Assembly (NCBI RefSeq): GCF_024706985.1 | Contig: NZ_JAMCCX010000017.1 | Span: 186,001 to 250,000, forward strand | DNA from: Alicyclobacillus sp. SP_1 | GTDB taxonomy: Bacteria; Bacillota; Bacilli; Alicyclobacillales; Alicyclobacillaceae | Direction of reading: 5' to 3' | DNA length: 64,000 nt | Shown: in pieces, positions 1 through 64,000 of the stretch | Position numbering within the stretch: position 1 is the first letter of the stretch | How the letters are laid out: each line of letters starts with the position of its first letter | Position numbers and translations under genes: made by a program | The notes under the pieces: model-generated | Databases searched by the model: none | What the model was told of the DNA's origin: nothing | Seen by the model: the letters and a program-made list of their open reading frames with translations, nothing else

Positions 1-459
1 GGGCACGTCCTCCATGTGGTCTGCGATTTGACGATTGCGGCCGACAACGCGCGCTTTGGCCAGACCGGACCAAAAGTGGGTTCGTTTGATGCCGGATACG
101 GTGCAACACTCTTGGCACGCACCGTCGGGACGAAAAAGGCGAAGGAAATTTGGTTTCTGTGTCGCCAGTACACTGCTGAGGAAGCTCTGGACATGGGACT
201 CGTGAACGTGGTCGTGCCGCTTGACCAATTGGAAGCGACGGCTGTGGAGTGGGCAGAGGAAATTTTGGAGAAAAGTCCGATTGCCATCCGTTTCCTCAAG
301 ATGGCGTTTCACGCAGATACGGATGGATTGGCCGGATTGCAGCAACTTGCTGGTGATGCAACCATGCTCTATTACATGACGGATGAAGCGAAGGAAGGAA
401 AGCAGGCGTTTTTAGAGAAGCGCAAGCCGGACTTCTCCAAATTCCCACGCTTACCTTGA
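1..459 (+). CDS. menB: 1,4-dihydroxy-2-naphthoyl-CoA synthase, C-terminal part
   Basis: This is the end of MenB, a crotonase-fold enzyme that closes the second ring of the menaquinone head group by converting o-succinylbenzoyl-CoA to dihydroxynaphthoyl-CoA. The reading frame is open from the first base of the window, so the N-terminus lies outside. The visible part contains the family stretch [15 protein letters not shown] and the usual C-terminus [13 protein letters not shown]. Its stop lies 57 bases before the preferred menE start, and the five men genes follow in one direction. The identity is secure from the highly conserved sequence. Confidence 0.95.
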
Positions 460-515
460 TTTCTGAAAAGCGCATGCCAACAGAAAGGCGTCTTGAAGAA
501 AGGTGGGGACAGGTC

Positions 516-2012
516 ATGGACGCGACGGCGAGGATGCCGGATTGGTTAAGTCGCCAAGCAACAGTGGGGCCGACAAAGACCGCTCTGGTTTTCGATGAGC
601 GTGCTTACACGTATCGAGAACTGCTCGATGCCAGTCTCCAGATGAAAACCTTATTGCAGCACTCTGGGGTCCACTCGGGTGATCGCGTGGCGGTTCTCAG
701 TCGGTCGTCACATTGGTTCACGCTTGCCGTTCACGGCATCATGCAGGCGGATGCGGTGGTTGTGCCGCTGAATCGCAAACTCCAGAGAGATGAGTTGGCA
801 TATCAACTGAGGGACGTGGACGCGACCACCCTCTTGGTGGACGAGTCGATGAAAGAAGTCGCAGAACAGGTCTTAACGGCGGCGGGCGCCGATGCGCGCT
901 TGGTTGAGGCAGAGCACAGTGCCTTTGAGAAGCCGTCCGACCCGCGCGAGTCCCTTACTTTGGACGGCTTGCATTCCATTCTCTACACGTCAGGGACGAC
1001 GGGATTTCCCAAAGGGGCTATGTTGACGAATGGTACCCAGTGGTTTAGCGCTGCAGCATCCATGCTGACGTTCGGAATGATGCCGGATGATGAATGGCTG
1101 ATGCCGATGCCGCTGTTCCACGTGGGGGGGCTCGCCTCCTTGATGCGGACTGCTATCTACGGCACCACTGCAGTAGTTCACCAGCAGTTCGACGCGACTC
1201 GTGTCCACGACGAACTCGAGCGGCGCCATATAACCATGCTGTCGGTCGTACCGACGATGCTGCAGCGGATGCTCGCGCAGATGGTAAAACCTCGCTACGA
1301 GACCCATTTGCGGGCTGTCTTGGTCGGCGGGAGTGGCGTGTCGTCGCGACTACTGCAAACGGCACTCGAGCGGGGATTGCCAGTGCACGCCAGCTATGGT
1401 CTGACGGAGGCGAACTCTACGACGACCGTTCTGCGCCCAACTCAGTTGGGCAGTCACATTGGCTCGTCTGGACTGCCGATGCCTGCCGTGCAGGTGGCTA
1501 TTCGTTTAAAGGATGGAACGGTCGCGCGCGAGCCAAATCGGATCGGAGAAATTCTACTGGCGGGGCCCACCATTATGGCGGGCTACTGGAGGCGACCGGA
1601 GGCGACGGACCAGACCATCGTGGATGGGTGGTTGCACACAGGAGACATCGGTTCAATCGCGGAGGACGGCCATCTCACGGTCCTCGACCGCAGGAACGAC
1701 CTGATTGTCGTGGGCGGGGAAAATGTCTACCCCGCAGAGGTCGAAGGGGTGCTTAGTGCCTGTCCAGGTGTGGTGGAAGCGGGAGTTTTTGGAGCCACCC
1801 ATGAGGAACTAGGCCAAGTTCCGATGGCGGTCGTGGTGTTGGAAGCGGATCGAGTCGTTCTGGAGGAGGACATGCTCCAATTTTGTCGGGAACGTCTCGC
1901 TGCCTATAAATGTCCGCGGTCGATTGCTGTGGCTGAGGAGTTGCCACGCAACGCCTCGGGCAAACTCTTGCGAAGGAAGTTACAGGAATGTATCGCACCG
2001 TCAGCAGTCTAA
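516..2012 (+). CDS. menE: o-succinylbenzoate--CoA ligase
   Basis: MenE activates o-succinylbenzoate with ATP and CoA, supplying the substrate of MenB. It belongs to the acyl/aryl-CoA synthetase (ANL) superfamily. The AMP-binding loop YTSGTTGFPKGAM is near residue 158, the hinge motif LHTGDIG lies in the last third, and the C-terminal lysine motif ASGKLLRR holds the catalytic lysine. I chose the ATG at 516 because AAGGTGGGG lies about 8 bases upstream and the protein then begins close to the conserved MPDWLSRQA. In-frame starts at 456 (TTG, overlapping the menB stop) and 474 (ATG) are possible. The gene runs into menF with a short overlap. Confidence 0.93.
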   Translation: MDATARMPDWLSRQATVGPTKTALVFDERAYTYRELLDASLQMKTLLQHSGVHSGDRVAVLSRSSHWFTLAVHGIMQADAVVVPLNRKLQRDELAYQLRDVDATTLLVDESMKEVAEQVLTAAGADARLVEAEHSAFEKPSDPRESLTLDGLHSILYTSGTTGFPKGAMLTNGTQWFSAAASMLTFGMMPDDEWLMPMPLFHVGGLASLMRTAIYGTTAVVHQQFDATRVHDELERRHITMLSVVPTMLQRMLAQMVKPRYETHLRAVLVGGSGVSSRLLQTALERGLPVHASYGLTEANSTTTVLRPTQLGSHIGSSGLPMPAVQVAIRLKDGTVAREPNRIGEILLAGPTIMAGYWRRPEATDQTIVDGWLHTGDIGSIAEDGHLTVLDRRNDLIVVGGENVYPAEVEGVLSACPGVVEAGVFGATHEELGQVPMAVVVLEADRVVLEEDMLQFCRERLAAYKCPRSIAVAEELPRNASGKLLRRKLQECIAPSAV

Positions 2013-3403
2013 TGTATCGCACGGTCTGTTCAGGGTTGGACCAGGTGATTCGGCGCAGATGGCCGGTCCGGGCGGCCTCTGCCGAGGAACGGGAGAGGGT
2101 CGTCGTGCCTTTCTCCTGCCCGCTGCAGGGCGCCAAATTGGAGGATTTGCTGCCTCAGTTGCAACAGGAGATGGACCAGATGTACTTGTTCGATCCGCTC
2201 CATAAAATGGAGTTTCTCGCTCTCGGGACGTTTGCAGAAACGTCGTATACCGGCCACCGAAGGTTCCATCAACTGGAGCAGGACTGGCAAGAGAGGTCGG
2301 CTCGTGTGACGCGGCTCGCGCCGTGTCGCCTGTTTGCGTTGCCGGCATTTTCTTTCGTGGACCGCGAGGATGCCGCTGGCTGGTCAAATTGGCCAGACGC
2401 ATTGCTGCGCATACCGCGGCTACAACTCGTGGCGTCCGGGGACAGACTGGAGGCGACACTCTGGCTGCACGCAGCCGAGGCGGCCGACGTAGCGCTCGGC
2501 AAGAGGTCGGTGTGTGCTCTTTTGCAGGGAGACCTGCGTTCGTTTGCTGATTTACAGACTGTAGTGCCCTGGCGGTTCTTGCAGGTGGAATCGCGTGCCG
2601 AGTGGGAAGCGCGAGTGAGCGCCGTCACGAGGACACTTCGAGACGGACTGGAGAAAGTTGTCTTGGCGAGACTCGCGCGGCATCCCGTTCAGAGGCGCCC
2701 TTGTGAAGCGGTAGCTGCGCTGCGGCAACGGTACGCAAGCAGTTGGACCTTTGCCGTGGCGCGTGCTGGTGCCTGGTTTGTGGGTGCTTCTCCAGAGCGT
2801 CTGCTAAGCGTAGAGGACAGGCGGTTTGAAGTCGACGCTTTGGCGGGGACGCGTGGACGTGGTGCGACTGTGCAGGAAGACACGGCCTTGGCCGAGGAAC
2901 TCATGGCGAGTGGCAAAGACCGTGAGGAGCACGCAGCAGTGGTTCGGTTTCTGGAAAGCCAGTTGATGCATGTGGTGCGTGCATTGTCCGTCCCTCCGCA
3001 TCCGCACATCGTGAAGTATGCCAACGTGCAGCATCTCTTTACGCCCGTTTCTGGAGATATGGCGGACGGTGTACAGTTGGCCGACATGCTCGCCACGTTG
3101 CATCCTACCCCCGCCGTTGCGGGTTTGCCGAGGCAGGCCGCGCTCGCTCTTCTGCTTGAGACCGAGCCATGGACGCGTGGTTGGTATGCAGGCGGCGTGG
3201 GTTGGATGGATGACAGGGGCGACGGGTCGTTCGCCGTGGCCCTGCGCTCCGCCCTTTATCAAGAAGGAGAGATTGCGGTTTTTGCCGGCGCGGGTATCGT
3301 TCCGGCTTCGGAGCCGCAGGCAGAATGGGCCGAGACGGAGATGAAAATGCAGCCGATGAGAGACGCGTTTGGCGTCTTCCAGACTGCCGAAATGGATGGA
3401 TGA
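1988..3403 (+). CDS. menF: isochorismate synthase
   Basis: This enzyme converts chorismate to isochorismate, the first committed step of menaquinone synthesis. It has the chorismate-binding fold of the MenF/EntC/TrpE group: the C-terminal half carries LAGTRGRG followed by GKDREEHAAVV, and the segment AGAGIVPASEPQAEW near the end is the usual metal and substrate region. The start at 1988 lies inside the end of menE and has GGAAG eight bases upstream. A second ATG at 2012 overlaps the menE stop as TAATG. The two starts head near-identical 15-base segments. MenF and MenD are adjacent, as in other Bacillales. Confidence 0.9.
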   Translation: MYRTVSSLMYRTVCSGLDQVIRRRWPVRAASAEERERVVVPFSCPLQGAKLEDLLPQLQQEMDQMYLFDPLHKMEFLALGTFAETSYTGHRRFHQLEQDWQERSARVTRLAPCRLFALPAFSFVDREDAAGWSNWPDALLRIPRLQLVASGDRLEATLWLHAAEAADVALGKRSVCALLQGDLRSFADLQTVVPWRFLQVESRAEWEARVSAVTRTLRDGLEKVVLARLARHPVQRRPCEAVAALRQRYASSWTFAVARAGAWFVGASPERLLSVEDRRFEVDALAGTRGRGATVQEDTALAEELMASGKDREEHAAVVRFLESQLMHVVRALSVPPHPHIVKYANVQHLFTPVSGDMADGVQLADMLATLHPTPAVAGLPRQAALALLLETEPWTRGWYAGGVGWMDDRGDGSFAVALRSALYQEGEIAVFAGAGIVPASEPQAEWAETEMKMQPMRDAFGVFQTAEMDG

Positions 3404-3415
3404 GGAGACACCGTG

Positions 3416-5209
3416 ATGGAAAATCATTCGCTCACCAATCTGTATTCGTTTGTACAAGCCCTGAAAGCCGTGGGTGTGGAACACCTTGTCCTGTCTCCGG
3501 GTTCGCGCTCCACACCGCTGGCCATCACTGCATCACGGCAGAGGGAGCTGCAGATTTGGACGTTGCTCGATGAACGGTCCGCTGGTTTTTTTGCGCTCGG
3601 ACTCGCCAAGGGGACGGGACGGCCGACAGCGCTTCTGTGTACGTCCGGCACCGCCGCCGCAAACTATCATCCGGCGGTGATGGAAGCACGCTATGGTAGC
3701 GTCCCCCTGCTCGTTTTGACGGCCGACAGGCCGCCAGAATTGCGGGGAACGGGCAGCAATCAAACGGTCGATCAAGTGCGCCTTTACGGAACTGATGTCA
3801 AGTGGTTTGCAGAAGCACCCATTCCCGACGGCAGTGACTATTTAGACCGAGCGTTGGCGGCTTTGGCGGCGCGGGCAGTTGCCGTGGCGATGGCGGATCC
3901 ACCAGGGCCTGTCCATCTTAATTTCCCCTTCCGGGAACCGCTGTTGCCACCGCGACCTGTAGCCTCTCCAACGCCTGTGCGAGCGGCCCAGCGTTTTGCC
4001 TCGGCGCGCAGGTTGGAGTCGAGCGCTTGGGAAGCACTGGGACCCATCCTGGTCGACGCATGTCGTCCCCTCATGGTGGTAGGTGCTGGACTGGAACGCG
4101 AGGTCTCTGAGCCCATTTTGCGGCTCGCCGAAGCCTGGAGTGCTCCCGTGTTGGCAGACGTTTTGTCCAATTTGCGCGGCGATTCCCGAGCAGCGGTACA
4201 GATTGGTTCGGCTGATTTTTTGGCTTCGCACTGGTCTAAGTTGGGACTGCCTTCTCCGGATGTGGTGGTGCGGTTTGGTTCCTCCCCGACTTCGAAAGCG
4301 GTGGGGCGGACTTTTTTGGGTGACGCGGGTGCGATGCAGTGGGTGGTCGACAGTTCAGGGCGCTTCACGGACGAATTTTTCACGTCGACTCACTTCTTGG
4401 AGACTTCAATTGAGAATTTTGTCGACGATGCGATGCGCTGTTTGACGAGCGGTCAGCGATCAGCACACAGGGACACGAGCCGAAGTGGAGACTTCGCAAA
4501 GCTGCGCGACACGTGGAAAAACCAATGGTTACATATGGATGAGATTGCGGAAACGGTGTGTCGCAGACACCTCTTTGCAGGCATGGGTACTCCAGAGTTT
4601 GGCGAGTCTGCTACTGTCGAGTTGACCGAACCTCAGGTAGCGGTGCTCTTAGCGGAAGAACTTTCGAATGACGTCACGCTCGTTCTGGGTAATAGTACGC
4701 CAATCCGCGACGTGGATGTCTTTGCACGGCAAATTGCAGCAAAAGTGGTCGGTAATCGAGGAGCGAGCGGTATTGATGGTCTGACGTCGACGGCGCTGGG
4801 ACTGTCTGCAAGTGGTCGACGGGTCGTTCTCTTTCTCGGGGATATTTCGTTCTATCATGATTTGAATGGTCTGTATGCAGCGCAGTCTTTTCGACTGTCC
4901 CTGACAGTGGTGCTGTTACACAACGGGGGAGGGGGAATTTTTCGAGGTCTTCCGCAGGCGACAGAGACGGATGTTTTCCATCTCTTTGAGACGCCGCATC
5001 AACTCGACTTTTCTAAAGCAGCGGAGATCTACGGTGCATCGTTTGAAACGGTCGGCACGCCGTCCGAATTTCGTTTCGCGTTGCACCGCTGCATGGAGTC
5101 ACAAGGATTGCACATTCTCCAGGTGCGGACTTCTGCTGCACAGGCGTGGGAACAGCGTAACGCGATTCGAACTGAGGTTGGTCGAGAACTTCAAGCGAGG
5201 TGGTCCTAG
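3416..5209 (+). CDS. menD: 2-succinyl-5-enolpyruvyl-6-hydroxy-3-cyclohexene-1-carboxylate synthase
   Basis: MenD is a thiamine-diphosphate enzyme that joins isochorismate to 2-oxoglutarate with loss of CO2. The N-terminus LVLSPGSRSTPLA and the catalytic-glutamate region around LLDERSAGFFALG are typical. The thiamine-diphosphate motif GDISFYHDLNGL lies near residue 470. About 597 residues is normal for the family. The ATG at 3416 is preceded by GAGGAG; a GTG at 3413 directly before it is an alternative. The gene starts 12 bases after the menF stop and its end overlaps the menH Shine-Dalgarno, so the genes look translationally coupled. Confidence 0.95.
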   Translation: MENHSLTNLYSFVQALKAVGVEHLVLSPGSRSTPLAITASRQRELQIWTLLDERSAGFFALGLAKGTGRPTALLCTSGTAAANYHPAVMEARYGSVPLLVLTADRPPELRGTGSNQTVDQVRLYGTDVKWFAEAPIPDGSDYLDRALAALAARAVAVAMADPPGPVHLNFPFREPLLPPRPVASPTPVRAAQRFASARRLESSAWEALGPILVDACRPLMVVGAGLEREVSEPILRLAEAWSAPVLADVLSNLRGDSRAAVQIGSADFLASHWSKLGLPSPDVVVRFGSSPTSKAVGRTFLGDAGAMQWVVDSSGRFTDEFFTSTHFLETSIENFVDDAMRCLTSGQRSAHRDTSRSGDFAKLRDTWKNQWLHMDEIAETVCRRHLFAGMGTPEFGESATVELTEPQVAVLLAEELSNDVTLVLGNSTPIRDVDVFARQIAAKVVGNRGASGIDGLTSTALGLSASGRRVVLFLGDISFYHDLNGLYAAQSFRLSLTVVLLHNGGGGIFRGLPQATETDVFHLFETPHQLDFSKAAEIYGASFETVGTPSEFRFALHRCMESQGLHILQVRTSAAQAWEQRNAIRTEVGRELQARWS

Positions 5210-5211
5210 AG

Positions 5212-6027
5212 ATGTGGGATGTGAAGGACGCCATGATTCGCACCGTACCTTATCGTGTTCGGATGGCAGGAAGTGGACCGCCACTCCTCTTGTTGCACGG
5301 GTTCAGTTTGTCTGGAGAGATTTTTTCGTATCTCGCCTCGTCTCTCGGAGCACAATACCGCTTGATTGCACCAGATTTACTTGGTCATGGAGAAACTGGG
5401 TCTCCGATTCGACTGTCCCGCTATGGCATTGCGGAGCAAGTTGCAGATTTGGTCGAGTTACTCTCGTCCCTGGAGGCGTCGCCAGCTTTCGTAGCGGGCT
5501 ATTCAATGGGAGGGCGAATTGCGCTCTCGCTTGCCATGATGGCCCCGTGGACGGTTCGGAAGCTGGTGATTGAGAGCGGATCGCCCGGATTGTCAGACCC
5601 AGGTGAACGACAGACTCGCCGTGCGTCCGACGAACGCTTAGCGGAGCGACTGGAGTCGGCGGGGGTGGTCGCGTTTGCTGAGGATTGGGAACGTCTTCCA
5701 CTCTTCGCGTCCCAGCGTCGAGCGGACGAGCGCGAGCGACACTTGCAGGCGCAGATTCGTCGGCGTCAACATGCGTTCGGGTTGGCGAATTCTCTTCGAG
5801 CCATAGGCACCGGCAGTCAGCCTTCTTGGTGGGGATGGTTGCATGAGTTGGATGTGCCGACTTTGCTCGTGACGGGTGCTTGCGACGTCAAGTTTACTGC
5901 GATCGCCGAAAGCATGCGGGAGTTGTTGCCCGATGCGCGTCACGTGGTCGTTGCCGAAGCTGGTCATGCCGTGCATTTAGAGCAACCGTCCGACTTTTTG
6001 CAGTGCGTGACATCCTTTTTGACCTAA
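5212..6027 (+). CDS. menH: 2-succinyl-6-hydroxy-2,4-cyclohexadiene-1-carboxylate synthase
   Basis: This alpha/beta-hydrolase removes pyruvate from the MenD product. Visible are the oxyanion-hole segment LLLHGFSLSG, the nucleophile elbow GYSMGGR (serine near residue 98) and the C-terminal histidine in AGHAVHLEQP. The ATG at 5212 sits about 9 bases after GAGGTGG; an in-frame GTG at 5200 overlapping menD is less likely. It is the last men gene in the run. The order B-E-F-D-H differs from the F-D-H-B-E-C order of Bacillus subtilis, and neither menC nor menA lies in the visible part. Confidence 0.88.
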   Translation: MWDVKDAMIRTVPYRVRMAGSGPPLLLLHGFSLSGEIFSYLASSLGAQYRLIAPDLLGHGETGSPIRLSRYGIAEQVADLVELLSSLEASPAFVAGYSMGGRIALSLAMMAPWTVRKLVIESGSPGLSDPGERQTRRASDERLAERLESAGVVAFAEDWERLPLFASQRRADERERHLQAQIRRRQHAFGLANSLRAIGTGSQPSWWGWLHELDVPTLLVTGACDVKFTAIAESMRELLPDARHVVVAEAGHAVHLEQPSDFLQCVTSFLT

Positions 6028-6029
6028 CG

Positions 6030-6059
6030 TTGTACAATGCCGACAAACAGATTTACAAT
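6030..6059 (+). promoter_or_regulatory. sigma-A-type promoter of the glycosyltransferase operon
   Basis: TTGTAC and TACAAT are separated by 18 bases. The -10 lies within a 12-base palindrome, TACAATATTGTA. The element begins just after the menH stop and 38 bases before the preferred GTG start of the next gene, so it probably separates this operon from the men genes. Confidence 0.5.
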
Positions 6060-6096
6060 ATTGTATAGAGACTTTGATGTAGTGGGGGCAGAGCAG

Positions 6097-7281
6097 GTGA
6101 ACGTTTTACTCTTCACCGCCTCGTATGGAGACGGGCACAATCAGGCAGCTCAAGCCATTATGGAAGAAATGGAGCGCTTGGGGATTTCCGTCCAATTAGT
6201 CGACTACGTAGATTGGTTGCACCCGGCCGTTCGTTCCTTTACCAAGTTTAGCCTGGTTCATACGGTTACCCGGTTGCCCAGTCTGTATGGGTTGTTTTAT
6301 CGGTCCATGTCCAAAATTCCCCCGTCGTCTTCGTTGCAACGACGACTGCACCACCTGGGAATGTCAAAAATGCGTCGCTGTTTGCGACAGTTTTCGCCGG
6401 ATGTGGTGGTGAGTACGTTCCCCACTCCAGCAGGTGTGCTGTCTGAACTCAAATCCAAAGGACTGTTCTCTGTGCCGAGTATTGGCGTTTTGACCGACTA
6501 TACAGCTCATGGTCAATGGGTTCAGGAGCATACTGACGCGTACTTTGTGGCCACGGAAAATGTGGCTTCGGAGTTGGCGGCTTTGGGGGTCGATCCGCTG
6601 AAGATCTTTGCTACAGGCATTCCTGTGCGCTCCAAGTTTCATCCAGACCGAGTTCGCACTTTGCTTGCGAAGAGAGATGTGCTGCGCGAGCGCTTTGGTT
6701 TTCAACGAGATGTTCCGCTCGTCCTCATGTCGGGTGGCGGAGAGGGTCTGCTTGGAGACACTCCCGAGTGGGAGCAAGTCATCCGCCACTCGGGCCTGCA
6801 GTTCGCGATTCTCTGCGGGCATAATGAACGCCTATTGCGTCGCTATGAGAATCTGGGTGAGCCGCGCGTGAAAGCGTTAGGTTTCCGGTCAGACATTGAA
6901 GAGTGGATGGCTGCCGCAGATTTGATGCTGATTAAAGCGGGTGGACTGACTATCAGCGAAGCATTGGCGATGCAGTTGCCGATGGCCATCTTTCGGCCCA
7001 ATCCGGGACAAGAGCAGAAGAATGCGGCGTATGCCACGGAGATGGGTGCGGCCATGACGGTTGCCAACGTCACCGAAGCGGAAGAATTTTTGCGCAGCGT
7101 GGAACGCAATCCGGAACAATTGTATGCCATGCGCCACACGGTGGGTGCTGTGCCGCGCCTCGGTGGAGCGGAAGAAATTGTGTCCACGATTTGCCGGCTG
7201 GTCAAGACAGCCGAGCAGGGTAAACCGTCTGGCAAAAGAGAGTTGCGACGAACAGGTTCTGCTTTTCACTCAGTTCGCTGA
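6097..7281 (+). CDS. MGDG-synthase/UgtP-like glycosyltransferase
   Basis: This is a GT28-type glycosyltransferase of the monogalactosyldiacylglycerol-synthase group, which adds sugars to diacylglycerol or a similar lipid at the inner membrane face. The N-terminal domain opens with LLFTASYGDGHNQAAQA, the acceptor-binding signature. The C-terminal donor domain contains KAGGLTISEALAMQLP and FRPNPGQEQKNA. The GTG at 6097 is preferred because an earlier in-frame ATG at 6037 lies inside the predicted promoter, and the protein then begins at the conserved strand. A paralogue lies three genes downstream (8680). The acceptor cannot be read from the sequence; glycolipid or spore-envelope glycan are both possible. 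Confidence 0.82.
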   Translation: MNVLLFTASYGDGHNQAAQAIMEEMERLGISVQLVDYVDWLHPAVRSFTKFSLVHTVTRLPSLYGLFYRSMSKIPPSSSLQRRLHHLGMSKMRRCLRQFSPDVVVSTFPTPAGVLSELKSKGLFSVPSIGVLTDYTAHGQWVQEHTDAYFVATENVASELAALGVDPLKIFATGIPVRSKFHPDRVRTLLAKRDVLRERFGFQRDVPLVLMSGGGEGLLGDTPEWEQVIRHSGLQFAILCGHNERLLRRYENLGEPRVKALGFRSDIEEWMAAADLMLIKAGGLTISEALAMQLPMAIFRPNPGQEQKNAAYATEMGAAMTVANVTEAEEFLRSVERNPEQLYAMRHTVGAVPRLGGAEEIVSTICRLVKTAEQGKPSGKRELRRTGSAFHSVR

Positions 7282-7337
7282 AAAAGAAATTCCCGCGGAA
7301 GGATGTGGGGAAGAATTGCTTGGGGAGATTTTGACAT

Positions 7338-8048
7338 ATGAGCATGGTTTGGGTATGGACGATTGTTTTGATTCTTGTTCTAATGATTTTCATTTATTCT
7401 GTAGCTCCTGCACTGTGGACTCGCGTGTTTCGACTCTCCAGTGTTTTCAAAGGCCCCGCAAAGCCGGAGGTCTCCCTGACCTTTGACGATGGCCCGCATC
7501 CAATCTACACGCCGCAGTTACTGGATGCCTTAGACAAAGGGGGGGTCCGGGCGACATTCTTTGTTCTTGCCGAAAAGGCGGAGTTACATGCGGATATCGT
7601 CGAGCGGATGATCAAAAGCGGGCATGACATTCAAATTCATGGAAACACACATCTGTTCGTTCCGTTGCTTGGACCTGTTCGAACTGCGCGTCAGGTTGAA
7701 GGCGCGGCTATGAGACTTCAAAAGAAGTTTCATGTTCAGACGAAGTGGTATCGTCCCACTTGGGGGCTATGCAATCTCTACAGCTTTGTATCTTTGAAAA
7801 AGAGTGGACATAGACTGGTAACGTGGTCCATCATGGTGGGAGACTGGAAATGTACTCCGGTCGACATGCTTCGGCAGAGAATTGCCAAGCGCCTGCATCC
7901 GGGGTCCATCATTGTCTTGCATGACAATGATGAGACGTTTGGAGCAGAGCTTGGAGCGCCGAAGAGCGTCATTGAACTAATTCCGTATTTGGTCGAAGAT
8001 GTTCATGCCAAAGGTTATCGATTTTCAACATTAGCGGAGTGGTTTTGA
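7338..8048 (+). CDS. polysaccharide deacetylase family protein
   Basis: This is a carbohydrate esterase 4 (NodB-homology) enzyme, expected to remove N-acetyl groups from an amino-sugar polymer or precursor. It begins with a membrane anchor (about residues 3-22, MVWVWTIVLILVLMIFIYSV), so the catalytic domain faces outward. The metal site is visible: LTFDDGPHP supplies the aspartates and IHGNTH supplies the HxxxH pair. The late motif IIVLHDND carries the second catalytic histidine. GGGGAG precedes the ATG at 7338. It lies between two related glycosyltransferases, which suggests work on the same glycan or glycolipid. Confidence 0.85.
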   Translation: MSMVWVWTIVLILVLMIFIYSVAPALWTRVFRLSSVFKGPAKPEVSLTFDDGPHPIYTPQLLDALDKGGVRATFFVLAEKAELHADIVERMIKSGHDIQIHGNTHLFVPLLGPVRTARQVEGAAMRLQKKFHVQTKWYRPTWGLCNLYSFVSLKKSGHRLVTWSIMVGDWKCTPVDMLRQRIAKRLHPGSIIVLHDNDETFGAELGAPKSVIELIPYLVEDVHAKGYRFSTLAEWF

Positions 8049-8060
8049 GGAGGGATTTTC

Positions 8061-8675
8061 ATGTGGCGATCAATGATGCGCGCAACATGGCAGGCCTTTG
8101 AGCATCTGTTCCACTGGGCGTTTCGCTTAAAACCGATTCAACCAGGAGAAGAACATCTGTTTTACGTCGCAAAGCGGCGCTATTATGGTAGGCAGTTCCA
8201 AGTTGATGATATCGTGGTGCATCGCTTTGACAAAGTCGTGGAACTGCATATGAACAATGACATGATTGCCGACATCCTTTCTACGGAGACAGAAATGATG
8301 CCGATTGTCTTGAGGTTGTTGAAAGAGGCGAATCGCTCTGTGTCGATTCTCGCCCGCCTCCTAGAAGAAGAGGAGTTCCGAGATGCAAACGCCATCTACG
8401 GTATTACCTTCATTCATCGTGGCATTCGCCGCTTTGGACTCCATGCCATTCCCTTGCAGACGGGAATTTTACGCTCCATTACGAGATGGCACTTGAAAAA
8501 CGTTTTTCGGATGGTCAATCCGAATGCGGATGAGATTTTGAAGAATCACATGGATGTCTTTGAACCCAAACTCGTCGCGGCATCGCGGGCGCGTTTCGTG
8601 GCTAGACATGGAGTGGCCGCGAGCTCGGCGGCGGTCGCTGAGCAATCCGTGGTTGCGGACCACGTGTTGTCCTGA
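8061..8675 (+). CDS. YkoP-like protein of unknown function
   Basis: The 204-residue protein has no signal peptide and no clear membrane segment. Its middle part (YYGRQFQVDDIVVHRFDKV, then VVELHMNND) resembles YkoP of Bacillus subtilis, which also lies beside an MGDG-synthase-like gene; this match is from memory and moderate. It starts 12 bases after the deacetylase stop with GAGGAGGG upstream, and its end almost touches the next gene, so it belongs to the same operon. Proteins of this kind may modify or bind the lipid handled by the neighbouring glycosyltransferases. Function unknown. Confidence 0.7.
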   Translation: MWRSMMRATWQAFEHLFHWAFRLKPIQPGEEHLFYVAKRRYYGRQFQVDDIVVHRFDKVVELHMNNDMIADILSTETEMMPIVLRLLKEANRSVSILARLLEEEEFRDANAIYGITFIHRGIRRFGLHAIPLQTGILRSITRWHLKNVFRMVNPNADEILKNHMDVFEPKLVAASRARFVARHGVAASSAAVAEQSVVADHVLS

Positions 8676-8679
8676 TTCT

Positions 8680-9885
8680 GTGGCGAAAATACTCTTGTTA
8701 TACGCATCTTATGGAGACGGACATCGTCAAGTGGCTGCCGCCTTGACGGATGCTTTAGAAGTCGCAGGTCACGAGGTCCATTCGGTCGACATGATGCGCT
8801 CGGCAAACCCGGTGTTTGCGGCTTGGACAGAGCGTCTGTATGAACTCCTAACCCGGTATTTTCCTATCGTTTATGGATGGTCCTATCGTTTGACGGCTTC
8901 CTTATCCACGCGCCACTGGTTGTGGCGCGTGTTGTCTGTCTCTACTCGCCGGTCTGCGTGGCGCGCTGTGGGTGACTATCAGCCTGACGTGGTCGTGCAA
9001 CTTTTTTCCGATCACGCTTTACGACCACCCATCCCAGCTTCTTTGCGCATGCCACGTCGCCTCGTCGTCTTGACGGATTATGCGCTACACAGTCGTTGGT
9101 TTTATCCGAGCGGCGGGGCATACATCTTACCGTCCGCCCGCCTTGTTGTGCGGGCTCAGCGTGAGTACGGGGTGGAAGACCCGCTGTTGGCACTGGGTAT
9201 TCCCGTTCGTCGCGAATTTTGGAGTGCTGCAGAGGGGCATTGCGCGCCAAATATCACCCATGCTGGACGGGACGACGGTGGCATGCTGGACCGACATGAC
9301 TTTTCTTGTGACTCTCCATCGCCTAAGACTCGCGAAGGCTCAACTCCGTATGTATTGGTTCTGACCGGCGGGAGGGGTGTCTTTCCGCAACTCAAGAAAG
9401 TCGTACGAACCCTTCGGCAAGAGCGGCGGGAGGAGACCGTCGTTGTTCTGTGCGGCAGAAATCAGACGATGTATGACCGATTAAACGAGGAATTTTCGGG
9501 AGATCCTCAGGTTTCGGTACGAGGCTATCTCGCTCACGTTCGGCCGCTTCTCAGTGGTGCCAGTTGGGTCGTGACAAAAGCGGGCGGAGTGACCATTGCG
9601 GAATGTTTGGCAGTCGGCGTCCCGTTACTCTTTTTTCGTCCAACACCCGGTCAAGAGTTTGAAAATGCGCGGTTTGTGTCGGAGTCCGGAGCTGGGATTC
9701 TCGTAAAGAACCTCTCTCAGCTAGAAACCGCTCTTCGTGGCCTATCATCGGATATGCTGGCAGAATGGCGACTCGCTGCAGCTCGTCTGGGTCAGCCGGA
9801 AGCAGCCACCAAGGTGGTACAGTTGTTGGAAAATTGGCAAGGGACAGAGGCCCTGGTTGGCCAACCCGAAACGGTCGGACAATAG
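8680..9885 (+). CDS. second MGDG-synthase-like glycosyltransferase
   Basis: This is a paralogue of the gene at 6097, with the same acceptor signature LLYASYGDGHRQVAAA and donor motifs KAGGVTIAECLAVGVP and FRPTPGQEFENA. The GTG at 8680 gives a protein that begins exactly at the conserved first strand. It has no good Shine-Dalgarno and lies four bases after the stop of the preceding gene, so translation is probably coupled. Compared with the first copy, it carries a longer linker between the two domains, rich in acidic and proline residues. Two non-identical enzymes in one operon suggest successive sugar additions or two acceptors. Confidence 0.8.
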   Translation: MAKILLLYASYGDGHRQVAAALTDALEVAGHEVHSVDMMRSANPVFAAWTERLYELLTRYFPIVYGWSYRLTASLSTRHWLWRVLSVSTRRSAWRAVGDYQPDVVVQLFSDHALRPPIPASLRMPRRLVVLTDYALHSRWFYPSGGAYILPSARLVVRAQREYGVEDPLLALGIPVRREFWSAAEGHCAPNITHAGRDDGGMLDRHDFSCDSPSPKTREGSTPYVLVLTGGRGVFPQLKKVVRTLRQERREETVVVLCGRNQTMYDRLNEEFSGDPQVSVRGYLAHVRPLLSGASWVVTKAGGVTIAECLAVGVPLLFFRPTPGQEFENARFVSESGAGILVKNLSQLETALRGLSSDMLAEWRLAAARLGQPEAATKVVQLLENWQGTEALVGQPETVGQ

Positions 9886-9894
9886 ACGACAGAG

Positions 9895-9919
9895 GCCGGG
9901 CGGGGTGACCGCCCGGCTT
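9895..9919 (+). terminator. hairpin after the glycosyltransferase operon
   Basis: GCCGGGCGG and CCGCCCGGC form a perfect 9-bp stem around GGTGA. Only a short TT follows, so it is a strong hairpin with a weak U-tract. It lies between convergent genes and could act in both directions. Confidence 0.6.
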
Positions 9920-9943
9920 CGTCATGTGCACGCGCATAGCCTC

Positions 9944-10444
9944 TTATGTTGGGGGCTGCATCTCGCCGAGGGGGAGAAAATGTCCGTACTTGCCTTGGTA
10001 GTAAAGAAGAGGGTTGCGCTTGGCTGAAATCTCGGCAGACTCAATTTGGCCAATGAATAGAGCGTGATCACCCGCAGGAACTTCTTGCACTACAGTACAT
10101 TCTATAGCTGCCAATGCATCGGAGAGAAGTGGCACGCCAAGAGTGCCCAAATGGTGCGGGATGTTCTCCAGTTTATCGTCCAGTTTCCTTGCAAAGTGCG
10201 TCGACAGTGCCGACTGATCGCTGTTTAATATATTGACACCAAAGCAGCGGCTGGCGCGAAGCAAAGCGAGATTTTGAGACTGTTCGTCGATGCAGACCAA
10301 AATGTACGGGGGAGCTAGGGAGACGGAGCAAAACGCGGAGACCGTCAAGCCACTCTGTTTGTCTCCGTCCGACATCGTCACTACGGTGACGCCGCTCGCA
10401 AATTGGGCGAGAGTCTGGCGAAACGCGGTTGCGTCAATCGGCAT
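9944..10444 (-). CDS. flavin reductase domain protein
   Basis: This 166-residue protein belongs to the flavin-reductase-like (DIM6/NTAB, FMN-binding split barrel) family. These proteins reduce FMN or FAD with NAD(P)H and often feed a partner monooxygenase. Family features are the N-terminal FASGVTVVTM, then GLTVSAFCSVSLAPPYILVC, and the C-terminal HALFIGQIE. GAGGAGGT lies just upstream of the ATG at 10444. It is divergent in content from its neighbours; the next genes upstream on the same strand are a CoA-transferase pair. No partner monooxygenase is visible. Confidence 0.82.
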   Translation of the reverse strand: MPIDATAFRQTLAQFASGVTVVTMSDGDKQSGLTVSAFCSVSLAPPYILVCIDEQSQNLALLRASRCFGVNILNSDQSALSTHFARKLDDKLENIPHHLGTLGVPLLSDALAAIECTVVQEVPAGDHALFIGQIESAEISAKRNPLLYYQGKYGHFLPLGEMQPPT

Positions 10445-10472
10445 TCGCCGGACCTCCTCTCACGTGTCGTTT

Positions 10473-11135
10473 TTAGCCAAACATCATATAGGGTATTTCC
10501 GTCTCCGGGAAGTGCAGCGGCACCGCCGTTTTCTCTTGCACTTCTGCAGCAGTGTGGCCGGGTGCGATTTCGCGCAGCCACAAACCGTCAGCTTCCACAT
10601 CGAGGACGGCATAATCGGTGATAATGCGGTGAACCACTCCCTTACCCGTCAACGGGAGTGTGCAAGAGGGCACAATTTTTGACTGGCCTTGTTTGTTGAC
10701 GTGCTCCATCGTCACCACGACGCGCTTCGCACCGTGGACTAAATCCATGGCTCCGCCCATACCTTTAATCATTTTCCCGGGTATCATCCAGTTGGCCAAA
10801 TCTCCGTTTTCGGCGACCTCCATGGCACCCAAAATCGCGAGGTCAATGTGTCCTCCGCGAATCATCGCGAACGATTCAGCGCTGTCGAAGTAACTTCCGC
10901 CGGGTAATATGGTGACGGTCTCTTTGCCAGCGTTGATGAGCTCAGGGTCGACTTCGTCTTCGCTAGGATAGGGTCCAGTTCCGAGTAGCCCATTTTCTGA
11001 GTGCAAGAGAATGTGGATTCCCGCCGGCAGATAATTGGCAACGAGAGTAGGCATTCCGATTCCGAGGTTGACGTACATCCCGTCCTTGACTTCGGCGGCT
11101 GCTCGCTGCACGATTTGATCTCGATGAAGAGGCAT
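10473..11135 (-). CDS. scoB: 3-oxoacid CoA-transferase subunit B
   Basis: This is the beta subunit of a succinyl-CoA:3-oxoacid or acetoacetate CoA-transferase, which moves CoA between carboxylic acids. The catalytic glutamate is in the motif [12 protein letters not shown], and the glycine-rich [13 protein letters not shown] near residue 25 is typical. AAAGGAG precedes the ATG at 11135; the frame is open further upstream but has no comparable signal. The alpha subunit lies 46 bases upstream on the same strand. The pair length (about 220 and 234 residues) fits the two-subunit form. Substrate specificity cannot be decided here. Confidence 0.9.
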
Positions 11136-11181
11136 ATGAGTACTCCTTTCGATGAACGTGATGGTCGAGAAATTGCGGGGC

Positions 11182-11886
11182 TCAATCTCTCCCAGGTGCT
11201 TGAACAGTTCTTCGTTCAATGCGTTTTTCGTAGTGGTTTCCGAGCACCACTCGCTGTACATAGATAGACGGGGTGTGAATCGCGTCTGCAGGTAGCTCTC
11301 CAGGAGAGACAATCTCCTCCACTTCGACGATGGTGATACGGCCAGCAGCCGCCATCATCGGGTTAAAGTTTCGGGCCGTTTTGCGGTAAATGACGTTACC
11401 GTAAGTGTCTGCCTTCCATCCCTTGATGAGCGCGAAGTCGCCGCGAATGGGTAACTCCAATACGTATTCCTTTCCATCGAGAACGCGAGTTTCTTTTCCT
11501 TGTGCAACATCTGTACCTACGCCAGCCGGCGTGTAAAAACCGCCGATTCCAGCTCCGCCTGCGCGAATGCGTTCTGCAAGCGTACCTTGTGGCACCAGTT
11601 CGACTTCCAGTTGACCATCGAGATACTGCCGCTCGAACGTCTTGTTCTCGCCAACGTACGAAGAGACCATTTTGCGAATTTGGTGATTGGCGAGCAGCAG
11701 GCCCAGTCCCCAGTCGTCTACACCACAGTTGTTGCTCACGCAAGTCAAGTCTCGGACCCCGCTTTGCCGCAACGCTTCTATGAGATTTTCGGGAATACCA
11801 ACCAGACCAAAACCGCCGACCAAAAGTGTGCTTCCATGAGAAATATCGGAAATGGCCTCTGCGGCAGATGATACGACTTTATTCAA
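11182..11886 (-). CDS. scoA: 3-oxoacid CoA-transferase subunit A
   Basis: This is the alpha subunit partner of the gene at 10473. It has the family opening [19 protein letters not shown], the segment [17 protein letters not shown], and [16 protein letters not shown] in the middle. The start is taken as TTG at 11886, which has AAGGAGG about 9 bases upstream and gives 234 residues, the usual length. An open frame extends to 11946 but has no better start. Together the two subunits would let the cell use or exchange short-chain 3-oxoacids. No dehydrogenase or thiolase gene adjoins them. Confidence 0.9.
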
Positions 11887-11999
11887 TGTTGACTCCTCCT
11901 TCCGCAGACTGATACAAACGCGACTCCGACGATAATTACCGCACACAGAAAGCGAAATTGCAAGCGCTTACTACATTTGCGAAAAGGAAATCATTCAAT

Positions 12000-12040
12000 A
12001 AAAAGCGAGGATACGGACCGTCGGTCAGCCGCATCCTCGC
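12000..12040 (-). terminator. terminator of the phoU transcript
   Basis: On the minus strand a 12-bp stem (one mismatch; plus-strand arms 12005-12016 and 12029-12040) is followed by TTTTT. It lies downstream of phoU and the 49-residue gene and upstream of scoA. Confidence 0.7.
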
Positions 12041-12080
12041 GTGTTTCTAGTTTTCAATCCATGCGATGTGAAATGGTGCG

Positions 12081-12230
12081 TCAAACGAATGCGTGAAACG
12101 AAAGCCAGCCGATGGTGCCCATGACGAGCAGCGCTGCAGAGGTTACTGCAACACGTTCCAGCATACGCGACACTCGCTCCAATGTCACCATTGGATTCGA
12201 TGAATTCGTTCGTTTCTGTAAGGTTGCCAT
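12081..12230 (-). CDS. 49-residue single-pass membrane protein
   Basis: This short frame is likely real. It has AAGGAG nine bases before its ATG, lies on the same strand 110 bases downstream of phoU, and is followed by a good terminator. The first 26 residues are polar and basic, and the remainder (VAVTSAALLVMGTIGWLSF) forms one membrane segment. I do not recognise a family. A role together with PhoU in phosphate sensing would be a guess from position only. Confidence 0.55.
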   Translation of the reverse strand: MATLQKRTNSSNPMVTLERVSRMLERVAVTSAALLVMGTIGWLSFHAFV

Positions 12231-12340
12231 TCTACTCCACTCCTTACCAACGAGTCAATGCCATTATATCACGGTAGAAGAGAGTGGCGTTGGTCCGCTC
12301 TGGGCAAATGTGACGGGACTTTGTCAAGTTGAGAAAGGCA

Positions 12341-12997
12341 TCAGTTTAAATCAGACCTTTCACCGTAGACGATATAGATGACACTCTCGCCGATGTTTGT
12401 CGCGTGGTCTCCAATCCGCTCTAAATATCGACCACAAAACGCCATCGTCATCGCTTGCGTGGCCAGTGCTGGACGTTCTGCAGTCAAGTTAAAGAGATTT
12501 TCTGCAATTTGCCGATACAGGTGGTCCACCCGGTCATCCTGGACGGCAAGCTTTCGCGCCCGTTCGCCATCGTTGTCTACGTAGCATTGAAGGGCCTCGA
12601 AAATCATCTCGTCTACCACGGCCGCCATCTCTGTGATTTCTGAAGGTGGCTGGGATAGCGTCTCACCAGCGAGCCGAAGAGTGGATTTTGAAATGTCCAC
12701 AGCGAGATCGCCCATTCTTTCCAAGTCTGACGCAATGCGCATGCCTGCTACGATTCGGCGCAAGTCGGTGGCAACTGGCTGTTGCGTGGCGATGAGGCGA
12801 ATACACAGGTCCTCAACTTCATGTTCCTGCCGATTGATGCGCTGGTCGCCGACAATAATTTCGTCCGCTAGGTGCAGGTTAGCTGTCTTGAGACTGCGTA
12901 CCGCCTGCCGGAGAGCCTCCTGTACATCTCCCCCCATACGCAGCAGCTTGAGTTTCAATTCTTTGAGTGCAATGTCAAAACCTTGACGTTGGTGCAT
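12341..12997 (-). CDS. phoU: phosphate-uptake regulator PhoU
   Basis: PhoU is a cytoplasmic helical-bundle protein that links the Pst phosphate transporter to the PhoR/PhoB-type two-component system. It has two three-helix repeats. Each ends in a metal-binding signature, seen as SDLERMGDLAVDI near residue 85 and LERIGDHATNIGE near the C-terminus. The ATG at 12997 gives about 218 residues, the normal length, with GAGAGGGG upstream. An in-frame ATG six codons earlier is possible. No pst or phoR genes lie nearby, so it is transcribed separately, apparently with the small membrane protein behind it. Confidence 0.93.
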   Translation of the reverse strand: MHQRQGFDIALKELKLKLLRMGGDVQEALRQAVRSLKTANLHLADEIIVGDQRINRQEHEVEDLCIRLIATQQPVATDLRRIVAGMRIASDLERMGDLAVDISKSTLRLAGETLSQPPSEITEMAAVVDEMIFEALQCYVDNDGERARKLAVQDDRVDHLYRQIAENLFNLTAERPALATQAMTMAFCGRYLERIGDHATNIGESVIYIVYGERSDLN

Positions 12998-13258
12998 GGT
13001 GGTCGCCCCTCTCGCCATCTCTTCACTATGCGAGTCTAGCACAAACCGAAGGCGTGGAGATGAAGCGAAACTGGGGTCACAAGACGCCTTGGCCGACAAA
13101 AAAGCTGGTTTTACCAGCAGACTTCGACAGCTTTCGACGAGGACCCGTGGTATTCTCAAACAGGTGATTTTGATGGTTTTCGAACCCGTTCACAAAGGGA
13201 CTTTTCATCCTGACAGACGTGTCGACGTGCGACATAGAAGTGGAGGAATCGACGAATC

Positions 13259-13474
13259 GTGGTAGACTATCGTCACAAAGCAGACAGCAGTCCGCTGGCT
13301 TGGTGCTCCCGCTGTCATCACCTCGTGGCTGCGAACAAAGTGGCGCGTATCATGACGACTGTGTATCGCGTGGAGCCGGATGGGGTATATCCCTTTGGAC
13401 TGTGTGCCGATCACGCTGCAGAAGCTTCGATGGCTTCCTTAGAGCGGCAGCAAGTGGTGCATGACAATTCTTGA
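13259..13474 (+). CDS. 71-residue protein with a Cys/His cluster, unknown
   Basis: The frame starts with GTG at 13259, about a dozen bases after GGAGG. It has a CxxCHH group near residue 16 and a later CADH, so a small metal-binding fold is possible. It precedes the Nudix gene by 16 bases in the same direction. I do not recognise a family. The spacing between the ribosome site and the start is long, which lowers confidence. Confidence 0.45.
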   Translation: MVDYRHKADSSPLAWCSRCHHLVAANKVARIMTTVYRVEPDGVYPFGLCADHAAEASMASLERQQVVHDNS

Positions 13475-13490
13475 GTAGAACACAGAGGAG

Positions 13491-14210
13491 GTGGTCGGCA
13501 TTCTGAGTCATACACCGGCATTACCTCCCTCAGGTCGCCCGTTGCGGAGGGCTGGCACGCTTCTTTTGATTCGCGATGGAGATGCAGGGGTGGAGGTATT
13601 GATGCAGCAGCGGTCCGAGAACCTTCGCTTTCTGCCTGGCTACTGGGCTTTTCCCGGTGGCACCGAGAGTCCATCCGATGCGGACACGGCGAGAACCTTC
13701 GGTGAGTTGGGGGCGAGTTCTGTTTCGCTTGCAGAGACGCTGGCGGTGACGGCGCTCAGAGAGACGGCCGAAGAACTTGGTGTGCTCTGTGGTGTCACTC
13801 ATCCGGGCCTACTCTCGGAATCCGAGTGGGAGGGCCTGTGTGAGGGTACGATGGCGTTCGCAAACCTGCTTCAGAGCCGAAGAGAAACGCTTTGTTTTTC
13901 CGGAATCCGAAATGTGGGGCGTTGGGTTGGTCCGCACGGGGAACCTGCGCAGTTTGACACGTGGTTTTTTGCATTGCCCTATGATGAATCGCTGCCAGCA
14001 AAGTGGAAGAGTGTCGAAGTCGCGACTGCGAAATGGCAGAATGCCGCACAATTTCTCCAGCAAGAACGAGATGGAGCGGCGCGCATGGTGCCGCCTACGC
14101 TAGCTATGATGGAAGCCTTGGCGAGTTGCTCAGATGTTCCATCCGTGATGCAGCACATGTATGCGTGTGACCCCACGTTGCCGCAACTCACATGGCTCAG
14201 CTCACAATGA
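13491..14210 (+). CDS. Nudix hydrolase with an insertion in the Nudix box
   Basis: Nudix enzymes hydrolyse nucleoside diphosphates linked to another group. The conserved opening FLPGYWAFPGG is followed by about 25 extra residues before ALRETAEELGVL, the REx2EExG helix that binds metal. Such an insertion is known in NUDT19/NUDT7-like CoA diphosphatases, so a CoA-type or acyl-CoA substrate is a reasonable guess. The start is uncertain. The GTG at 13491 lies directly on GAGGAGG, with no spacing. An ATT at 13500 has ideal spacing but is a rare start codon. Confidence 0.78.
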   Translation: MVGILSHTPALPPSGRPLRRAGTLLLIRDGDAGVEVLMQQRSENLRFLPGYWAFPGGTESPSDADTARTFGELGASSVSLAETLAVTALRETAEELGVLCGVTHPGLLSESEWEGLCEGTMAFANLLQSRRETLCFSGIRNVGRWVGPHGEPAQFDTWFFALPYDESLPAKWKSVEVATAKWQNAAQFLQQERDGAARMVPPTLAMMEALASCSDVPSVMQHMYACDPTLPQLTWLSSQ

Positions 14211-14332
14211 AGACATGGGGAGTCTTCATGGAAGACGGTGGGAATTCATGGGTCTATGCATGCCGGCTTTAGCACACCCATCATGCTGCCTTCCCTATGG
14301 GACTTTCTGTACCATGTCAATACACACGAAAG

Positions 14333-14356
14333 CAGACAGGCCTACGAGCCTGTCTG
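14333..14356. terminator. bidirectional hairpin between convergent genes
   Basis: CAGACAGGC and GCCTGTCTG form a perfect 9-bp stem with a 6-base loop between the Nudix gene and the convergent fatty acid hydroxylase. The U-tracts are weak on both strands. Confidence 0.55.
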
Positions 14357-14396
14357 TTCGCTGTTGTACGTTCGATGATTCACGTGCCTACGTGAA

Positions 14397-15053
14397 TTAC
14401 GGGATGTCATGGCTGGGTTCTTGGAAGACCCCATCTCCGTCTGCGGACTTTCCGTGTTCTCCATAGCGCTTTTTGTCTGCCGTCGAGTATGAGGGGACTG
14501 TGCTCGGTTCTGGGTCACTGCCTACGAGCACATCCAGCGTTGCATTCGTCACGCCAAACCAATAATGTTCGTTCTTGAAGTGGTGGAGAAGATGGAATTT
14601 TTTCATCCACTTTCCCCACGGAGACAGTGGCACGATGGGCCGATGGGAGACGAAATGCGACCACTCGTAATAGATTTGAGAGAGCGAAAGCGTCAATAAA
14701 AAAGCAGATGTTGTGTCGAAGTGACGGGTTACTAAATAAGCAACGACTGCAAAAAATACATATCCGGGAATGTTGTAGTGATTTGGCGTTAACAAGTATT
14801 TCAGTTCTTCCGGATGCGAATGGTGTCGCGCATGCCCGTCGTAAGCCTTGGGCATCACTTTGGCGAGTATGCCATGCAAGATAAAGCGGTGCACAATGTA
14901 TTCGGTGAAGTACCAGACGACTACTCCGCCCGCCAAAGCCAACCAGTCCATGGTGTGAAGTGGAAATGTGAGCGTGCCAATGAAACTGACAGTGCTCACA
15001 CTGAGCAGAAATAGAACACGTCGATCCGTCAAAAACTCTGTTGCATACCTCAT
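14397..15053 (-). CDS. fatty acid hydroxylase/sterol desaturase family protein
   Basis: This is an integral membrane di-iron enzyme of the fatty acid hydroxylase superfamily. The expected histidine clusters are visible in order: HRFILH, HARHH, the segment SHFVSHRP, and FHLLHH followed by NEHYWFG. Two or three hydrophobic stretches lie in the N-terminal half. The ATG at 15053 is preferred because GGAGAG lies about 11 bases upstream; the GTG at 15062 is too close to it. The substrate is likely a membrane lipid or carotenoid, but neighbours give no help. Confidence 0.85.
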   Translation of the reverse strand: MRYATEFLTDRRVLFLLSVSTVSFIGTLTFPLHTMDWLALAGGVVVWYFTEYIVHRFILHGILAKVMPKAYDGHARHHSHPEELKYLLTPNHYNIPGYVFFAVVAYLVTRHFDTTSAFLLTLSLSQIYYEWSHFVSHRPIVPLSPWGKWMKKFHLLHHFKNEHYWFGVTNATLDVLVGSDPEPSTVPSYSTADKKRYGEHGKSADGDGVFQEPSHDIP

Positions 15054-15290
15054 AGGCCACACACTCTCCAGATATCTAGTTGCGCCATCTCTTCCGACAA
15101 TCTTATCCCATTATAACAGACATCGGTGGTCATGACGCACTTTGGACAAGGAATCTTCGGCGTTTAGGCTCGATTTGACACGGCTGCTCCGATGCGACCA
15201 TCGCTACCGGGTAACCATCAGAGTTGGACGACATCTTGGGCGGTGAGCATTGAGGAACGACGAGTCCCATTCCAAGGCCCATTCATGAGA

Positions 15291-15324
15291 AAAATCCCCG
15301 GACATCGTCACCCGGAGATTTTTT
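15291..15324. terminator. bidirectional terminator beside tRNA-Leu
   Basis: AAAATCCCCGG and CCGGAGATTTT form an 11-bp stem with one mismatch, flanked by T-runs on both strands. It lies 60 bases after the minus-strand tRNA-Leu and is its probable terminator. The rest of the 15054-15385 gap shows no convincing gene. Confidence 0.7.
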
Positions 15325-15385
15325 ACAGAGGCGCTCACATTGGATAAATTCTAGAAAATGTTTCGCCAAACTTTTTACTCTCTTA

Positions 15386-15472
15386 TGGTGCGGCCAAGAG
15401 GACTTGAACCTCCACGGGGTTGCCCCCACTAGAACCTGAATCTAGCGCGTCTGCCAATTCCGCCATGGCCGC
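15386..15472 (-). tRNA. tRNA-Leu (anticodon CAG)
   Basis: On the minus strand, GCGGCCA pairs with TGGCCGC, and the 3' end ACCA is encoded. The anticodon stem CTAGA/TCTAG holds the loop TTCAGGT, giving CAG, which reads CUG codons. The 87-base length with a long variable arm is typical of tRNA-Leu. Confidence 0.95.
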
Positions 15473-15706
15473 ATGATGGCTGGTGTCAATCGGAACATGC
15501 AAGAGTGTATCACGCTCGCGAGCGTGAATGCAAGTAGGAAATGTTTGGCGCCCAACTGGACTGTTTGTGGGTAGGCGCAGAGTCGCTACACGTCGCCACG
15601 TATGGTTCTGTTGGCGTCAAGTTTGAAGCAGCATCCTAGTCAAGACGAGTCTCTGGTAGCTGCATCGTTTTAGCGTCTCCGAACTGAAGTTTCAAGTCGA
15701 AGAAAG

Positions 15707-15715
15707 TGATATGAT
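15707..15715 (+). promoter_or_regulatory. extended -10 promoter for dapF
   Basis: TGATATGAT matches the TGnTATAAT extended -10 pattern with one difference, 50 bases before the dapF start. No good -35 is seen at the normal distance. Confidence 0.35.
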
Positions 15716-15764
15716 GCGGGATGGTAGGTAACGCATCAGACTAGGGGATTGGAGCGATGGGGCC

Positions 15765-16604
15765 ATGAAAGTCACGAAAATGCACGGGCTTGGAAACAAC
15801 TATATTTATGTATCGGAATGGGACGAAGTCCTCCAGAATGTCGACTTTAGAAAACTTGCGAAAGCAGTCAGTGACGTGCGCAAAGGCATTGGTTCGGATG
15901 GCCTGATTGTCGTCTCCAAGTCGTCACTGGCAGATGTTCGGATGCGCATCTTCAATGCAGATGGTTCGGAAGCCGAAAATTGCGGCAATGGTTTGCGATG
16001 TGTTGCAAAATATGCCTTTGAACGCGGTTATGTAGGAGATAAACAGGCGTTCTCCATCGAGACCAAAGCGGGTGTGTATGCCGTTCATGTGGAGGTCGAT
16101 TCTCTCGGAAAGGTCCCACGCGTGACGGTCGATATGGGTGCCGTCAGTTTTGAGCCGAAAGATGTTGGCTACGTCGGCAGGATGTCGTCGGCAGGATTGG
16201 CGGAGATTTCGTTGGGGGACGAAACCTATTCAGGACATGTGGTATCGGTTGGGAATCCACATTTTGTCGTGTTTGTGAAGGATGCAGTGAATTTTCCAGT
16301 TGCGGAGATTGGGCCATCTCTGGAGAACCATCCACACTTCTTGAACCGGACCAACGTGGAATTTGTGACGGCACAGTCAGCCAACGAATTAGACTTTCGC
16401 GTATGGGAACGCGGGTCCGGTATCACTTATGCATGCGGCACCGGGGCATGTGCCAGTGTGGCGGCGGGAATTCGTGCGGGCGTCCTGAAAGAGAACGTGG
16501 TTGTGCATCTGCTCGGTGGGGACCTACAAATCTCCGTCCAGGATGGCCGAATTTGGATGACGGGGGATGCGGTCGAAGTCTTGACCGGAGAATATCTTTG
16601 GTAA
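15765..16604 (+). CDS. dapF: diaminopimelate epimerase
   Basis: DapF converts LL- to meso-diaminopimelate for lysine and peptidoglycan synthesis. Both catalytic cysteines are present: the first in ENCGNGLRC (near residue 72) and the second in YACGTGACAS (near residue 224). The N-terminus MKVTKMHGLGNNYIY matches the family start, and 279 residues is normal. The ATG at 15765 is well placed. The gene is flanked by tRNA-Leu on the other strand and an MFS gene downstream, so it seems to be a single-gene unit. Confidence 0.96.
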   Translation: MKVTKMHGLGNNYIYVSEWDEVLQNVDFRKLAKAVSDVRKGIGSDGLIVVSKSSLADVRMRIFNADGSEAENCGNGLRCVAKYAFERGYVGDKQAFSIETKAGVYAVHVEVDSLGKVPRVTVDMGAVSFEPKDVGYVGRMSSAGLAEISLGDETYSGHVVSVGNPHFVVFVKDAVNFPVAEIGPSLENHPHFLNRTNVEFVTAQSANELDFRVWERGSGITYACGTGACASVAAGIRAGVLKENVVVHLLGGDLQISVQDGRIWMTGDAVEVLTGEYLW

Positions 16605-16752
16605 AGGTCTCCTCAGCCTGCAGTTTCAGCGCAAGAGAAGGTGGGTCTACATCGGCTCTGCATCGGCTCCACGATGGGATGATTGTTGTGAACGTACGAT
16701 TTCGACACAAGGGTGACATCGGTACGATGGGCGAAAGAGGTGTGAGTTGAGT

Positions 16753-18192
16753 ATGGAGGCAAGAGGGAAAGTAGCCATGACGTCTTATCAACGCTTGGCG
16801 CTCGTCGTGATTCTCATTGGCGTGCTCATCACGGCGGTAGATACGACGATTGTCGTTTTAGCCCTTCCCAAAATGATGGGGTCACTGCATGCCCAACTGT
16901 CTGGGGCAGTTTGGGTCATTCTGTCCTATCTGTTGGTCATTACTTTACTGTCGACACAGGTGGGTCGAATTGGCGACATGTTTGGTCGCGTGCGGTTGTA
17001 TGAATTTGGATTTCTGATTTTCATTCTTGGTTCGTTACTTTGCGGCATTGCGGCGAGTGAGCCTGAATTAATTGTCTTTCGCGTACTTCAAGGCATCGGT
17101 GGTGCGTTTGTCAGTGCCAACAGCGGTGCGGTCATTGCCGATACTTTTCCCCCAGAACTTCGCGGGCGTGCCTACGGATTCAACAGCATTGGTTGGAACT
17201 TGGGTGCGATTTTAGGTATTTTGCTAGGAGGATTTATCACTACCTACTTTTCGTGGAGATGGATTTTTCTCATCAACGTACCGATTGGTGGTTTCGCATT
17301 TGTTTTGGCCCTTCGCGTCTTGCGCGAAAAAACAGAAAAAGTCTCACGGAGCTTCGACTATTTGGGGATGTTGCTGCTTGGGGCAGGGCTGTTTGGCGTT
17401 TTGTTGGCCATGACGCAATTGTCTTCCGGTCACCATGGGTTGTTCACTTGGCTCTTCCTCGCAGTCGGTCTGGTCTTGATTGGGTTGTTTGTGATTGCCG
17501 AGAGAATGCAAAAATCTCCGGCTTTGGATTTGTCCCTGTTCAAAATTCCAGTCATCACTTTTTCTCTCTCCGCATCATTCTTTCAGTCACTCGGAAATTA
17601 TGCGGTGCTCTTTTTACTCATCATGTACTTGCAAGGCGTGCGGTCCCTGACGCCTCTGGATGCCTCCTTGCTACTCGTTCCAGGATATCTTGTGGGCGGC
17701 GTGGTCGGCCCGCTCGCTGGTCGTCTCAGCGACCGCATCGGTGTGGTGCTACCAGCGACGATTGGCCTCATCTTGCAGGCAATGGCCATCTTTGTCTATG
17801 CGCATCTTCATTCAGACACCGCTTTTTGGGTGGTCGTTGCCGGAAGTATCGTGAACGGTGTAGGATCCGGCGCGTTTTTCCCATCCAACAACGCGGCCAT
17901 CATGAAGGCTGCACCGCCGAATGCTTACGGAATTGTCTCTGGAATGTTGCGGACGTTTGCGAATATCGGCATGGTCTTATCCTTTGCGATGGCCATTTTG
18001 GTGGCTTCATCGAGCATCCCGCGAGGTCTCGTCTACGCCGTATTTGTCGGCACCACGGCCATTCAGAGTCATCTCATGCATGCCTTTGACAACGGTATTC
18101 ACGACGCATTTTACGCATGCATCGTGATGATGCTGATAGCGATTGTCGGATCCGTCTTGCGCGGACGTCGGCCCGTCAAGTCTGCGGATTGA
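16753..18192 (+). CDS. MFS multidrug transporter, DHA2 type
   Basis: This is a proton-driven exporter of the major facilitator superfamily. Many hydrophobic segments are visible, and the cytoplasmic loop after the second carries GRIGDMFGRVRLY (motif A). The fifth segment carries the export-type motif around GAILGILLGG. The predicted 14-helix EmrB/QacA layout fits about 480 residues. The ATG at 16753 has AGAGGTG ten bases upstream; TTG at 16747 and ATG at 16777 are alternatives. The end overlaps the convergent metallo-hydrolase gene by 17 bases. Substrate unknown. Confidence 0.87.
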   Translation: MEARGKVAMTSYQRLALVVILIGVLITAVDTTIVVLALPKMMGSLHAQLSGAVWVILSYLLVITLLSTQVGRIGDMFGRVRLYEFGFLIFILGSLLCGIAASEPELIVFRVLQGIGGAFVSANSGAVIADTFPPELRGRAYGFNSIGWNLGAILGILLGGFITTYFSWRWIFLINVPIGGFAFVLALRVLREKTEKVSRSFDYLGMLLLGAGLFGVLLAMTQLSSGHHGLFTWLFLAVGLVLIGLFVIAERMQKSPALDLSLFKIPVITFSLSASFFQSLGNYAVLFLLIMYLQGVRSLTPLDASLLLVPGYLVGGVVGPLAGRLSDRIGVVLPATIGLILQAMAIFVYAHLHSDTAFWVVVAGSIVNGVGSGAFFPSNNAAIMKAAPPNAYGIVSGMLRTFANIGMVLSFAMAILVASSSIPRGLVYAVFVGTTAIQSHLMHAFDNGIHDAFYACIVMMLIAIVGSVLRGRRPVKSAD

Positions 18193-19051
18193 CCGCCTTT
18201 AAGAAGTGGTACTGGAGTGGGCTGCCCATGTAAATGCGCTCCAGCAGACCTTGTTGTTCCAGATGTTCTGCGTGAGCGAGTAGCGTTCGACGAGCAAACG
18301 GCACAGCCGCTTCTGGCAAGTCTGGGTACAGGCGCTCAAGCATTTCGGTCATGGAAACCGGGGTTTCGGTTGTAGCCATATGGAGTATTTGAGTTTCCCG
18401 CTGGAGCCGTCGCTGTTTCATGCGCAGTGCGGCTTCCGCCGCATTGGCGAGCATTTGACCGTGACCCGGGGCTGCCTTCCAATCTGTACGTGTGGCGAGG
18501 TCATCCAAGGTCGCGTAGTATGCGTCCATGTGTCCATCGGGCGCTCCAATCCAGACCGTTCCGGCGGCTGTCAGGGAATCACCCACAAGAACCACGCGGT
18601 CGCTAGGTATTGCGACATGGATATGGCCGTGGGTGTGTCCGGGTGCGTCAACGATGTCCACACGAAGGTCGTTTACAATAAATTCTCGCAGGAGAGCCGT
18701 CCAGGGCAGGGGACGCTCCGCGTGTTCGCGAAGGTATGCCGGGAAGTCCCGCGGGTGCAAGTAAGCTGGAGCACTCACGGTATCGGCCAGTTTGAGGAGT
18801 CCGTCGGTGTGGTCTGTATGGTAGTGGGTGGCTATGACTCCAAGCCAATGTTGCACCCCGACCGCTTGAGCGTGTTCAAGCACGTGTTGAATGACCGTGC
18901 TGTCGTCCGTACCTGCGTCCACGAGTAGCCCTTGCCCATGAGCTGCAATTAGGTAGGCATTGGTCGTGGCGGCGGGAGGTAGGGTGTTTGTCGGCAGTTC
19001 CAGCCGATGCACGTGAAGAGACACTTGCTCGGATGTGACGATTTGTGGCAT
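18176..19051 (-). CDS. metallo-beta-lactamase-fold hydrolase
   Basis: This zinc hydrolase of the MBL superfamily has THYHTDHTDG, the metal-binding HxHxDH motif, near residue 85. A further histidine is in DAPGHTHGHIH and the aspartate in VLVGDSL. A C-terminal helical region of about 90 residues (with a winged-helix-like end) resembles the LACTB2/glyoxalase-II-like group. The ATG at 19051 has GGAAGGA upstream and gives 291 residues. The gene ends inside the 3' end of the convergent MFS gene. The natural substrate cannot be told from sequence. Confidence 0.85.
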   Translation of the reverse strand: MPQIVTSEQVSLHVHRLELPTNTLPPAATTNAYLIAAHGQGLLVDAGTDDSTVIQHVLEHAQAVGVQHWLGVIATHYHTDHTDGLLKLADTVSAPAYLHPRDFPAYLREHAERPLPWTALLREFIVNDLRVDIVDAPGHTHGHIHVAIPSDRVVLVGDSLTAAGTVWIGAPDGHMDAYYATLDDLATRTDWKAAPGHGQMLANAAEAALRMKQRRLQRETQILHMATTETPVSMTEMLERLYPDLPEAAVPFARRTLLAHAEHLEQQGLLERIYMGSPLQYHFLKAVNPQT

Positions 19052-19264
19052 AGAAGTCCTTCCTTTCGATGGGGGTCCGCCTCGAAACGAGTTGTTTCTA
19101 GTCTGGATGCTATCGTCTGCCAGCAGCCGCGTCAATGTCTTCTGCTCCTAGGAACCAGGACAAGAGCCGTGACATATGGATGGGGAGAAGTGGTTGTGCT
19201 CTCTACATCGCAGGCAGTAAGCAGAGCAGAACTGCGGACATCCGGTTGGAATGGGGTGTAATAC

Positions 19265-19772
19265 ATGGACCACGGGGCACATTCCGCGCTGTTTTCGCAA
19301 GCGCTGCAAAATGCAAAGCACACTGTCTATGCACACCAAGTATTGTGTTCGGTTCTTGACGAGATGATGTCCAGCTCCGCAACGGCGACATCGCCGTTAG
19401 CAATTTTATTGAAAGAGAATAAGTCTGGGAGTTTGCACAGAGATGTCGTTTGTGGGTCGTTGACTCGGCTTCATTACGTCGAAGGCGCGCCGATTTCGGA
19501 CCATACAGTGCCTCTTTTGCGGCGCATTGTCGCCCACCTGTACGCTGCTCGGCAGTCGGATTCTGTAGCGTCGTCTGCGCTTCGAGCGTGGTCGGGCCAT
19601 ACGGAGAATGACGAAAACTGGAGGCATCTCGCGCAGCAGTGGAACGACCAACGAGTCCATTGGCTACGTGAAACGGCTCGCAGCCTGCGGACTGTGGTGC
19701 CCAATGATGTGTGGGTGGAAGGGAAAGACATGTCTTCCCAGACCTACACAAGTACGGTTGGTACAGCTATGG
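19265..19772 (+). pseudogene. 5' part of a host gene interrupted by the transposon
   Basis: The frame starts at the ATG at 19265 and as it stands stops at 19777, three codons into the transposon end. If the 5-bp target duplication is collapsed and 19772 is joined to 25503, the frame continues for 22 codons to a TAA at 25568-25570. That gives a 191-residue protein ending in KATHAGKTSPQ. The N-terminal part is soluble and rich in His, Ser and Ala, and I recognise no family. The truncated 170-residue form could still be made. The next gene in the same direction was originally the HAD phosphatase. Confidence 0.75.
19768..19772 (+). repeat. target-site duplication, left copy
   Basis: TATGG directly precedes the left terminal repeat. 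The same five bases follow the right terminal repeat at 25498-25502. With the preceding C the match is six bases. Confidence 0.75.
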
Positions 19773-21323
19773 CCTGAATCCGTGACGTCTATATCAAATT
19801 CATTCAATCATTGAATTACTTTCGGAAGTTTGCTGTGTGGCAAGATGGTTCCCAAAGCCCTGGACTTCATGCGAGCTCAAACAGATCCGGCATGAATTTT
19901 CACCCGGAGAATCCAAGCTATTGGTTTAGACCGTCAACCGAATGCCAGGTACAGACGCTGGAACACAGCGAACCATGGGTTTCCTCTACCCAATCTGAGA
20001 TAGTGGCGGCGTGCATGTGTAGTCACCTTGGCGGCCAGTGTCATCAGGTTTTGGATCACGGTTCGAATCCTCCGGCGCTACACTGTGTTTTTCAGCGGCG
20101 TGTCTTCTCGCTTCAGGCTTTCTTGCCCAACGATGCGCAGAAGATTGTAGGCGAGTACGGCAAAATGAAGAATAAGCTCATGGGTGGGGAATTTGCCGGA
20201 TGGAAGCCGCTCAGCGTCGAGATCTGTCTTGATTTCACTGTGGAACTGCTCCATCGTCCCGTGAGCATGGTACAGTTCAATCACCACTGAGGCCGCATCC
20301 GGCAGCGAAGTCAAATAGACGTCAACCTCGATCTCGGGCACGAGGAGCATCTGGCCGTGTTTGTCGATGGTGCGTTCAAGGACCTCGAAGACCATCCGGA
20401 CTGGCTTATCAAGCTTCTTCATGGGGGACATCATCGAACCACGGTAGACTTTCTTCCCCATGCGAGGCTCGCAACATATGCCGTGAGTCTAGGCGGTGTG
20501 TAACCATACCTGCGGGCTCTCTCGGCGTAAATTCCGCTTGATGATGAAGTCGGCGTGCGTGTCTTCAGATCGGCAGACAACCAAGTTATCTGCGCTGTCG
20601 TTCCCGGAGTCCAATCGAACCAAAATGGGCACAGTGGTGATGCGCTTTGCATAACGAATACTTTCGGCCAGGAACTCTGGGGTGCCTTTCTGGCAATGTG
20701 TACTGCCCTCCCGAAGACTGACATGTACACAGTAGCCCTCAAGGCCGAGATAAGCAAAGATGGGGGCGTACCCGTCGTGTCCCTTGTAGGTTCTGGACAC
20801 GCCTTGTTTCTTGGTCCCTGCATTGTCAAATGGCGAGACATCGATATCCAGTCGAACGTACAGACGATCCTTATCCCGTCCCAGGCGAATCGGCGATACG
20901 GTCACGTCGAAATCGTGCAGGAGGTTCGCTGATTCCTCTAGAATAACGGACTCCCAATCGGATTTTGGGGCAGCCCTATCGAGGCGTTGACGCAGCGTGG
21001 GACTGGATGGAACGGTGTCAATTTGTAACGCAGCAAAAAAGAACTCATCCTCACGAAACGGCTCAATGTGATCGAAATCGCTCTTGCCTTGACAGAGCAA
21101 GCCAAGATAAGAGTAGGCGATGTCACGGTTCGAGCCTGGGTTGCCGAAGGGAACAGCCAACGGGTTAGAAGTCCAAGCGAGTGCTGGGGAAACAGACTTT
21201 GGATGTAGTCGAGCTACAGGAGTGAGACGAAATTCCCCAAATGACCCTAGGGTCATTGTCTGAGAACATCACGAAGAGTCCAAGACCCTATACTAGGTTT
21301 TCATGAAGTTTTCAAAGAACCGT
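19773..21323 (-). mobile_element. IS1380-family insertion sequence, left copy
   Basis: The copy begins with its outer inverted repeat at 19773. The transposase gene is on the minus strand. Similarity to the right copy continues to TTTTCAAAGA near 21318 and then stops, so the inner terminal repeat is missing. Bases 19878-20839 appear identical to 24330-25291 by eye, while both flanking parts are clearly diverged. A perfect 18-base palindrome lies at 21240-21257, at the transposase start. Confidence 0.8.
20078..21256 (-). pseudogene. IS1380-family transposase with an in-frame TAG
   Basis: The frame shows a DDE transposase of the IS1380 family: PGSNRDIAYSYLGLL, then LYVRLDIDVSPFDN with the first catalytic aspartate, SRTYKGHDGYAPIFAYLGLE, and RLDSGNDS with the second. 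The C-terminal part has HGTMEQFHSEIKTD with the glutamate. A single TAG at 20489-20491 divides it; reading through would give one continuous protein in the same frame. Downstream, VYLTSLPDAASVVIELY continues the domain. The right copy carries the same TAG. Confidence 0.8.
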
Positions 21324-21498
21324 GTTGTTGGGCCCCGGCTTCCGATCCTCGCCCTTCGGGCTGTGGTGCGGGTTCGGCTACACCCTCCAACTGCTACAAC
21401 TATCTCGCTGGAAATTCTTTAGTAAGAGGACTCTAAATGGTGTTAGGCTATAAGGGTTGACACGGCGAATCGAGAATGTAAGAATAAGGTGATTCGAG

Positions 21499-21795
21499 GT
21501 GAGCCACGTGACACAGAAATATGATCAGGAGTTCAAGCTCCATTCAGTGCAGCTGGCGATGGAGAATGGGAAGACTACGACCCAAGTGGCCCGGGAGCTG
21601 GGTGTATCGCAAAAGACGCTGTATGGCTGGATTTCCAAGTATCGAGAGGATTCATCAGCCCCGTTTGTAGGGAGTGGAAATCTGAGGCCAGAAGCGAAGG
21701 CTCTCCGTGATCTGGAGCGGGAGAATCGGGATTTGAGAGAGGAGAATGCAATTTTAAAAAAAGCAGTGCGCATCTTCACAAACGACCGGAAGTAA
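21499..21795 (+). CDS. IS3-family transposase OrfA
   Basis: The 98-residue protein has a helix-turn-helix (TTTQVARELGVSQKTLYGW, residues 25-45) and a C-terminal leucine-zipper-like coiled coil (RDLERENRDLREENAILKK), both normal for OrfA. The start may be GTG at 21499 or GTG at 21508. A run of seven A residues followed by G at 21756-21763 is a standard -1 slippage signal. The -1 frame stays open into orfB with the typical sequence RPEVRYQFIHRYR. Confidence 0.88.
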   Translation: MSHVTQKYDQEFKLHSVQLAMENGKTTTQVARELGVSQKTLYGWISKYREDSSAPFVGSGNLRPEAKALRDLERENRDLREENAILKKAVRIFTNDRK

Positions 21796-22673
21796 GGTAC
21801 CAATTCATCCACAGATACCGCTCCAAGTTTTCGGTTGAGAAGATGTGCAAAGTGTTGAAGGTATCTCGGAGCGGTTACTATGCATGGTGTGAACGTCCGG
21901 AGAGTGAACGGACAAAGCGCCGCAAACGCATTACAGGGCGGGTACATCAGATATTCGTGAAATCTCGACGGCTATACGGCAGCCCGAAAATTACGCAGGT
22001 GCTACGTCAAGAGGGTGAACGCATCGGTCAGAAGACCGTTGCCAAAATTATGCGGGACAACGAGCTCAGGAGCCGCACCGTGCGCAAATACAAGGCGACC
22101 ACATACTCGAACCATGATGACCCAGTACAAGAGAACGTGCTGAACCAGGAGTTCGTGGCAGAGCGCCCCAACCAAGTGTTTATGTAAGATATTACCTACA
22201 CCCCAACTGCAGAGGGGTGGCTTTACGTTGCGAGCCTGATGGACTTGTACAGCCGAAAAATCGTTGGTTGGCGCGCAGATTCGCGAATGACAAAGGAACT
22301 ATGCATTGCTGCGCTGGAGCAGGCTTATGAGCGCCAGAGGCCCATAGAGCCCGTGTTACATCATTCGGATCGTGGGAGCCAATACGCCTCTCACGACTAC
22401 CAGAATAAGCTACGAGAGTATGAGATGACCGGAAGCATGAGTCGCAAGGGGAATTGTTTTGATAACGCCTGTATCGAGTCGTTTCACAGTGTGCTCAAGC
22501 GCGAGCTCGTCTATTTGGAAAAATTCGAGACTAGAGAGCAAGCAAAGAAACGAATTTTCGAGTACATCGAAGTGTGGTACAACCGGGAGCGCATTCACTC
22601 ATCGACGGCTTACATGTCACCGGTCGAGTACGAAAAAAGATATTTCCAGATGTTAAGAGACGAAGCAAGTTAA
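21756..22673 (+). pseudogene. IS3-family transposase OrfB with an in-frame TAA
   Basis: Read in the -1 frame from the A-run, this is the rve-type integrase: SVEKMCKVLKVSRSGYYAW, then RPNQVFM, a TAA at 22185-22187, and DITYTPTAEGWLYVASLMD with the first catalytic aspartate. The second aspartate is in HHSDRGSQY and the glutamate in CIESFHSVLKRE. The stop replaces the usual residue before DITY, so the element is probably inactive unless the stop is suppressed. An internal ATG at 21843 could start a shorter product. Confidence 0.85.
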
Positions 22674-22781
22674 GTGAACGAAACACCGTTTTCGGAATAT
22701 TAGAACTTACATCTTCTCTGTTTTGGGGTGTCCGTTCTATTGACTTAATACCAAAACACACTATACGAGGAGGGTACAATA

Positions 22782-23825
22782 CTGAAAAATCCCCTGAAAG
22801 TATCATGTTGCTCTTTGGCTATTTTTTCGACTTTCACTTTGGCTATTCCGGTTGCCCATGCGGCTACCAATAATCCCACGGCACCAGCAATGCATCATTT
22901 CCATACACCACCAGCCAATTTTAATCCTTTAAATGTTTCTGATGCACAATTAGAGGAGTATGGATTTCCTGTTCGCCCTACCAATCCTCAATATCTATCA
23001 GGTTGGATTGCTGCAATGAAAACTTTTCGAGTTATGCTAAAACCAACATTCAAAGTACGATATATCAGAAAGACAATGCCGAAAGGTAAATTACTGAATC
23101 CCAAAGTTGAAACTACGAGCAATACAATTGAGCATGCAGTAAATCCTATTTGGTCCGGATATTTAGATTACGCTCAAAATGCAACTTACAATTTCACTGA
23201 TCTCCAGGGAACATTTATTGCCTCACCTATTGATTCTGCATATAGTTCAACGGGTTCTCACTATTCATCTTGGTTTGGATTTGGTGGATATAGCGGACTT
23301 GAAGGGCACAATAGCCCGTATGTTTTACAATCCGGAATTTCAGCAACGCTAAATTCTGCAGGAAACACAAGCTTTGCACCATTTTGGGAAATCGGAGGAT
23401 TTAATTACGAACAAAATCTAGGATATTTAGCTATTTATTCAGGAGATACAATGTATGTCGACATTAGCTACACCGTCAATGCTGGAGGTGATTTTAAGTA
23501 TTTTGTTGAAAACGAATCTACTGGAAAAGCGGTGTCAGGATACGTTGAAGATTCTTCGGGTTATTATGATGGTACAGAGGCAGAAGCCATCACAGAAGCC
23601 AATAGTGTAGACGGGCAGATTAATTGTGGGGATTTCCATAGTGTATCTTTCAATAACATAAGTACTAATAGTATCTCAAACCAGAGATATGGAATTACTG
23701 ATCAGGATAGCCCATATCAGATTTTCCGTCTTACAGCGGAGGATAGTAACGATACAGTGTTAATTAACGCTTCACAGCCGACTAGTTCATCTAGTTTCGT
23801 AACATATTGGCATAACGCGACGTAA
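22782..23825 (+). CDS. secreted G1 (glutamic) peptidase, eqolisin family
   Basis: The mature part matches the G1 family of acid-active endopeptidases. WSGYLDYAQNATYNFTDLQG is the first sheet and WFGFGGYSG is the conserved turn. YVLQSG carries the probable catalytic glutamine, and AEAITEANS fits the position of the catalytic glutamate (usual form AEWIVE). FHSVSFNN closes the fold. N-terminal KNPLKVSCCSLAIFS followed by a hydrophobic run and AHA is a signal peptide, which requires a start before the TTG at 22815. GAGGAGGG at 22767-22774 points to CTG at 22782, seven bases on. The gene is AT-rich and foreign in composition. Related secreted G1 enzymes are known in Alicyclobacillus. Confidence 0.82.
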   Translation: MKNPLKVSCCSLAIFSTFTLAIPVAHAATNNPTAPAMHHFHTPPANFNPLNVSDAQLEEYGFPVRPTNPQYLSGWIAAMKTFRVMLKPTFKVRYIRKTMPKGKLLNPKVETTSNTIEHAVNPIWSGYLDYAQNATYNFTDLQGTFIASPIDSAYSSTGSHYSSWFGFGGYSGLEGHNSPYVLQSGISATLNSAGNTSFAPFWEIGGFNYEQNLGYLAIYSGDTMYVDISYTVNAGGDFKYFVENESTGKAVSGYVEDSSGYYDGTEAEAITEANSVDGQINCGDFHSVSFNNISTNSISNQRYGITDQDSPYQIFRLTAEDSNDTVLINASQPTSSSSFVTYWHNAT

Positions 23826-23865
23826 TATAAAATAATAACTCTTCACAACTTATGGAGGCGATATT

Positions 23866-24204
23866 TTGAAGTGGATACTTATACTGGTTGCTGTTGTATC
23901 GACCTCTATCCTTACAGGATGCTCATCACAAACAGGCAACTCTTCACAAGCTTCACTGCATAGTAATACAACAGGGACGCAACCCACTTGGGGATGGTTG
24001 GCCACAATCAATTGGAACAAGAAAACTTGGGATGCAGAAGCTAGCAAAAATTTTATTTCAAAAGTTGGTTCGAAAATCGGAGAAGCAAAGGTTAACGACT
24101 ATTCTTTTCCCGTTTACAGTGTCCCCGGGGTGAGTCCTTCTATAGAAATTGCTGTTCCATCTGGAAAAGCCAACTGGTATATAACTTACAAGGCTACCAA
24201 ATAG
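23866..24204 (+). CDS. small secreted lipoprotein, unknown
   Basis: The 112-residue protein has a lipoprotein signal: LILVAVVSTSILTGC, with the lipobox LTGC at residues 16-19. A serine- and threonine-rich linker follows, and then a compact domain with tryptophans (GWLATINWNKKTW) and an IEIAVPSGKANWYITYK end. The TTG start at 23866 has GGAGGCGAT upstream. It lies 40 bases after the G1 peptidase and shares its AT-rich composition, so the two are probably one transcript. Roles such as a chaperone, inhibitor or anchor for the protease are guesses. It ends 20 bases before the second IS1380 copy. Confidence 0.7.
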   Translation: MKWILILVAVVSTSILTGCSSQTGNSSQASLHSNTTGTQPTWGWLATINWNKKTWDAEASKNFISKVGSKIGEAKVNDYSFPVYSVPGVSPSIEIAVPSGKANWYITYKATK

Positions 24205-24223
24205 GCAGGTGTATAAATATAAA

Positions 24224-25497
24224 CCTGAATCCGTGACATCTGTACCAAATTCCTTCGTGCATGAGACTGCTCTCGTCGGTGTGCACGAGGAGATAAGATG
24301 ATTTGCACGTGTGTCGGCTGAGAGCAGCCCAAACAGATCCGGCATGAATTTTCACCCGGAGAATCCAAGCTATTGGTTTAGACCGTCAACCGAATGCCAG
24401 GTACAGACGCTGGAACACAGCGAACCATGGGTTTCCTCTACCCAATCTGAGATAGTGGCGGCGTGCATGTGTAGTCACCTTGGCGGCCAGTGTCATCAGG
24501 TTTTGGATCACGGTTCGAATCCTCCGGCGCTACACTGTGTTTTTCAGCGGCGTGTCTTCTCGCTTCAGGCTTTCTTGCCCAACGATGCGCAGAAGATTGT
24601 AGGCGAGTACGGCAAAATGAAGAATAAGCTCATGGGTGGGGAATTTGCCGGATGGAAGCCGCTCAGCGTCGAGATCTGTCTTGATTTCACTGTGGAACTG
24701 CTCCATCGTCCCGTGAGCATGGTACAGTTCAATCACCACTGAGGCCGCATCCGGCAGCGAAGTCAAATAGACGTCAACCTCGATCTCGGGCACGAGGAGC
24801 ATCTGGCCGTGTTTGTCGATGGTGCGTTCAAGGACCTCGAAGACCATCCGGACTGGCTTATCAAGCTTCTTCATGGGGGACATCATCGAACCACGGTAGA
24901 CTTTCTTCCCCATGCGAGGCTCGCAACATATGCCGTGAGTCTAGGCGGTGTGTAACCATACCTGCGGGCTCTCTCGGCGTAAATTCCGCTTGATGATGAA
25001 GTCGGCGTGCGTGTCTTCAGATCGGCAGACAACCAAGTTATCTGCGCTGTCGTTCCCGGAGTCCAATCGAACCAAAATGGGCACAGTGGTGATGCGCTTT
25101 GCATAACGAATACTTTCGGCCAGGAACTCTGGGGTGCCTTTCTGGCAATGTGTACTGCCCTCCCGAAGACTGACATGTACACAGTAGCCCTCAAGGCCGA
25201 GATAAGCAAAGATGGGGGCGTACCCGTCGTGTCCCTTGTAGGTTCTGGACACGCCTTGTTTCTTGGTCCCTGCATTGTCAAATGGCGAGACGTCGATATC
25301 CAGTGGGACGTAGGGACGCTCTTTATCCCGTCCCTAATGAACAGGGGAGACTGTGGCTTCAAAATCATGCAGATGAAGCGCAAGAGATCACCTCATAGGT
25401 GAGTTTAGGAGAATAAGATTATCTCCGAATCTCTCGATTTTACTCCATCTTTCTACGAATATCTACGGTTTTCAAAGACCCGCGTCACGGATTCAGC
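24224..25497 (-). mobile_element. IS1380-family insertion sequence, right copy
   Basis: This copy has both ends: CCTGAATCCGTGAC at 24224 and the inverted form ending at 25497. At about 1.27 kb it is shorter than the left copy because much of the transposase 5' part is missing. Bases 24330-25291 appear identical to the left copy. Beyond these limits it diverges sharply on both sides, although the left end keeps the same length to within one base. Confidence 0.8.
24530..25381 (-). pseudogene. truncated IS1380-family transposase
   Basis: This is the same protein as the left copy from SRTYKGHDGYAPI onward, including the TAG at 24941-24943. Farther upstream the frame carries a second stop (TAG at 25334-25336), within the segment corresponding to TVSPIRLGRDKDR of the other copy. 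The N-terminal domain is absent. It cannot make an active enzyme. Confidence 0.8.
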
Positions 25498-25502
25498 TAT
25501 GG
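25498..25502 (+). repeat. target-site duplication, right copy
   Basis: TATGG follows the right terminal repeat directly and matches 19768-19772. Confidence 0.75.
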
Positions 25503-25570
25503 GAAAAGGCGTGGCAGGTCAAGGCGGCGTGGGGAAAGCGACCCATGCAGGGAAGACCAGTCCACAGTAA
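25503..25570 (+). pseudogene. 3' remnant of the interrupted host gene
   Basis: Joined to 19772, this stretch gives 22 in-frame codons (GKGVAGQGGVGK, then ATHAGKTSPQ) and a TAA. The next gene's ribosome-binding site, GGGGGA, follows within 20 bases, so the interrupted gene was probably the first gene of a unit with the HAD phosphatase. Confidence 0.7.
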
Positions 25571-25596
25571 GAAGAGCGGGAATAGGGGGATCTGTT

Positions 25597-26466
25597 GTGT
25601 CGGATACGTCGTCTTGCGGGATTCATCCGTCTGTCCGCCTTGCGCTTCTCGATCTCGATGGCACTCTATATCGCGGTCACCAGCCCATGGACGGCGCTGC
25701 GCAGTTTGTGGAACAATTGCGTTTCCACCATATCCAGCCAGTATTCTTCACGAACAACGCCACCCGCAGTAGAGACGAAGCGGCGCTTCATTTGCGCCAA
25801 CTTGGCTTTGCCGTCGCGTCGTCAGAAGTGTATTCTTCCGCGATGGCAGCCTCTACTCTCTTGTCGTCGACCTTCGCCCTGACGTGCGGGAGTGTGGTCG
25901 CTTATATCGGCCAGTCCGGATTGCGCGAAGCACTTCAATCTTCTGGGTACCATCCCGTTCATCCGCGGGACCCATTGTGGTCTATCGAGAAAGACCAGGC
26001 AGCGGCAGTCGTGGTCGGTTTGGATATGGACGTGAGCTATCGGCAGTTGGCCGAGGTGGCGGACGTGATTCGCCGCACGGATGCATTTTTGTTGACCAAC
26101 GCAGATGCCCAGTTCCCGTCGGAAACTGGGCTGTATCCGGGCAATGGAGCGATTGGCGCGTTCCTTCAGACGGCTTCAAAGAGGGTGCCACGGATTGCCG
26201 GCAAGCCGTCGCCACAATTTGCAGAATTGGCCTTGCGTCAGTTTGGCGTCCGCCCAGAGGAAGCTGTGGTGGTTGGTGACAACCTTGAGACGGACATGGC
26301 TTGTGGATTGGCTGCAAAGATCAATTCTTTTTTCGTGCGGACAGGAATTTCGACAACTGATGCAGAATTGTCGAGATGGCGTCAGCGCTTCTCCGAAAAC
26401 GGGCACACCTTATGCGTGTACGATTCGATTGCACAGATTCCGTTCTTGGACGAGCCTTCTCTGTGA
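25597..26466 (+). CDS. HAD-IIA family phosphatase (NagD/AraL-like)
   Basis: This is a haloacid-dehalogenase-superfamily phosphatase. Motif I is LLDLDGTLYRG (nucleophile aspartate near residue 20), motif II is FFTNNATRSR, motif III includes AGKPSPQ, and motif IV is VVGDNLETDM. The cap between motifs II and III is of the IIA type, as in NagD, AraL and p-nitrophenylphosphatases, which act on small sugar or nucleotide phosphates. The GTG at 25597 has GGGGGA nine bases upstream. Its original promoter probably lay before the transposon, so its expression may have changed. Confidence 0.87.
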   Translation: MSDTSSCGIHPSVRLALLDLDGTLYRGHQPMDGAAQFVEQLRFHHIQPVFFTNNATRSRDEAALHLRQLGFAVASSEVYSSAMAASTLLSSTFALTCGSVVAYIGQSGLREALQSSGYHPVHPRDPLWSIEKDQAAAVVVGLDMDVSYRQLAEVADVIRRTDAFLLTNADAQFPSETGLYPGNGAIGAFLQTASKRVPRIAGKPSPQFAELALRQFGVRPEEAVVVGDNLETDMACGLAAKINSFFVRTGISTTDAELSRWRQRFSENGHTLCVYDSIAQIPFLDEPSL

Positions 26467-26492
26467 CTCCTTGAAAAAAGTTTTCCCCCGTA

Positions 26493-26521
26493 TTGTTATA
26501 GTCATATCTAGAGCTTATAAT
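26493..26521 (+). promoter_or_regulatory. nrdR-nrdJ promoter
   Basis: TTGTTA and TATAAT are 17 bases apart, with a perfect -10. The upstream NrdR-box half overlaps the spacer and the second box lies just downstream of the expected start, a layout suited to repression. Confidence 0.65.
26499..26514 (+). promoter_or_regulatory. NrdR box 1 (weak)
   Basis: The core CATATCTAG at 26503-26511 matches the core of box 2. Against the NrdR consensus ACACwATATATwGTGT about 8 of 16 positions agree. It lies inside the promoter spacer and -10 region. Confidence 0.45.
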
Positions 26522-26540
26522 TTCATTTGCACACATTTCA

Positions 26541-26556
26541 ACCCCATATCTAGTGT
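26541..26556 (+). promoter_or_regulatory. NrdR box 2
   Basis: ACCCCATATCTAGTGT agrees with the NrdR consensus at 13 of 16 positions. It is exactly 42 bases (four helical turns) from box 1, as expected for cooperative binding of NrdR. Confidence 0.65.
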
Positions 26557-26597
26557 TTTGGATGGAACGGATCGGCCTGTCTGCAGGAGGGATGTTC

Positions 26598-27107
26598 ATG
26601 CGTTGCCCGTATTGCGGAACGGACAACTCGCGGGTGCTAGAGTCACGCCCTAGTGACGATGGACTGGCTACACGGCGCCGCCGTGAATGCTTAAATGGCG
26701 CGTGTCAAAAGCGATTTACCACTTTTGAACGGATTGAACAGCGCCCTTTCATGGTCATCAAGAAGGACATGAAGCGAGATGTATTTGACCGGGACAAGCT
26801 CTTTCGAGGATTGCAAAAGGCGTGTGAAAAACGTCCAATATCGGCGGACGACTTGGACGAGTTAGTCGACGCGATAGAGGTTCGCTTGCGTTCTGAATTC
26901 GAGCGCGAAGTGCCTTCTTCTGAGGTCGGCGAACGTGTGATGGAAGCGCTGAGGTCGGTGGATGGCGTTGCGTACGTCCGGTTTGCGAGTGTCTACCGAG
27001 AATTTCGCGATGTTGAGACGTTTGCCCACGAAGTCTTGTCTCTGTTGGGCAAGAAAGAGGTTCGCTCTGGTTCGTCACAGAATCACGAGAGCACGACGGA
27101 TGAGTAG
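26598..27107 (+). CDS. nrdR: transcriptional repressor NrdR
   Basis: NrdR senses ATP/dATP and represses ribonucleotide reductase genes. The N-terminal zinc ribbon starts MRCPYCGTDNSRVLESRP, and the ATP-cone follows (FMVIKKDMKRDVFDRDKL, then GVAYVRFASVYREF). The ATG at 26598 has AGGAGG seven bases upstream. One feature is unusual. The second zinc knuckle reads ECLNGACQKRFTTFE, with four residues between the cysteines instead of the normal two (ECxxC). The C-terminal tail is also longer than usual. It overlaps no gene and lies 21 bases before nrdJ, which it presumably controls together with itself. Confidence 0.93.
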   Translation: MRCPYCGTDNSRVLESRPSDDGLATRRRRECLNGACQKRFTTFERIEQRPFMVIKKDMKRDVFDRDKLFRGLQKACEKRPISADDLDELVDAIEVRLRSEFEREVPSSEVGERVMEALRSVDGVAYVRFASVYREFRDVETFAHEVLSLLGKKEVRSGSSQNHESTTDE

Positions 27108-27128
27108 CCCACCTAAGGGAGGAAAACG

Positions 27129-30100
27129 ATGAATACGAAAATGAATGGCAGTATGTTGAGCTTTACGGAGGAAGACGCGTTGCACGCTACGGGTGAACGG
27201 ATTGTCGCCGACCGCTATCTGATGAAAGATGTCCAGAAGGAGACTTTAACGAACGGATCGCTCGTGGTTGCTGTCTTGGACAAGAAGCGGGCGTATCACG
27301 AATTAGCGCGTGTGGTCGAGATACATACGGGCGGTCAGCAGGTGACTGTGGAACTCCGTGACGGGACGCGCGAAGTGCTGCCCATCCAGCAAGTGGACGT
27401 CTTGCTCGAAACGTCGCCGCGGCAAATGTGGCGGAGAATTGCTCGCGGTGCGGCTGCGGTGACAGAGCAACCTGAAGCCATGGAGGAAGCGTTTTACCAA
27501 CTCCAGAGTCGTTGGCGGTATGTACCAGGTGGACGCATCAATGCATCCATGGGGTCCGGGATGAAAACCACGAGTTACAACTGCTTTGTCATTCCGAGTG
27601 TTGGACCAACGATGCGCGACTACGCCCAATCGTTTGGGCAGACGCTAGAAATCCAAGCGCGTTCGGGTGGCGTGGGAATGAATTTGACGCGTATCCCTCC
27701 GCAGGGCTCCATTGTGCCAGTAGACACCAGAGACCGCAGATCACATCTGCATTTGACGCTGGATGTCTGGCATTCTGATGTGCGCGATTTCATTCAGGCA
27801 ACGTATCCGCACAGCACGAAAGTTGTTCGTCTCTCGAAGGATTTTCTGCGAGCTGTCGAGGAACATACGGATTGGACATTTCGCTTTCCGGACACGACGG
27901 CCCCAAATTACGACGAACTCTGGAATGGCCGACTCGAAGATTGGTTGGCCGCTGGACTGCCGGTGGTCGAGCAGGAAACGGTTCCAGCACGCGACTTGTA
28001 CGATGAGTTGGTCGCGAGTGGGGTAGCTTTGTGGACCGATGTAGTAGGTACCATTCTCTACCCCGGCGACCAGCGCGGCACCATCGCCGCGACTCTTGGC
28101 GACATGTGGGAAAGTATGAAGGAAGGTCGTCGAGTTACGGTCATGTTGTCCTCTTTGCGCCCCCGCTACAGCTACGTTCGCGGCGTCAATGGACGTTCTT
28201 CCGGTGCATACTCTTGGGGGCAATTGTTCGACAAAGGCAACGAGGTCTACGGCACGGGTTTTGGACCTGTGGGCGTCGGGGAAATCATGAGTGTGGGCTG
28301 CCAATTGACCCTTCAGGGCGGCTCGCGGCGTGGCGCACTGATGTTAATTTTGAATGATCAGCACGCGGACATTTTGAAGTTTATTCGCTGCAAGCAGGTG
28401 GACGGAGTCATCACTGGCGCAAACATCTCCGTGGGCATTTCAGAGCGTTTTATGGAGGCGAAAGAAGCGGGATCGACCTGGACCATAGGGTATGTCCCAC
28501 TCGATGCTGCACAAGCATTTGATGGGGACTTTGAGGCGTGGGAAGCGAAGGGAGGTCTCTTGGAGACGGCAACGACCATGCCTGCGGGGGACCTTTGGAA
28601 TGAACTGTGCGAATCGGCCTGGAAATCCGCGGAACCTGGTGTCGTATTTCTAGGACGCGCGAATCGGCTCTCCAATTCGTATTACTTCAACCCTCTTGTG
28701 GCTACCAATCCTTGTGGAGAACAGCCTCTTCCAGCAAACGGCATATGTAATCTCGGGGCTGTGGTCTTAAGTAAGTTTGCGGTAGGCTTTCGAAATACGG
28801 ACCGGAGACAGGACTTTGCGGATAAGCAGAAGGAGGAATACGTGCGCAAGCTTTTGGAAGCTCATTTTAACCCGGACGAAGCAGACTTTCTCCTCCATCA
28901 TGTTCTTTGGGAAGAGTTGGAGTGGGTTACGCGCACCGGACTTCGCTTCCAAGATGCGGTGATTGACGCTACTTATTATCCGTTTGAAGAAAATCGCCAA
29001 AATCAATTGAGAGAACGGCGCGTTGGGCTGGGTATTATGGGTCTTCATGACCTTCTCCTCTACTGCGGTTATCGCTACGGCAGTAGAGACTCTGTCCAGT
29101 TGATCGATGTCCTGCTCGGACTGATGGCGGAGTGGTGCTACCTCGAATCCGTAGAGTTGGCGAAAGTTCATGGCCCGTTCCCAGCATTTGATGCAGAGCT
29201 CTTTTTGAAGTCGGGCTACATGCAGCAAATGGGCGTGGAAAAGCCTCATGTGGTGCAGGCCATTCGAGAGTATGGTGTGCGCAATGTGACGACGATGACC
29301 ATTGCGCCAACGGGCACGACGGGTACGATGGTCGGCTGTTCGACGGGCTGTGAGCCCTACTATGCATGGACCTACTACCGCAATTCCCGGCTCGGAATGT
29401 TTGAAGAGAGTGCGGAAATTGTTCAGGAGTATCAAGAGAGTAACGGATCGACCACGTTGCCTGAGTACTTTGTGACGGCTATGGATCTGTCACCGGAAGA
29501 CCATGTACGGGTTCAAGGGGCCTTACAGCGGTGGATTGACAGTTCGATTTCAAAGACCTGCAATGCTCCGAATTCCTATACGGTCGAAGACACGAAGCAG
29601 TTGTATCAACTCGCCTATGAAGTTGGCTGCAAGGGCGTGACCATTTACCGGGATGGGTCTCGGTCTGAACAAGTTCTCTCGCTCAAATCTGAGGATACAG
29701 CCGATGATACCGCTGACTTGAAGCCTATCGAAAGTGCGGAAGAAGTGGCGGTCGCGGGTGCTCCGCAGTATAAAAAACGCAAGCGTCCGGACGTGCTCTA
29801 TGGGGCGACGTACCGCAAAACCACGCCGCTTGGCAAAGCGTTCATCACCATCAATGATGACGCGAACGAGCATGTGGCGGTGGAGATGTTTGTGAACATC
29901 GGAAAAGCGGGTACGGATGTCTATGCAGCCAATGAGGCTCTCGGCCGAGCCATCACCCTGTATCTGCGAGACTCTATGAACCCGAACAAAGAAGCGGAAT
30001 TAGTGAAGCATTTTTCTGGGATTGGCGGGTCGAATTCTGTCGGATTTGGTAATAATCGCATCACGTCGGTGCCTGATGCCATCGCTAAATCTCTCATTCA

Positions 30101-30305
30101 GCATGCAGAGACCTTTCCACTTCGGCAGTTGGGCGATGATTCTCTGTCCGTGCATGAGGAAACTGCAGCTTTAGATGGAGTGAGCCGCACCAACTTGCGT
30201 CATTATACGGTCGCCAAAGATTGGTGCCCAGAATGTCATCAGCATACCTTGGTGCACACTGGTGGATGTTATGAATGTGAGGCGTGTGGTTTCAGCAAGT
30301 GCTGA
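27129..30305 (+). CDS. nrdJ: adenosylcobalamin-dependent (class II) ribonucleotide reductase
   Basis: NrdJ reduces ribonucleotides to deoxyribonucleotides using coenzyme B12, so it works with or without oxygen. Family landmarks are SYNCFVIPSVGPTM, GGVGMNLTRIPPQGS, the active-site loop NPCGEQPLPANGICNLG with the thiyl cysteine and glutamate, and TIAPTGTTGTM with GCSTGCEPYY. A C-terminal TSCPD-like domain begins at YGATYRKTTPLGKAFIT. The tail CPECHQH and CYECEACGFSKC provides a zinc ribbon and redox cysteines. At 1058 residues it is a normal long form with no intein at the NPCGEQ loop. It depends on cobalamin; a BtuF-like gene lies 11 kb away. Confidence 0.95.
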   Translation: MNTKMNGSMLSFTEEDALHATGERIVADRYLMKDVQKETLTNGSLVVAVLDKKRAYHELARVVEIHTGGQQVTVELRDGTREVLPIQQVDVLLETSPRQMWRRIARGAAAVTEQPEAMEEAFYQLQSRWRYVPGGRINASMGSGMKTTSYNCFVIPSVGPTMRDYAQSFGQTLEIQARSGGVGMNLTRIPPQGSIVPVDTRDRRSHLHLTLDVWHSDVRDFIQATYPHSTKVVRLSKDFLRAVEEHTDWTFRFPDTTAPNYDELWNGRLEDWLAAGLPVVEQETVPARDLYDELVASGVALWTDVVGTILYPGDQRGTIAATLGDMWESMKEGRRVTVMLSSLRPRYSYVRGVNGRSSGAYSWGQLFDKGNEVYGTGFGPVGVGEIMSVGCQLTLQGGSRRGALMLILNDQHADILKFIRCKQVDGVITGANISVGISERFMEAKEAGSTWTIGYVPLDAAQAFDGDFEAWEAKGGLLETATTMPAGDLWNELCESAWKSAEPGVVFLGRANRLSNSYYFNPLVATNPCGEQPLPANGICNLGAVVLSKFAVGFRNTDRRQDFADKQKEEYVRKLLEAHFNPDEADFLLHHVLWEELEWVTRTGLRFQDAVIDATYYPFEENRQNQLRERRVGLGIMGLHDLLLYCGYRYGSRDSVQLIDVLLGLMAEWCYLESVELAKVHGPFPAFDAELFLKSGYMQQMGVEKPHVVQAIREYGVRNVTTMTIAPTGTTGTMVGCSTGCEPYYAWTYYRNSRLGMFEESAEIVQEYQESNGSTTLPEYFVTAMDLSPEDHVRVQGALQRWIDSSISKTCNAPNSYTVEDTKQLYQLAYEVGCKGVTIYRDGSRSEQVLSLKSEDTADDTADLKPIESAEEVAVAGAPQYKKRKRPDVLYGATYRKTTPLGKAFITINDDANEHVAVEMFVNIGKAGTDVYAANEALGRAITLYLRDSMNPNKEAELVKHFSGIGGSNSVGFGNNRITSVPDAIAKSLIQHAETFPLRQLGDDSLSVHEETAALDGVSRTNLRHYTVAKDWCPECHQHTLVHTGGCYECEACGFSKC

Positions 30306-30351
30306 AAATTGAGAGCCTAAGCGCTTGAGTAAAGGCTGAATAGACTGGGGA

Positions 30352-30385
30352 CAAGCGGAATCTTTCGAGTTTCCGCTTGACTTTT
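30352..30385 (+). terminator. terminator after nrdJ
   Basis: CAAGCGGAA and TTCCGCTTG form a 9-bp stem with a 10-base loop followed by ACTTTT. The last bases of the stem form part of the -35 of the copper promoter. Confidence 0.65.
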
Positions 30386-30406
30386 ATGCCCTACAGGGGT
30401 ATGGTA
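30377..30406 (+). promoter_or_regulatory. copper-responsive promoter with CsoR-type operator
   Basis: TTGACT and TATGGT are 17 bases apart. The spacer and -10 contain ATGCCCTACAGGGGTATGG (30386-30404), which closely resembles the CsoR operator of the Bacillus subtilis copZA promoter. With csoR two genes downstream, copper-relieved repression is the clear expectation. Confidence 0.75.
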
Positions 30407-30435
30407 CTGGTGTCACGTGTGGAGGAGGATGAGGA

Positions 30436-30642
30436 ATGGCGATTGCGACAATTTCTGTCGTTGGGATGACTTGTGATGGGTGTGTACAGTCGGTTTCGAA
30501 GGCGATTGGTAGTGTTCCCGGAGTGTCCAAGGTGGAGGTTAGCCTGGACCGTCACTTGGCTACGGTCGAGTATGACAGCGCACGGACGTCTGAGAGTGTG
30601 CTGAAGTCTGCGATTGAAGATGCTGGCTACGATATTGGCTAA
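30436..30642 (+). CDS. copZ: copper chaperone CopZ
   Basis: This 68-residue heavy-metal-associated domain carries the Cu(I) site GMTCDGC near residues 10-16. It hands copper to the CopA ATPase. The ATG at 30436 follows GGAGGAGGATGAGG. It is the first gene of the copZ-csoR-copA unit under the CsoR-type promoter. Confidence 0.93.
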   Translation: MAIATISVVGMTCDGCVQSVSKAIGSVPGVSKVEVSLDRHLATVEYDSARTSESVLKSAIEDAGYDIG

Positions 30643-30768
30643 TGCGCGCTCTGCAAACGGGGCACTGGTCGTCCTGTGGCAATGACGAGGAAGCTTGCAC
30701 ATACAGGCGAGGCTGCTCTGGCGGTCTCGCCTGTATGTGATTCTCCGGGAGAATTGGGAGGTACGGTG

Positions 30769-31071
30769 ATGGTGGATGTTGGAGAAACACCGGAACACAG
30801 CTACAGTTCGTCGCGAGACGCGCTGCTGGCGCGTTTGAAGCGGATCGAAGGGCAGGTCCGAGGCATTCAGAAAATGCTCGAGGACGACCGTTACTGTGTG
30901 GACATTCTGGTGCAGCTAGCGGCGGTCAAGAGCGCCACACACCAAGTGGCCCTCAGTTTACTAGAGTCTCATACGCAGCATTGCGTCCGCTCAGCGCTCG
31001 AACGCGGCACCGATGGAGATGTGAAAATTGAAGAATTAATGGATGTCCTGCGTAAATTCACGAAAACGTGA
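30769..31071 (+). CDS. csoR: copper-sensing repressor CsoR
   Basis: CsoR is an all-helical DNA-binding repressor that releases the operator when it binds Cu(I). The Cu ligands are all present: RYCVDIL supplies the first cysteine, and SHTQHC supplies the histidine and second cysteine in the HxxxC spacing. RLKRIEGQVRGIQKML is the typical first helix. The ATG at 30769 has GGGAGG seven bases upstream and gives 100 residues; the open frame continues upstream to 30676 without a better start. It lies between chaperone and pump, as in other Bacillales. Confidence 0.92.
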   Translation: MVDVGETPEHSYSSSRDALLARLKRIEGQVRGIQKMLEDDRYCVDILVQLAAVKSATHQVALSLLESHTQHCVRSALERGTDGDVKIEELMDVLRKFTKT

Positions 31072-31099
31072 ACGCAGGCAAAGAGGAGAGGTCGAGTTC

Positions 31100-33286
31100 A
31101 TGTCGGCTGCACAAGCGAACAAAGAAAGCATGTTGTCTATTGAGGGCATGACCTGCGCTGCCTGTGCAGCGCGGATTGAGAAAGTCGTTCAGCGAGTTCC
31201 GGGCGTAGAATTGGTGCAAGTGAACTTGGCATCTGAGAAAGGGCGAGTTGTCTATCGGACAGACACCGCGACCGAACAAGACGTGCTGTCTGCTGTGGCG
31301 AAGGCGGGGTATACTGCTCGATTATTGAAAGACGTAGAAGAGTCAGCAGAGAAAGCGCGCCGAAAAAAGCTGCAGCAGGTGGAAACGCGCATTTTTTGGC
31401 TCGGCGTTATTTTGACTGCTCCCTTAGTGGCTCAGATGTTGTGGATGACACTTTCAAAAGGTCCCGGATTCTTATCGCCTATTGCCGAATTCCTGTTGGC
31501 TACGCCCGTTCAATTTTACGTTGGATGGCGATTCTATCGCGGGGCGTATCACGCGCTGCGGGGTGGTGCAGCGAACATGGATGTGCTCGTCGCGTTAGGC
31601 ACTTCCGTGGCTTATGTGACGAGCGTGGTGAACCTGTTGCTGTCGTCACCAGACTTGTACTTTGATACGAGTGCGACCATTGTCACACTCATCTATCTTG
31701 GAAAAGTGCTGGAATCGCGGGCAAAGGCGAGATCGAGCGAGGCGGTGGCTAAACTGGCCGACCTGCAAACAGGTGTGGCCCATCGACTGACCGACGACGG
31801 CGGCGAAGAGGATGTTCCGGCCGACGAGCTAACGAGTGGTTGCTTGGTTCGTGTGCGGCCGGGTGAAAGAGTGCCTGCGGATGGAGTGGTGGTGGAGGGA
31901 CAGGCGCTCGTTGACGAGTCCTTTTTGACGGGTGAATCAGTACCCGTTCTCCATGTCTCGGGTGAGACAGTCACAGGTGCCAGTATGAATCATCAGTCGT
32001 CGTTTGTCTTTCGCGTGACGGCAGCGGGACGAGACACAGAACTTGCGCGTATTATCCGTTTGGTCGATGAAGCCCAAGGAACGAAAGCGCCTGTACAGCG
32101 TTTGGCAGACAAAATTTCTGGAATTTTTGTCCCTGTCGTGTTGGGGCTGTCTCTATTGACGTTTGTAGGTTGGGCGTTGTTGGTAGGATGGACACCGGCG
32201 ATTCTGAGTGCTGTCGCAGTACTCGTCATAGCCTGCCCTTGTTCGCTGGGCCTTGCCACTCCGACCGCCATCATGGTCGGCACGGGAGTTGGCGCCGATG
32301 CTGGGATTCTCATCAAAGGTGGTGAGCATCTTGAGCGGGCTGAGCGAGTTCAGGCAGTTGTCTTTGACAAGACTGGCACGCTCACCTCTGGAGCTCTGAC
32401 CGTCACAGACACAGTCGTACTACCGGGCGTTGCTCTGTCCCTGCATGAACTGTTGGAATTCGCAGCCGCGATTGAAGCGCACAGCCAACACCCAATTGCC
32501 TCCGCTATCGTAAAGGCAACTCGCATGTCGAATGCGGATGTCGTCGCTGCGCGAGATGTCGAGGAGACGGCGGGGTCTGGTTTATCTGGCACGGTCAATG
32601 GACGAACAGTGCGAGTTGGCCAATTTCGCTGGCTTTCCGCGTTTGCGCGAACGGACGAGGGGGCCACGCAACTCTCTCGATTTGAGGACGAAGGTAAAAC
32701 GACGGTTGGAGTGGTTGTGGACGACACACTCTGTGGGCTGATTGCACTGTCTGACACGATTCGCAGCGATGCGTTTGAAGCGGTTCAACAGTTGCGGGAC
32801 ATGGGCCTCGAAGTTTGGATGTTGACTGGGGACAACGAGCGCGTCGCATCAGCCGTGGCTGCTGCTGTAGGACTGAAACAGTGGCACGCAGGTGTGCGCC
32901 CTGAGGATAAGATTCAAAAAATTAAAGAGCTCCAGGCACGTGGGCTCGTGGTCGCTATGGTTGGGGATGGAATAAACGACGCGCCAGCGCTGGCGGGTGC
33001 TGATGTGGGCATTGCGATGGGGAGTGGTACAGACATCGCACTGGAATCGGCGGCTGTCGTTCTCACCAATCAAAGTGTGAGCAGCGTGGCCAAAGCGCTA
33101 CGCTTGTCGAAAAAGACCATGCGCAAAATTCGTCAGAATTTGTTTTGGGCATTCTTTTACAATGCGGTCGGAATTCCGCTCGCTGCGTTCGGTTTACTCC
33201 ACCCTGTCTTCGCCGGCGCTGCGATGGCACTGAGTTCGGTCAGCGTGGTGACGAACAGTCTGTTGCTTCGGCGCGTGCGACTCTAA
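31100..33286 (+). CDS. copA: copper-exporting P-type ATPase
   Basis: CopA pumps Cu(I) out of the cell using ATP. One N-terminal heavy-metal domain has GMTCAACAAR (residues 18-27). Eight membrane segments follow, with the CPC ion site in VIACPCSLGLATPTA. The phosphorylation site is DKTGTLTSG, the nucleotide domain has SQHPIASAI, and the hinge is GDGINDAPAL. The ATG at 31100 has GAGGAGAGG upstream. About 728 residues is typical of the one-HMA-domain form. It is the last gene of the copper unit. Confidence 0.95.
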   Translation: MSAAQANKESMLSIEGMTCAACAARIEKVVQRVPGVELVQVNLASEKGRVVYRTDTATEQDVLSAVAKAGYTARLLKDVEESAEKARRKKLQQVETRIFWLGVILTAPLVAQMLWMTLSKGPGFLSPIAEFLLATPVQFYVGWRFYRGAYHALRGGAANMDVLVALGTSVAYVTSVVNLLLSSPDLYFDTSATIVTLIYLGKVLESRAKARSSEAVAKLADLQTGVAHRLTDDGGEEDVPADELTSGCLVRVRPGERVPADGVVVEGQALVDESFLTGESVPVLHVSGETVTGASMNHQSSFVFRVTAAGRDTELARIIRLVDEAQGTKAPVQRLADKISGIFVPVVLGLSLLTFVGWALLVGWTPAILSAVAVLVIACPCSLGLATPTAIMVGTGVGADAGILIKGGEHLERAERVQAVVFDKTGTLTSGALTVTDTVVLPGVALSLHELLEFAAAIEAHSQHPIASAIVKATRMSNADVVAARDVEETAGSGLSGTVNGRTVRVGQFRWLSAFARTDEGATQLSRFEDEGKTTVGVVVDDTLCGLIALSDTIRSDAFEAVQQLRDMGLEVWMLTGDNERVASAVAAAVGLKQWHAGVRPEDKIQKIKELQARGLVVAMVGDGINDAPALAGADVGIAMGSGTDIALESAAVVLTNQSVSSVAKALRLSKKTMRKIRQNLFWAFFYNAVGIPLAAFGLLHPVFAGAAMALSSVSVVTNSLLLRRVRL

Positions 33287-33353
33287 GCGCAGATGCTCCG
33301 AGGCTACCCTTGTCTTATCGGCGCAAAGCGTCGCATAGACTTTAAGGAACGAG

Positions 33354-33935
33354 ATGTCTCGGTCAGCATGTCATAGTAAAGCTGGGATGCACGTGCGTTG
33401 GTGGGACAAATGGCGACTTTCTTCTAAGCAACGGCGAGTGGCTGCTTTAGAACAGCGCATGTTGCATATGGAACGATTATTGGAACAGAGACACGCGGCG
33501 CATGTCGACATTCACGTGGACACGATTCACGTGGATAGTGCGAGCCTCGAGCGATTGATGTTTCGCCTTGGACATCTGGACATTGAGGAACTGAGCGGGT
33601 CGCTCAATTTAGGTAATAATTTCGGCAGTCGAGTCGTGCAGAGTGAAGCGGCGTCTACTGATGAACAGGGTGGGAGGGCCGAAAAGAGCCCGCAACCTAG
33701 TCAACCCCGTCAAGGTGGTGGACAGCCTCATCCGGCTGTCCACCAAGAGAGGGGGTCGAGGGAGAAAGCTCGCCCGGGAGAGATTCGGTCGACGCAGACT
33801 GGTTATACATTTTCGCTTCCAAAGCGAGGTAGCGACTGTGCTCCTACGGCCAAAAGTGTCCCGGTGAACGGGCGTCAACCCGATGGATGGTCAGCCCAAT
33901 CGGACAGGTCTGAGACGAACCGCAGCGAGCGGTGA
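33354..33935 (+). CDS. GerPC-like spore germination protein
   Basis: The first third is a basic stretch and a coiled coil (VAALEQRMLHMERLLEQR). The segment HVDTIHVDSASLERLMFRLG then runs into LDIEELSGSLNLGNNFG. This coiled coil followed by a short beta repeat matches GerPC, a coat-located protein that lets germinants through the coat. The rest, about 100 residues, is low complexity (Gln, Gly, Pro, Ser, Arg) and not conserved. The ATG at 33354 has a modest ribosome site; ATG at 33387 is an alternative. Two more gerP-like genes follow. A perfect 11-bp inverted repeat lies within it at 33717-33744. Confidence 0.65.
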   Translation: MSRSACHSKAGMHVRWWDKWRLSSKQRRVAALEQRMLHMERLLEQRHAAHVDIHVDTIHVDSASLERLMFRLGHLDIEELSGSLNLGNNFGSRVVQSEAASTDEQGGRAEKSPQPSQPRQGGGQPHPAVHQERGSREKARPGEIRSTQTGYTFSLPKRGSDCAPTAKSVPVNGRQPDGWSAQSDRSETNRSER

Positions 33936-33964
33936 ACAGAGTCGCAAGGAGGAGACATAAGACT

Positions 33965-34282
33965 ATGGAGCAGTTTCTGTCCCCGTCATTCGCCATTGGT
34001 ACGATTCGAATTGGGCAAATTGAAGGTGCTTCCTGCATGAACTTAGGGAATAATTGGCCGACAAATTTTCGTAGCTATAAAAAGCACAATCAGGGATTTG
34101 GCTCGGTAAGCGGCGATCATTCTGTAGTTCGTGACCTCAGAAGTCTTCTTCATGACCCGGACAACGTGGATACCTTTAGTCTTGTTGGCGATACTCCGCC
34201 CGAATGGCTCTTATCCCTCCTCAATCGAGGGGATGAAGAGTTGCGTCATTCCAGCTCAGAAAACGGTGCCGAAGACACATAA
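33965..34282 (+). CDS. GerPB/GerPD-like spore protein
   Basis: The 105-residue protein begins FAIGTIRIGQIEGASCMNLGN, the short beta pattern seen in GerPB and GerPD proteins. A polar middle part and a C-terminal acidic segment follow. The match is to pattern rather than to long identity. The ATG at 33965 has AAGGAGG about 11 bases upstream. It lies between the GerPC-like gene and a second gerPD-like gene in the same direction, so a late-sporulation operon is likely. Confidence 0.55.
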   Translation: MEQFLSPSFAIGTIRIGQIEGASCMNLGNNWPTNFRSYKKHNQGFGSVSGDHSVVRDLRSLLHDPDNVDTFSLVGDTPPEWLLSLLNRGDEELRHSSSENGAEDT

Positions 34283-34304
34283 AAAACGAAAGGAGAGACT
34301 CAGC

Positions 34305-34508
34305 ATGACGAATTTTTTGTTTGGACAATTCGAAGTTGGAACTGTTTCACGTAGTTCGGCCGTATTCTATGGGGAGAATCACCAAGCGAATGTGACGGAC
34401 GTTCAAAAAAAAAACGAAGCCATCGGAGACGTATCGGGGAGCGATGGGACCGTTCAAGGCAACGTCGGAGTGCTGATAGACGTAGACCTGTCGGATGCTT
34501 TTTCGTGA
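34305..34508 (+). CDS. GerPD-like spore protein
   Basis: The 67-residue protein opens FLFGQFEVGTVSRSSAVFYG, close to the GerPD pattern (VGxINVGSVSSSSVFxIG). It ends with a short repeat-like segment VQGNVGVLIDVD. AAAGGAGAG precedes the ATG. It is the third member of the cluster. Such proteins are small coat or intercoat components made in the mother cell. Confidence 0.6.
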   Translation: MTNFLFGQFEVGTVSRSSAVFYGENHQANVTDVQKKNEAIGDVSGSDGTVQGNVGVLIDVDLSDAFS

Positions 34509-34557
34509 ACTTTTTAGGTAAATAGCAGGATGGGTGACGAGAAGCGGGGTGTCCAGA

Positions 34558-35079
34558 GTGGCGTCAAAGAAAGATGGTTCGTCGACCGGACCGAACAATT
34601 CTTACAATCCCTTTGATATGCTTCGCAACATGGGAGACATGCAAAATTTGCGAGGCATACTTGGAGACGATTTCTTCAAAAATATACCTTTTCCCCAAAT
34701 GCAGTCAAATCCGGGTGAACAGAACCAAGACGGCGACCAAGCGTACCCCTTGGTGGATCTCTACGACCGAGGACACGAGTTAGTCGCGGTGGTCGAGGTC
34801 CCCGGTGCCGCAGGGGCGTCCGACATCAGTATCCGAGTTGGCAGTCAGCACCTGAATATTCGGGGGAGGGCGGCCGATTTCGGCGGCCGCGATGACCGAC
34901 TTATTTTTGCAGAGCGACATCACGGCACGTATGAACGGGACATTGAACTGCCTGTGCGCGTCGTGGTCGACAAAGTCAAGGCTACATATCGTCAAGGTAT
35001 TTTGATTGTACGTTTACAAAAATATTTGAGTTCGTCCGATCCCGATGACAACTACATCCCCATTACATTCGAGGAGTAA
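34558..35079 (+). CDS. small heat-shock protein Hsp20
   Basis: The alpha-crystallin domain covers the second half: YPLVDLYDRGHELVAVVEV, GVSQHLNIRG-like strand (VGSQHLNIRGRA), then GTYERDIELPVRV and GILIVRL, the IxI-like end of the fold. An N-terminal segment rich in Asn, Met and Phe is the flexible arm. I take GTG at 34558; GTG at 34534 is an alternative. Its place after gerP-like genes suggests a spore-coat relative of CotM, although a general chaperone is equally possible. It overlaps the convergent gene by 17 bases. Confidence 0.78.
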   Translation: MASKKDGSSTGPNNSYNPFDMLRNMGDMQNLRGILGDDFFKNIPFPQMQSNPGEQNQDGDQAYPLVDLYDRGHELVAVVEVPGAAGASDISIRVGSQHLNIRGRAADFGGRDDRLIFAERHHGTYERDIELPVRVVVDKVKATYRQGILIVRLQKYLSSSDPDDNYIPITFEE

Positions 35080-35359
35080 GGTGTTGTTCGACAATTTCTT
35101 GTACTTTTTGCACAGCTTCAAACGGCAAATGCTTCACCTGTTCGCCAATCCGCACCGCTTGTGCGTATTCTTCTGAGGACATTTGCCCGTCGAGCAGGTT
35201 CATCTGTTTGCGCCGCGCGTATACTTCGTTCGCCGTGACCCCGAAGAGCTCTGCAATTTTAGCATCTGTCAACTGCTGTTCTCTACAGAGTTTCTCTAAA
35301 CCTTCCCTCGACAAGAGAGGAAAGGGCACCGAGTTTCTGGGGTTCTCTGTCATGGACAT
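35063..35359 (-). CDS. 98-residue protein with a helix-turn-helix-like segment
   Basis: The protein has no signal or membrane segment. Residues 23-52 (LCREQQLTDAKIAELFGVTA) resemble the helix-turn-helix of small DNA-binding proteins, followed by NEVYARRKQMNL. The rest is helical. GGAGG lies seven bases before the ATG at 35359. It is convergent with hsp20. I do not recognise a named family; a small regulator is plausible. Confidence 0.65.
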   Translation of the reverse strand: MSMTENPRNSVPFPLLSREGLEKLCREQQLTDAKIAELFGVTANEVYARRKQMNLLDGQMSSEEYAQAVRIGEQVKHLPFEAVQKVQEIVEQHLTPRM

Positions 35360-35511
35360 AGACCTAACCTCCGTTCTCCAGCGTTCTCACATTTGGTTTT
35401 CCACAAACTCCGGAAAATATGTGTGACAAACATTGCTCGTTGATTCAGTGAGCGCTCTGCGTTCAGACTGGCCGTCTTTTGGACAGACTGAAGAAACGAG
35501 GAGGGATGGCC

Positions 35512-35697
35512 ATGAAAGATTCACACCGTGTTCCGGGGGAGCCGTTACGCCGTATTGATTTAGCAGCGATTGAAAGACAAGACCATGCGAAAGCTCATTT
35601 CTTTGACGTAAGCGGCACAGAAGTTACGAACAAGCAGGGCGCAAATGGGAAAAAACAGCCGAATGGAGACTCATCTTCATTCTCACGGCAAGAGTAA
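35512..35697 (+). CDS. 61-residue hydrophilic protein, unknown
   Basis: GAGGAGGG lies seven bases before the ATG at 35512 (an ATG at 35506 would be too close). The protein is polar and lysine/asparagine-rich toward the end, with no membrane segment. Small acid-soluble or coat-associated proteins in spore formers can look like this, but nothing specific supports that. It has its own upstream gap and stands alone. Confidence 0.5.
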   Translation: MKDSHRVPGEPLRRIDLAAIERQDHAKAHFFDVSGTEVTNKQGANGKKQPNGDSSSFSRQE

Positions 35698-35801
35698 TCA
35701 CGGGCTGCAGAGACAGTTTAGACTGCCGGGCTGGAACAGGACAACATTGCCTGTTCCCTCGGACTTTGTTAGTGTGAAGAGAGGTAAAATAAAGTAGAGA
35801 A

Positions 35802-36458
35802 ATGGAAGAGAGTTTGGTGACCGGTTCGGGTAAACGAATTACTTGGCGAGGAATCATTGTGTTTCTTATCGGGATTGGCATCTTGGTCGGCCTACTTTAC
35901 AGTGATCGAAACCATCAATTGTCCCACACGCTTCGTTCGTGGGGTTGGCTTGGAATTGTGATGGCTATCGTCGTGATGATGTTGTTCTGCGTCACGCCTA
36001 TTCCGTCCGAGGGTCTGCTTATCATGTATTTGAAGGTCTATGGGATTGCGCCAGGAATTCTCTACGCTTGGCTCGGTTCGACCTTGAGCGCTGTCATTAT
36101 CTTTTTCGTCGTACGTACGGTTGGGACTCCGTTTCTACGCCGGTCAGTGTCTGCGGAAAAATGGGAGCAGATAAGTGACTGGGTTGAGCGAAGGGGAAGT
36201 TTTGGTTTATTGATGGCGCGACTTTTACCAATTCCTGCATTTGTCGTCAACTATGCTGCGGGGGTGATGCCAGCCGTTGGGCTTTGGGGTTACACGTGGA
36301 CGGCTGCGTTGTCAATTCTCCCTTATTATGTTGGCGCGTCGTTGGTTTTTGAAGGAATCATGAAAAACACGAGCCTGATATTTGTCGGATTGTTGCCCAT
36401 TGCCTTGGTTGGTTTGGCTGGTTATTGGCTGCATCGAATCTCTACGAAACGTCATTGA
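35802..36458 (+). CDS. VTT-domain (TVP38/TMEM64, DedA-like) membrane protein
   Basis: The 218-residue protein has about five membrane segments. The VTT core is seen in PIPSEGLLIMYLKVYGIAPG, with the later conserved GSFGLLMARLLPIPAFVVN. This family includes lipid scramblase-like and undecaprenyl-phosphate flippase-like proteins (DedA, PopT/UptA); which one applies here is not decidable. The start codon at 35802 has a weak ribosome site. It has no obvious operon partner. Confidence 0.8.
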   Translation: MEESLVTGSGKRITWRGIIVFLIGIGILVGLLYSDRNHQLSHTLRSWGWLGIVMAIVVMMLFCVTPIPSEGLLIMYLKVYGIAPGILYAWLGSTLSAVIIFFVVRTVGTPFLRRSVSAEKWEQISDWVERRGSFGLLMARLLPIPAFVVNYAAGVMPAVGLWGYTWTAALSILPYYVGASLVFEGIMKNTSLIFVGLLPIALVGLAGYWLHRISTKRH

Positions 36459-36520
36459 TTACTTTAGGAAGAAGAGCCATCGAGTGGTTCGCTTGCACTA
36501 CAAATGATTCAGGAGCTAAA

Positions 36521-36580
36521 ATGAATGAAATGATTCGGACGAGGTGGTCATCATCGGAACGAAAATTTCCAGTTCAATGA
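36521..36580 (+). other. short upstream ORF coupled to the marR gene
   Basis: An ATG with AGGAG upstream starts a 19-residue frame. Its TGA overlaps the ATG of the MarR gene (36577) as ATGA. The peptide shows no feature. It could serve as a leader that couples translation, or the overlap may be chance. Confidence 0.4.
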
Positions 36581-37041
36581 CACGCACCTTGGAAGACTTG
36601 ATGACGCGGATGATCCGAGTGTCTCAGACTCATTCGCCCATCAAGAAATTTAATATCACACCGACTCAAGCATATTTGTTGCGGCATCTGCATGCGGATG
36701 GTCGAACGAAAGCATCCCAATTGGCGCGCGTGGTGGGATTGAGCCCTGGTGCCGTAACGCAGGTGTGCGACGAATTGGTGCGCATGAAATATGTGGAACG
36801 CGTTCGTTCTCAAGAAGACCGAAGAGTTGTCTACCATGAAATCACAGAACAAGGTCTTCGTATTCTCGAAAGTTTACAGACGGAGCGATGTGCATTTATG
36901 GCCGAGCTCTTGTCGGAACTCGGCCCAGACGATGCCAAAGACTTTATCCGCATTCTAGACCGTGTTGTCCAGTATATCGAGAGCATGCCACTCCCGTTGC
37001 GGGAACATGTGGTGGGTTCCGACCATCCACCGCGAGTATGA
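36577..37041 (+). CDS. MarR-family transcriptional regulator
   Basis: A winged helix lies in the middle: FNITPTQAYLLRHLHADGR, TKASQLARVVGLSPGAVTQVC as the recognition region, and RSQEDRRVVYHEITEQG as the wing. A C-terminal helix would form the dimer. From the ATG at 36577 it has 154 residues, the usual size. A longer form from GTG at 36544 exists, but it sits on GAGG and has poor spacing. Most MarR proteins are derepressed by phenolic or oxidising ligands. A VTT-domain gene is upstream and a glycosyltransferase downstream; neither is a clear target. Confidence 0.85.
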   Translation: MTRTLEDLMTRMIRVSQTHSPIKKFNITPTQAYLLRHLHADGRTKASQLARVVGLSPGAVTQVCDELVRMKYVERVRSQEDRRVVYHEITEQGLRILESLQTERCAFMAELLSELGPDDAKDFIRILDRVVQYIESMPLPLREHVVGSDHPPRV

Positions 37042-37508
37042 TGTTTTCTCGTTCCGGGCTATTGCCACATAGACTGTGACTACAGGCCGCCGAAAATCTT
37101 CGCATGGTGCGGTGTGCAGTCATTTGGGGGCGATGGTCATGTGGGCGAATGGCGATAACGATTCAAAGAGCGAAGGCTCTTTTTGTAATGAAGTGCACGT
37201 GCATGCAGCAGCGTCTATTCCTTATTTTGTCGATGCCGCTTCTTATTTGTTGCCGTGGTCGATGCGTCCAGGAGTGCGAGCGGACAGTTCCTTTCTATAT
37301 TGGATGGCAGTCACTTATCCTTGTCTCCATCCGTTTTATCCGTGGCCGGAGACCATCAATGTTGTCATGGACTCCGATGGTCATTCATCGGGCGGAGACT
37401 TTCCATCCTTTGGGCCGAGCGTAGGCGGGTATTGGTCTCTCTGAAGGGTAGTTTTCTGAAGTACATCGTGATATAGTACGGCGATGCACATACGGGGAGA
37501 GTGAGACG
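37042..37508 (+). other. 467-base gap without a convincing gene
   Basis: It holds a hairpin terminator at 37165-37184 and one open frame (ATG 37139 to 37444, 101 codons) with GGGGG upstream. The frame is rich in Pro, Trp, Tyr and Ser and I recognise no family. It also overlaps the terminator, so I do not call it a gene. A promoter for the next gene is expected near 37450-37490 but none is clear. Confidence 0.4.
37165..37184 (+). terminator. terminator after marR
   Basis: AAAGAGC and GCTCTTT form a 7-bp stem with loop GAAG, followed by further T residues. Confidence 0.6.
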
Positions 37509-38651
37509 GTGGACGTCAGCTTCATCATCCCATCGTTTAACGAGAGGGAAAACATTCGGCCATTGGTCGATGACATACATCGGGCCATGTCGATGGCGTC
37601 CCCGGCTTTAGACTACGAGATTTTTTTCGTGGATGACTCGGTGGACAATACACCGGACGTGCTTGCACAAGTCAGTCGTGAAGACGAGCGAGTCCGTTTT
37701 TTCCATCGCGAGGGAGGCAAGGGTCTCGCCAGTGCGGTGGTGGAAGGGTTTCGACAGACTGAATCGAAGTACGTGATTGTGATGGACGCGGATTTGCAAC
37801 ATCCACCCGCTCTGTTGCCGAGCATTGTGGAGCGCCTTCAGCGCGGCATTGACATTGTCATACCGAGTCGGTTCGTCAGTGGCGGATCGGACGGAGGCCT
37901 AGTGGGAATCCGCAAGGCTGTGTCGTTCGTGGCTCGTCAGTTGGGGCGCATCGCCTTGAAGCGGTTACGTCCCATCAGCGATTGTACGAGTGGGTACTTT
38001 GGATTGCGTCGTTCCATCTTGGCGGAGACGGACTTGCAACCCATCGGGTGGAAGATATTGATAGAAATTTTAATGAGAGCACACTACACCACAGTTCATG
38101 AAATTCCATACGAATTTCAAGCACGAGACGCTGGCGAGTCAAAAATGAGTTGGAATGAGCAATGGAACTATCTTCGCCATTTGTTTCGGCTCATGTGGTC
38201 CAGTGAGGAAGACAGGCGCTTTCCTCTGTTTGCCCTGATTGGACTGGGTGGCGTACTGGTCAATCTGCTTGTGCTTAGCTTTCTCGTCTATGGCTTGGCA
38301 TCCAATCACATTTTGGCGTCGATTGTGGCGTCCGTCGTCGCTATGGGGAACAACTATCTGTGGAACGACACATTCACATGGAAGGATGTTCGCGGACAAG
38401 GTAAGCATCCGGTCCTCCGTATGGCGCTGTTCGTCCTCATCTCACTCGTCAGCATTGTCATGACCACTGGCGTTATGCGCGGTTTGGAGTTGCTACATGT
38501 CCCCATTATTGCAGGTCAGACGGTTGGTATTGTGCTTTCTACGATTTGGAGCTACCAGGCAAACAGACACTGGACCTGGGGGCGGTCGCCGATGCAGCGA
38601 CGGATGCTTCAAGAGTCCAAAATTCGCGTGACCCGGGAAGCAAATTCCTAG
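37509..38651 (+). CDS. GT2 glycosyltransferase with C-terminal GtrA-like domain
   Basis: The N-terminal 225 residues are a dolichol-phosphate-mannose-synthase-like GT2 domain: SFIIPSFNERENIRPLV, then FVDDS, and the DxD motif in VMDADLQHPP. Conserved RDAGESKMSW follows. The last 130 residues are four membrane segments of the GtrA type (ALIGLGGVLVNLLVLSFLVY). Such fusions make polyprenyl-phosphate sugar and move it across the membrane for wall or glycan decoration. GTG at 37509 has GGGGAGAG upstream. It ends eight bases from a convergent LCP gene. Confidence 0.88.
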   Translation: MDVSFIIPSFNERENIRPLVDDIHRAMSMASPALDYEIFFVDDSVDNTPDVLAQVSREDERVRFFHREGGKGLASAVVEGFRQTESKYVIVMDADLQHPPALLPSIVERLQRGIDIVIPSRFVSGGSDGGLVGIRKAVSFVARQLGRIALKRLRPISDCTSGYFGLRRSILAETDLQPIGWKILIEILMRAHYTTVHEIPYEFQARDAGESKMSWNEQWNYLRHLFRLMWSSEEDRRFPLFALIGLGGVLVNLLVLSFLVYGLASNHILASIVASVVAMGNNYLWNDTFTWKDVRGQGKHPVLRMALFVLISLVSIVMTTGVMRGLELLHVPIIAGQTVGIVLSTIWSYQANRHWTWGRSPMQRRMLQESKIRVTREANS

Positions 38652-38659
38652 CTGGCCCA

Positions 38660-39679
38660 TCATCGGGACAGATTTGGAAGATGCCATGTTTGCGTCTGAT
38701 GAGGGTCTTGTATAGGATTGCTGACCTCTTTGCCATCAAGGAAAAATTGCCGTGCGACGAACTGTGCCTCGGCTGGATTGACCACCCAGTAACTCAAATC
38801 AGTAGGGTCCCGCGGGTCTGGATTGTGGAATGAACCGGGGAGGGTCTCATGAAGAAAGCGATAGGACCGATATTGTTCCGCATGGGAAGATAGGGACAGG
38901 ATGTCCATAAGTGGAATGTCGGTGTCTAACGCGGACCATGCAGCATGAAGGATGCTCGGTAGCTTCGTGAACGTGCTCGGTTGCATTAATTTGTTATAAA
39001 ATGCGCGCATGAATTCTTGCTGGCGCTCGGTTCTTCCAACATCACCTAGTGCATCGTGGCGGAACCGTACAAAGCCCAGAGCTTGTTCCCCGTCTAGAGT
39101 CTGGAATCCGGGCTCGAGCCAAATCCGATGGTGCTCCTTGTCTCCTGTGTCGTAATGCATTCTTTCCGGAACGTTGATCGACAGTCCGCCGATTAAATTG
39201 ACGATTTGAATGATTCCTCGAAAGTCAGCAAGCACATATCCATCGATAGGAATTCCCAATAGCCGCTGTACGATCTGTTTGGTCAATTCTGGATTTCCTA
39301 GTTGCAGAGATTGATTGATTTTATGATACTTTCCATCTGGGTAAGCCACTTGAGTGTCTCTCGGAATAGAGAGAATCGAAATTCGGTGACGGATGGGGTC
39401 GAGGCGAGCCACCATAAGTACGTCTGTATTTCCGCGGTCGTCCTTTGGTCTGGCGTCTGTTCCTATGAGTAATAACTGAATGGGGTCTCGCGTGGGATGT
39501 TGGAGGGGGCTTTGGCTCGTTTCATGTGTCTCATGCGCCGCATGTACCGTGTGCATAGGAAAAGAGCGAAGTCCAGCATAGGCTCCGGCTGACGTGGCGA
39601 CCACGGTGAGCGTGGCACCAACTACCCATTGTAAAACGCGCTTTGTGGAGGATTTTCTTTGTTGCAGGCGTTTTCGCAT
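38660..39679 (-). CDS. LytR-CpsA-Psr (LCP) family wall-polymer ligase
   Basis: LCP proteins attach teichoic acid or polysaccharide to peptidoglycan. A single N-terminal membrane segment (VLQWVVGATLTVVATSAGAY) precedes the outer domain. Family motifs include LLLIGTDARPKDDRGNTDV, ISILSIPRDTQV, GGLSINVPERM and LDGEQALGFVRFRHDALGD, followed by GRTERQQEFM. AAAGGAGG lies six bases before the ATG at 39679; ATG at 39685 is too close. The convergent gene makes a polyprenyl-linked sugar, a possible functional partner. Confidence 0.92.
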   Translation of the reverse strand: MRKRLQQRKSSTKRVLQWVVGATLTVVATSAGAYAGLRSFPMHTVHAAHETHETSQSPLQHPTRDPIQLLLIGTDARPKDDRGNTDVLMVARLDPIRHRISILSIPRDTQVAYPDGKYHKINQSLQLGNPELTKQIVQRLLGIPIDGYVLADFRGIIQIVNLIGGLSINVPERMHYDTGDKEHHRIWLEPGFQTLDGEQALGFVRFRHDALGDVGRTERQQEFMRAFYNKLMQPSTFTKLPSILHAAWSALDTDIPLMDILSLSSHAEQYRSYRFLHETLPGSFHNPDPRDPTDLSYWVVNPAEAQFVARQFFLDGKEVSNPIQDPHQTQTWHLPNLSR

Positions 39680-39776
39680 CCCCATCCTCCTTTATCGCCG
39701 TAGATTCCTTGCTAGGAACAATGGCGAACACTGGGGATACTGTACCCGTTGCAAAAGACAAATATACATGTTCTTT

Positions 39777-39826
39777 GGACCATCCGCTCGGGGCAGGAAA
39801 AGAGACTGGAAAAGAGCGGATGGTCC
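39777..39826. repeat. 13-bp perfect inverted repeat between two genes
   Basis: GGACCATCCGCTC and GAGCGGATGGTCC are separated by 24 bases, upstream of the LCP gene and downstream of the zinc-ribbon gene (both minus strand). There is no T-tract on the minus strand, so an operator or RNA hairpin is as likely as a terminator. Confidence 0.5.
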
Positions 39827-39858
39827 GGCGCCTCACTTCAACTGCTTATCGAGACGTG

Positions 39859-40068
39859 TTATCCGGCAGCATTCTCATGAGTCCATTCGTGGTGCAATGG
39901 ATTGCCGCACTCCAAACATATATACCGATATTGTACTTGAATTGTCCGAGCTGGCACGGGCAGGTCTTCGCGGATGACGACACTGGAGTCTAACTCCACA
40001 ATTTTCTCTTCGCGAAAGAGGGTCGAATTGCATTTCGGGCAAGGGATTGCATGGGCGGGTCCGGCCAT
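39859..40068 (-). CDS. 69-residue zinc-ribbon protein
   Basis: Two CxxC pairs are visible: CPKC near residue 10 and CLECG near residue 52, with a basic segment between. This is a zinc-ribbon fold, but the role is unknown. AAAGGAG precedes the ATG at 40068. It is upstream of the LCP gene on the same strand, separated by about 180 bases that include an inverted repeat, so co-transcription is uncertain. Confidence 0.65.
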   Translation of the reverse strand: MAGPAHAIPCPKCNSTLFREEKIVELDSSVVIREDLPVPARTIQVQYRYICLECGNPLHHEWTHENAAG

Positions 40069-40372
40069 CGTTAACTCACTCCTTTTACAGTGCTTCACGC
40101 CGCTCTAGTATACCGAATTTGCGAAGTGCCTCCAAACGCTGCCCAGTGAGGGGCTCTTCCGTAGACGTGCCACACGTATCCGCGTGCGGTCTTGACGGGT
40201 GTCTCAGGGACCTTTTTGTTGCCATTCGTTGACGGTGTCTTCCCCAGGCAACATTCTCGTGTATACTTAAAGGCGAGACGTGGTACCGAAGAACGTTTGA
40301 AAGCTACCGGACATTCGGGCTGCGAGTCTTACCATGACACTTTGGTCGATTGTGTAAAGTCGAGGTGAACGA

Positions 40373-40597
40373 ATGAATTACGGCTTTCCGAATTGGATGT
40401 TTGCAGCCATCGCTATTGCAGCATACGAGGCAGGGACGTATATAGAGAGCACTTTGCATGTTCCGCATGTCCAAATGATTTCTTACGTCATTATCGCTGT
40501 GTGCCTGCTCATCATGGGCGTGCGTATAGGCGTCCGCTGGCTGGGGCGCCGTGGACAGACGGAAGAGCAGAATGAGGACGACTGGAAATCCTATTGA
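40373..40597 (+). CDS. 74-residue membrane protein, unknown
   Basis: Two hydrophobic segments are visible (NWMFAAIAIAAYEAG and ISYVIIAVCLLIMGVRIGVRW), followed by a polar tail rich in Glu and Asp. GAGGTG lies about 8 bases upstream. It is convergent with the BtuF-like gene. No family recognised. Confidence 0.6.
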   Translation: MNYGFPNWMFAAIAIAAYEAGTYIESTLHVPHVQMISYVIIAVCLLIMGVRIGVRWLGRRGQTEEQNEDDWKSY

Positions 40598-40640
40598 ATG
40601 AACGGGAAGAGTGGTACCGTCTGACGCTGTCTTACTTGAG

Positions 40641-41549
40641 TTATGTTCCGCCACTTTTCGAGAGATCTTCTGAGAGAATATCTTTTCCATAAGGCCCACG
40701 AATAGGAGCGTTATTCTCCAGTGTGAATCCATGTTGCCTTGCCAAGTTGGGGTGTAGCAGAGTGAACAGCTGTTCGAGTCCATCAATCAGGCGCTGAGAT
40801 GGACGGCAGTATAGTCCTTCGGATAAAATGTAGACCCGATTATGAAGATATGCGGGAAGTTGGTGGATGTAGGGTCGTGCGAACATTTTCTTGACAGGTA
40901 CTTTGTGTTGAGGGATGCCAGTCCAGACTGCTAAGTAAAAGTCCGCGCGTGAACCCCCGACGAGTTCGCCTGTCTCATCTTTCACTTGAGAACCACTGTG
41001 GTTGGAGAAGCAGTTGACACCGCCGGCAATCGTGCTGATTTCCGTCAGCCAATTGTCTGCTGCCGGAGAGAAGACGGGGTTGGGCCACCATTCCCAATAA
41101 ATACGGGGGATGTCAGACTCTTGGACGGCGTTGCCAGACAACTGTCGAACCGTCTCGACTCGGGTCTTCAAGCTTCGAACAGCTTCAACCGCTGTGCGAC
41201 GAATGCTTTCACTGTTGGTGGCCTCGGACAAAGTCATGATGTCTCGGTAGATGTCGTCCAGAGACTTTGGTGAGAGCACCACATAGTTCATGCCAGTGGC
41301 TTTCAGGGAGGATACCACTCGTTCCATGCCCGGAACCGACAGAGATGCTAGTACCAAATCTGGTTTCAACTCCTGCACGCGCTCCATGTTGATATGCAGG
41401 TCTGGTCCTAACCTGGGTAAGTTTTGGAGAAGTGGGGCAGGGTAATCAGAGTAGTTGTCAACAGCCACAAGATTTTCTGTGAGGCCTAGAGCATGTATGA
41501 GTTCCGTATTGCTTGGGCATAAGGATATAATCCTAAGTGAGGACGACAC
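40641..41549 (-). CDS. periplasmic-binding-fold protein, BtuF/cobalamin-binding type
   Basis: The protein belongs to the class III substrate-binding fold of ABC transporters for B12 and siderophores: RIISLCPSNTELIHALGL at the start, DNYSDYPAPLL, and LKPDLVLAS. It lacks a signal peptide and lipobox at the GTG start (41549), which has AAAAGGAGGG upstream. Signal-less members are common in Firmicutes beside corrinoid genes. A link to NrdJ's B12 need is an inference. It follows a 124-residue gene by 14 bases and no permease or ATPase is adjacent. Confidence 0.72.
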   Translation of the reverse strand: MSSSLRIISLCPSNTELIHALGLTENLVAVDNYSDYPAPLLQNLPRLGPDLHINMERVQELKPDLVLASLSVPGMERVVSSLKATGMNYVVLSPKSLDDIYRDIMTLSEATNSESIRRTAVEAVRSLKTRVETVRQLSGNAVQESDIPRIYWEWWPNPVFSPAADNWLTEISTIAGGVNCFSNHSGSQVKDETGELVGGSRADFYLAVWTGIPQHKVPVKKMFARPYIHQLPAYLHNRVYILSEGLYCRPSQRLIDGLEQLFTLLHPNLARQHGFTLENNAPIRGPYGKDILSEDLSKSGGT

Positions 41550-41563
41550 AGCGTTCCCTCCTT

Positions 41564-41938
41564 TTAAAGTGAATTCGTTAGAAGGGACTCCATTTGGTTT
41601 GCAAACGGCGTGGAAAGTCGGGTATAGAAACACACAGCCTCTTGCTCGACGACGCCACTCGGAAGTACGAGGTGCACTGCGGTGGCAACAATTTTATAAA
41701 TTTTCGCCCCTGGAGGCAGACCACCGTAAAGACCTGCGGTTGGCAACGAATCGGCATGTTTTGCAAAAGACTCGTCGCACTCCGTCATTCCTAAAATGTT
41801 TTCGAGGGCAATACGGTACGTGTGACTGTGACGTTGTTGCACAAACTCTTTTGTTGTCAATTGGAACCGCGTGGTGCCCCGAATCTCACTGCGTTTCAAT
41901 TCACCGCGCAATGCTTTGACGCGTGTAAATCCGTACAA
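41564..41938 (-). CDS. 124-residue protein upstream of the BtuF-like gene, unknown
   Basis: The frame starts with TTG at 41938, nine bases after GGGAGG, and ends 14 bases before the next gene, so it looks genuine. The sequence has GLYGGLPPGAKIYKIVATAV and no membrane segment or signal. I do not recognise it. Its close coupling to a B12-type binding protein is the only clue. Confidence 0.55.
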   Translation of the reverse strand: MYGFTRVKALRGELKRSEIRGTTRFQLTTKEFVQQRHSHTYRIALENILGMTECDESFAKHADSLPTAGLYGGLPPGAKIYKIVATAVHLVLPSGVVEQEAVCFYTRLSTPFANQMESLLTNSL

Positions 41939-42083
41939 TTGCCGAGACCTCCCTCAAGCGAGTTCTTGTCAACTGTGCTATGGTGAAGTGGCGCTCCAGC
42001 CAAGGCTATGTCTCCCATTGTACCATAGAGTGCGGTCGCAGTCTGGGAGCGGAATTGTAGAGGAAGGGGCGGTAAGTTCGCGG

Positions 42084-43148
42084 ATGCGACGTCTCTTAGG
42101 GTTTGTTGTCATTCTCTGCATTGTACCGAGTGTGGGTGCGAAAATATTTCATTTTTCTGCGTCGATACAATTTCTCTTCGATTGCATAGCCATCGTCCCC
42201 TTAGCGGCCGTGATGGGGCGGGCGACGGAAGCGGTTGCGAATCATGTTGGTCCTCGCATCGGTGGACTCCTGTCGGCGACATTCGGCAATGCGGTAGAGC
42301 TGTTAATTGGGTTGTTTGCGCTGATGGATGGCCTGACAACGTTGGTCAAAGCGTCCATAACAGGTTCCATTTTAGGGAATCTTCTGTTTGTCCTTGGACT
42401 CAGTTTTTTTGTCGGCGGCGTGCGCCATCCGGTCCAGCGATTCAATTTAAAGACCGCTCGGAGCAATGCAGCCATGTTAATGTTGGGAATACCAATTGCT
42501 TTTGTCCTTCCAGTTATTTTTTCTAAAAATAGCCCTGTGGAAGCCATGAGAATGTCATCTGCCGTAGCCTCCGTATCGCTTTGCGTCTATCTGCTCGGTC
42601 TCTTCTTCTCCCTTTTTACGCACCGAGAGGTGCTCCTGTCCGCAGATGTCGCAACGACCTCTTCTGATTCATCACAGCATCACTGGAAGCTTACACCAGC
42701 GTTGCTTCTACTGGTGGTGGTGACCGTCGTGGTCGGATTGGAAAGCGAGTGGTTGGTGGCTTCTGTCAAGCCGATGGCTGCTTCTCTTGGATGGACACAA
42801 TTGTTTGTTGGGGTCATTGTTGTAGCGATTATCGGCAATGCAGCAGAACATGCGTCGGCGGTGTGGATGGCGTGGAAGAATCGAATGGACTTGTCCCTAG
42901 AAATTGCTGTAGGTAGCAGCATGCAGGTATCGATGTTCATTGCCCCCATATTATTTTTCTCTTCTTTGTTATTCGGGCATCCGATGTACCTTTTGTTTTC
43001 CTGGCCAGAACTGGCAAGTTTGACGGGCGCCATTCTGCTGGTGGTGCTCTTGGTCGTGGACGGTGAGTCTAACTGGCTCGAAGGGGCCATGGCGGTTGGC
43101 GCCTATATTGTCATGGCTGTGGGTTTTTTTACTTTAGGAAGAGCGTAA
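42084..43148 (+). CDS. calcium/proton exchanger, CAX family
   Basis: This is an integral membrane cation antiporter with eleven or so helices. The two alpha repeats are visible: GLLSATFGNAVELLIGLFA with the first acidic ion site, and IIGNAAEHASAVWMAWKNR with the second. VGSSMQVSMFIAPILFF is also typical. The ATG at 42084 starts the first membrane segment, but the ribosome site AGGAAGGGG lies 14 bases off, longer than normal. The frame is open upstream with no good start. It probably exports Ca2+, as YfkE does. Confidence 0.87.
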   Translation: MRRLLGFVVILCIVPSVGAKIFHFSASIQFLFDCIAIVPLAAVMGRATEAVANHVGPRIGGLLSATFGNAVELLIGLFALMDGLTTLVKASITGSILGNLLFVLGLSFFVGGVRHPVQRFNLKTARSNAAMLMLGIPIAFVLPVIFSKNSPVEAMRMSSAVASVSLCVYLLGLFFSLFTHREVLLSADVATTSSDSSQHHWKLTPALLLLVVVTVVVGLESEWLVASVKPMAASLGWTQLFVGVIVVAIIGNAAEHASAVWMAWKNRMDLSLEIAVGSSMQVSMFIAPILFFSSLLFGHPMYLLFSWPELASLTGAILLVVLLVVDGESNWLEGAMAVGAYIVMAVGFFTLGRA

Positions 43149-43175
43149 GATGGGTTATAGCGAGAGGTGTGAAGG

Positions 43176-43919
43176 ATGATTTTTAAAAAATTAGCTCAGT
43201 ATTTCGGCGTGGGATTCATGACGGTTCTCCCATTTGCACTCGTCATTTGGCTGGTTGTTTTTGTTTTTAATCAAGTCGACAGTTTGTTTGGAGATTCGGT
43301 CAACGTCATCGGCGGCGTGTATATACCAGGGATTGGTGTAGCGCTGGTTGTCGTAGGTATCACCGTGATTGGCGCCATGACTCGTCTCTACATTTCCCGT
43401 CAATTGTTGGTTTTTATTGATAAAATGTTCGGCAAGATTCCGCTTATCAAATCGGTGTATTCGATGACGAAAGAGATTGTTGAAAACCTTCTCGGTCAGC
43501 GCCGCGGATTTCGCCGTGTGGTCTTAGTCGAATGGCCGCCAGGTGCGGGTACACGAGCACTCGGTTTTGTGACGTCGGAACAGCTCCCCATTCCGATGGA
43601 CCCAACCCAGACGCGCCTAGCGGTGTATATTCCAAACGCATTTCAGTTCGCGGGACCAACACTGATTGTCGACCGAGACCTTGTTGTGCCGTGCGACATG
43701 TCGGTTGAGCAGGCCCTGCAGTTTGTCGTCTCTGGGGGACTGGGGCGCTCTGAAAAGCCGCCGGAACAGTCGCGACCTCCGCGCGTGAAGCGGAGAAACA
43801 CGCCGTCCGGCGGCACTGGTGACACGTCGCTCGGCAGCGCCGCAGCATCCGATGCGCCGTCGACTTCAGTCGGTCCAGAATCTGTGGAAGCTATCTCTTT
43901 TTCTGCTACAGAGGACTAG
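43176..43919 (+). CDS. DUF502 membrane protein
   Basis: Two N-terminal membrane segments are followed by a conserved cytoplasmic domain: GKIPLIKSVYSMTKEIVENL, then VVLVEWPPGAGTRALGFVT and YIPNAFQFAGPTLIVDRD. This matches the DUF502 family, whose function is unknown. The C-terminal 50 residues are low complexity (Ser, Pro, Arg) and not part of the family. It follows the exchanger gene by 27 bases. Its stop overlaps the convergent threonine deaminase stop by four bases. Confidence 0.85.
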   Translation: MIFKKLAQYFGVGFMTVLPFALVIWLVVFVFNQVDSLFGDSVNVIGGVYIPGIGVALVVVGITVIGAMTRLYISRQLLVFIDKMFGKIPLIKSVYSMTKEIVENLLGQRRGFRRVVLVEWPPGAGTRALGFVTSEQLPIPMDPTQTRLAVYIPNAFQFAGPTLIVDRDLVVPCDMSVEQALQFVVSGGLGRSEKPPEQSRPPRVKRRNTPSGGTGDTSLGSAAASDAPSTSVGPESVEAISFSATED

Positions 43920-45148
43920 TCAACGAGTTTCGGGTCATAGCCCTTAGACTGCAAAACGTGAATCAGCTGTTCAATGTGCCGCCTGTCTCGAGTCTCGAGG
44001 TCGAGTTCAATCTTTGTCTGGCCAAAGAGAATGTGAGCGCCCATGCGATGATGTTCTACCGTCAGGACATTCGCGTGGACCTCGGCGACCGCATCAAGGA
44101 CATCGCGCAGCGCTCCCGGTTTGTCCGGAATCGTGACAGCAATTCGCAGATAGCGGCCAGCTTCCGTCAGCCCATGCTCAATGATTTTTGAAAGCGTCGT
44201 CACGTCCACGTTGCCCCCAGACAGCACCACCACGACATTACCCAGATTCTCCGGTACTTTATGATAGACTGCCGCTGCCATAGCGGCGGCAGCCGCACCT
44301 TCGGTCACGAGTTTGCTCCGTTCCATGAGCATGACCATCGTTCTCGAGATTTCCTCTTCTTCAACCGTCACTACGTCGTCGACGTAACGCTTTGCCAGTG
44401 CGTAGGTCAATTGCCCCGGTCGCTTCACAGCAATGCCATCGGCAATCGTCGGTTGACCGGGCACGGTCGCCAGTTCGCCAATGTCTAACGAGTGTCGAAA
44501 GCATGCCACATTGGCTGCTTCAATACCAATCAGCCGAACATGCGGAGCTATTTCTTTAAGGGCAATGCCGATCCCGGTGGCCAATCCACCGCCACCCATC
44601 GGCACGAGAACGGCGTTGACGGTGGGCAGTGCCTCGTAAATTTCTAAGCCAATGGTGCCTTGTCCGGCGATAATCAACGGATCGTCAAAAGCATGAATGT
44701 AGGTGCGTCCACTCTGTTGTTGAAGGTCAAGGGCATGCTGATATGCATCGTCATACGATTCCCCGAACAAGACCACAGTGGCACCATAGCGCTGCGTGGC
44801 CGCGACCTTCGCCAGGCTTGCATTTTCCGGCATCACAATGGTGCACTCGATGCCGAGGCGAGTCGCCGCGTAAGCCACTCCCTGAGCGTGGTTTCCGGCT
44901 GATGCGGCGATGACTCCGCGTGCGCGCTCGGCTTCATCGAGACTGGATAGTTTGTTATAGGCTCCGCGCAATTTGAACGAGCCGGTCTTTTGGAGGTTCT
45001 CGAGTTTTAGATAGATATCATTTTGTGTTAAGGCAGAGAAAGTTGCGCTGTAATCGAGTGGTGTATTTTGGACAACACCGCGAATGCGTTCTTTGGCATG
45101 GCGAATATCAACAAGGTTCGGCAAGTATGCTTCCGATGAAGTGGTCAT
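43916..45148 (-). CDS. ilvA: threonine ammonia-lyase with ACT domain
   Basis: This PLP enzyme deaminates threonine to 2-oxobutanoate. The PLP lysine is in SFKLRGAYNK, the glycine-rich phosphate loop in PMGGGGLATGIG, and the serine-binding region in ASAGNHAQGVAYAA. The C-terminal 80 residues (AVTIPDKPGALRDVLDAV) form a single ACT domain, so the protein is of the short biosynthetic or catabolic type; whether isoleucine regulates it is open. The ATG at 45148 has GAGGGAGAG upstream. It is divergent from hisC. Confidence 0.92.
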   Translation of the reverse strand: MTTSSEAYLPNLVDIRHAKERIRGVVQNTPLDYSATFSALTQNDIYLKLENLQKTGSFKLRGAYNKLSSLDEAERARGVIAASAGNHAQGVAYAATRLGIECTIVMPENASLAKVAATQRYGATVVLFGESYDDAYQHALDLQQQSGRTYIHAFDDPLIIAGQGTIGLEIYEALPTVNAVLVPMGGGGLATGIGIALKEIAPHVRLIGIEAANVACFRHSLDIGELATVPGQPTIADGIAVKRPGQLTYALAKRYVDDVVTVEEEEISRTMVMLMERSKLVTEGAAAAAMAAAVYHKVPENLGNVVVVLSGGNVDVTTLSKIIEHGLTEAGRYLRIAVTIPDKPGALRDVLDAVAEVHANVLTVEHHRMGAHILFGQTKIELDLETRDRRHIEQLIHVLQSKGYDPKLVD

Positions 45149-45235
45149 CCGCTGATTCTCTCCCTCATGGTGACTGTGTTACAATGCCTTTATTCTAACA
45201 GACGTCGTCGCGTCGTACAGGGGAGGACTTCGTCT

Positions 45236-46336
45236 ATGACCACCTTGGCCCGGCAAGTGCGAGCGGCCATCCTGCAGATTCAGCCGTACGTTGCAGGGTT
45301 GAGCGATGACACAGTTCGGCAACAGTTTGGTGGACAAGCTGTGGTGAAATTGAATTCCAACGAGAATGCTGTCGGTCCATCCCGACTCGCCATTGAGGCG
45401 ATTCTTAGCGAATTGGAGCAAATTCATCATTATCCAGATCCGTCCAGTGACTTGTTGAGGCAAGCGATTGCCGAATTTCATGGCGTTCAGCGAGATCAAG
45501 TGTTGGTCGGGAATGGCTCTGACGAGGTCATCCGCCTGATATCGGAAACGTTTCTGTCTGAAGGGGACGAGGTCTTGGTGCCCGCGCCGACCTTTTCTCA
45601 GTACCAAGCAGGGGCTTTCTTGATGGGAGCTACCGTGCGGCGCATTCCGCTGTCGCAGGATTTTCAGTATGATGTGGACGCATTTCTCTCCGCAGTGACG
45701 AATCGCACGAAGCTTCTTTATCTCTGCTCACCGAACAACCCGACGGGCACAGTCGTGTCCCAACATGCCCTGAGTCGATTGTTGGCTCAGTTGCCTAGTC
45801 ACGTCTTCGTGGTTCTCGACTTTGCCTACAATGATTATGCGCGCGACGAGACACGTGCGGTTCTAACTCCAAAGTTGGTCGAGGGAGGGCGGGTCATCGC
45901 GTTGCAGACTTTTTCAAAACTCTATGGTCTGGCCGGTCTGCGCGTGGGCTATGCAGTCGCCAGTGCAGCTATTTGGGACTATGTGCATCGCATTCGCGAG
46001 CCATTCAATGTCAACCGACTGGCGCAGCGAGCGGCCGCGGCGGCATTGATGGATGACCAGCACAGGACACTGTCGCGCTTACTCTGTGAACGCGGGATGG
46101 ACATGTATGGTCGGTTGGCGGACGTTGGGTACGTGGTGATTCCTTCGCAGGCAAACTTTGTCTCGGTGCGGACGGGAGACGGAGAGCGTACGTATCAACA
46201 ACTCTTGCAAGAAGGAATTCTGGTCCGTAAGGGTTTTGCAGGGATGGAAGAGTATGTGCGTATCACGATGGGGCTAGAGGAAGAGAATGAGCAGTGCATT
46301 CTCGCACTGCTGCGGTTATCCACTGTTTCCTCCTGA
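45236..46336 (+). CDS. hisC: histidinol-phosphate aminotransferase
   Basis: This is a class-I/II PLP aminotransferase of the HisC type. Visible motifs are KLNSNENAVGPS, the segment GNGSDEVIRLI, LCSPNNPTGTVV, FAYNDYA, and the PLP lysine in FSKLYGLAGLRVGYA. The ATG at 45236 has GGGAGG about 9 bases upstream. Related enzymes act on aromatic amino acids, and no other his genes lie nearby, so aromatic aminotransferase activity is also possible. It ends inside the convergent gene at 46316. Confidence 0.85.
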   Translation: MTTLARQVRAAILQIQPYVAGLSDDTVRQQFGGQAVVKLNSNENAVGPSRLAIEAILSELEQIHHYPDPSSDLLRQAIAEFHGVQRDQVLVGNGSDEVIRLISETFLSEGDEVLVPAPTFSQYQAGAFLMGATVRRIPLSQDFQYDVDAFLSAVTNRTKLLYLCSPNNPTGTVVSQHALSRLLAQLPSHVFVVLDFAYNDYARDETRAVLTPKLVEGGRVIALQTFSKLYGLAGLRVGYAVASAAIWDYVHRIREPFNVNRLAQRAAAAALMDDQHRTLSRLLCERGMDMYGRLADVGYVVIPSQANFVSVRTGDGERTYQQLLQEGILVRKGFAGMEEYVRITMGLEEENEQCILALLRLSTVSS

Positions 46337-46657
46337 CGTTTCCGGAGTTCTCGGTTCATCGAGTACCACGGTGCGGTCTGAGCTGACTGGGTTTGAATCC
46401 CGAAATCGCCCGGAAAACGCCTGACCTTCCTTCCACTCGGATACCTTTCCTAATTTTTTCTCGTTGGTGGTGGCTCCGTAGGGACCTTCGGGAAACTCCT
46501 CAAGTGCCAAGTCCAGCGTATGATGTTGGACTATGCTGAGTTCCGCGCCAGGCAAATCCGTTTCATCGAGCGGGCCCGGACTGTATGAGCCGGAATGGTT
46601 GCTCGTGACTGGCACTTCTGGATTGCTTTCCGAGGAACGCTGTCGTTTAGACTTCAC
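46316..46657 (-). CDS. 113-residue hydrophilic protein, unknown
   Basis: A GTG at 46657 follows GAGGTGAAG with good spacing. The protein is polar and proline-rich, with a central TLDLALEEFPEGPYGATTNE and later SEWKEGQAFSGRFRD, a pattern that recurs in small proteins of spore formers; I do not recall a firm family name. It overlaps the end of hisC by 21 bases. No signal or membrane segment is seen. Confidence 0.5.
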   Translation of the reverse strand: MKSKRQRSSESNPEVPVTSNHSGSYSPGPLDETDLPGAELSIVQHHTLDLALEEFPEGPYGATTNEKKLGKVSEWKEGQAFSGRFRDSNPVSSDRTVVLDEPRTPETSGGNSG

Positions 46658-46810
46658 ATGCTTCACCTCGCTTTGTGGTGTGAGCCTAGTTTTGCTTGCG
46701 TTGTAGCAGGTTATCCTGGCAAGTTTTCGGCCAATTTGGGCCCGCAGAGACTCCCAAGTAGCTCGTGTGGTGAGTCGGGGGTAGTGGCCGTAAGGAGGTT
46801 TTTCGTCTCG

Positions 46811-48349
46811 ATGAGACCGATGACACAGACAGAAGGGAACCAAAAAGTAACAGGCGAGGTGCGCGTTCGTTTCGCACCCAGTCCCACCGGAACACTCCAC
46901 ATTGGTGGAGCGCGTACTGCCTATTTCAATTGGTTGTTTGCGCGTCAAAATGGCGGAAGCATCATTCTGAGGATTGATGACACAGACCAAGCGAGATCGA
47001 CTGAAGCATCGTATCAACAGATTCTCCAGTCTTTCGCTTGGCTGGGATTGGACTTTGACGAGAGTCCGGAAGTTGGCGGAGACTACGGGCCATATCGGCA
47101 ATCGCAGCGCCTTCATATCTACCGTGAGCAGCTTTCGCGCCTTGTTGAAGAAGAAAAAGTGTATCCTTGTTTTTGTAGCGCGGAGGAGCTTACAGCTGAG
47201 CGTGAAGCGGCGAAATCGCGTGGTCAGGCAGCGCGCTATTCAGGAAAATGCCGAAATCTCAGTCCAGCGGAAGCGAAGGCTCGCATTGAGGCGGGAGATA
47301 AGCCAGTTTATCGGTTACGCGCTCCGCAGACCGGATCGACCGTGGTGTCTGACTTGATTCGTGGCGAGGTCACCTTTGACAACGGGGAACTCGATGATTT
47401 CATTGTGTGGAAAGCGGACGGCATGCCAACGTACCACTTCGCTTCGTGCGTGGATGATGTGGCGATGAAAATGACTCACATCATTCGCGCTGACGAACAC
47501 TTGTCTAACACGCCGCGCCATATCCATCTCTTTCTGGCACTTGGCGCCGAGCTTCCAGTCTTCGCGCACGTTCCAATGATTCTGGCGCCCGACCGCAGCA
47601 AGCTGAGTAAGCGTCACGGTGCGACGAGTGTCGAAGAGTATCGGGAGGCTGGCATTCTCTCCGATGCACTGGTCAACTATCTGCTGTTGCTCGGCTTCTC
47701 TCCGGAGGACAATCGCGAACTGGTGTCGCGCAAAGAAGCTGTGGAAATGTTTCATTTGGAGCGTGTTGCGAAACATGCTGCCGTCTACGATGTCAAGAAG
47801 TTGGAATGGCTCAACGCGACCTATTTTCGCGCCGTTCCAGCTCACACATTGGTTCATAGATTGCTTGAAAAACTGCGCGACACGGGTGATTTCCCGGACG
47901 ATCCGTCGGCACAAGACCTGGCCTGGCTGCGCACCGCCATCGTGTTCGCCCAAGACCGCTCGCGCAACGAAGCGGAGTTGCAGGAGAATTTGCGGTTCTA
48001 TTTCCGCGCGCCCGAGAGTTACGATGAAAAGGGTTTGCGCAAGCACTTTCTGAAACCGGGGGTAGAGCAGCGCTTACGCTGGTTGGCCGAGAAACTCTCG
48101 CTCGTTCGTCCATTTGATGCGGCGAGTGTTGAAATGCACTATGCTCAATACGCAGCCCATCTCGGTCTCAAGACAGCGGACTTGATTCACCCCACACGAC
48201 TGGCTTTGACCGGAGTGACGGGGGGGCCGGGGCTCTACGACATCATGGCTCTGCTCGGACGCCGGAATTGTTTGGAGAGACTCTTGTTGGCGGCTGACTA
48301 TATCGGAGCTCATTGGCCAGAAGACAAAATCGCATCCTCAACCGATTGA
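46811..48349 (+). CDS. gltX: glutamyl-tRNA synthetase
   Basis: This class I synthetase has the HIGH-type motif APSPTGTLHIGGAR near residue 27 and the KMSKS-type motif SKLSKRHG near residue 255. The zinc cluster CFCSAEE is also present. It charges tRNA-Glu, and in many Firmicutes also tRNA-Gln for later amidation by GatCAB. The ATG at 46811 follows AAGGAGGT with somewhat long spacing; two further starts lie within five codons. The upstream 150 bases show no T-box. tRNA-Gln and tRNA-Glu genes follow directly. Confidence 0.94.
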   Translation: MRPMTQTEGNQKVTGEVRVRFAPSPTGTLHIGGARTAYFNWLFARQNGGSIILRIDDTDQARSTEASYQQILQSFAWLGLDFDESPEVGGDYGPYRQSQRLHIYREQLSRLVEEEKVYPCFCSAEELTAEREAAKSRGQAARYSGKCRNLSPAEAKARIEAGDKPVYRLRAPQTGSTVVSDLIRGEVTFDNGELDDFIVWKADGMPTYHFASCVDDVAMKMTHIIRADEHLSNTPRHIHLFLALGAELPVFAHVPMILAPDRSKLSKRHGATSVEEYREAGILSDALVNYLLLLGFSPEDNRELVSRKEAVEMFHLERVAKHAAVYDVKKLEWLNATYFRAVPAHTLVHRLLEKLRDTGDFPDDPSAQDLAWLRTAIVFAQDRSRNEAELQENLRFYFRAPESYDEKGLRKHFLKPGVEQRLRWLAEKLSLVRPFDAASVEMHYAQYAAHLGLKTADLIHPTRLALTGVTGGPGLYDIMALLGRRNCLERLLLAADYIGAHWPEDKIASSTD

Positions 48350-48374
48350 CAAGGGAGTGGGCCGCCTGTATAAT
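48346..48374 (+). promoter_or_regulatory. consensus sigma-A promoter for the tRNA cluster
   Basis: TTGACA and TATAAT are perfect and 17 bases apart. The -35 overlaps the gltX stop codon, and the expected start lies about 15 bases before tRNA-Gln. Confidence 0.9.
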
Positions 48375-48395
48375 CGTAAATTGTCAGCGCGGCCT

Positions 48396-48469
48396 TGCCG
48401 GATGGTGTAATGGTAGCACGACTGACTCTGACTCAGTTAGTCTAGGTTCGAGTCCTAGTCCGGCAGCCA
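48396..48469 (+). tRNA. tRNA-Gln (anticodon CTG)
   Basis: TGCCGGA pairs with TCCGGCA, and the CCA end is encoded. The anticodon loop CTCTGAC gives CUG, reading CAG codons. Confidence 0.95.
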
Positions 48470-48470
48470 C

Positions 48471-48546
48471 GGCCCTATCGTCTAATGGTTTAGGACGCCG
48501 CCCTCTCACGGCGGTAATAGGGGTTCGAATCCCCTTAGGGTCACCA
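48471..48546 (+). tRNA. tRNA-Glu (anticodon CTC)
   Basis: GGCCCTA pairs with TAGGGTC (one G-T pair), and the CCA end is encoded. The anticodon stem CCGCC/GGCGG holds the loop CTCTCAC, giving CUC. Confidence 0.95.
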
Positions 48547-48552
48547 AAGTAT

Positions 48553-48628
48553 GGGTCATTAGCTCAATTGGTAGAGCATCCGACTCTTAATCGGCAGGTT
48601 GAAGGTTCGAGTCCTTCATGACCCACCA
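48553..48628 (+). tRNA. tRNA-Lys (anticodon CTT)
   Basis: GGGTCAT pairs with ATGACCC, and the CCA end is encoded. The loop CTCTTAA gives CUU, reading AAG. Confidence 0.94.
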
Positions 48629-48709
48629 CAGCGGACGGCTTCGTTATGAAGTCGTCGTTTTTGTTTCGGAGCAGATGTTGCGATTGCGGATGGACAAGGG
48701 GGACTGGAC

Positions 48710-50263
48710 ATGCGACGTCTGGCGAGAAGTCCGTTAATGCTGCGAGAGCAGTTGGCCGAGGTCCTTCTTGACCAGTATGGGCCGGTGCTGTGGTCCAATC
48801 TGTCCTCCGCAACTCCCTCTTCGGAACAGACGGAAAGTGAATTTTTGTCGGTGTTTGTTCGTATTGCCGAAGCAATTCCTAAGTTTCCCCAAGAGTCTAT
48901 ACGCCAGAGAGTCGAAAAGATGCTCTGGAACAGTGAGGCGCCGCTCGCTGGTTTACAGCAACCAACGGGGGAAGAATTGCCGCCCCCGCCGCTTGCCATT
49001 CGAAATCTGACTTTGCAGCAGATGCGTGCAGCAATCGTTCGAGCTGAAGCGATGCGTCGACAGCGTGGGCCCATTTGGACACCTCTCGCCCTTCTTTTGG
49101 TGACTCTGCTGGGAGGCGCCTTCGTAGCCGTCGGCGTACATTTAGAGGGGCCAACACCAGCCCCCATCCCGTCCAGTCCGGGAACCTCTGCTGGCAGCCC
49201 CAAAATCAATCCTCCCTGGACGAGTAGTCCTTTGCGGCTCGTCGCCTTATACTCTCTAGAAGATGTGGATTGGCGGCGCTTTCACTTGCAAAAAGCAGTG
49301 GTCGCGGATGGAAAGCTGGTCATCCCAAAACTCAATCTTCCCGCCGACAATTGGCCCAATTTGTCGCTGTCGGAAGCGCCTTTGGCGGTCACGGGTTCCT
49401 CATTACCGTCTTCGCTTTCGTCGACCCAAGTGATTGACTTTATTCCACCGTCCACGGCGTCAGTCGAATTGTCGAAGGCGGACCGCACATGGTCCATCTC
49501 GTCATGGTCTCTTTACGCCACGGCGAATTGGCTCGTGGCCGAGGTCAATTGGGAGCAGGCGCATGCGCCCTTGCAGCCTCATTTGACGCAGATATACTTA
49601 GAAAACATTCGCTCTGGCCAATCGAGCTTGTACCGGACGTATTCGTCTCTCTCGGCACGGGACACGAAGCAGACCCATTATACGTTTGCCGTCGGCGCCG
49701 GGCGATTCGTCGTGCAGTCAGCCGTGGCGCAAAAACCCGGACAAACTCCGGTGCCTTTGCCCATTCAGGTGTATCGCTTTGATGGGTCCGATCCGCTCCA
49801 TGCCCTGCAACACGTAGGGCAGTTGCCGGGCTCGTTTGGACTCATGTCACATCCCGCAGCTACGCCGCAGGGACTGATTTTTGACGAAGTTAGCGATTCA
49901 GGCCAGAAGCAGGGAGGGCAAGCGAAGCCGAACTGGACGCTTTTGTCGTGGAACGGACTGGTGGAGCCACTGATGGCTCCTCCTACCGATGGAGCAATGC
50001 ACTCGGTGCTGTACGACCAAAAAGGCGATTTGTGGTGGGTAGAGCGGAATCTCGTTTCTCCGTCGCGCTCACAATACGGGGTAGTGCTTGGGCGCCTCGA
50101 GTCGGCAGATGCGTCCAATCCGTCGGGCCGTACTTACAATCTCAGTGGGCAGGTGACCTTCTTTCACGCCATGAGAAAGTATGTGCTATGGATTCAAGGA
50201 CGAACATCGGATGACCAAGAGTTGGCGGTCGAAGAAGTTCAGGGAGTGAGTAGCAAAACATGA
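48710..50263 (+). CDS. large membrane-anchored extracellular protein, unknown
   Basis: About 115 N-terminal cytoplasmic residues precede a single membrane segment ([21 protein letters not shown], near residues 122-142). Then follow a Pro/Ser-rich linker and about 370 outer residues with many short beta strands and recurring tryptophans, which could be a propeller-like or beta-sandwich domain. The N-terminal part resembles the cytoplasmic domains of anti-sigma-like proteins only in layout. ATG at 48710. Its stop overlaps the uvrC start as ATGA, so they are coupled. No family recognised. Confidence 0.65.
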
Positions 50264-52080
50264 ACGAACAACTGGCGGACAAGTTGCGACTGTTACCCGA
50301 TAAACCCGGCGTTTATCTGATGAAAGATGAGCGTGGCGTGGTGATCTATGTCGGAAAAGCGAAAGTGCTCAAAAATCGGGTGAAATCGTACTTTACCGGA
50401 TCGCACGACGCGAAGACGCAGTTGTTGGTATCGCGCATTGCCGACTTTGAATACGTTGTCACCGATACGGTGGTTGAAGCATTAGTCCTCGAGTGTAATT
50501 TTATAAAGCAATACTCTCCGCAGTACAATATCATGTTGCGGGATGACAAGACGTACCCGTACATAAAAATCACACATGAGCGGCATCCGAAATTAGAAAT
50601 TGTGCGAAGGGTTAAAAACGACAAAGCGAAATATTTTGGTCCCTATCCGAATGCTTCTTCTGCGCAGGCGACAAAAAAATTGCTTGACAAGCTCTATCCG
50701 CTGCGCAAGTGCAAGACGCTCAAAAAGCAAGTGTGTCTGTATTACCACATTGGCCAGTGCTTAGCGCCTTGCGAGTTTCCGGTCGAGGAAGACCAATATC
50801 GAACCATGCTTAAAGAGATGACCTCGTTTTTGAACGGTGGTCAATCACATCGCCTTGCCGAGTTGCAAGAGCAGATGGAGAGTGCTGCGGAGCGACTGGA
50901 GTTCGAACGCGCCGCCGAACTCCGCGACTTAATCGCTCACGTGGAGCGGGTGATGCAGGAGCAAAAAATTTCCGTATCGGACCTCGTCGACCGAGATGTG
51001 TTTGGCTATTACGCCGAGCGGGGACTCATTTGTTTTCAAGTCTTCTATGTGCGAGCAGGGAAGCTCATTGAGCGTTCTGTATCTATCGTCAAGCACTATG
51101 CCGCTCCTGAGGAAGATTTTTTGTCCTACGTCGAGCAGTTCTATCACCAGGGGTCGACCATTCCAAAAGAGATTTTGCTGCCACACGGGATTCCCAGTGA
51201 GACGTTGGAGGACTGGCTCGGAGCGAAGTGCCTTCACCCTCTGCGCGGACAGAAACGCCAGTTGGTGGAATTGGCGTGTGAAAACGCGAAAGTGGCACTG
51301 ACGGAAAAGCTTCGACTGATGGAACGCGATATGGACCGTACTCTTGGCGCCGTCTTTGAACTTGGCGATGTGCTTGCCATTCCCACTCCAACCCGTATTG
51401 AGGCGTTTGACAACTCCAACATTCAAGGAACGAATCCAGTTGCAGCCATGGTGGTCTTTGTCGATGGGAAACCTCTGCCAAGCGAGTATCGAAAGTATAA
51501 AATCAAGACGGTGGCAGGTGCCGACGACTATGAGTCCATGAGAGAAGTGGTGAGAAGACGGTATTTGCGCGTGCTGAGAGAAAAACTACAGTTGCCAGAA
51601 TTAATTGTCATTGATGGTGGGAAGGCACACTTAGCAGCTGTCTTAGATGTCTTGGAAAATGAATTAGATCTCGACATCCCGGTCTGTGGACTAGCAAAAG
51701 ATGACCGCCACCGCACCCATCAGTTGTTTTTTCGCGACGAGGAGCAGCCCGTTCCATTAGACCGTCACTCACAAGCCTTCTATCTGCTCGAGAGAGTGCA
51801 GGAGGAGGTGCACCGATACGCGATTACGTTTCACCGTCAAGTTCGGTCCAAAACAGGGCTGCAGTCGGTGTTGGACGGTATTCCGGGGGTGGGACCAGCG
51901 CGCAAGCGAGCGCTCCTCAAACACTTTGGGTCGCTTCGAGCGATGCGCACCGCGGATGCGTCAGATTTTCGTGCACTCGGCATTGGTGATCGGTTGGCAG
52001 AGACTATCCTTCAACATATACGGATCGACCAACAAGAAAATGAACAAACTGTGAACAACACGGAACCTCATTCTCCATAA
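50260..52080 (+). CDS. uvrC: excinuclease ABC subunit C
   Basis: UvrC cuts on both sides of a DNA lesion in nucleotide excision repair. The GIY-YIG nuclease domain begins [20 protein letters not shown]. The UVR motif for UvrB binding is in [14 protein letters not shown]. The RNase-H-like C-terminal nuclease has [12 protein letters not shown], and helix-hairpin-helix DNA binding is [18 protein letters not shown] near the end. About 606 residues is normal. The ATG overlaps the upstream gene. Confidence 0.96.
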
Positions 52081-52106
52081 TTGACGTGCTAGAGACGTGG
52101 GTTTTC

Positions 52107-52135
52107 TTGATCTCGATTTCGACAATCAGTACAAT
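52107..52135 (+). promoter_or_regulatory. promoter of sdhCAB
   Basis: TTGATC and TACAAT are separated by 17 bases, 95 bases before the sdhC start. Confidence 0.55.
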
Positions 52136-52230
52136 CGATATGGATTTAGAGCGGCGTTACCGATGGCAGCTATGAAGGCTGCCAATGATTTTGTCGGAAA
52201 GCGAAGCGCTCTTTGAAGGGGGGAGAAAAT

Positions 52231-52848
52231 GTGGCAAAAGCCCAAAGCCACTCGGAGTATGTCTTGCGGCGTTTGCACACCCTGGCAGGTGTCATTCCCG
52301 TTGGGCTGTTTCTAATTGAGCACCTCTTAACGAATGCAACAGCGATTCAAGGGCCAGCCGCGTTTAACCAAGCAGTAGCTGCCATCCAGTCCATTCCGTT
52401 TTTGCACTACATCGAGTTCTTTTTTATTTTCGTTCCGCTGACCTACCACGCGATTTTCGGTCTATATGTTGCCTTCGTGTCTGGATACAACGCGACACAT
52501 TATTCCTGGCGGCGAAATTTACTCTTTGCCCTACAGCGGATTACCGGCGTCATCACGTTTGTTTTTATCATTTTCCACCTCTGGACGACTCGTTTTTCAG
52601 GACATGCTGCAACCTATGAAATGGTCCATGAGTTGGTTTCGAACCCTGCATATTTCTGGTTTATGGTTGTGGGCGTCGTTGCTGCGACTTTCCACTTTTC
52701 AAACGGTCTGTGGTCGTTTGGGATTCACTGGGGTCTCACGGTGGGGCAACGCGCACAGCGAGTGACCGGCTGGGTCAGTATGGTCGTTTTCGTCGTATTG
52801 GCTGGTATCGGCATAGCCGCACTCATCGCCTTTACACACGCTGGCTAA
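52231..52848 (+). CDS. sdhC: succinate dehydrogenase cytochrome b558 subunit
   Basis: This is the membrane anchor of complex II in the Bacillus-type three-subunit enzyme, which holds two hemes in a single five-helix protein. Five membrane segments are visible, with histidines in EHLLTN, LHYIEF, YHAIFG and IFHLW as heme ligand candidates. The GTG at 52231 has GGGGGGAG about seven bases upstream and gives 205 residues. Unlike E. coli, no separate sdhD exists. The genes sdhA and sdhB follow at once. Confidence 0.93.
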   Translation: MAKAQSHSEYVLRRLHTLAGVIPVGLFLIEHLLTNATAIQGPAAFNQAVAAIQSIPFLHYIEFFFIFVPLTYHAIFGLYVAFVSGYNATHYSWRRNLLFALQRITGVITFVFIIFHLWTTRFSGHAATYEMVHELVSNPAYFWFMVVGVVAATFHFSNGLWSFGIHWGLTVGQRAQRVTGWVSMVVFVVLAGIGIAALIAFTHAG

Positions 52849-52861
52849 GGAGGGACGCTTC

Positions 52862-54622
52862 ATGAGCAATCAACGAATTATTGTAGTCGGCGGTGGACTT
52901 GCTGGCTTGATGACGACGATAAAAATCGCGGAGAGTGGCATGACCGTTGATTTATTCTCACTGGTTCCTGTCAAGCGCTCTCACTCGGTCTGTGCTCAGG
53001 GCGGCATCAATGGAGCCGTCAATACCAAAGGTGAGGGAGACTCGCCCTGGGAGCACTTGGACGATACCGTGTACGGCGGGGATTTTTTAGCGAATCAGCG
53101 CCAAGTGCTCGGTATGTGCGAAGCCGCTCCTGCCATCATCCACTTGATGGACCGCATGGGGGTCATGTTCAATCGCACCCCTGAAGGCCTGTTGGATTTC
53201 CGCCGCTTCGGAGGAACAAAGCACCACCGCACCGCGTTTGCTGGCGCTTCTACTGGACAACAGTTGCTTTATGCGCTGGATGAGCAGGTGCGTCGGCATG
53301 AAGTTGCAGGTTTGGTTCAAAAATACGAAGGCTGGGACTTCCTCGGTGCCGTTCTGGACGACGAAGGGGTTTGCCGCGGAATTGTCGCACAAGATTTGCG
53401 CTCGATGGAGATTCGCTCGTTCCGTGCAGACGCCGTGGTCATGTGCACGGGAGGCAACGGACTCATTTTCGGCAAGAGCACGAACTCCATGATTAATACC
53501 GGATCGGCCCTCTCAGAGCTTTACCAGCAAGGCGTTTATTATGCCAACCCAGAAATGATTCAGGTTCATCCGACCGCTATTCCTGGGGACGACAAGTTGC
53601 GTCTGATGTCGGAGTCAGCGCGTGGCGAAGGTGGTCGAGTTTGGACATACAAGGACGGTAAACCGTGGTATTTTCTTGAAGAAATGTATCCGGAATACGG
53701 GAATTTGGTGCCACGCGACATCGCGACGCGAGCGATTCACAAAGTCTGCGTGGAGATGGGGCTTGGCGTCGATGGTCAGAATCAGGTATATCTGGACTTG
53801 TCGCATATGCCGGCCGAAGTGCTCAACGTCAAGCTCGGAAACATTTTGGACATCTATGAAAAGTTCGTGGGCGATGACCCGCGAAAAGTTCCGATGCGGA
53901 TTTTCCCAGCCGTTCACTATTCGATGGGCGGGCTTTGGGTCGATATCGACCAGATGACCAACATCCCCGGTCTGTTCGCTGCGGGCGAATGTGAATTTCA
54001 ATATCATGGTGCCAATCGCTTAGGAGCGAACAGTCTCTTGTCTTGCATTTATGGGGGCATGGTTGCGGGTCCTAATGCGGTTCGGTACGCGAGCCATGTG
54101 CGCAAGGCGGCTGACTCTCTGCCGGAGTCTCTCTACGACCGTTTTGAGAAGAAATATACGGATGAGTTTGAGGAGATTCTCCAGATGGAGGGCGACGAAA
54201 ATCCGTATCAGTTGCATCGCGAGCTTGGCGATTGGATGAATGCGAATGTCACGGTCGTGCGCGAGAATGATAAACTGAAGCAGACAGACGACAAAATCAT
54301 GGAGCTGCAAGAACGTTTCAAGCGAATTGGCGTTGTGGACAAGTCGCGTTGGGAAAATCAAATGGCACAATTCACTCGCCATTTGAAAAACATGTTGATT
54401 GAGGCGAGAGCTGTCACGAACGGGGCGTTGCTTCGCAATGAGAGTCGTGGCGCGCATTACAAGCCAGAATTCCCAGACCGTGATGACGAAAACTTCTTGA
54501 AGACGACTTTAGCGACCTACACTCCGGAGGGTCCGAAAATCACTTACGAAGACGTGGACGTCTCTCTGATAAAACCTCGCCTGCGCAATTATGCGGTGAG
54601 TAAGGAGGCCACAAAAGAATGA
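52862..54622 (+). CDS. sdhA: succinate dehydrogenase flavoprotein subunit
   Basis: SdhA oxidises succinate to fumarate with covalently bound FAD. The N-terminal VVGGGLAGLMTTIK binds FAD, and the histidine that links it is in SHSVCAQGGINGA. The capping and substrate region shows HPTAIPG, and HYSMGGLWVD has the later conserved histidine. The active-site arginine is in RLGANSLLSC. The 586-residue length is normal. The ATG at 52862 has AGGAGG upstream, and the stop overlaps the sdhB start as ATGA. Confidence 0.96.
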   Translation: MSNQRIIVVGGGLAGLMTTIKIAESGMTVDLFSLVPVKRSHSVCAQGGINGAVNTKGEGDSPWEHLDDTVYGGDFLANQRQVLGMCEAAPAIIHLMDRMGVMFNRTPEGLLDFRRFGGTKHHRTAFAGASTGQQLLYALDEQVRRHEVAGLVQKYEGWDFLGAVLDDEGVCRGIVAQDLRSMEIRSFRADAVVMCTGGNGLIFGKSTNSMINTGSALSELYQQGVYYANPEMIQVHPTAIPGDDKLRLMSESARGEGGRVWTYKDGKPWYFLEEMYPEYGNLVPRDIATRAIHKVCVEMGLGVDGQNQVYLDLSHMPAEVLNVKLGNILDIYEKFVGDDPRKVPMRIFPAVHYSMGGLWVDIDQMTNIPGLFAAGECEFQYHGANRLGANSLLSCIYGGMVAGPNAVRYASHVRKAADSLPESLYDRFEKKYTDEFEEILQMEGDENPYQLHRELGDWMNANVTVVRENDKLKQTDDKIMELQERFKRIGVVDKSRWENQMAQFTRHLKNMLIEARAVTNGALLRNESRGAHYKPEFPDRDDENFLKTTLATYTPEGPKITYEDVDVSLIKPRLRNYAVSKEATKE

Positions 54623-55404
54623 GTGTTCCTACCACAGAGGTATCGGCAACGGAAGCACCGACGAGACAGGTTCATCTCATCATTGAGCGTCAAGACGATC
54701 CAAACTCGCCGCCATACAAAGAAGAATTCGTGATACCGTATAAGACAGGCATGAATGTGATTGCTTGTCTGATGGAGATTCAACGCAATCCCGTGAGCAA
54801 GTCGGGCCGCAAGGTAGCTCCTGTCACTTGGGAGATGAACTGCCTTGAGGAAATATGTGGAGCCTGTACCATGGTCATTAACGACAAACCCCGGCAGGCG
54901 TGTACCACACTTGTGGACAAATTAGAGCAGCCCATTCGCATTAAGCCTGCGCGGACGTTTCCCGTCGTTCGGGATTTGGTGGTGGACCGCAGTCGGATGT
55001 TCGAAGCCTTGAAGAAGGTTAAGGCTTGGATTCCTATAGACGGGACTTACGACCTTGGTCCTGGCCCGAGAATGCCTGAGGTAGACAGGCAATGGGCGTA
55101 TGAGCTCTCGCGCTGTTTCACTTGTGGTGCTTGCGTGGAAGCATGTCCCAATGTGAATGACCGTAATTCCTTCATCGGACCTTTCGCCATATCCCAAGCA
55201 AGGCTGTTCAATGCGCATCCGACGGGTGCAATGCACCGGGAAGAGCGATTGACAGCTTTGATGGGCGAGGGTGGTATTCAAGAGTGCGGTAACTCCCAGA
55301 ACTGCGTACAAGTCTGTCCAAAGGGGATTCCGCTAACGACCTCCATTGCTGCGATGAATCGACAGGTGACGTATCACGCCATCGGAGCATGGTTGCATCG
55401 CTAA
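54619..55404 (+). CDS. sdhB: succinate dehydrogenase iron-sulfur subunit
   Basis: SdhB carries electrons from FAD to the quinone. The 2Fe-2S cluster is bound by CLEEICGACTM and the later cysteine in RQAC. CFTCGACVEACP holds the 4Fe-4S site, and CGNSQNCVQVCPKGIP the 3Fe-4S site. The 261-residue length fits. It ends the operon, and two strong hairpins follow. The menaquinone needed as acceptor would come from the men genes at the window start. Confidence 0.96.
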   Translation: MSVPTTEVSATEAPTRQVHLIIERQDDPNSPPYKEEFVIPYKTGMNVIACLMEIQRNPVSKSGRKVAPVTWEMNCLEEICGACTMVINDKPRQACTTLVDKLEQPIRIKPARTFPVVRDLVVDRSRMFEALKKVKAWIPIDGTYDLGPGPRMPEVDRQWAYELSRCFTCGACVEACPNVNDRNSFIGPFAISQARLFNAHPTGAMHREERLTALMGEGGIQECGNSQNCVQVCPKGIPLTTSIAAMNRQVTYHAIGAWLHR

Positions 55405-55438
55405 GCTACGCAGGACGGCTATGGACCGATTTTATATC

Positions 55439-55486
55439 ATCGGCAGGCAGGCTGTATCGCTGTATACAGTCAATAGCCCTGCCGAT
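55439..55486 (+). repeat. structured inverted repeat after sdhB
   Basis: ATCGGCAGG and CCTGCCGAT form a 9-bp stem around a 30-base loop that itself contains CTGTAT and ATACAG. It precedes a second hairpin with a T-tract. Confidence 0.5.
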
Positions 55487-55500
55487 GTCCTTTACAGCGA

Positions 55501-55546
55501 ACAACAGGTATGCTGTCCGGATGGCGGGCAGTGCCTGTTGTTTTTG
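55501..55546 (+). terminator. terminator of sdhCAB
   Basis: AACAACAGG and CCTGTTGTT form a 9-bp stem, with more pairing inside the loop, followed by TTTTT. The rest of the 55405-55718 gap shows no gene. Confidence 0.75.
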
Positions 55547-55718
55547 TGTGTTCCGGTGTTTGGAGATGGACGGACGGCCTGAAGTGACGATGCTCATCTC
55601 CACACTTCGGCGTCCATGAAGATTGGCAGAATGACGAGATTGCATGCTCTTTTCGAACTGCCCACCTGTTTAAGAACCGCACTCTATGGGAAGGTTAAAC
55701 AGAAGAGAAAGGTGTGAG

Positions 55719-55910
55719 GTGCGATTGCGTCTTCCCCGGGCAATGGAGGCAGGCATGTTTGTGGCAGCGGCGGCTCTGACTTCGTGGACGGCGACTGCAG
55801 CTATCCACGACCATAGTACAAGCACCTCTCCGAACGGCCCTACCATCGGTACGGTGCTGCACGACGTTGAGGTGTGGTGGCAAAAAGAACGAGCGGATGC
55901 CGAAAAGTGA
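55719..55910 (+). CDS. 63-residue possible secreted or membrane peptide
   Basis: GTG at 55719 follows GAAAGGTG. The first third (MEAGMFVAAAALTSWTATAAI) could be a signal or membrane segment; the rest is polar, ending VWWQKERADAEK. No family recognised, and it may be spurious. Confidence 0.35.
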   Translation: MRLRLPRAMEAGMFVAAAALTSWTATAAIHDHSTSTSPNGPTIGTVLHDVEVWWQKERADAEK

Positions 55911-56009
55911 GCATGGAGAATGACACAGCAGAGTCGCAGGCGGACCCGGCCATGGACGGTGCAGGGAAACAAGAGGTGAGATGTGAGCAATGCTACATCG
56001 TTTTCACCG

Positions 56010-56018
56010 TGGTATAAT
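56010..56018 (+). promoter_or_regulatory. extended -10 promoter of trhO
   Basis: TGGTATAAT matches the extended -10 consensus perfectly, 22 bases before the start. The -35 is poor. Confidence 0.5.
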
Positions 56019-56039
56019 CACGGGTAGAGGTGACGAGGA

Positions 56040-56999
56040 TTGTTGGACTATCGTCTATTGCTTTACTACAAATATGTGCAGATACCAGACCCACAGGAGT
56101 TTGCCGAAAGCCACCTGAGACTGTGCGAGGAACTTGGTCTTGTGGGACGAATTCTAGTGGCAACCGAAGGGTTAAATGGCACTGTGTCGGGTCCTGTGTT
56201 GCAGACGGCGGCATATCAGCAAGCCTTGCGAGAGGACCGTAGGTTTACCGACATTGCGTTTAAAGAAGATGTTGTGGACGCACCACCCTTTGACCGATTG
56301 CGCATTCGCGTCACGCGTGAGATTGTGCGTTTTGAGGCCGATGCGCCCATTCATCCTGAAGTTCGCACAGGGGTTCACATCAGCCCGAAGGCATTTTATG
56401 AGATGATGTCCCAAGACGACGTCATTGTGGTGGATGGAAGAAATCGCTACGAGTCGGAGTTAGGCCACTTTCGCGGGGCATTGTTGCCGGATGTTGAAAC
56501 GTTCCGGGACTTTCCAGCGTGGGTGAATGCCCATCAAGAGGAACTCGCCGGCAAGAAAATACTGACTTACTGTACGGGTGGCATACGCTGTGAGAAGTTG
56601 TCTGCCTATTTGCTCGATCGCGGTTTTTCCGATGTCTATCAGCTGGATGGCGGGATTGTGCAGTATTCTCAGGATCCGGCCATTCGAGGGCGTGGCTTCG
56701 AGGGTCGATGCTACGTCTTTGACGAGCGCATGAGCATTCGTGTCAATCACACGGAAGAGGATGTGCTGATTGCAAAATGCGAGCATTGTGGTGAACCAAC
56801 GGATGCTCACATCAATTGTGCTTATTTGGACTGCCATCGTCGGCATTTATGTTGTCGTACGTGTCATGAGCGTTACGCAGGTTTTTGCTCGGACACGTGT
56901 GCTCGAGAAGCCGTAGAGCGACATCGCGTGGACCCACGTTCCACGCTCATCATGGAACGAGAAGAGTACCTCGCGACATCCCCCATTCGTGCATACTGA
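56040..56999 (+). CDS. trhO: tRNA uridine-34 hydroxylase, rhodanese family
   Basis: TrhO (YceA/YbfQ) installs the 5-hydroxyuridine at the wobble position of some tRNAs. An N-terminal acylphosphatase-like domain is followed by the rhodanese domain with the catalytic cysteine in YCTGGIRC, near residue 180. A C-terminal cysteine-rich stretch with many CxxC pairs (CEHCGE, CHRRHLCC) would bind zinc. The start is TTG at 56040 or 56043, after GAGGTGACGAGG. It is a single-gene unit. Confidence 0.9.
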   Translation: MLDYRLLLYYKYVQIPDPQEFAESHLRLCEELGLVGRILVATEGLNGTVSGPVLQTAAYQQALREDRRFTDIAFKEDVVDAPPFDRLRIRVTREIVRFEADAPIHPEVRTGVHISPKAFYEMMSQDDVIVVDGRNRYESELGHFRGALLPDVETFRDFPAWVNAHQEELAGKKILTYCTGGIRCEKLSAYLLDRGFSDVYQLDGGIVQYSQDPAIRGRGFEGRCYVFDERMSIRVNHTEEDVLIAKCEHCGEPTDAHINCAYLDCHRRHLCCRTCHERYAGFCSDTCAREAVERHRVDPRSTLIMEREEYLATSPIRAY

Positions 57000-57141
57000 C
57001 AGTGAACGAGTCGCGAAGCCAAAGCCTGAGACCGAGCGCATAGCTTGACGGGCTTGATTGAGAGCTGGAAGCGAGTTCCCGAAGAGAGCTGTGACGCACT
57101 CATCGGATCGCCCGGCGACACATGGTCAACGCCATGCATCG

Positions 57142-57795
57142 TCAGTGCGAGATTGCGTCGGCTGAGAGAAGAAGCAACTGGTGTACACGCTCGCTCAGTC
57201 GTCGATACGTCTCAGAGCCCATGTGCTTAAGCCGCTTGTCTGCAGGTTGGCCACATTCGTCCGCAAATTGCTGTCCGATGGCTTCTGCTACAGCCGCCTT
57301 GGAATTTGCTTGCTGGGCGATGGCGGTATAGCGGTCTAAGCGCGTTTGGATGTCGTCTGTGTAGGGTGCCGCATCCCGAAAATACCCCCAAAATTTGCAC
57401 AGAATACGCTCGGAGATGGACGTGTCGGGCAACTTTTTGTGGACGGAGTACTCTAAGACAAACGTCTGTAAGTAGAGATACTCACGGTGAATGACATCGG
57501 CTGCTGCAAGCGTACTCGGAAGATGCGGCGCGGTGGGTTGAAGCCAGCGAAACAACTGATACCCGATGTCTTCCGCCGTGGCTGGCGGATTCTCTTTCGC
57601 GTCGGCGACCATTCGCGCGAGCTGATATGGTTCATCCGCTCCGTGCGCCATACCTCCCGGAGGAATGTTGGCGATGGTGAACTTGTCTTTGGTAAATCCC
57701 CACAAATCGTATTTCGGCAGTACTTTGCGGAGTAACCCCGTCAAGAGAAAAATAAAAATGAACAACCCCAGATACCAAATTGCCTCAGATGCCAT
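57142..57795 (-). CDS. membrane-anchored protein, unknown
   Basis: One N-terminal membrane segment (IWYLGLFIFIFLLTGLLRKV) is followed by about 190 residues of helical soluble protein. The ATG at 57795 has GGGAGG nine bases upstream. No conserved motif is recognised. It is on the same strand as the exporter genes behind it but separated by about 115 bases. Confidence 0.6.
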   Translation of the reverse strand: MASEAIWYLGLFIFIFLLTGLLRKVLPKYDLWGFTKDKFTIANIPPGGMAHGADEPYQLARMVADAKENPPATAEDIGYQLFRWLQPTAPHLPSTLAAADVIHREYLYLQTFVLEYSVHKKLPDTSISERILCKFWGYFRDAAPYTDDIQTRLDRYTAIAQQANSKAAVAEAIGQQFADECGQPADKRLKHMGSETYRRLSERVHQLLLLSADAISH

Positions 57796-57909
57796 GCCAC
57801 ATCCTCCCATCAGGCCGCTGGAGAGACGTATCAGCGGATTCTCCTTCTTCAGAGGATGAACTATGGCATGGCATCTTATGCTTTCGAGTGGGACGTCCTC
57901 GAACGGTGA

Positions 57910-59448
57910 TTAATGGAATCCGGACAATTGTTCCATCGTTTCTTTGTCGATTTTATGCCCCGATTGATTCGACTTTTTACTGGACGAAAGTATCATTGCA
58001 ATGAACGCGACGATACCTGCAATGATAAATGCCCAGTGATAGGCCTCGCGCATCTGATGCATGGTTGCGGTCGCTGGGCTAGCGGCACCGATGATGCGCA
58101 ACATCACCTGATACGATACACCGCCAAGTGTGATTCCAAGTCCCATACCGAGTGTCCGAGCCATGTTCAAAATACCGCCCGTTACACCGAGACGATTGGG
58201 TGGAGAACTGCTCATGACGCTGCTGTTGTTGGGCGGTGTAAACAGTCCGAGACCCGTTCCGACCAAGAACAATCCGACAATCAAGAACAGGTGAGTGAGG
58301 CTACCACCCATAAACGCAAGCGCCAGGCATCCGAGCGCACTGGCCAGCATGCCGCCCATGGTCAGAAGTCGCGTCCCATAGCGGTCCGCTAGAGCGCCAG
58401 CCAATGGTGTGAAAATGGTCAGTCCAAGCGGCACGATGGTCATGTAGAGACCGGATGTCAGCGGGTTCAGATGGGAGATGTGGTCAAGAAAGAAGGGACC
58501 TAAGAGAATGACTGCGTACATACAGGCGAAGGACATGACCCCAGTCGTGTTGCCGACTGCGATTTGCGGTATTTTGAAGAGCTTTAGGTCCAACATCGGA
58601 GCCAGCCGCTTGCGCTCCAACATGATGAAGGCGGTGAGTCCGATGACGGCGACAATCAATGCGGTCATGACCGTGATAGCCGTCAATCCTTGTGCATTCA
58701 CTTCTTGGATAAAGTAGAACAAGCCGACTAAAGCGGGAACGAGCAACGCTGCTCCCCAGTAGTCGAATGGCTCCTTTTTCTCCGTGGATTTTTTATCCTT
58801 CGGCAAAAGCAGGATACCTAAAATAGTGCCGATAATGCCCACGGGCACGTTCACAAAGAAAATCCAGCGCCATCCCAAGGTCGATAGGATAACACCGCCG
58901 ATAGCAGGACCAAACGATAGTCCCACACCTTGAGCGCTCCCTTGAATTCCGATGGCCTTGCCACGGTCGTGTTGTGGTGTGGCGGCGGTGATGATGGCGA
59001 CGCTATTCGCTTGCAGCATGGCCGCACCAATGGCCTGCAAGACACGGGAAGCATTCAGAACGGCGAGAGATGGGGTGATACCACAAAGAAATGACCCTAC
59101 GATGAAGACCGTGAATCCAATGGTGTACATCCACCGCCGCCCAAGAATGTCGGCGAGTCGTCCGAGGGGCACAATAAGTGCCGCGAGCGTCAAAAGATAC
59201 GTCAGACTAACCCATTCGACCGAACTCATGGTGGTGTGAAAACTGCGCTGCATCGTGGGTAGCGCAATGTTGACGATACTGGCATCGACGGCTGCCATAA
59301 ACGCGCCAATGCAGACCGTTGCGACGACAAACCAGTGGTATCCCTTACGATTGCTGACGGATGCTAGTGGCAACCGCTCGAGAAAGCTCTTTCCTTTTGT
59401 TTCTGAGTTAGAGTCAATCGGTGGTTTCGGGTCTCGATGTGCGCTCAT
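57910..59448 (-). CDS. MFS multidrug exporter, EmrB/QacA type
   Basis: The 512-residue transporter shows fourteen hydrophobic segments and the DHA2 motifs: VDASIVNIALPTMQRSF (motif D1 at the first helix), LADILGRRWMYTIG (motif A), and the fifth-helix export motif near VGLSFGPAIGGVI. It probably expels lipophilic drugs. A GntR-family regulator lies immediately upstream (8 bases), so it should control this gene. A poor ribosome site suggests coupling to the regulator. Confidence 0.88.
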   Translation of the reverse strand: MSAHRDPKPPIDSNSETKGKSFLERLPLASVSNRKGYHWFVVATVCIGAFMAAVDASIVNIALPTMQRSFHTTMSSVEWVSLTYLLTLAALIVPLGRLADILGRRWMYTIGFTVFIVGSFLCGITPSLAVLNASRVLQAIGAAMLQANSVAIITAATPQHDRGKAIGIQGSAQGVGLSFGPAIGGVILSTLGWRWIFFVNVPVGIIGTILGILLLPKDKKSTEKKEPFDYWGAALLVPALVGLFYFIQEVNAQGLTAITVMTALIVAVIGLTAFIMLERKRLAPMLDLKLFKIPQIAVGNTTGVMSFACMYAVILLGPFFLDHISHLNPLTSGLYMTIVPLGLTIFTPLAGALADRYGTRLLTMGGMLASALGCLALAFMGGSLTHLFLIVGLFLVGTGLGLFTPPNNSSVMSSSPPNRLGVTGGILNMARTLGMGLGITLGGVSYQVMLRIIGAASPATATMHQMREAYHWAFIIAGIVAFIAMILSSSKKSNQSGHKIDKETMEQLSGFH

Positions 59449-59455
59449 CGACTCT

Positions 59456-60271
59456 TCATCCTTCCGTTACAGAATCAGAGAGGCCTTGCCGCTCCAGTTG
59501 AATTTCATGACCACGAGAGGTTTCCTCGCCAGCAAGCGGCTGGAGTCTGCTCTTTCGAAGGAGCTTCACCTCATAGCGATAACGTTCGCCAGGGTAGTGG
59601 ACAATCGAGTACTCCACAGGATCACCACAGTCGTTTTGAGAAGTGCGCTCTACGACCAAAATGGGTGCACCAGGAAGAATTTGCAACCTCTCCGCATGCA
59701 GTGGTTGAGCCAAGTCGGCATGGAGCGTCTGCACTCCCGATGCAATTTTCACGCCATTTCGCTCAAAAAAGCCGTACACGTGCTCGAACGTCTCGTCGCC
59801 CCGTTCCCAGGCTCCAATGTCTGCTTGGTCAGGAAGGCGTAGATAAGAAATTTCTTGAAAGTGTACTACGCCTTGAATGTCTGCAATGCGATGGAGATAC
59901 AGAGTCGGTTCCTCTTTGGACCATGGTAGTGTGTCCGGACTCTCCTCTTTCACCATTCGACGAATGGATAAAATGTTGATGTTGACGGATTCTCCACGCT
60001 GCCGCAACTCTTCGGCAAAGCCGTACAGGCTCGAGGCGGTAAACGACGCGCGAGCATCAGCCACGAATGTTCCCTTACCTTGCTGGCGCGTGACGTAGCC
60101 CATCGATACGAGGTCGCCGATAGCTTGACGAACCGTAGTGCGACTGACGTGAAAAAGCTCCGACAATTCTGCTTCGGAGGGAAGCATTTGGCCGCTTGGC
60201 CAGCGACCAGCCTCGATGTCCTCCATTAATTGCCGCTTCATTTTTTGGTACATCGGAATACCGTCTCTCAT
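59456..60271 (-). CDS. GntR/HutC-family transcriptional regulator
   Basis: The N-terminal winged helix has the GntR pattern (MLPSEAELSELFHVSRTTVR, then QQGKGTFV). The C-terminal UTRA domain, seen as FQEISYLRLPDQADI and VVERTSQND, binds a small effector. The ATG at 60271 has AGAGAGGTGG upstream. It is followed directly by the MFS exporter. A palindrome over its -10 and three tandem 12-bp repeats lie in its leader, so autoregulation is likely. Confidence 0.87.
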   Translation of the reverse strand: MRDGIPMYQKMKRQLMEDIEAGRWPSGQMLPSEAELSELFHVSRTTVRQAIGDLVSMGYVTRQQGKGTFVADARASFTASSLYGFAEELRQRGESVNINILSIRRMVKEESPDTLPWSKEEPTLYLHRIADIQGVVHFQEISYLRLPDQADIGAWERGDETFEHVYGFFERNGVKIASGVQTLHADLAQPLHAERLQILPGAPILVVERTSQNDCGDPVEYSIVHYPGERYRYEVKLLRKSRLQPLAGEETSRGHEIQLERQGLSDSVTEG

Positions 60272-60304
60272 GATACCGCCACCTCTCTTTCGAGACGTTT
60301 CATC

Positions 60305-60340
60305 CAGGAGAGCATGCAGGAGAGCATGCAGGAGAGCATG
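60305..60340. repeat. three perfect tandem 12-bp repeats
   Basis: CAGGAGAGCATG occurs three times in a row in the gntR leader, between its promoter and the start codon. Confidence 0.85.
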
Positions 60341-60374
60341 TTTGATTAAGAATATAACATCATTACAAGTCCTT

Positions 60375-60406
60375 AAGTATTATACTTCATCTCCCGAGTG
60401 ATTCAA
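60375..60406 (-). promoter_or_regulatory. gntR promoter with palindromic operator
   Basis: On the minus strand, TTGAAT and TATAAT are 16 bases apart. The -10 lies within the perfect palindrome AAGTATAATACTT (plus 60375-60387), a good candidate site for the GntR protein. Confidence 0.6.
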
Positions 60407-60469
60407 GAGCATGGCCATTCCCGTGAGCCTGCGTCGCTTGGAGGGTGCCCGCGTTTCGTGGAATTGCAA

Positions 60470-60505
60470 GGCCGCCTATGCCACAATGGACGGGCATAGG
60501 TGGCC
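60470..60505. repeat. inverted repeat upstream of the dehydrogenase
   Basis: GGCCGCCTATGCC and GGCATAGGTGGCC pair over 12 of 13 bases around a 10-base loop, 41 bases before the gene at 60547. It may be an operator or attenuator. Confidence 0.5.
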
Positions 60506-60546
60506 TGCGTCCGAGTCAACGGCGCATGAGTCAGAAGGGGGAATGA

Positions 60547-61323
60547 ATGGTGTCGGTTCTTGACAGGTTTCGTTTGGATGGCAAAATTGCGCTGATTACT
60601 GGCGGTGGACGTGGACTTGGTTTGCAGATTGCGCGCGCTTATCAAGCGATTGGCGCAACGGTTGTGCTTGGCTCGAGACGTTTATCGGCTTGTGAGGAGT
60701 CTGCACGAGAGCTGCAAGAAAGGGGCGGACGAGCGCTTGGCCTTGAGTTAGATGTGACCGATGAAGGCTCTGTCAAAGACGTCGTCAAGCGCGTGGTTTC
60801 TGAGTTTGGCAAGATTGACATTTTGGTGAACAATTCGGGCGCCTCGTGGGGAGCCCCTGCTTTAGAGATGCCTTTGGATGCGTGGAAGAAAGTGATAGAC
60901 ACGAATCTCACAGGCACGTTTTTGATGTCTCAAGCTGTGGCGAGGGTCATGAAGGACGGGAACGGCGGTAAGATCATCAACATCGCTTCTGTCGCCGGAC
61001 TTCGCGGAACGGACCCAGAAGGGCTCGATGCGGTTCCTTACAACGCTAGTAAAGGCGGCATTATTACATTAACGAAAGACCTTGCAGTGAAGTGGGCGAG
61101 ATATGGAATTTATGTCAATGCCATTGCACCAGGATTCTTTCCGACAAAAATGACCAAAGATGTGTTGGCAGCGCGCGGAGATCACATCTTGTCCGGAATA
61201 CCCTTGAAGCGCTATGGGTCGGATGAAGACTTACAGGGAGCCGCAGTGTATTTTGCATCGTCGGCGTCCGATTACACGACTGGCCAAATTCTCTGCGTGG
61301 ATGGTGGAACCACGGCGCGTTAG
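60547..61323 (+). CDS. short-chain dehydrogenase/reductase
   Basis: This 258-residue SDR enzyme has the NAD(P) motif TGGGRGLGLQIA, the structural NNSG (normally NNAG) near residue 91, and the catalytic serine in NIASVAGL. YNASK carries the tyrosine and lysine. It is closest in style to 3-oxoacyl-ACP reductase or gluconate 5-dehydrogenase types; the substrate is unknown. GGGGG lies five bases before the ATG at 60547. A convergent aldo/keto reductase follows. Confidence 0.9.
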   Translation: MVSVLDRFRLDGKIALITGGGRGLGLQIARAYQAIGATVVLGSRRLSACEESARELQERGGRALGLELDVTDEGSVKDVVKRVVSEFGKIDILVNNSGASWGAPALEMPLDAWKKVIDTNLTGTFLMSQAVARVMKDGNGGKIINIASVAGLRGTDPEGLDAVPYNASKGGIITLTKDLAVKWARYGIYVNAIAPGFFPTKMTKDVLAARGDHILSGIPLKRYGSDEDLQGAAVYFASSASDYTTGQILCVDGGTTAR

Positions 61324-61334
61324 CGGCGTGGTTC
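61307..61334. terminator. possible hairpin between convergent genes
   Basis: GAACCACG and CGTGGTTC form an 8-bp stem at the end of the dehydrogenase gene. It lacks a T-tract, so the terminator role is uncertain. Confidence 0.35.
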
Positions 61335-61380
61335 AGAGCCTTCCCATTCGTATAGCTTTTTACCACTTGTGTGCCGATGG

Positions 61381-62364
61381 TTACATGGACAAGACTTTTC
61401 GGCTTTCGGCGTCTATCCTTGCGAGGTCGCTTTCGGTTAGAGAAAATTGGAGAGTTCCTGCGTTGTCCCGTGCTTGGTATACTTTGGATGCTCCTGGGAT
61501 AGCAACGACGGTGTGCCCGTGTCTGCTCACCAACCAGTTGAGTGCGATTTGACTGACGGTTTTGCCGTATTGCTCAGCGATGGATGCCAATGTCTCGATG
61601 AGATTGCGTGTCGACTCAATCGCCGCTCCACGAAATTTGGACTGGAATTTGCGTGGCCCCGTCAGTGGACGAGAATCAGTGCTATCTTGGTGAAAGCGGC
61701 CGGTCAATAGGCCTTGTTCCAACGGCGAGTAAGCGATGATAGTGATGTTCAGTTCCTTCGCTACTTCCAAAACACCATTGCGTTCGATTTTGCGGTCGAG
61801 CAAGCTATATTTGACTTGGTTGCTTGCCAAGGGAATTCCGTGTTTGGCCAATATTTTATGGGCTAGGCGCATCTGCGAGGCGTTGAAGTTACTCACACCA
61901 ACTTGTTTTATTTTTCCCTCGTGGACGAGTTGAGCCATAGCGTCCATCTGACTGCGCATGCTGGCTAAAGCATAGGGCTGGTGAATTTGATAGAGGTCAA
62001 TGTCGTAAGGGGCCAGACAGTTTGAACGCGTATTGATGGACGACAGCAGATGTCCCGTGCCGCGGGCCATGGGCCACCACTTGGTCGCAATCGTCACTTG
62101 TCCGGGTTGAACTCGATTTTCGACCAAAGCGTGCGCGAGCGACTTTTCTGACTCTCCGCGTCCATAGAGCTCCGCAGTGTCAAACCAGTTGATGCCTCCC
62201 TCCAAACTGGCTTGAACGATATCTTGAATCGTGGACAGTTCCAGAGTTGGCCAAAATCTCCCGGCCATCCCTTTGCCTAGACTGAACTGCCAACATCCCA
62301 GTCCAATCGCGGAAATAGTTGGACCCGTTGGGCCAAGTGTTCTCGGTGCCAGTGGCGTGGACAT
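61381..62364 (-). CDS. aldo/keto reductase
   Basis: The TIM-barrel reductase has FDTAELYG with the catalytic aspartate and tyrosine near residue 50, the lysine in IATKWW, and the histidine in LYQIHQPY. GVSNFNASQM and PLEQGLLTG are family hallmarks. The ATG at 62364 has AAAGGCGG upstream and gives 327 residues. An open frame extends upstream without a good start. The substrate is an unknown aldehyde or ketone; a general detoxification role is plausible. Confidence 0.9.
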   Translation of the reverse strand: MSTPLAPRTLGPTGPTISAIGLGCWQFSLGKGMAGRFWPTLELSTIQDIVQASLEGGINWFDTAELYGRGESEKSLAHALVENRVQPGQVTIATKWWPMARGTGHLLSSINTRSNCLAPYDIDLYQIHQPYALASMRSQMDAMAQLVHEGKIKQVGVSNFNASQMRLAHKILAKHGIPLASNQVKYSLLDRKIERNGVLEVAKELNITIIAYSPLEQGLLTGRFHQDSTDSRPLTGPRKFQSKFRGAAIESTRNLIETLASIAEQYGKTVSQIALNWLVSRHGHTVVAIPGASKVYQARDNAGTLQFSLTESDLARIDAESRKVLSM

Positions 62365-62490
62365 GGATGAACCGCCTTTCTCAAGGAACGATGAGGTGCC
62401 AAACGGTATTTTTATCATTATAAAGCCTTATGAGCAGGAAGAGTGGAATTTGCACAGGGAATGTACCCTGCCCATAATCCAGGTCTTCTG

Positions 62491-62520
62491 ACACGCGGCA
62501 GAACGTGCCATCATACTATA
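62491..62520 (+). promoter_or_regulatory. sigma-K-like promoter of the gerE remnant
   Basis: ACAC lies 17 bases before CATACTATA, which fits the sigma-K -10 pattern CATAnnnTA exactly. In Bacillus subtilis gerE is under sigma-K, so the match fits the gene that follows. Confidence 0.6.
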
Positions 62521-62573
62521 ACCCTGACTGTATCCCACTCTTGTACTGAATGCGGCAGGGAGGGATAAATGGG

Positions 62574-62747
62574 ATGTCACCGGGTAATGACTTACATTCG
62601 AAGTCACTATTGACGAACCGAGAGCGGGAAGTATTTGAATTGCTTGTGCAGGACAAAACGACCAAGGACATTGCGTCCCAATTGTTTGTCAGTGAGAAGA
62701 CTGTTCGAAATCACATCTCTAATGTCATGTTGCCAGTGGTGGAGTGA
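62574..62747 (+). pseudogene. gerE: truncated gerE, late mother-cell regulator
   Basis: Residues 12 onward (LLTNREREVFELLVQDKTTK) match GerE of Bacillus subtilis almost residue for residue, and the helix-turn-helix through KTVRNHISNVM is intact. Normal GerE continues with about 28 more residues. Here the frame reads LPVVE and stops at 57 residues. The remaining bases look like the end of the gene after an internal deletion and a small insertion, since VVE and a possible LL are recognisable. GerE normally controls the last spore-coat genes. The ATG at 62574 has AGGGAGGG nine bases upstream. A second intact copy may exist elsewhere. Confidence 0.75.
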
Positions 62748-62926
62748 GCTGTTAGTCGCCACGAATAGACACTCTTCGACAAGTTGGGCCGGAGTGGGTG
62801 TTGTGACGTATTACAGTCATGTTACAATGAGTGGCATAGCAGGTAAGCTTGGTGACGTTTGTCCTGAGCGCAGGGAACATTGGCCGCGTGCCGATGCATC
62901 TGCATTGAGGGAGGTCAACAGATACC

Positions 62927-64000
62927 ATGCGGTTGGTATTAAGTTGGAAAAGGTTTGTTTTGACGATTGTCTTTGTTTTTGTCGCTATTGTGCTCCTAGT
63001 GGTGGGTGGGTCGTTACTGTTGGTTCGGTTTATGCCGTTTAAGCGACCACAGTTAGCTGCCATCGAGCAGCCCACCGAAGTATACGACCGATTCGGCAAG
63101 CCGTATCTCACGTTATCCAGTCAGAGAATGCCGAATTTGACGTACGCGCAAATTCCTAAAGTTCTTCAAAATGCGATTGTCTCCACTGAGGACCATAGTT
63201 TTTGGACCAGCAGTAGCATCGACGTCAAAGGCATTTTACGCTCCGCCGTCGTAGACATGACCACAGACAGTTATGCCGAAGGCGGAAGCACCATTCAAGA
63301 GCAGTTGGCGAAAATCTTGTATCTCACCGATAAAAAGACCTTGATTCGAAAGTTGAAACAAGTCCTTCTTGGGGTGGATTTAAGCCGCTACTATACCAAG
63401 CAAGAAATTCTAGCCATGTATGTCAACCATGTTTTTATGGGCGAGAATGCGGTTGGAATGAATGCAGCGGCATGGCGCTACTTTGGAATTAATTTGGCGA
63501 AAGACCCAAAGGCGTTGACGTTGGATGATGCGGCTCTGTTGGCGGGAATGCTGCAAGCCCCAAGCGGCTACAATCCACTCTTGCATCCAAAGGCAGCTTT
63601 GGCACGTCGCAACACGGTACTTGAAAACATGGTACGGTACGGCGGCCTGAGTCCCAAAGTAGCTGCGAAAGCGGCCAAACAGCCCATCCATGCCTCGTAC
63701 CATTCTCTTCCGGGAGACCCATGGACCGAGCATCCTCTATTTACCAACTTCTTATTCAGTTACGCCGCGAAGCAAGGTATCTCGGAAGCAGAATTGCTGC
63801 AAGGCGGGTTGAAAATTTACACGAGTATCAATCCAACAGTGCAACACGCGTTTCACATCGTCTTTTGGAGCACCAATTACGACCACTTGTGGCCGGGTCC
63901 GACGAAAGGGATTGTGCCAGAAGGTGGCGCTGTTGTGCTCGACCCCAAGACCGGGGGAGTTCTTGGCGCAGCAGGGTCGCGTAAGCAAGGATTCGTTCGC
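62927..64000 (+). CDS. class A penicillin-binding protein, partial at window end
   Basis: This is the N-terminal part of a bifunctional peptidoglycan synthase. A short cytoplasmic tail and one membrane segment (LTIVFVFVAIVLLVVGGSLL) precede the GT51 transglycosylase domain. The catalytic glutamate is in STEDHSFW, followed by EGGSTIQEQLAK and KLKQVLLGVDLSRYYTKQEI. The usual form here is GGSTITQQ, so STIQEQ is a slight departure. The frame is open to the last base, so the transpeptidase domain lies outside. GAGGGAGG lies 12 bases before the ATG at 62927. The 62748-62926 gap shows no gene. Confidence 0.9.
   Translation, partial: MRLVLSWKRFVLTIVFVFVAIVLLVVGGSLLLVRFMPFKRPQLAAIEQPTEVYDRFGKPYLTLSSQRMPNLTYAQIPKVLQNAIVSTEDHSFWTSSSIDVKGILRSAVVDMTTDSYAEGGSTIQEQLAKILYLTDKKTLIRKLKQVLLGVDLSRYYTKQEILAMYVNHVFMGENAVGMNAAAWRYFGINLAKDPKALTLDDAALLAGMLQAPSGYNPLLHPKAALARRNTVLENMVRYGGLSPKVAAKAAKQPIHASYHSLPGDPWTEHPLFTNFLFSYAAKQGISEAELLQGGLKIYTSINPTVQHAFHIVFWSTNYDHLWPGPTKGIVPEGGAVVLDPKTGGVLGAAGSRKQGFVR

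Follow-up and report, generated by a model that had tools for sequence, protein, structure and literature searches.

Organization of the locus

The window considered here, a stretch of 64,000 nucleotides from Alicyclobacillus sp. SP_1, contains a 5.7-kb unit (19773-25497) lodged between a small gene and its own last codons. It begins on the left with a truncated IS1380-family copy, followed by what remains of the left end of an IS110-type element, in which an IS3 element flanked by AAA duplications is set; genes for a G1 peptidase and a lipoprotein come next, and an IS1380-family copy with an internal deletion closes the unit on the right. An initial annotation had already described two IS1380 copies around AT-rich cargo, an arrangement that our analysis supports; to this we add the IS3 and IS110-type sequences, the identity of the peptidase, the mosaic structure of the IS1380 copies and their shared stop codons.

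The target gene (19265-19777, plus strand), for which no Pfam or NCBIfam match was obtained at E 0.001, now comprises 170 codons (169 plus GCC) and is closed by a TGA from the left IS1380 end; its displaced last codons, with the TAA, lie at 25503-25570 on the same strand. It adjoins a HAD-type phosphatase gene (25597-26466, plus strand), whose GTG start at 25597 is preceded by a purine-rich stretch. As first described, removal of the element and one TATGG rejoins the frame, giving 191 codons followed by TAA (25568-25570) and then the HAD gene. The further claim that so clean a rejoining is unlikely by chance could not be upheld: at least 22 codons are open from 36,482 of the 63,930 plus-strand window positions (57%, real genes included), and from 23,898 of 63,930 (37%) in the base-shuffled window. 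The restored frame is therefore not counted here as strong evidence.

Homologues of the target gene were matched in 19 of 41 genomes of the family (own included), and for 14 of the 18 relatives the locus itself was inspected. The uninterrupted gene that the initial annotation proposed to look for in related genomes was found beside the same HAD gene in three of these 14 loci; in the other 11, the HAD gene was not seen within at most ~1.5 kb (L010 and L019 are shorter). Alignment of the target gene to its relatives stops at residue 153-160 in 12 of the 14 loci, at 170 in L007 and at 182 in L014. The insertion point thus falls within a tail absent from 12 of 14 relatives, so the gene was trimmed from 191 to 170 residues and cannot be called destroyed in any clear sense. 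No base-level alignment across the TATGG site was obtained among the relatives found (the alignments of L007 and L014 extend deeper into the tail than the remaining ones), and the empty site is therefore deduced from gene order.

Outer ends and target duplication

TATGG is present on both sides of the 5.7-kb segment, at 19768-19772 (or CTATGG at 19767-19772) and at 25498-25502, as the initial annotation had it. The segment opens with CCTGAATCCGTGACG at 19773 and closes with CGTCACGGATTCAGC, which ends at 25497; these outer ends are inverted over 14 of 15 bp, and the single mismatch is at the right extremity, where the last base is C instead of G; alternatively, the repeat can be read as the 6-bp CTATGG, with the right end one base shorter (25496). 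When two window positions were drawn at random 200,000 times, they matched over 5 bp in 217 cases. The TATGG match holds across the outer ends only, and the right IS1380 copy taken alone has no duplication.

Full-length IS1380 relatives have the same 12-15 bp ends, and duplications of 5-7 bp flank 20 of 23 of them, the flanking repeat being absent in three (the flanks of L121 and L123 are identical and may count one event twice). This survey comprised 24 loci from G008, G011, G025, G043, G047, G048 and G055, which carry full-length copies, and from G007 and G028, whose loci L126 and L127 hold no full-length element having both exact 12-bp ends. Compared with the repeats of intact elements, the left terminal repeat is identical and the right one differs by one base. 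The IS1380-type inverted repeats noted initially are supported, and the duplication length is typical of these elements. Taken as a whole, the locus has the anatomy of a composite transposon, in that two copies of one IS family flank the cargo, their terminal repeats, checked against intact copies, form the outer ends, and a target duplication of family length (5 bp as TATGG, 6 as CTATGG) lies outside the pair.

The two IS1380-family copies

The left copy (19773-21133, minus strand, 1361 bp) retains its left terminal repeat and has lost its right end, together with the repeat and the transposase start. It is 83.9% identical to an intact 1620-bp element of G008, and its two pieces match NF033539, the IS1380 transposase, at E 2.5e-51 and 1.2e-28, with scores of 174.6 and 99.9 bits that are each below the whole-protein cut-off of 180. 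The right copy (24224-25497, minus strand, 1274 bp) keeps both terminal repeats and has an internal deletion at approximately 25371/25372. Over 962 bp (19878-20839 in the left copy) the two do not differ at all, while at their ends 61 of 100 and 58 of 83 positions are identical (61-70%). Both copies have the same two TAG stops (20489-20491 and 20078-20080 on the left) where the G008 protein has Q. The identical core and the shared stops suggest gene conversion between the copies. Neither copy encodes a working transposase, given two TAG stops in each and the truncation or deletion, and the only other IS1380 sequences in the draft genome are degraded pieces on contig C10, with no intact element; the order-level set comprised 59 genomes, with six candidates scored in each.

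A different order of events was also considered. A single IS1380 element might have inserted at TATGG first, and recombination through the shared core might later have brought in a circular molecule with the cargo and a second, related IS1380 copy; the cargo would then never have transposed while flanked by both copies. Outwardly the result is the same, i.e., direct IS copies with one outer duplication; the 962-bp core would lend itself well to a crossover of this kind, and GTGACG is found in both outer repeats, as against GTGACA in the inner left repeat of the right copy. Against it, the left copy is nearer to the G008/G002 lineage at both ends (22 versus 12 of 40 differing sites at the left end for G008, and 20 versus 5 of 26 at the right end for G002), which suggests that the ends of each copy belong together. 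That test is weak, because at the right end G008 gave only 14 versus 11, G025 was tied (13:13 and 12:12), and a left end is missing in G002. We regard this recombination as unlikely, at somewhat under one chance in five. The initial claim that the whole unit inserted as one piece stands as likely, with the qualification that a single IS followed by circle recombination leaves the same TATGG pair. Less likely still is the idea that continuing recombination keeps the centres of the copies alike, so that the unit, despite its dead transposase, could even now exit the chromosome as a circle and return by homologous recombination at related copies of IS1380, an acid-acting peptidase being spread in this way rather than by transposition.

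The assembly itself may also be questioned, since the draft consists of 105 contigs and the identical 962-bp direct repeat lies inside one of them; the core could have led the assembler to mislink the four differing ends, or to unroll a cargo circle into the chromosome. By reasoning, the linkage alone could be wrong, but the near identity of the core should be real, because an assembler is not expected to merge ends that differ by 30-39%, and neither the target gene nor the TATGG pair outside depends on how the inner parts are linked. We consider such an effect improbable.

The IS110 remnant and the IS3 element

The left IS1380 copy runs into an IS110-family left-end remnant (21129-21437, plus strand), the two having TTCGA (21129-21133) in common. 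The remnant is 83-93% identical to the stretch upstream of the IS110 transposase starts of relatives, of which L094, L101 and L104 have complete IS110-type frames (Pfam was run on L094 only). It is followed by an IS3-family element (21438-22753, plus strand, 1316 bp) with ends TGGTGTTA and TAATACCA, orfA at 21499-21795 and an orfB broken by a TAA at 22185-22187. The family assignment follows from orfA and orfB with an rve core, the TG..CA ends and a 3-bp target duplication, AAA, at 21435-21437 and 22754-22756. The IS110 ends of relatives present the same site without IS3, and beyond the element the IS110 end resumes at 22757-22770 (plus strand, CACACTATACGAGG) and leads into the peptidase gene's ribosome-binding site (AGGAGG, 22768-22773). 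The draft genome matched the remnant and the IS3 element at their own place only, with no intact copy of either. An RNA family was also considered and rejected for the region, as there was no match up to E = 1 over 19000-26500; the 309-bp stretch at 21129-21437 is the IS110 left end.

Cargo genes

The first cargo gene (22782-23825, plus strand) encodes a G1 (glutamic) peptidase, matching PF01828 (Peptidase_A4) at E 1.7e-18 with 67.3 bits against a cut-off of 22.3; NCBIfam gave no match, and no solved structure matched the sequence at E 0.001. CTG at 22782 is the likely start, the first listed ATG, GTG or TTG being the TTG at 22815. The protein is predicted to be secreted, from a signal peptide judged by eye. 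Q183, E268 and E272 are present, Gln183 and Glu272 being invariant in eight aligned sequences, so the catalytic Gln and Glu of the G1 family appear to be retained, with E268 or E272 as the candidate Glu. The second cargo gene (23866-24204, plus strand) would encode a small lipoprotein, with a lipobox LTGC recognized by eye.

The relatives of the peptidase are 32-37% identical over at least 240 residues, with short pieces up to 47%, and the lipoprotein has weak relatives only (31-33% identity) in the family set of 41 genomes. No close relatives of the cargo were detected in those 41 genomes, in 398 genomes of the class drawn from a larger group, or in plasmids and phages, nor in genome and viral contigs by short exact peptide patterns, a scan that misses distant relatives. 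The search for a further site at which IS1380 copies enclose this cargo gave nothing. Eight loci with other G1 peptidases were scanned for an IS end: L091 has an exact one on one side, L099 and L130 have two-mismatch matches only, and five have none. L091 of G002, in which a G1 peptidase lies next to an IS1380 fragment, was followed up as a candidate second carrier; it has a single IS end, so the association may be a coincidence.

Proposed history of the unit

We favour, with reasonable though not full confidence, the view that the unit at 19773-25497 is an immobilised composite transposon relic with a G1 peptidase gene as cargo, a relic rather than an active transposon because both transposases are broken and the draft holds no intact copy. 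In this history, a composite made of two distinct, co-oriented IS1380-family elements would have entered the small gene at TATGG, close to its 3' end. An IS1380 transposase would have cut the left copy at its left repeat and the right copy at its right repeat; with cuts at these outermost repeats, the intervening peptidase and lipoprotein genes would have moved too, and a staggered 5-bp cut would have duplicated TATGG. Before or after this insertion, the left copy may have become fused to the left end of an IS110 element located at the peptidase gene's ribosome-binding site, and its inner end would have been lost in the process; an IS3 element would have inserted into the IS110 remnant, and gene conversion would have made the IS1380 centres identical, which would explain the same two stop codons in both copies. 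Since neither a complete transposase nor an intact donor was found in the draft, transposition would have taken place in the past or in another host. The 5.7-kb unit has probably lost its self-mobility and, there being no transposase source in the draft genome, should be immobile unless the enzyme comes from outside.

The left copy is without a right repeat of its own, which recalls the one-ended transposition described for ISEc9 (PMC12116815) and the modules with a single IS1380-family copy (PMC3281130). By analogy, the left-copy transposase could have used a distant right end, that of the second IS, carrying the DNA between. This capture differs from the composite reading mainly in wording and, because the right boundary is an IS1380 copy with both repeats, the ordinary composite description suffices; we give the capture very little weight.

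The kind of event is ordinary, and our knowledge of transposition itself is unchanged by it, but its history is unusually readable. The unit is a legible record of layered insertions, of what landed in what and what remained, in which a patchily distributed peptidase gene is seen becoming part of a mobile unit, and it suggests that gene conversion can carry inactivating mutations to both arms of a composite transposon.

Comparison with known systems

With IS1380-family elements such as the 1620-bp G008 element, the unit has in common the NF033539 transposase, the ends and the duplication length; unlike full-length members, its copies are incomplete, with two stops, identical centres and ends 30-39% different. 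Tn6097 is described with two IS1634-family copies and flanking 6-bp repeats (PMC3281130), and the likeness lies in a same-family IS pair around cargo genes with the duplication outside. The IS family is another one, and here the copies are unlike at their ends, dead, and lack one inner end. The ISEcp1/ISEc9 and IS1380-type modules resemble the unit in an IS1380-family transposase mobilising its neighbours with a short duplication; those modules need one IS copy, whereas here a second copy gives the far end (PMC12116815, PMC3281130). As to the cargo, pepG1, the G1 peptidase described from the bacterium Alicyclobacillus sp. DSM 15716 (PMC3009609), belongs to the same G1/Peptidase_A4 family with Gln and Glu kept, a likeness drawn at the level of the family.

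RESULTS AND DISCUSSION

The initial annotation had read the 5.7-kb segment, from its TATGG flanks (19768-19772 and 25498-25502), its IS1380-type inverted ends and the 191-codon frame obtained when the flanks are joined, as a unit that inserted in one piece. All three features are present in the sequence, and the observation is confirmed as an event of an ordinary kind, although the interpretation is only partly supported: the ends, the duplication and the gene with its HAD-type phosphatase neighbour stand, whereas the rejoined frame fails as strong evidence. The outer ends of the segment (left, CCTGAATCCGTGACG; right, CGTCACGGATTCAGC) differ solely in the outermost base on the right, which leaves two readings of the duplication: 5 bp (TATGG) or, if the right end is placed one base further in, 6 bp (CTATGG). 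Agreement over 5 bp between two random positions of the window occurred in 217 of 200,000 draws, and the right IS1380 copy by itself has flanks without a match. Repeats of 4-5 bp are mentioned for IS1380-family elements in one published account (PMC12116815). In our flank survey of 24 loci, 22 of which hold full-length elements (23 in total), flanking repeats were found at 20 of the 23 (5 bp, n=13; 6 bp, n=3; 7 bp, n=4) and none at the other three, and the length of TATGG is therefore as expected.

Among the 59 genomes of the order that were searched, 20-21, our own counted, gave relatives of the IS1380 copies. The related genomes include Alicyclobacillus fastidiosus (G047), A. macrosporangiidus (G055) and Alicyclobacillaceae bacterium I2511 (G002), of the same family, and Ferroacidibacillus organovorans (G025), of the same order; the host of the window is therefore probably a member of the Alicyclobacillaceae. 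Another relative, G008, carries two 1620-bp copies with the same ends as the segment, a transposase frame open over 450 aa, and 5-bp duplications ATGAA and TCTCA. Two A. fastidiosus copies (loci L121 and L123) share identical 10 bases on each side (ctgaagtatt/gtattttgta), so a larger surrounding stretch may have been duplicated there.

Homologues of the target gene (19265..19777, + strand) occur in 19 of the 41 genomes searched (own counted), and the uninterrupted gene was found beside the HAD gene (25597..26466, + strand) in three of 14 relatives' loci. These three (L006, from the same genus, L007 and L008) keep the order target gene, HAD gene and a gene that we take to be nrdR-like, and L006 and L007 also keep the upstream putative hydrolase gene, presumably a metallo-hydrolase. 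In 12 of the 14 loci the alignment stops at residue 153-160 of the target gene and the relative's gene ends 1-11 residues further; longer matches reach residue 170 (L007) and 182 (L014), at 30-31% identity. The insertion point, after codon 169, thus falls in a variable tail absent from most relatives examined. The present frame stops after codon 170, at a TGA supplied by the IS end, and its product is likely still made. The clean rejoining had been considered improbable by chance, but 22 open codons follow 36,482 of 63,930 positions in the window (genes included) and 23,898 of 63,930 after base shuffling, which makes the open tail weak evidence; the other two frames past 25503 are open too, over 89 and 320 codons.

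The left IS1380 copy (19773-21133, - strand), 83.9% identical to the G008 element, has lost its final part, and with it the right repeat and the start of the transposase. It meets the left-end remnant of an IS110-family element (21129-21437) at 21129-21133, where TTCGA is common to both partners. The remnant matches, at 83-93% identity, a stretch found in five relatives (G009, G017, G008, G041 and G046) that, by alignment, sits directly upstream of an IS110-type transposase start; complete frames of this type occur at three loci (L094, L101 and L104), with a Pfam DEDD_Tnp_IS110 match shown for L094. Flanked by AAA on either side, an IS3-family element (21438-22753), its orfB broken by a TAA, splits the remnant; the corresponding sequence is unsplit (CTCTAAACACACTATACG) in G008 and G009.

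The right copy (24224-25497, - strand) measures 1274 bp against 1620 in the G008 element (346 bp shorter). The two copies show no difference over a 962-bp core (19878-20839) and have TAG at the same two codons, where G008 has Q, while only 61 of the first 100 positions and 58 of 83 past the core are identical. With ends so different, a simple recent duplication is hard to accept, and gene conversion of the centre would be the simplest account of the identical core. The sequences suggest that the left and right ends of each copy belong together; at differing sites this pairing was clear in one comparison only, that with G002 (20 versus 5 of 26). Published descriptions include mobilization of genes from one end by ISEc9 (PMC12116815), IS1380 modules with a single copy, and a composite transposon of a family other than IS1380 (both PMC3281130).

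Elsewhere in the genome, IS1380 is limited to degraded pieces on contig C10, among them a remnant (L098:1244-1747) that shares 78-79% identity with the two copies in the window. The IS3/IS110 stretch was found in its own place only. Because the assembly is a draft in 105 contigs, a further copy of any of these elements may have escaped assembly. On this evidence, the 5.7-kb unit is a relic that can probably no longer move by itself.

The cargo consists of a peptidase gene (Peptidase_A4) and a small lipoprotein gene, followed by the right IS1380 copy. GC content falls to 0.39 at 23001-24000, against 0.50-0.58 nearby outside the insert. Across 41 genomes of the family, the best relatives of the peptidase, which include a second gene of its own genome, share 32-37% identity with it over at least 240 residues (shorter pieces, up to 47%), and no nearer one was found among 398 genomes of the class. 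Searches of plasmids and phages gave no relative of the cargo, and neither did scans of viral contigs and named genome contigs, these two being able to pick up only close ones. Gln183, Glu268 and Glu272 are present, the first and last invariant among eight aligned sequences; for a characterized relative, pepG1, an optimum of pH 3-4 is given (PMC3009609). In Alicyclobacillaceae bacterium I2511, locus L091 holds a piece of IS1380 (7209-7792) that matches the left copy at 94% identity and, about 1 kb away, another G1 peptidase gene (8851-9906).

The predicted start of the peptidase is likely CTG 22782-22784, 8 nt past AGGAGG; relative to the ribosome-binding site, ATG occupies the equivalent position at most of the other IS110 ends compared. 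The IS110-family element that left this end (21129-21437 plus 22757-22770) sits on ribosome-binding sites. IS900 is known for targets of this type, as the title of Doran et al. 1997 (cited in PMC8141618) indicates, and a target motif is described in PMC8141618. The end CTATACGAGG occurs in 12 of 13 loci examined (L136-L147 and L105; L146 is the exception), eight of the 12 being copies within one genome (G046). In ten of these 12, a start codon lies 4-14 nt further on and begins a frame that stays open for 112 codons or more (in one case running off the locus), L136 and L145 falling outside the pattern; for random positions the count was 994 of 6500, at a threshold of at least 50 codons.
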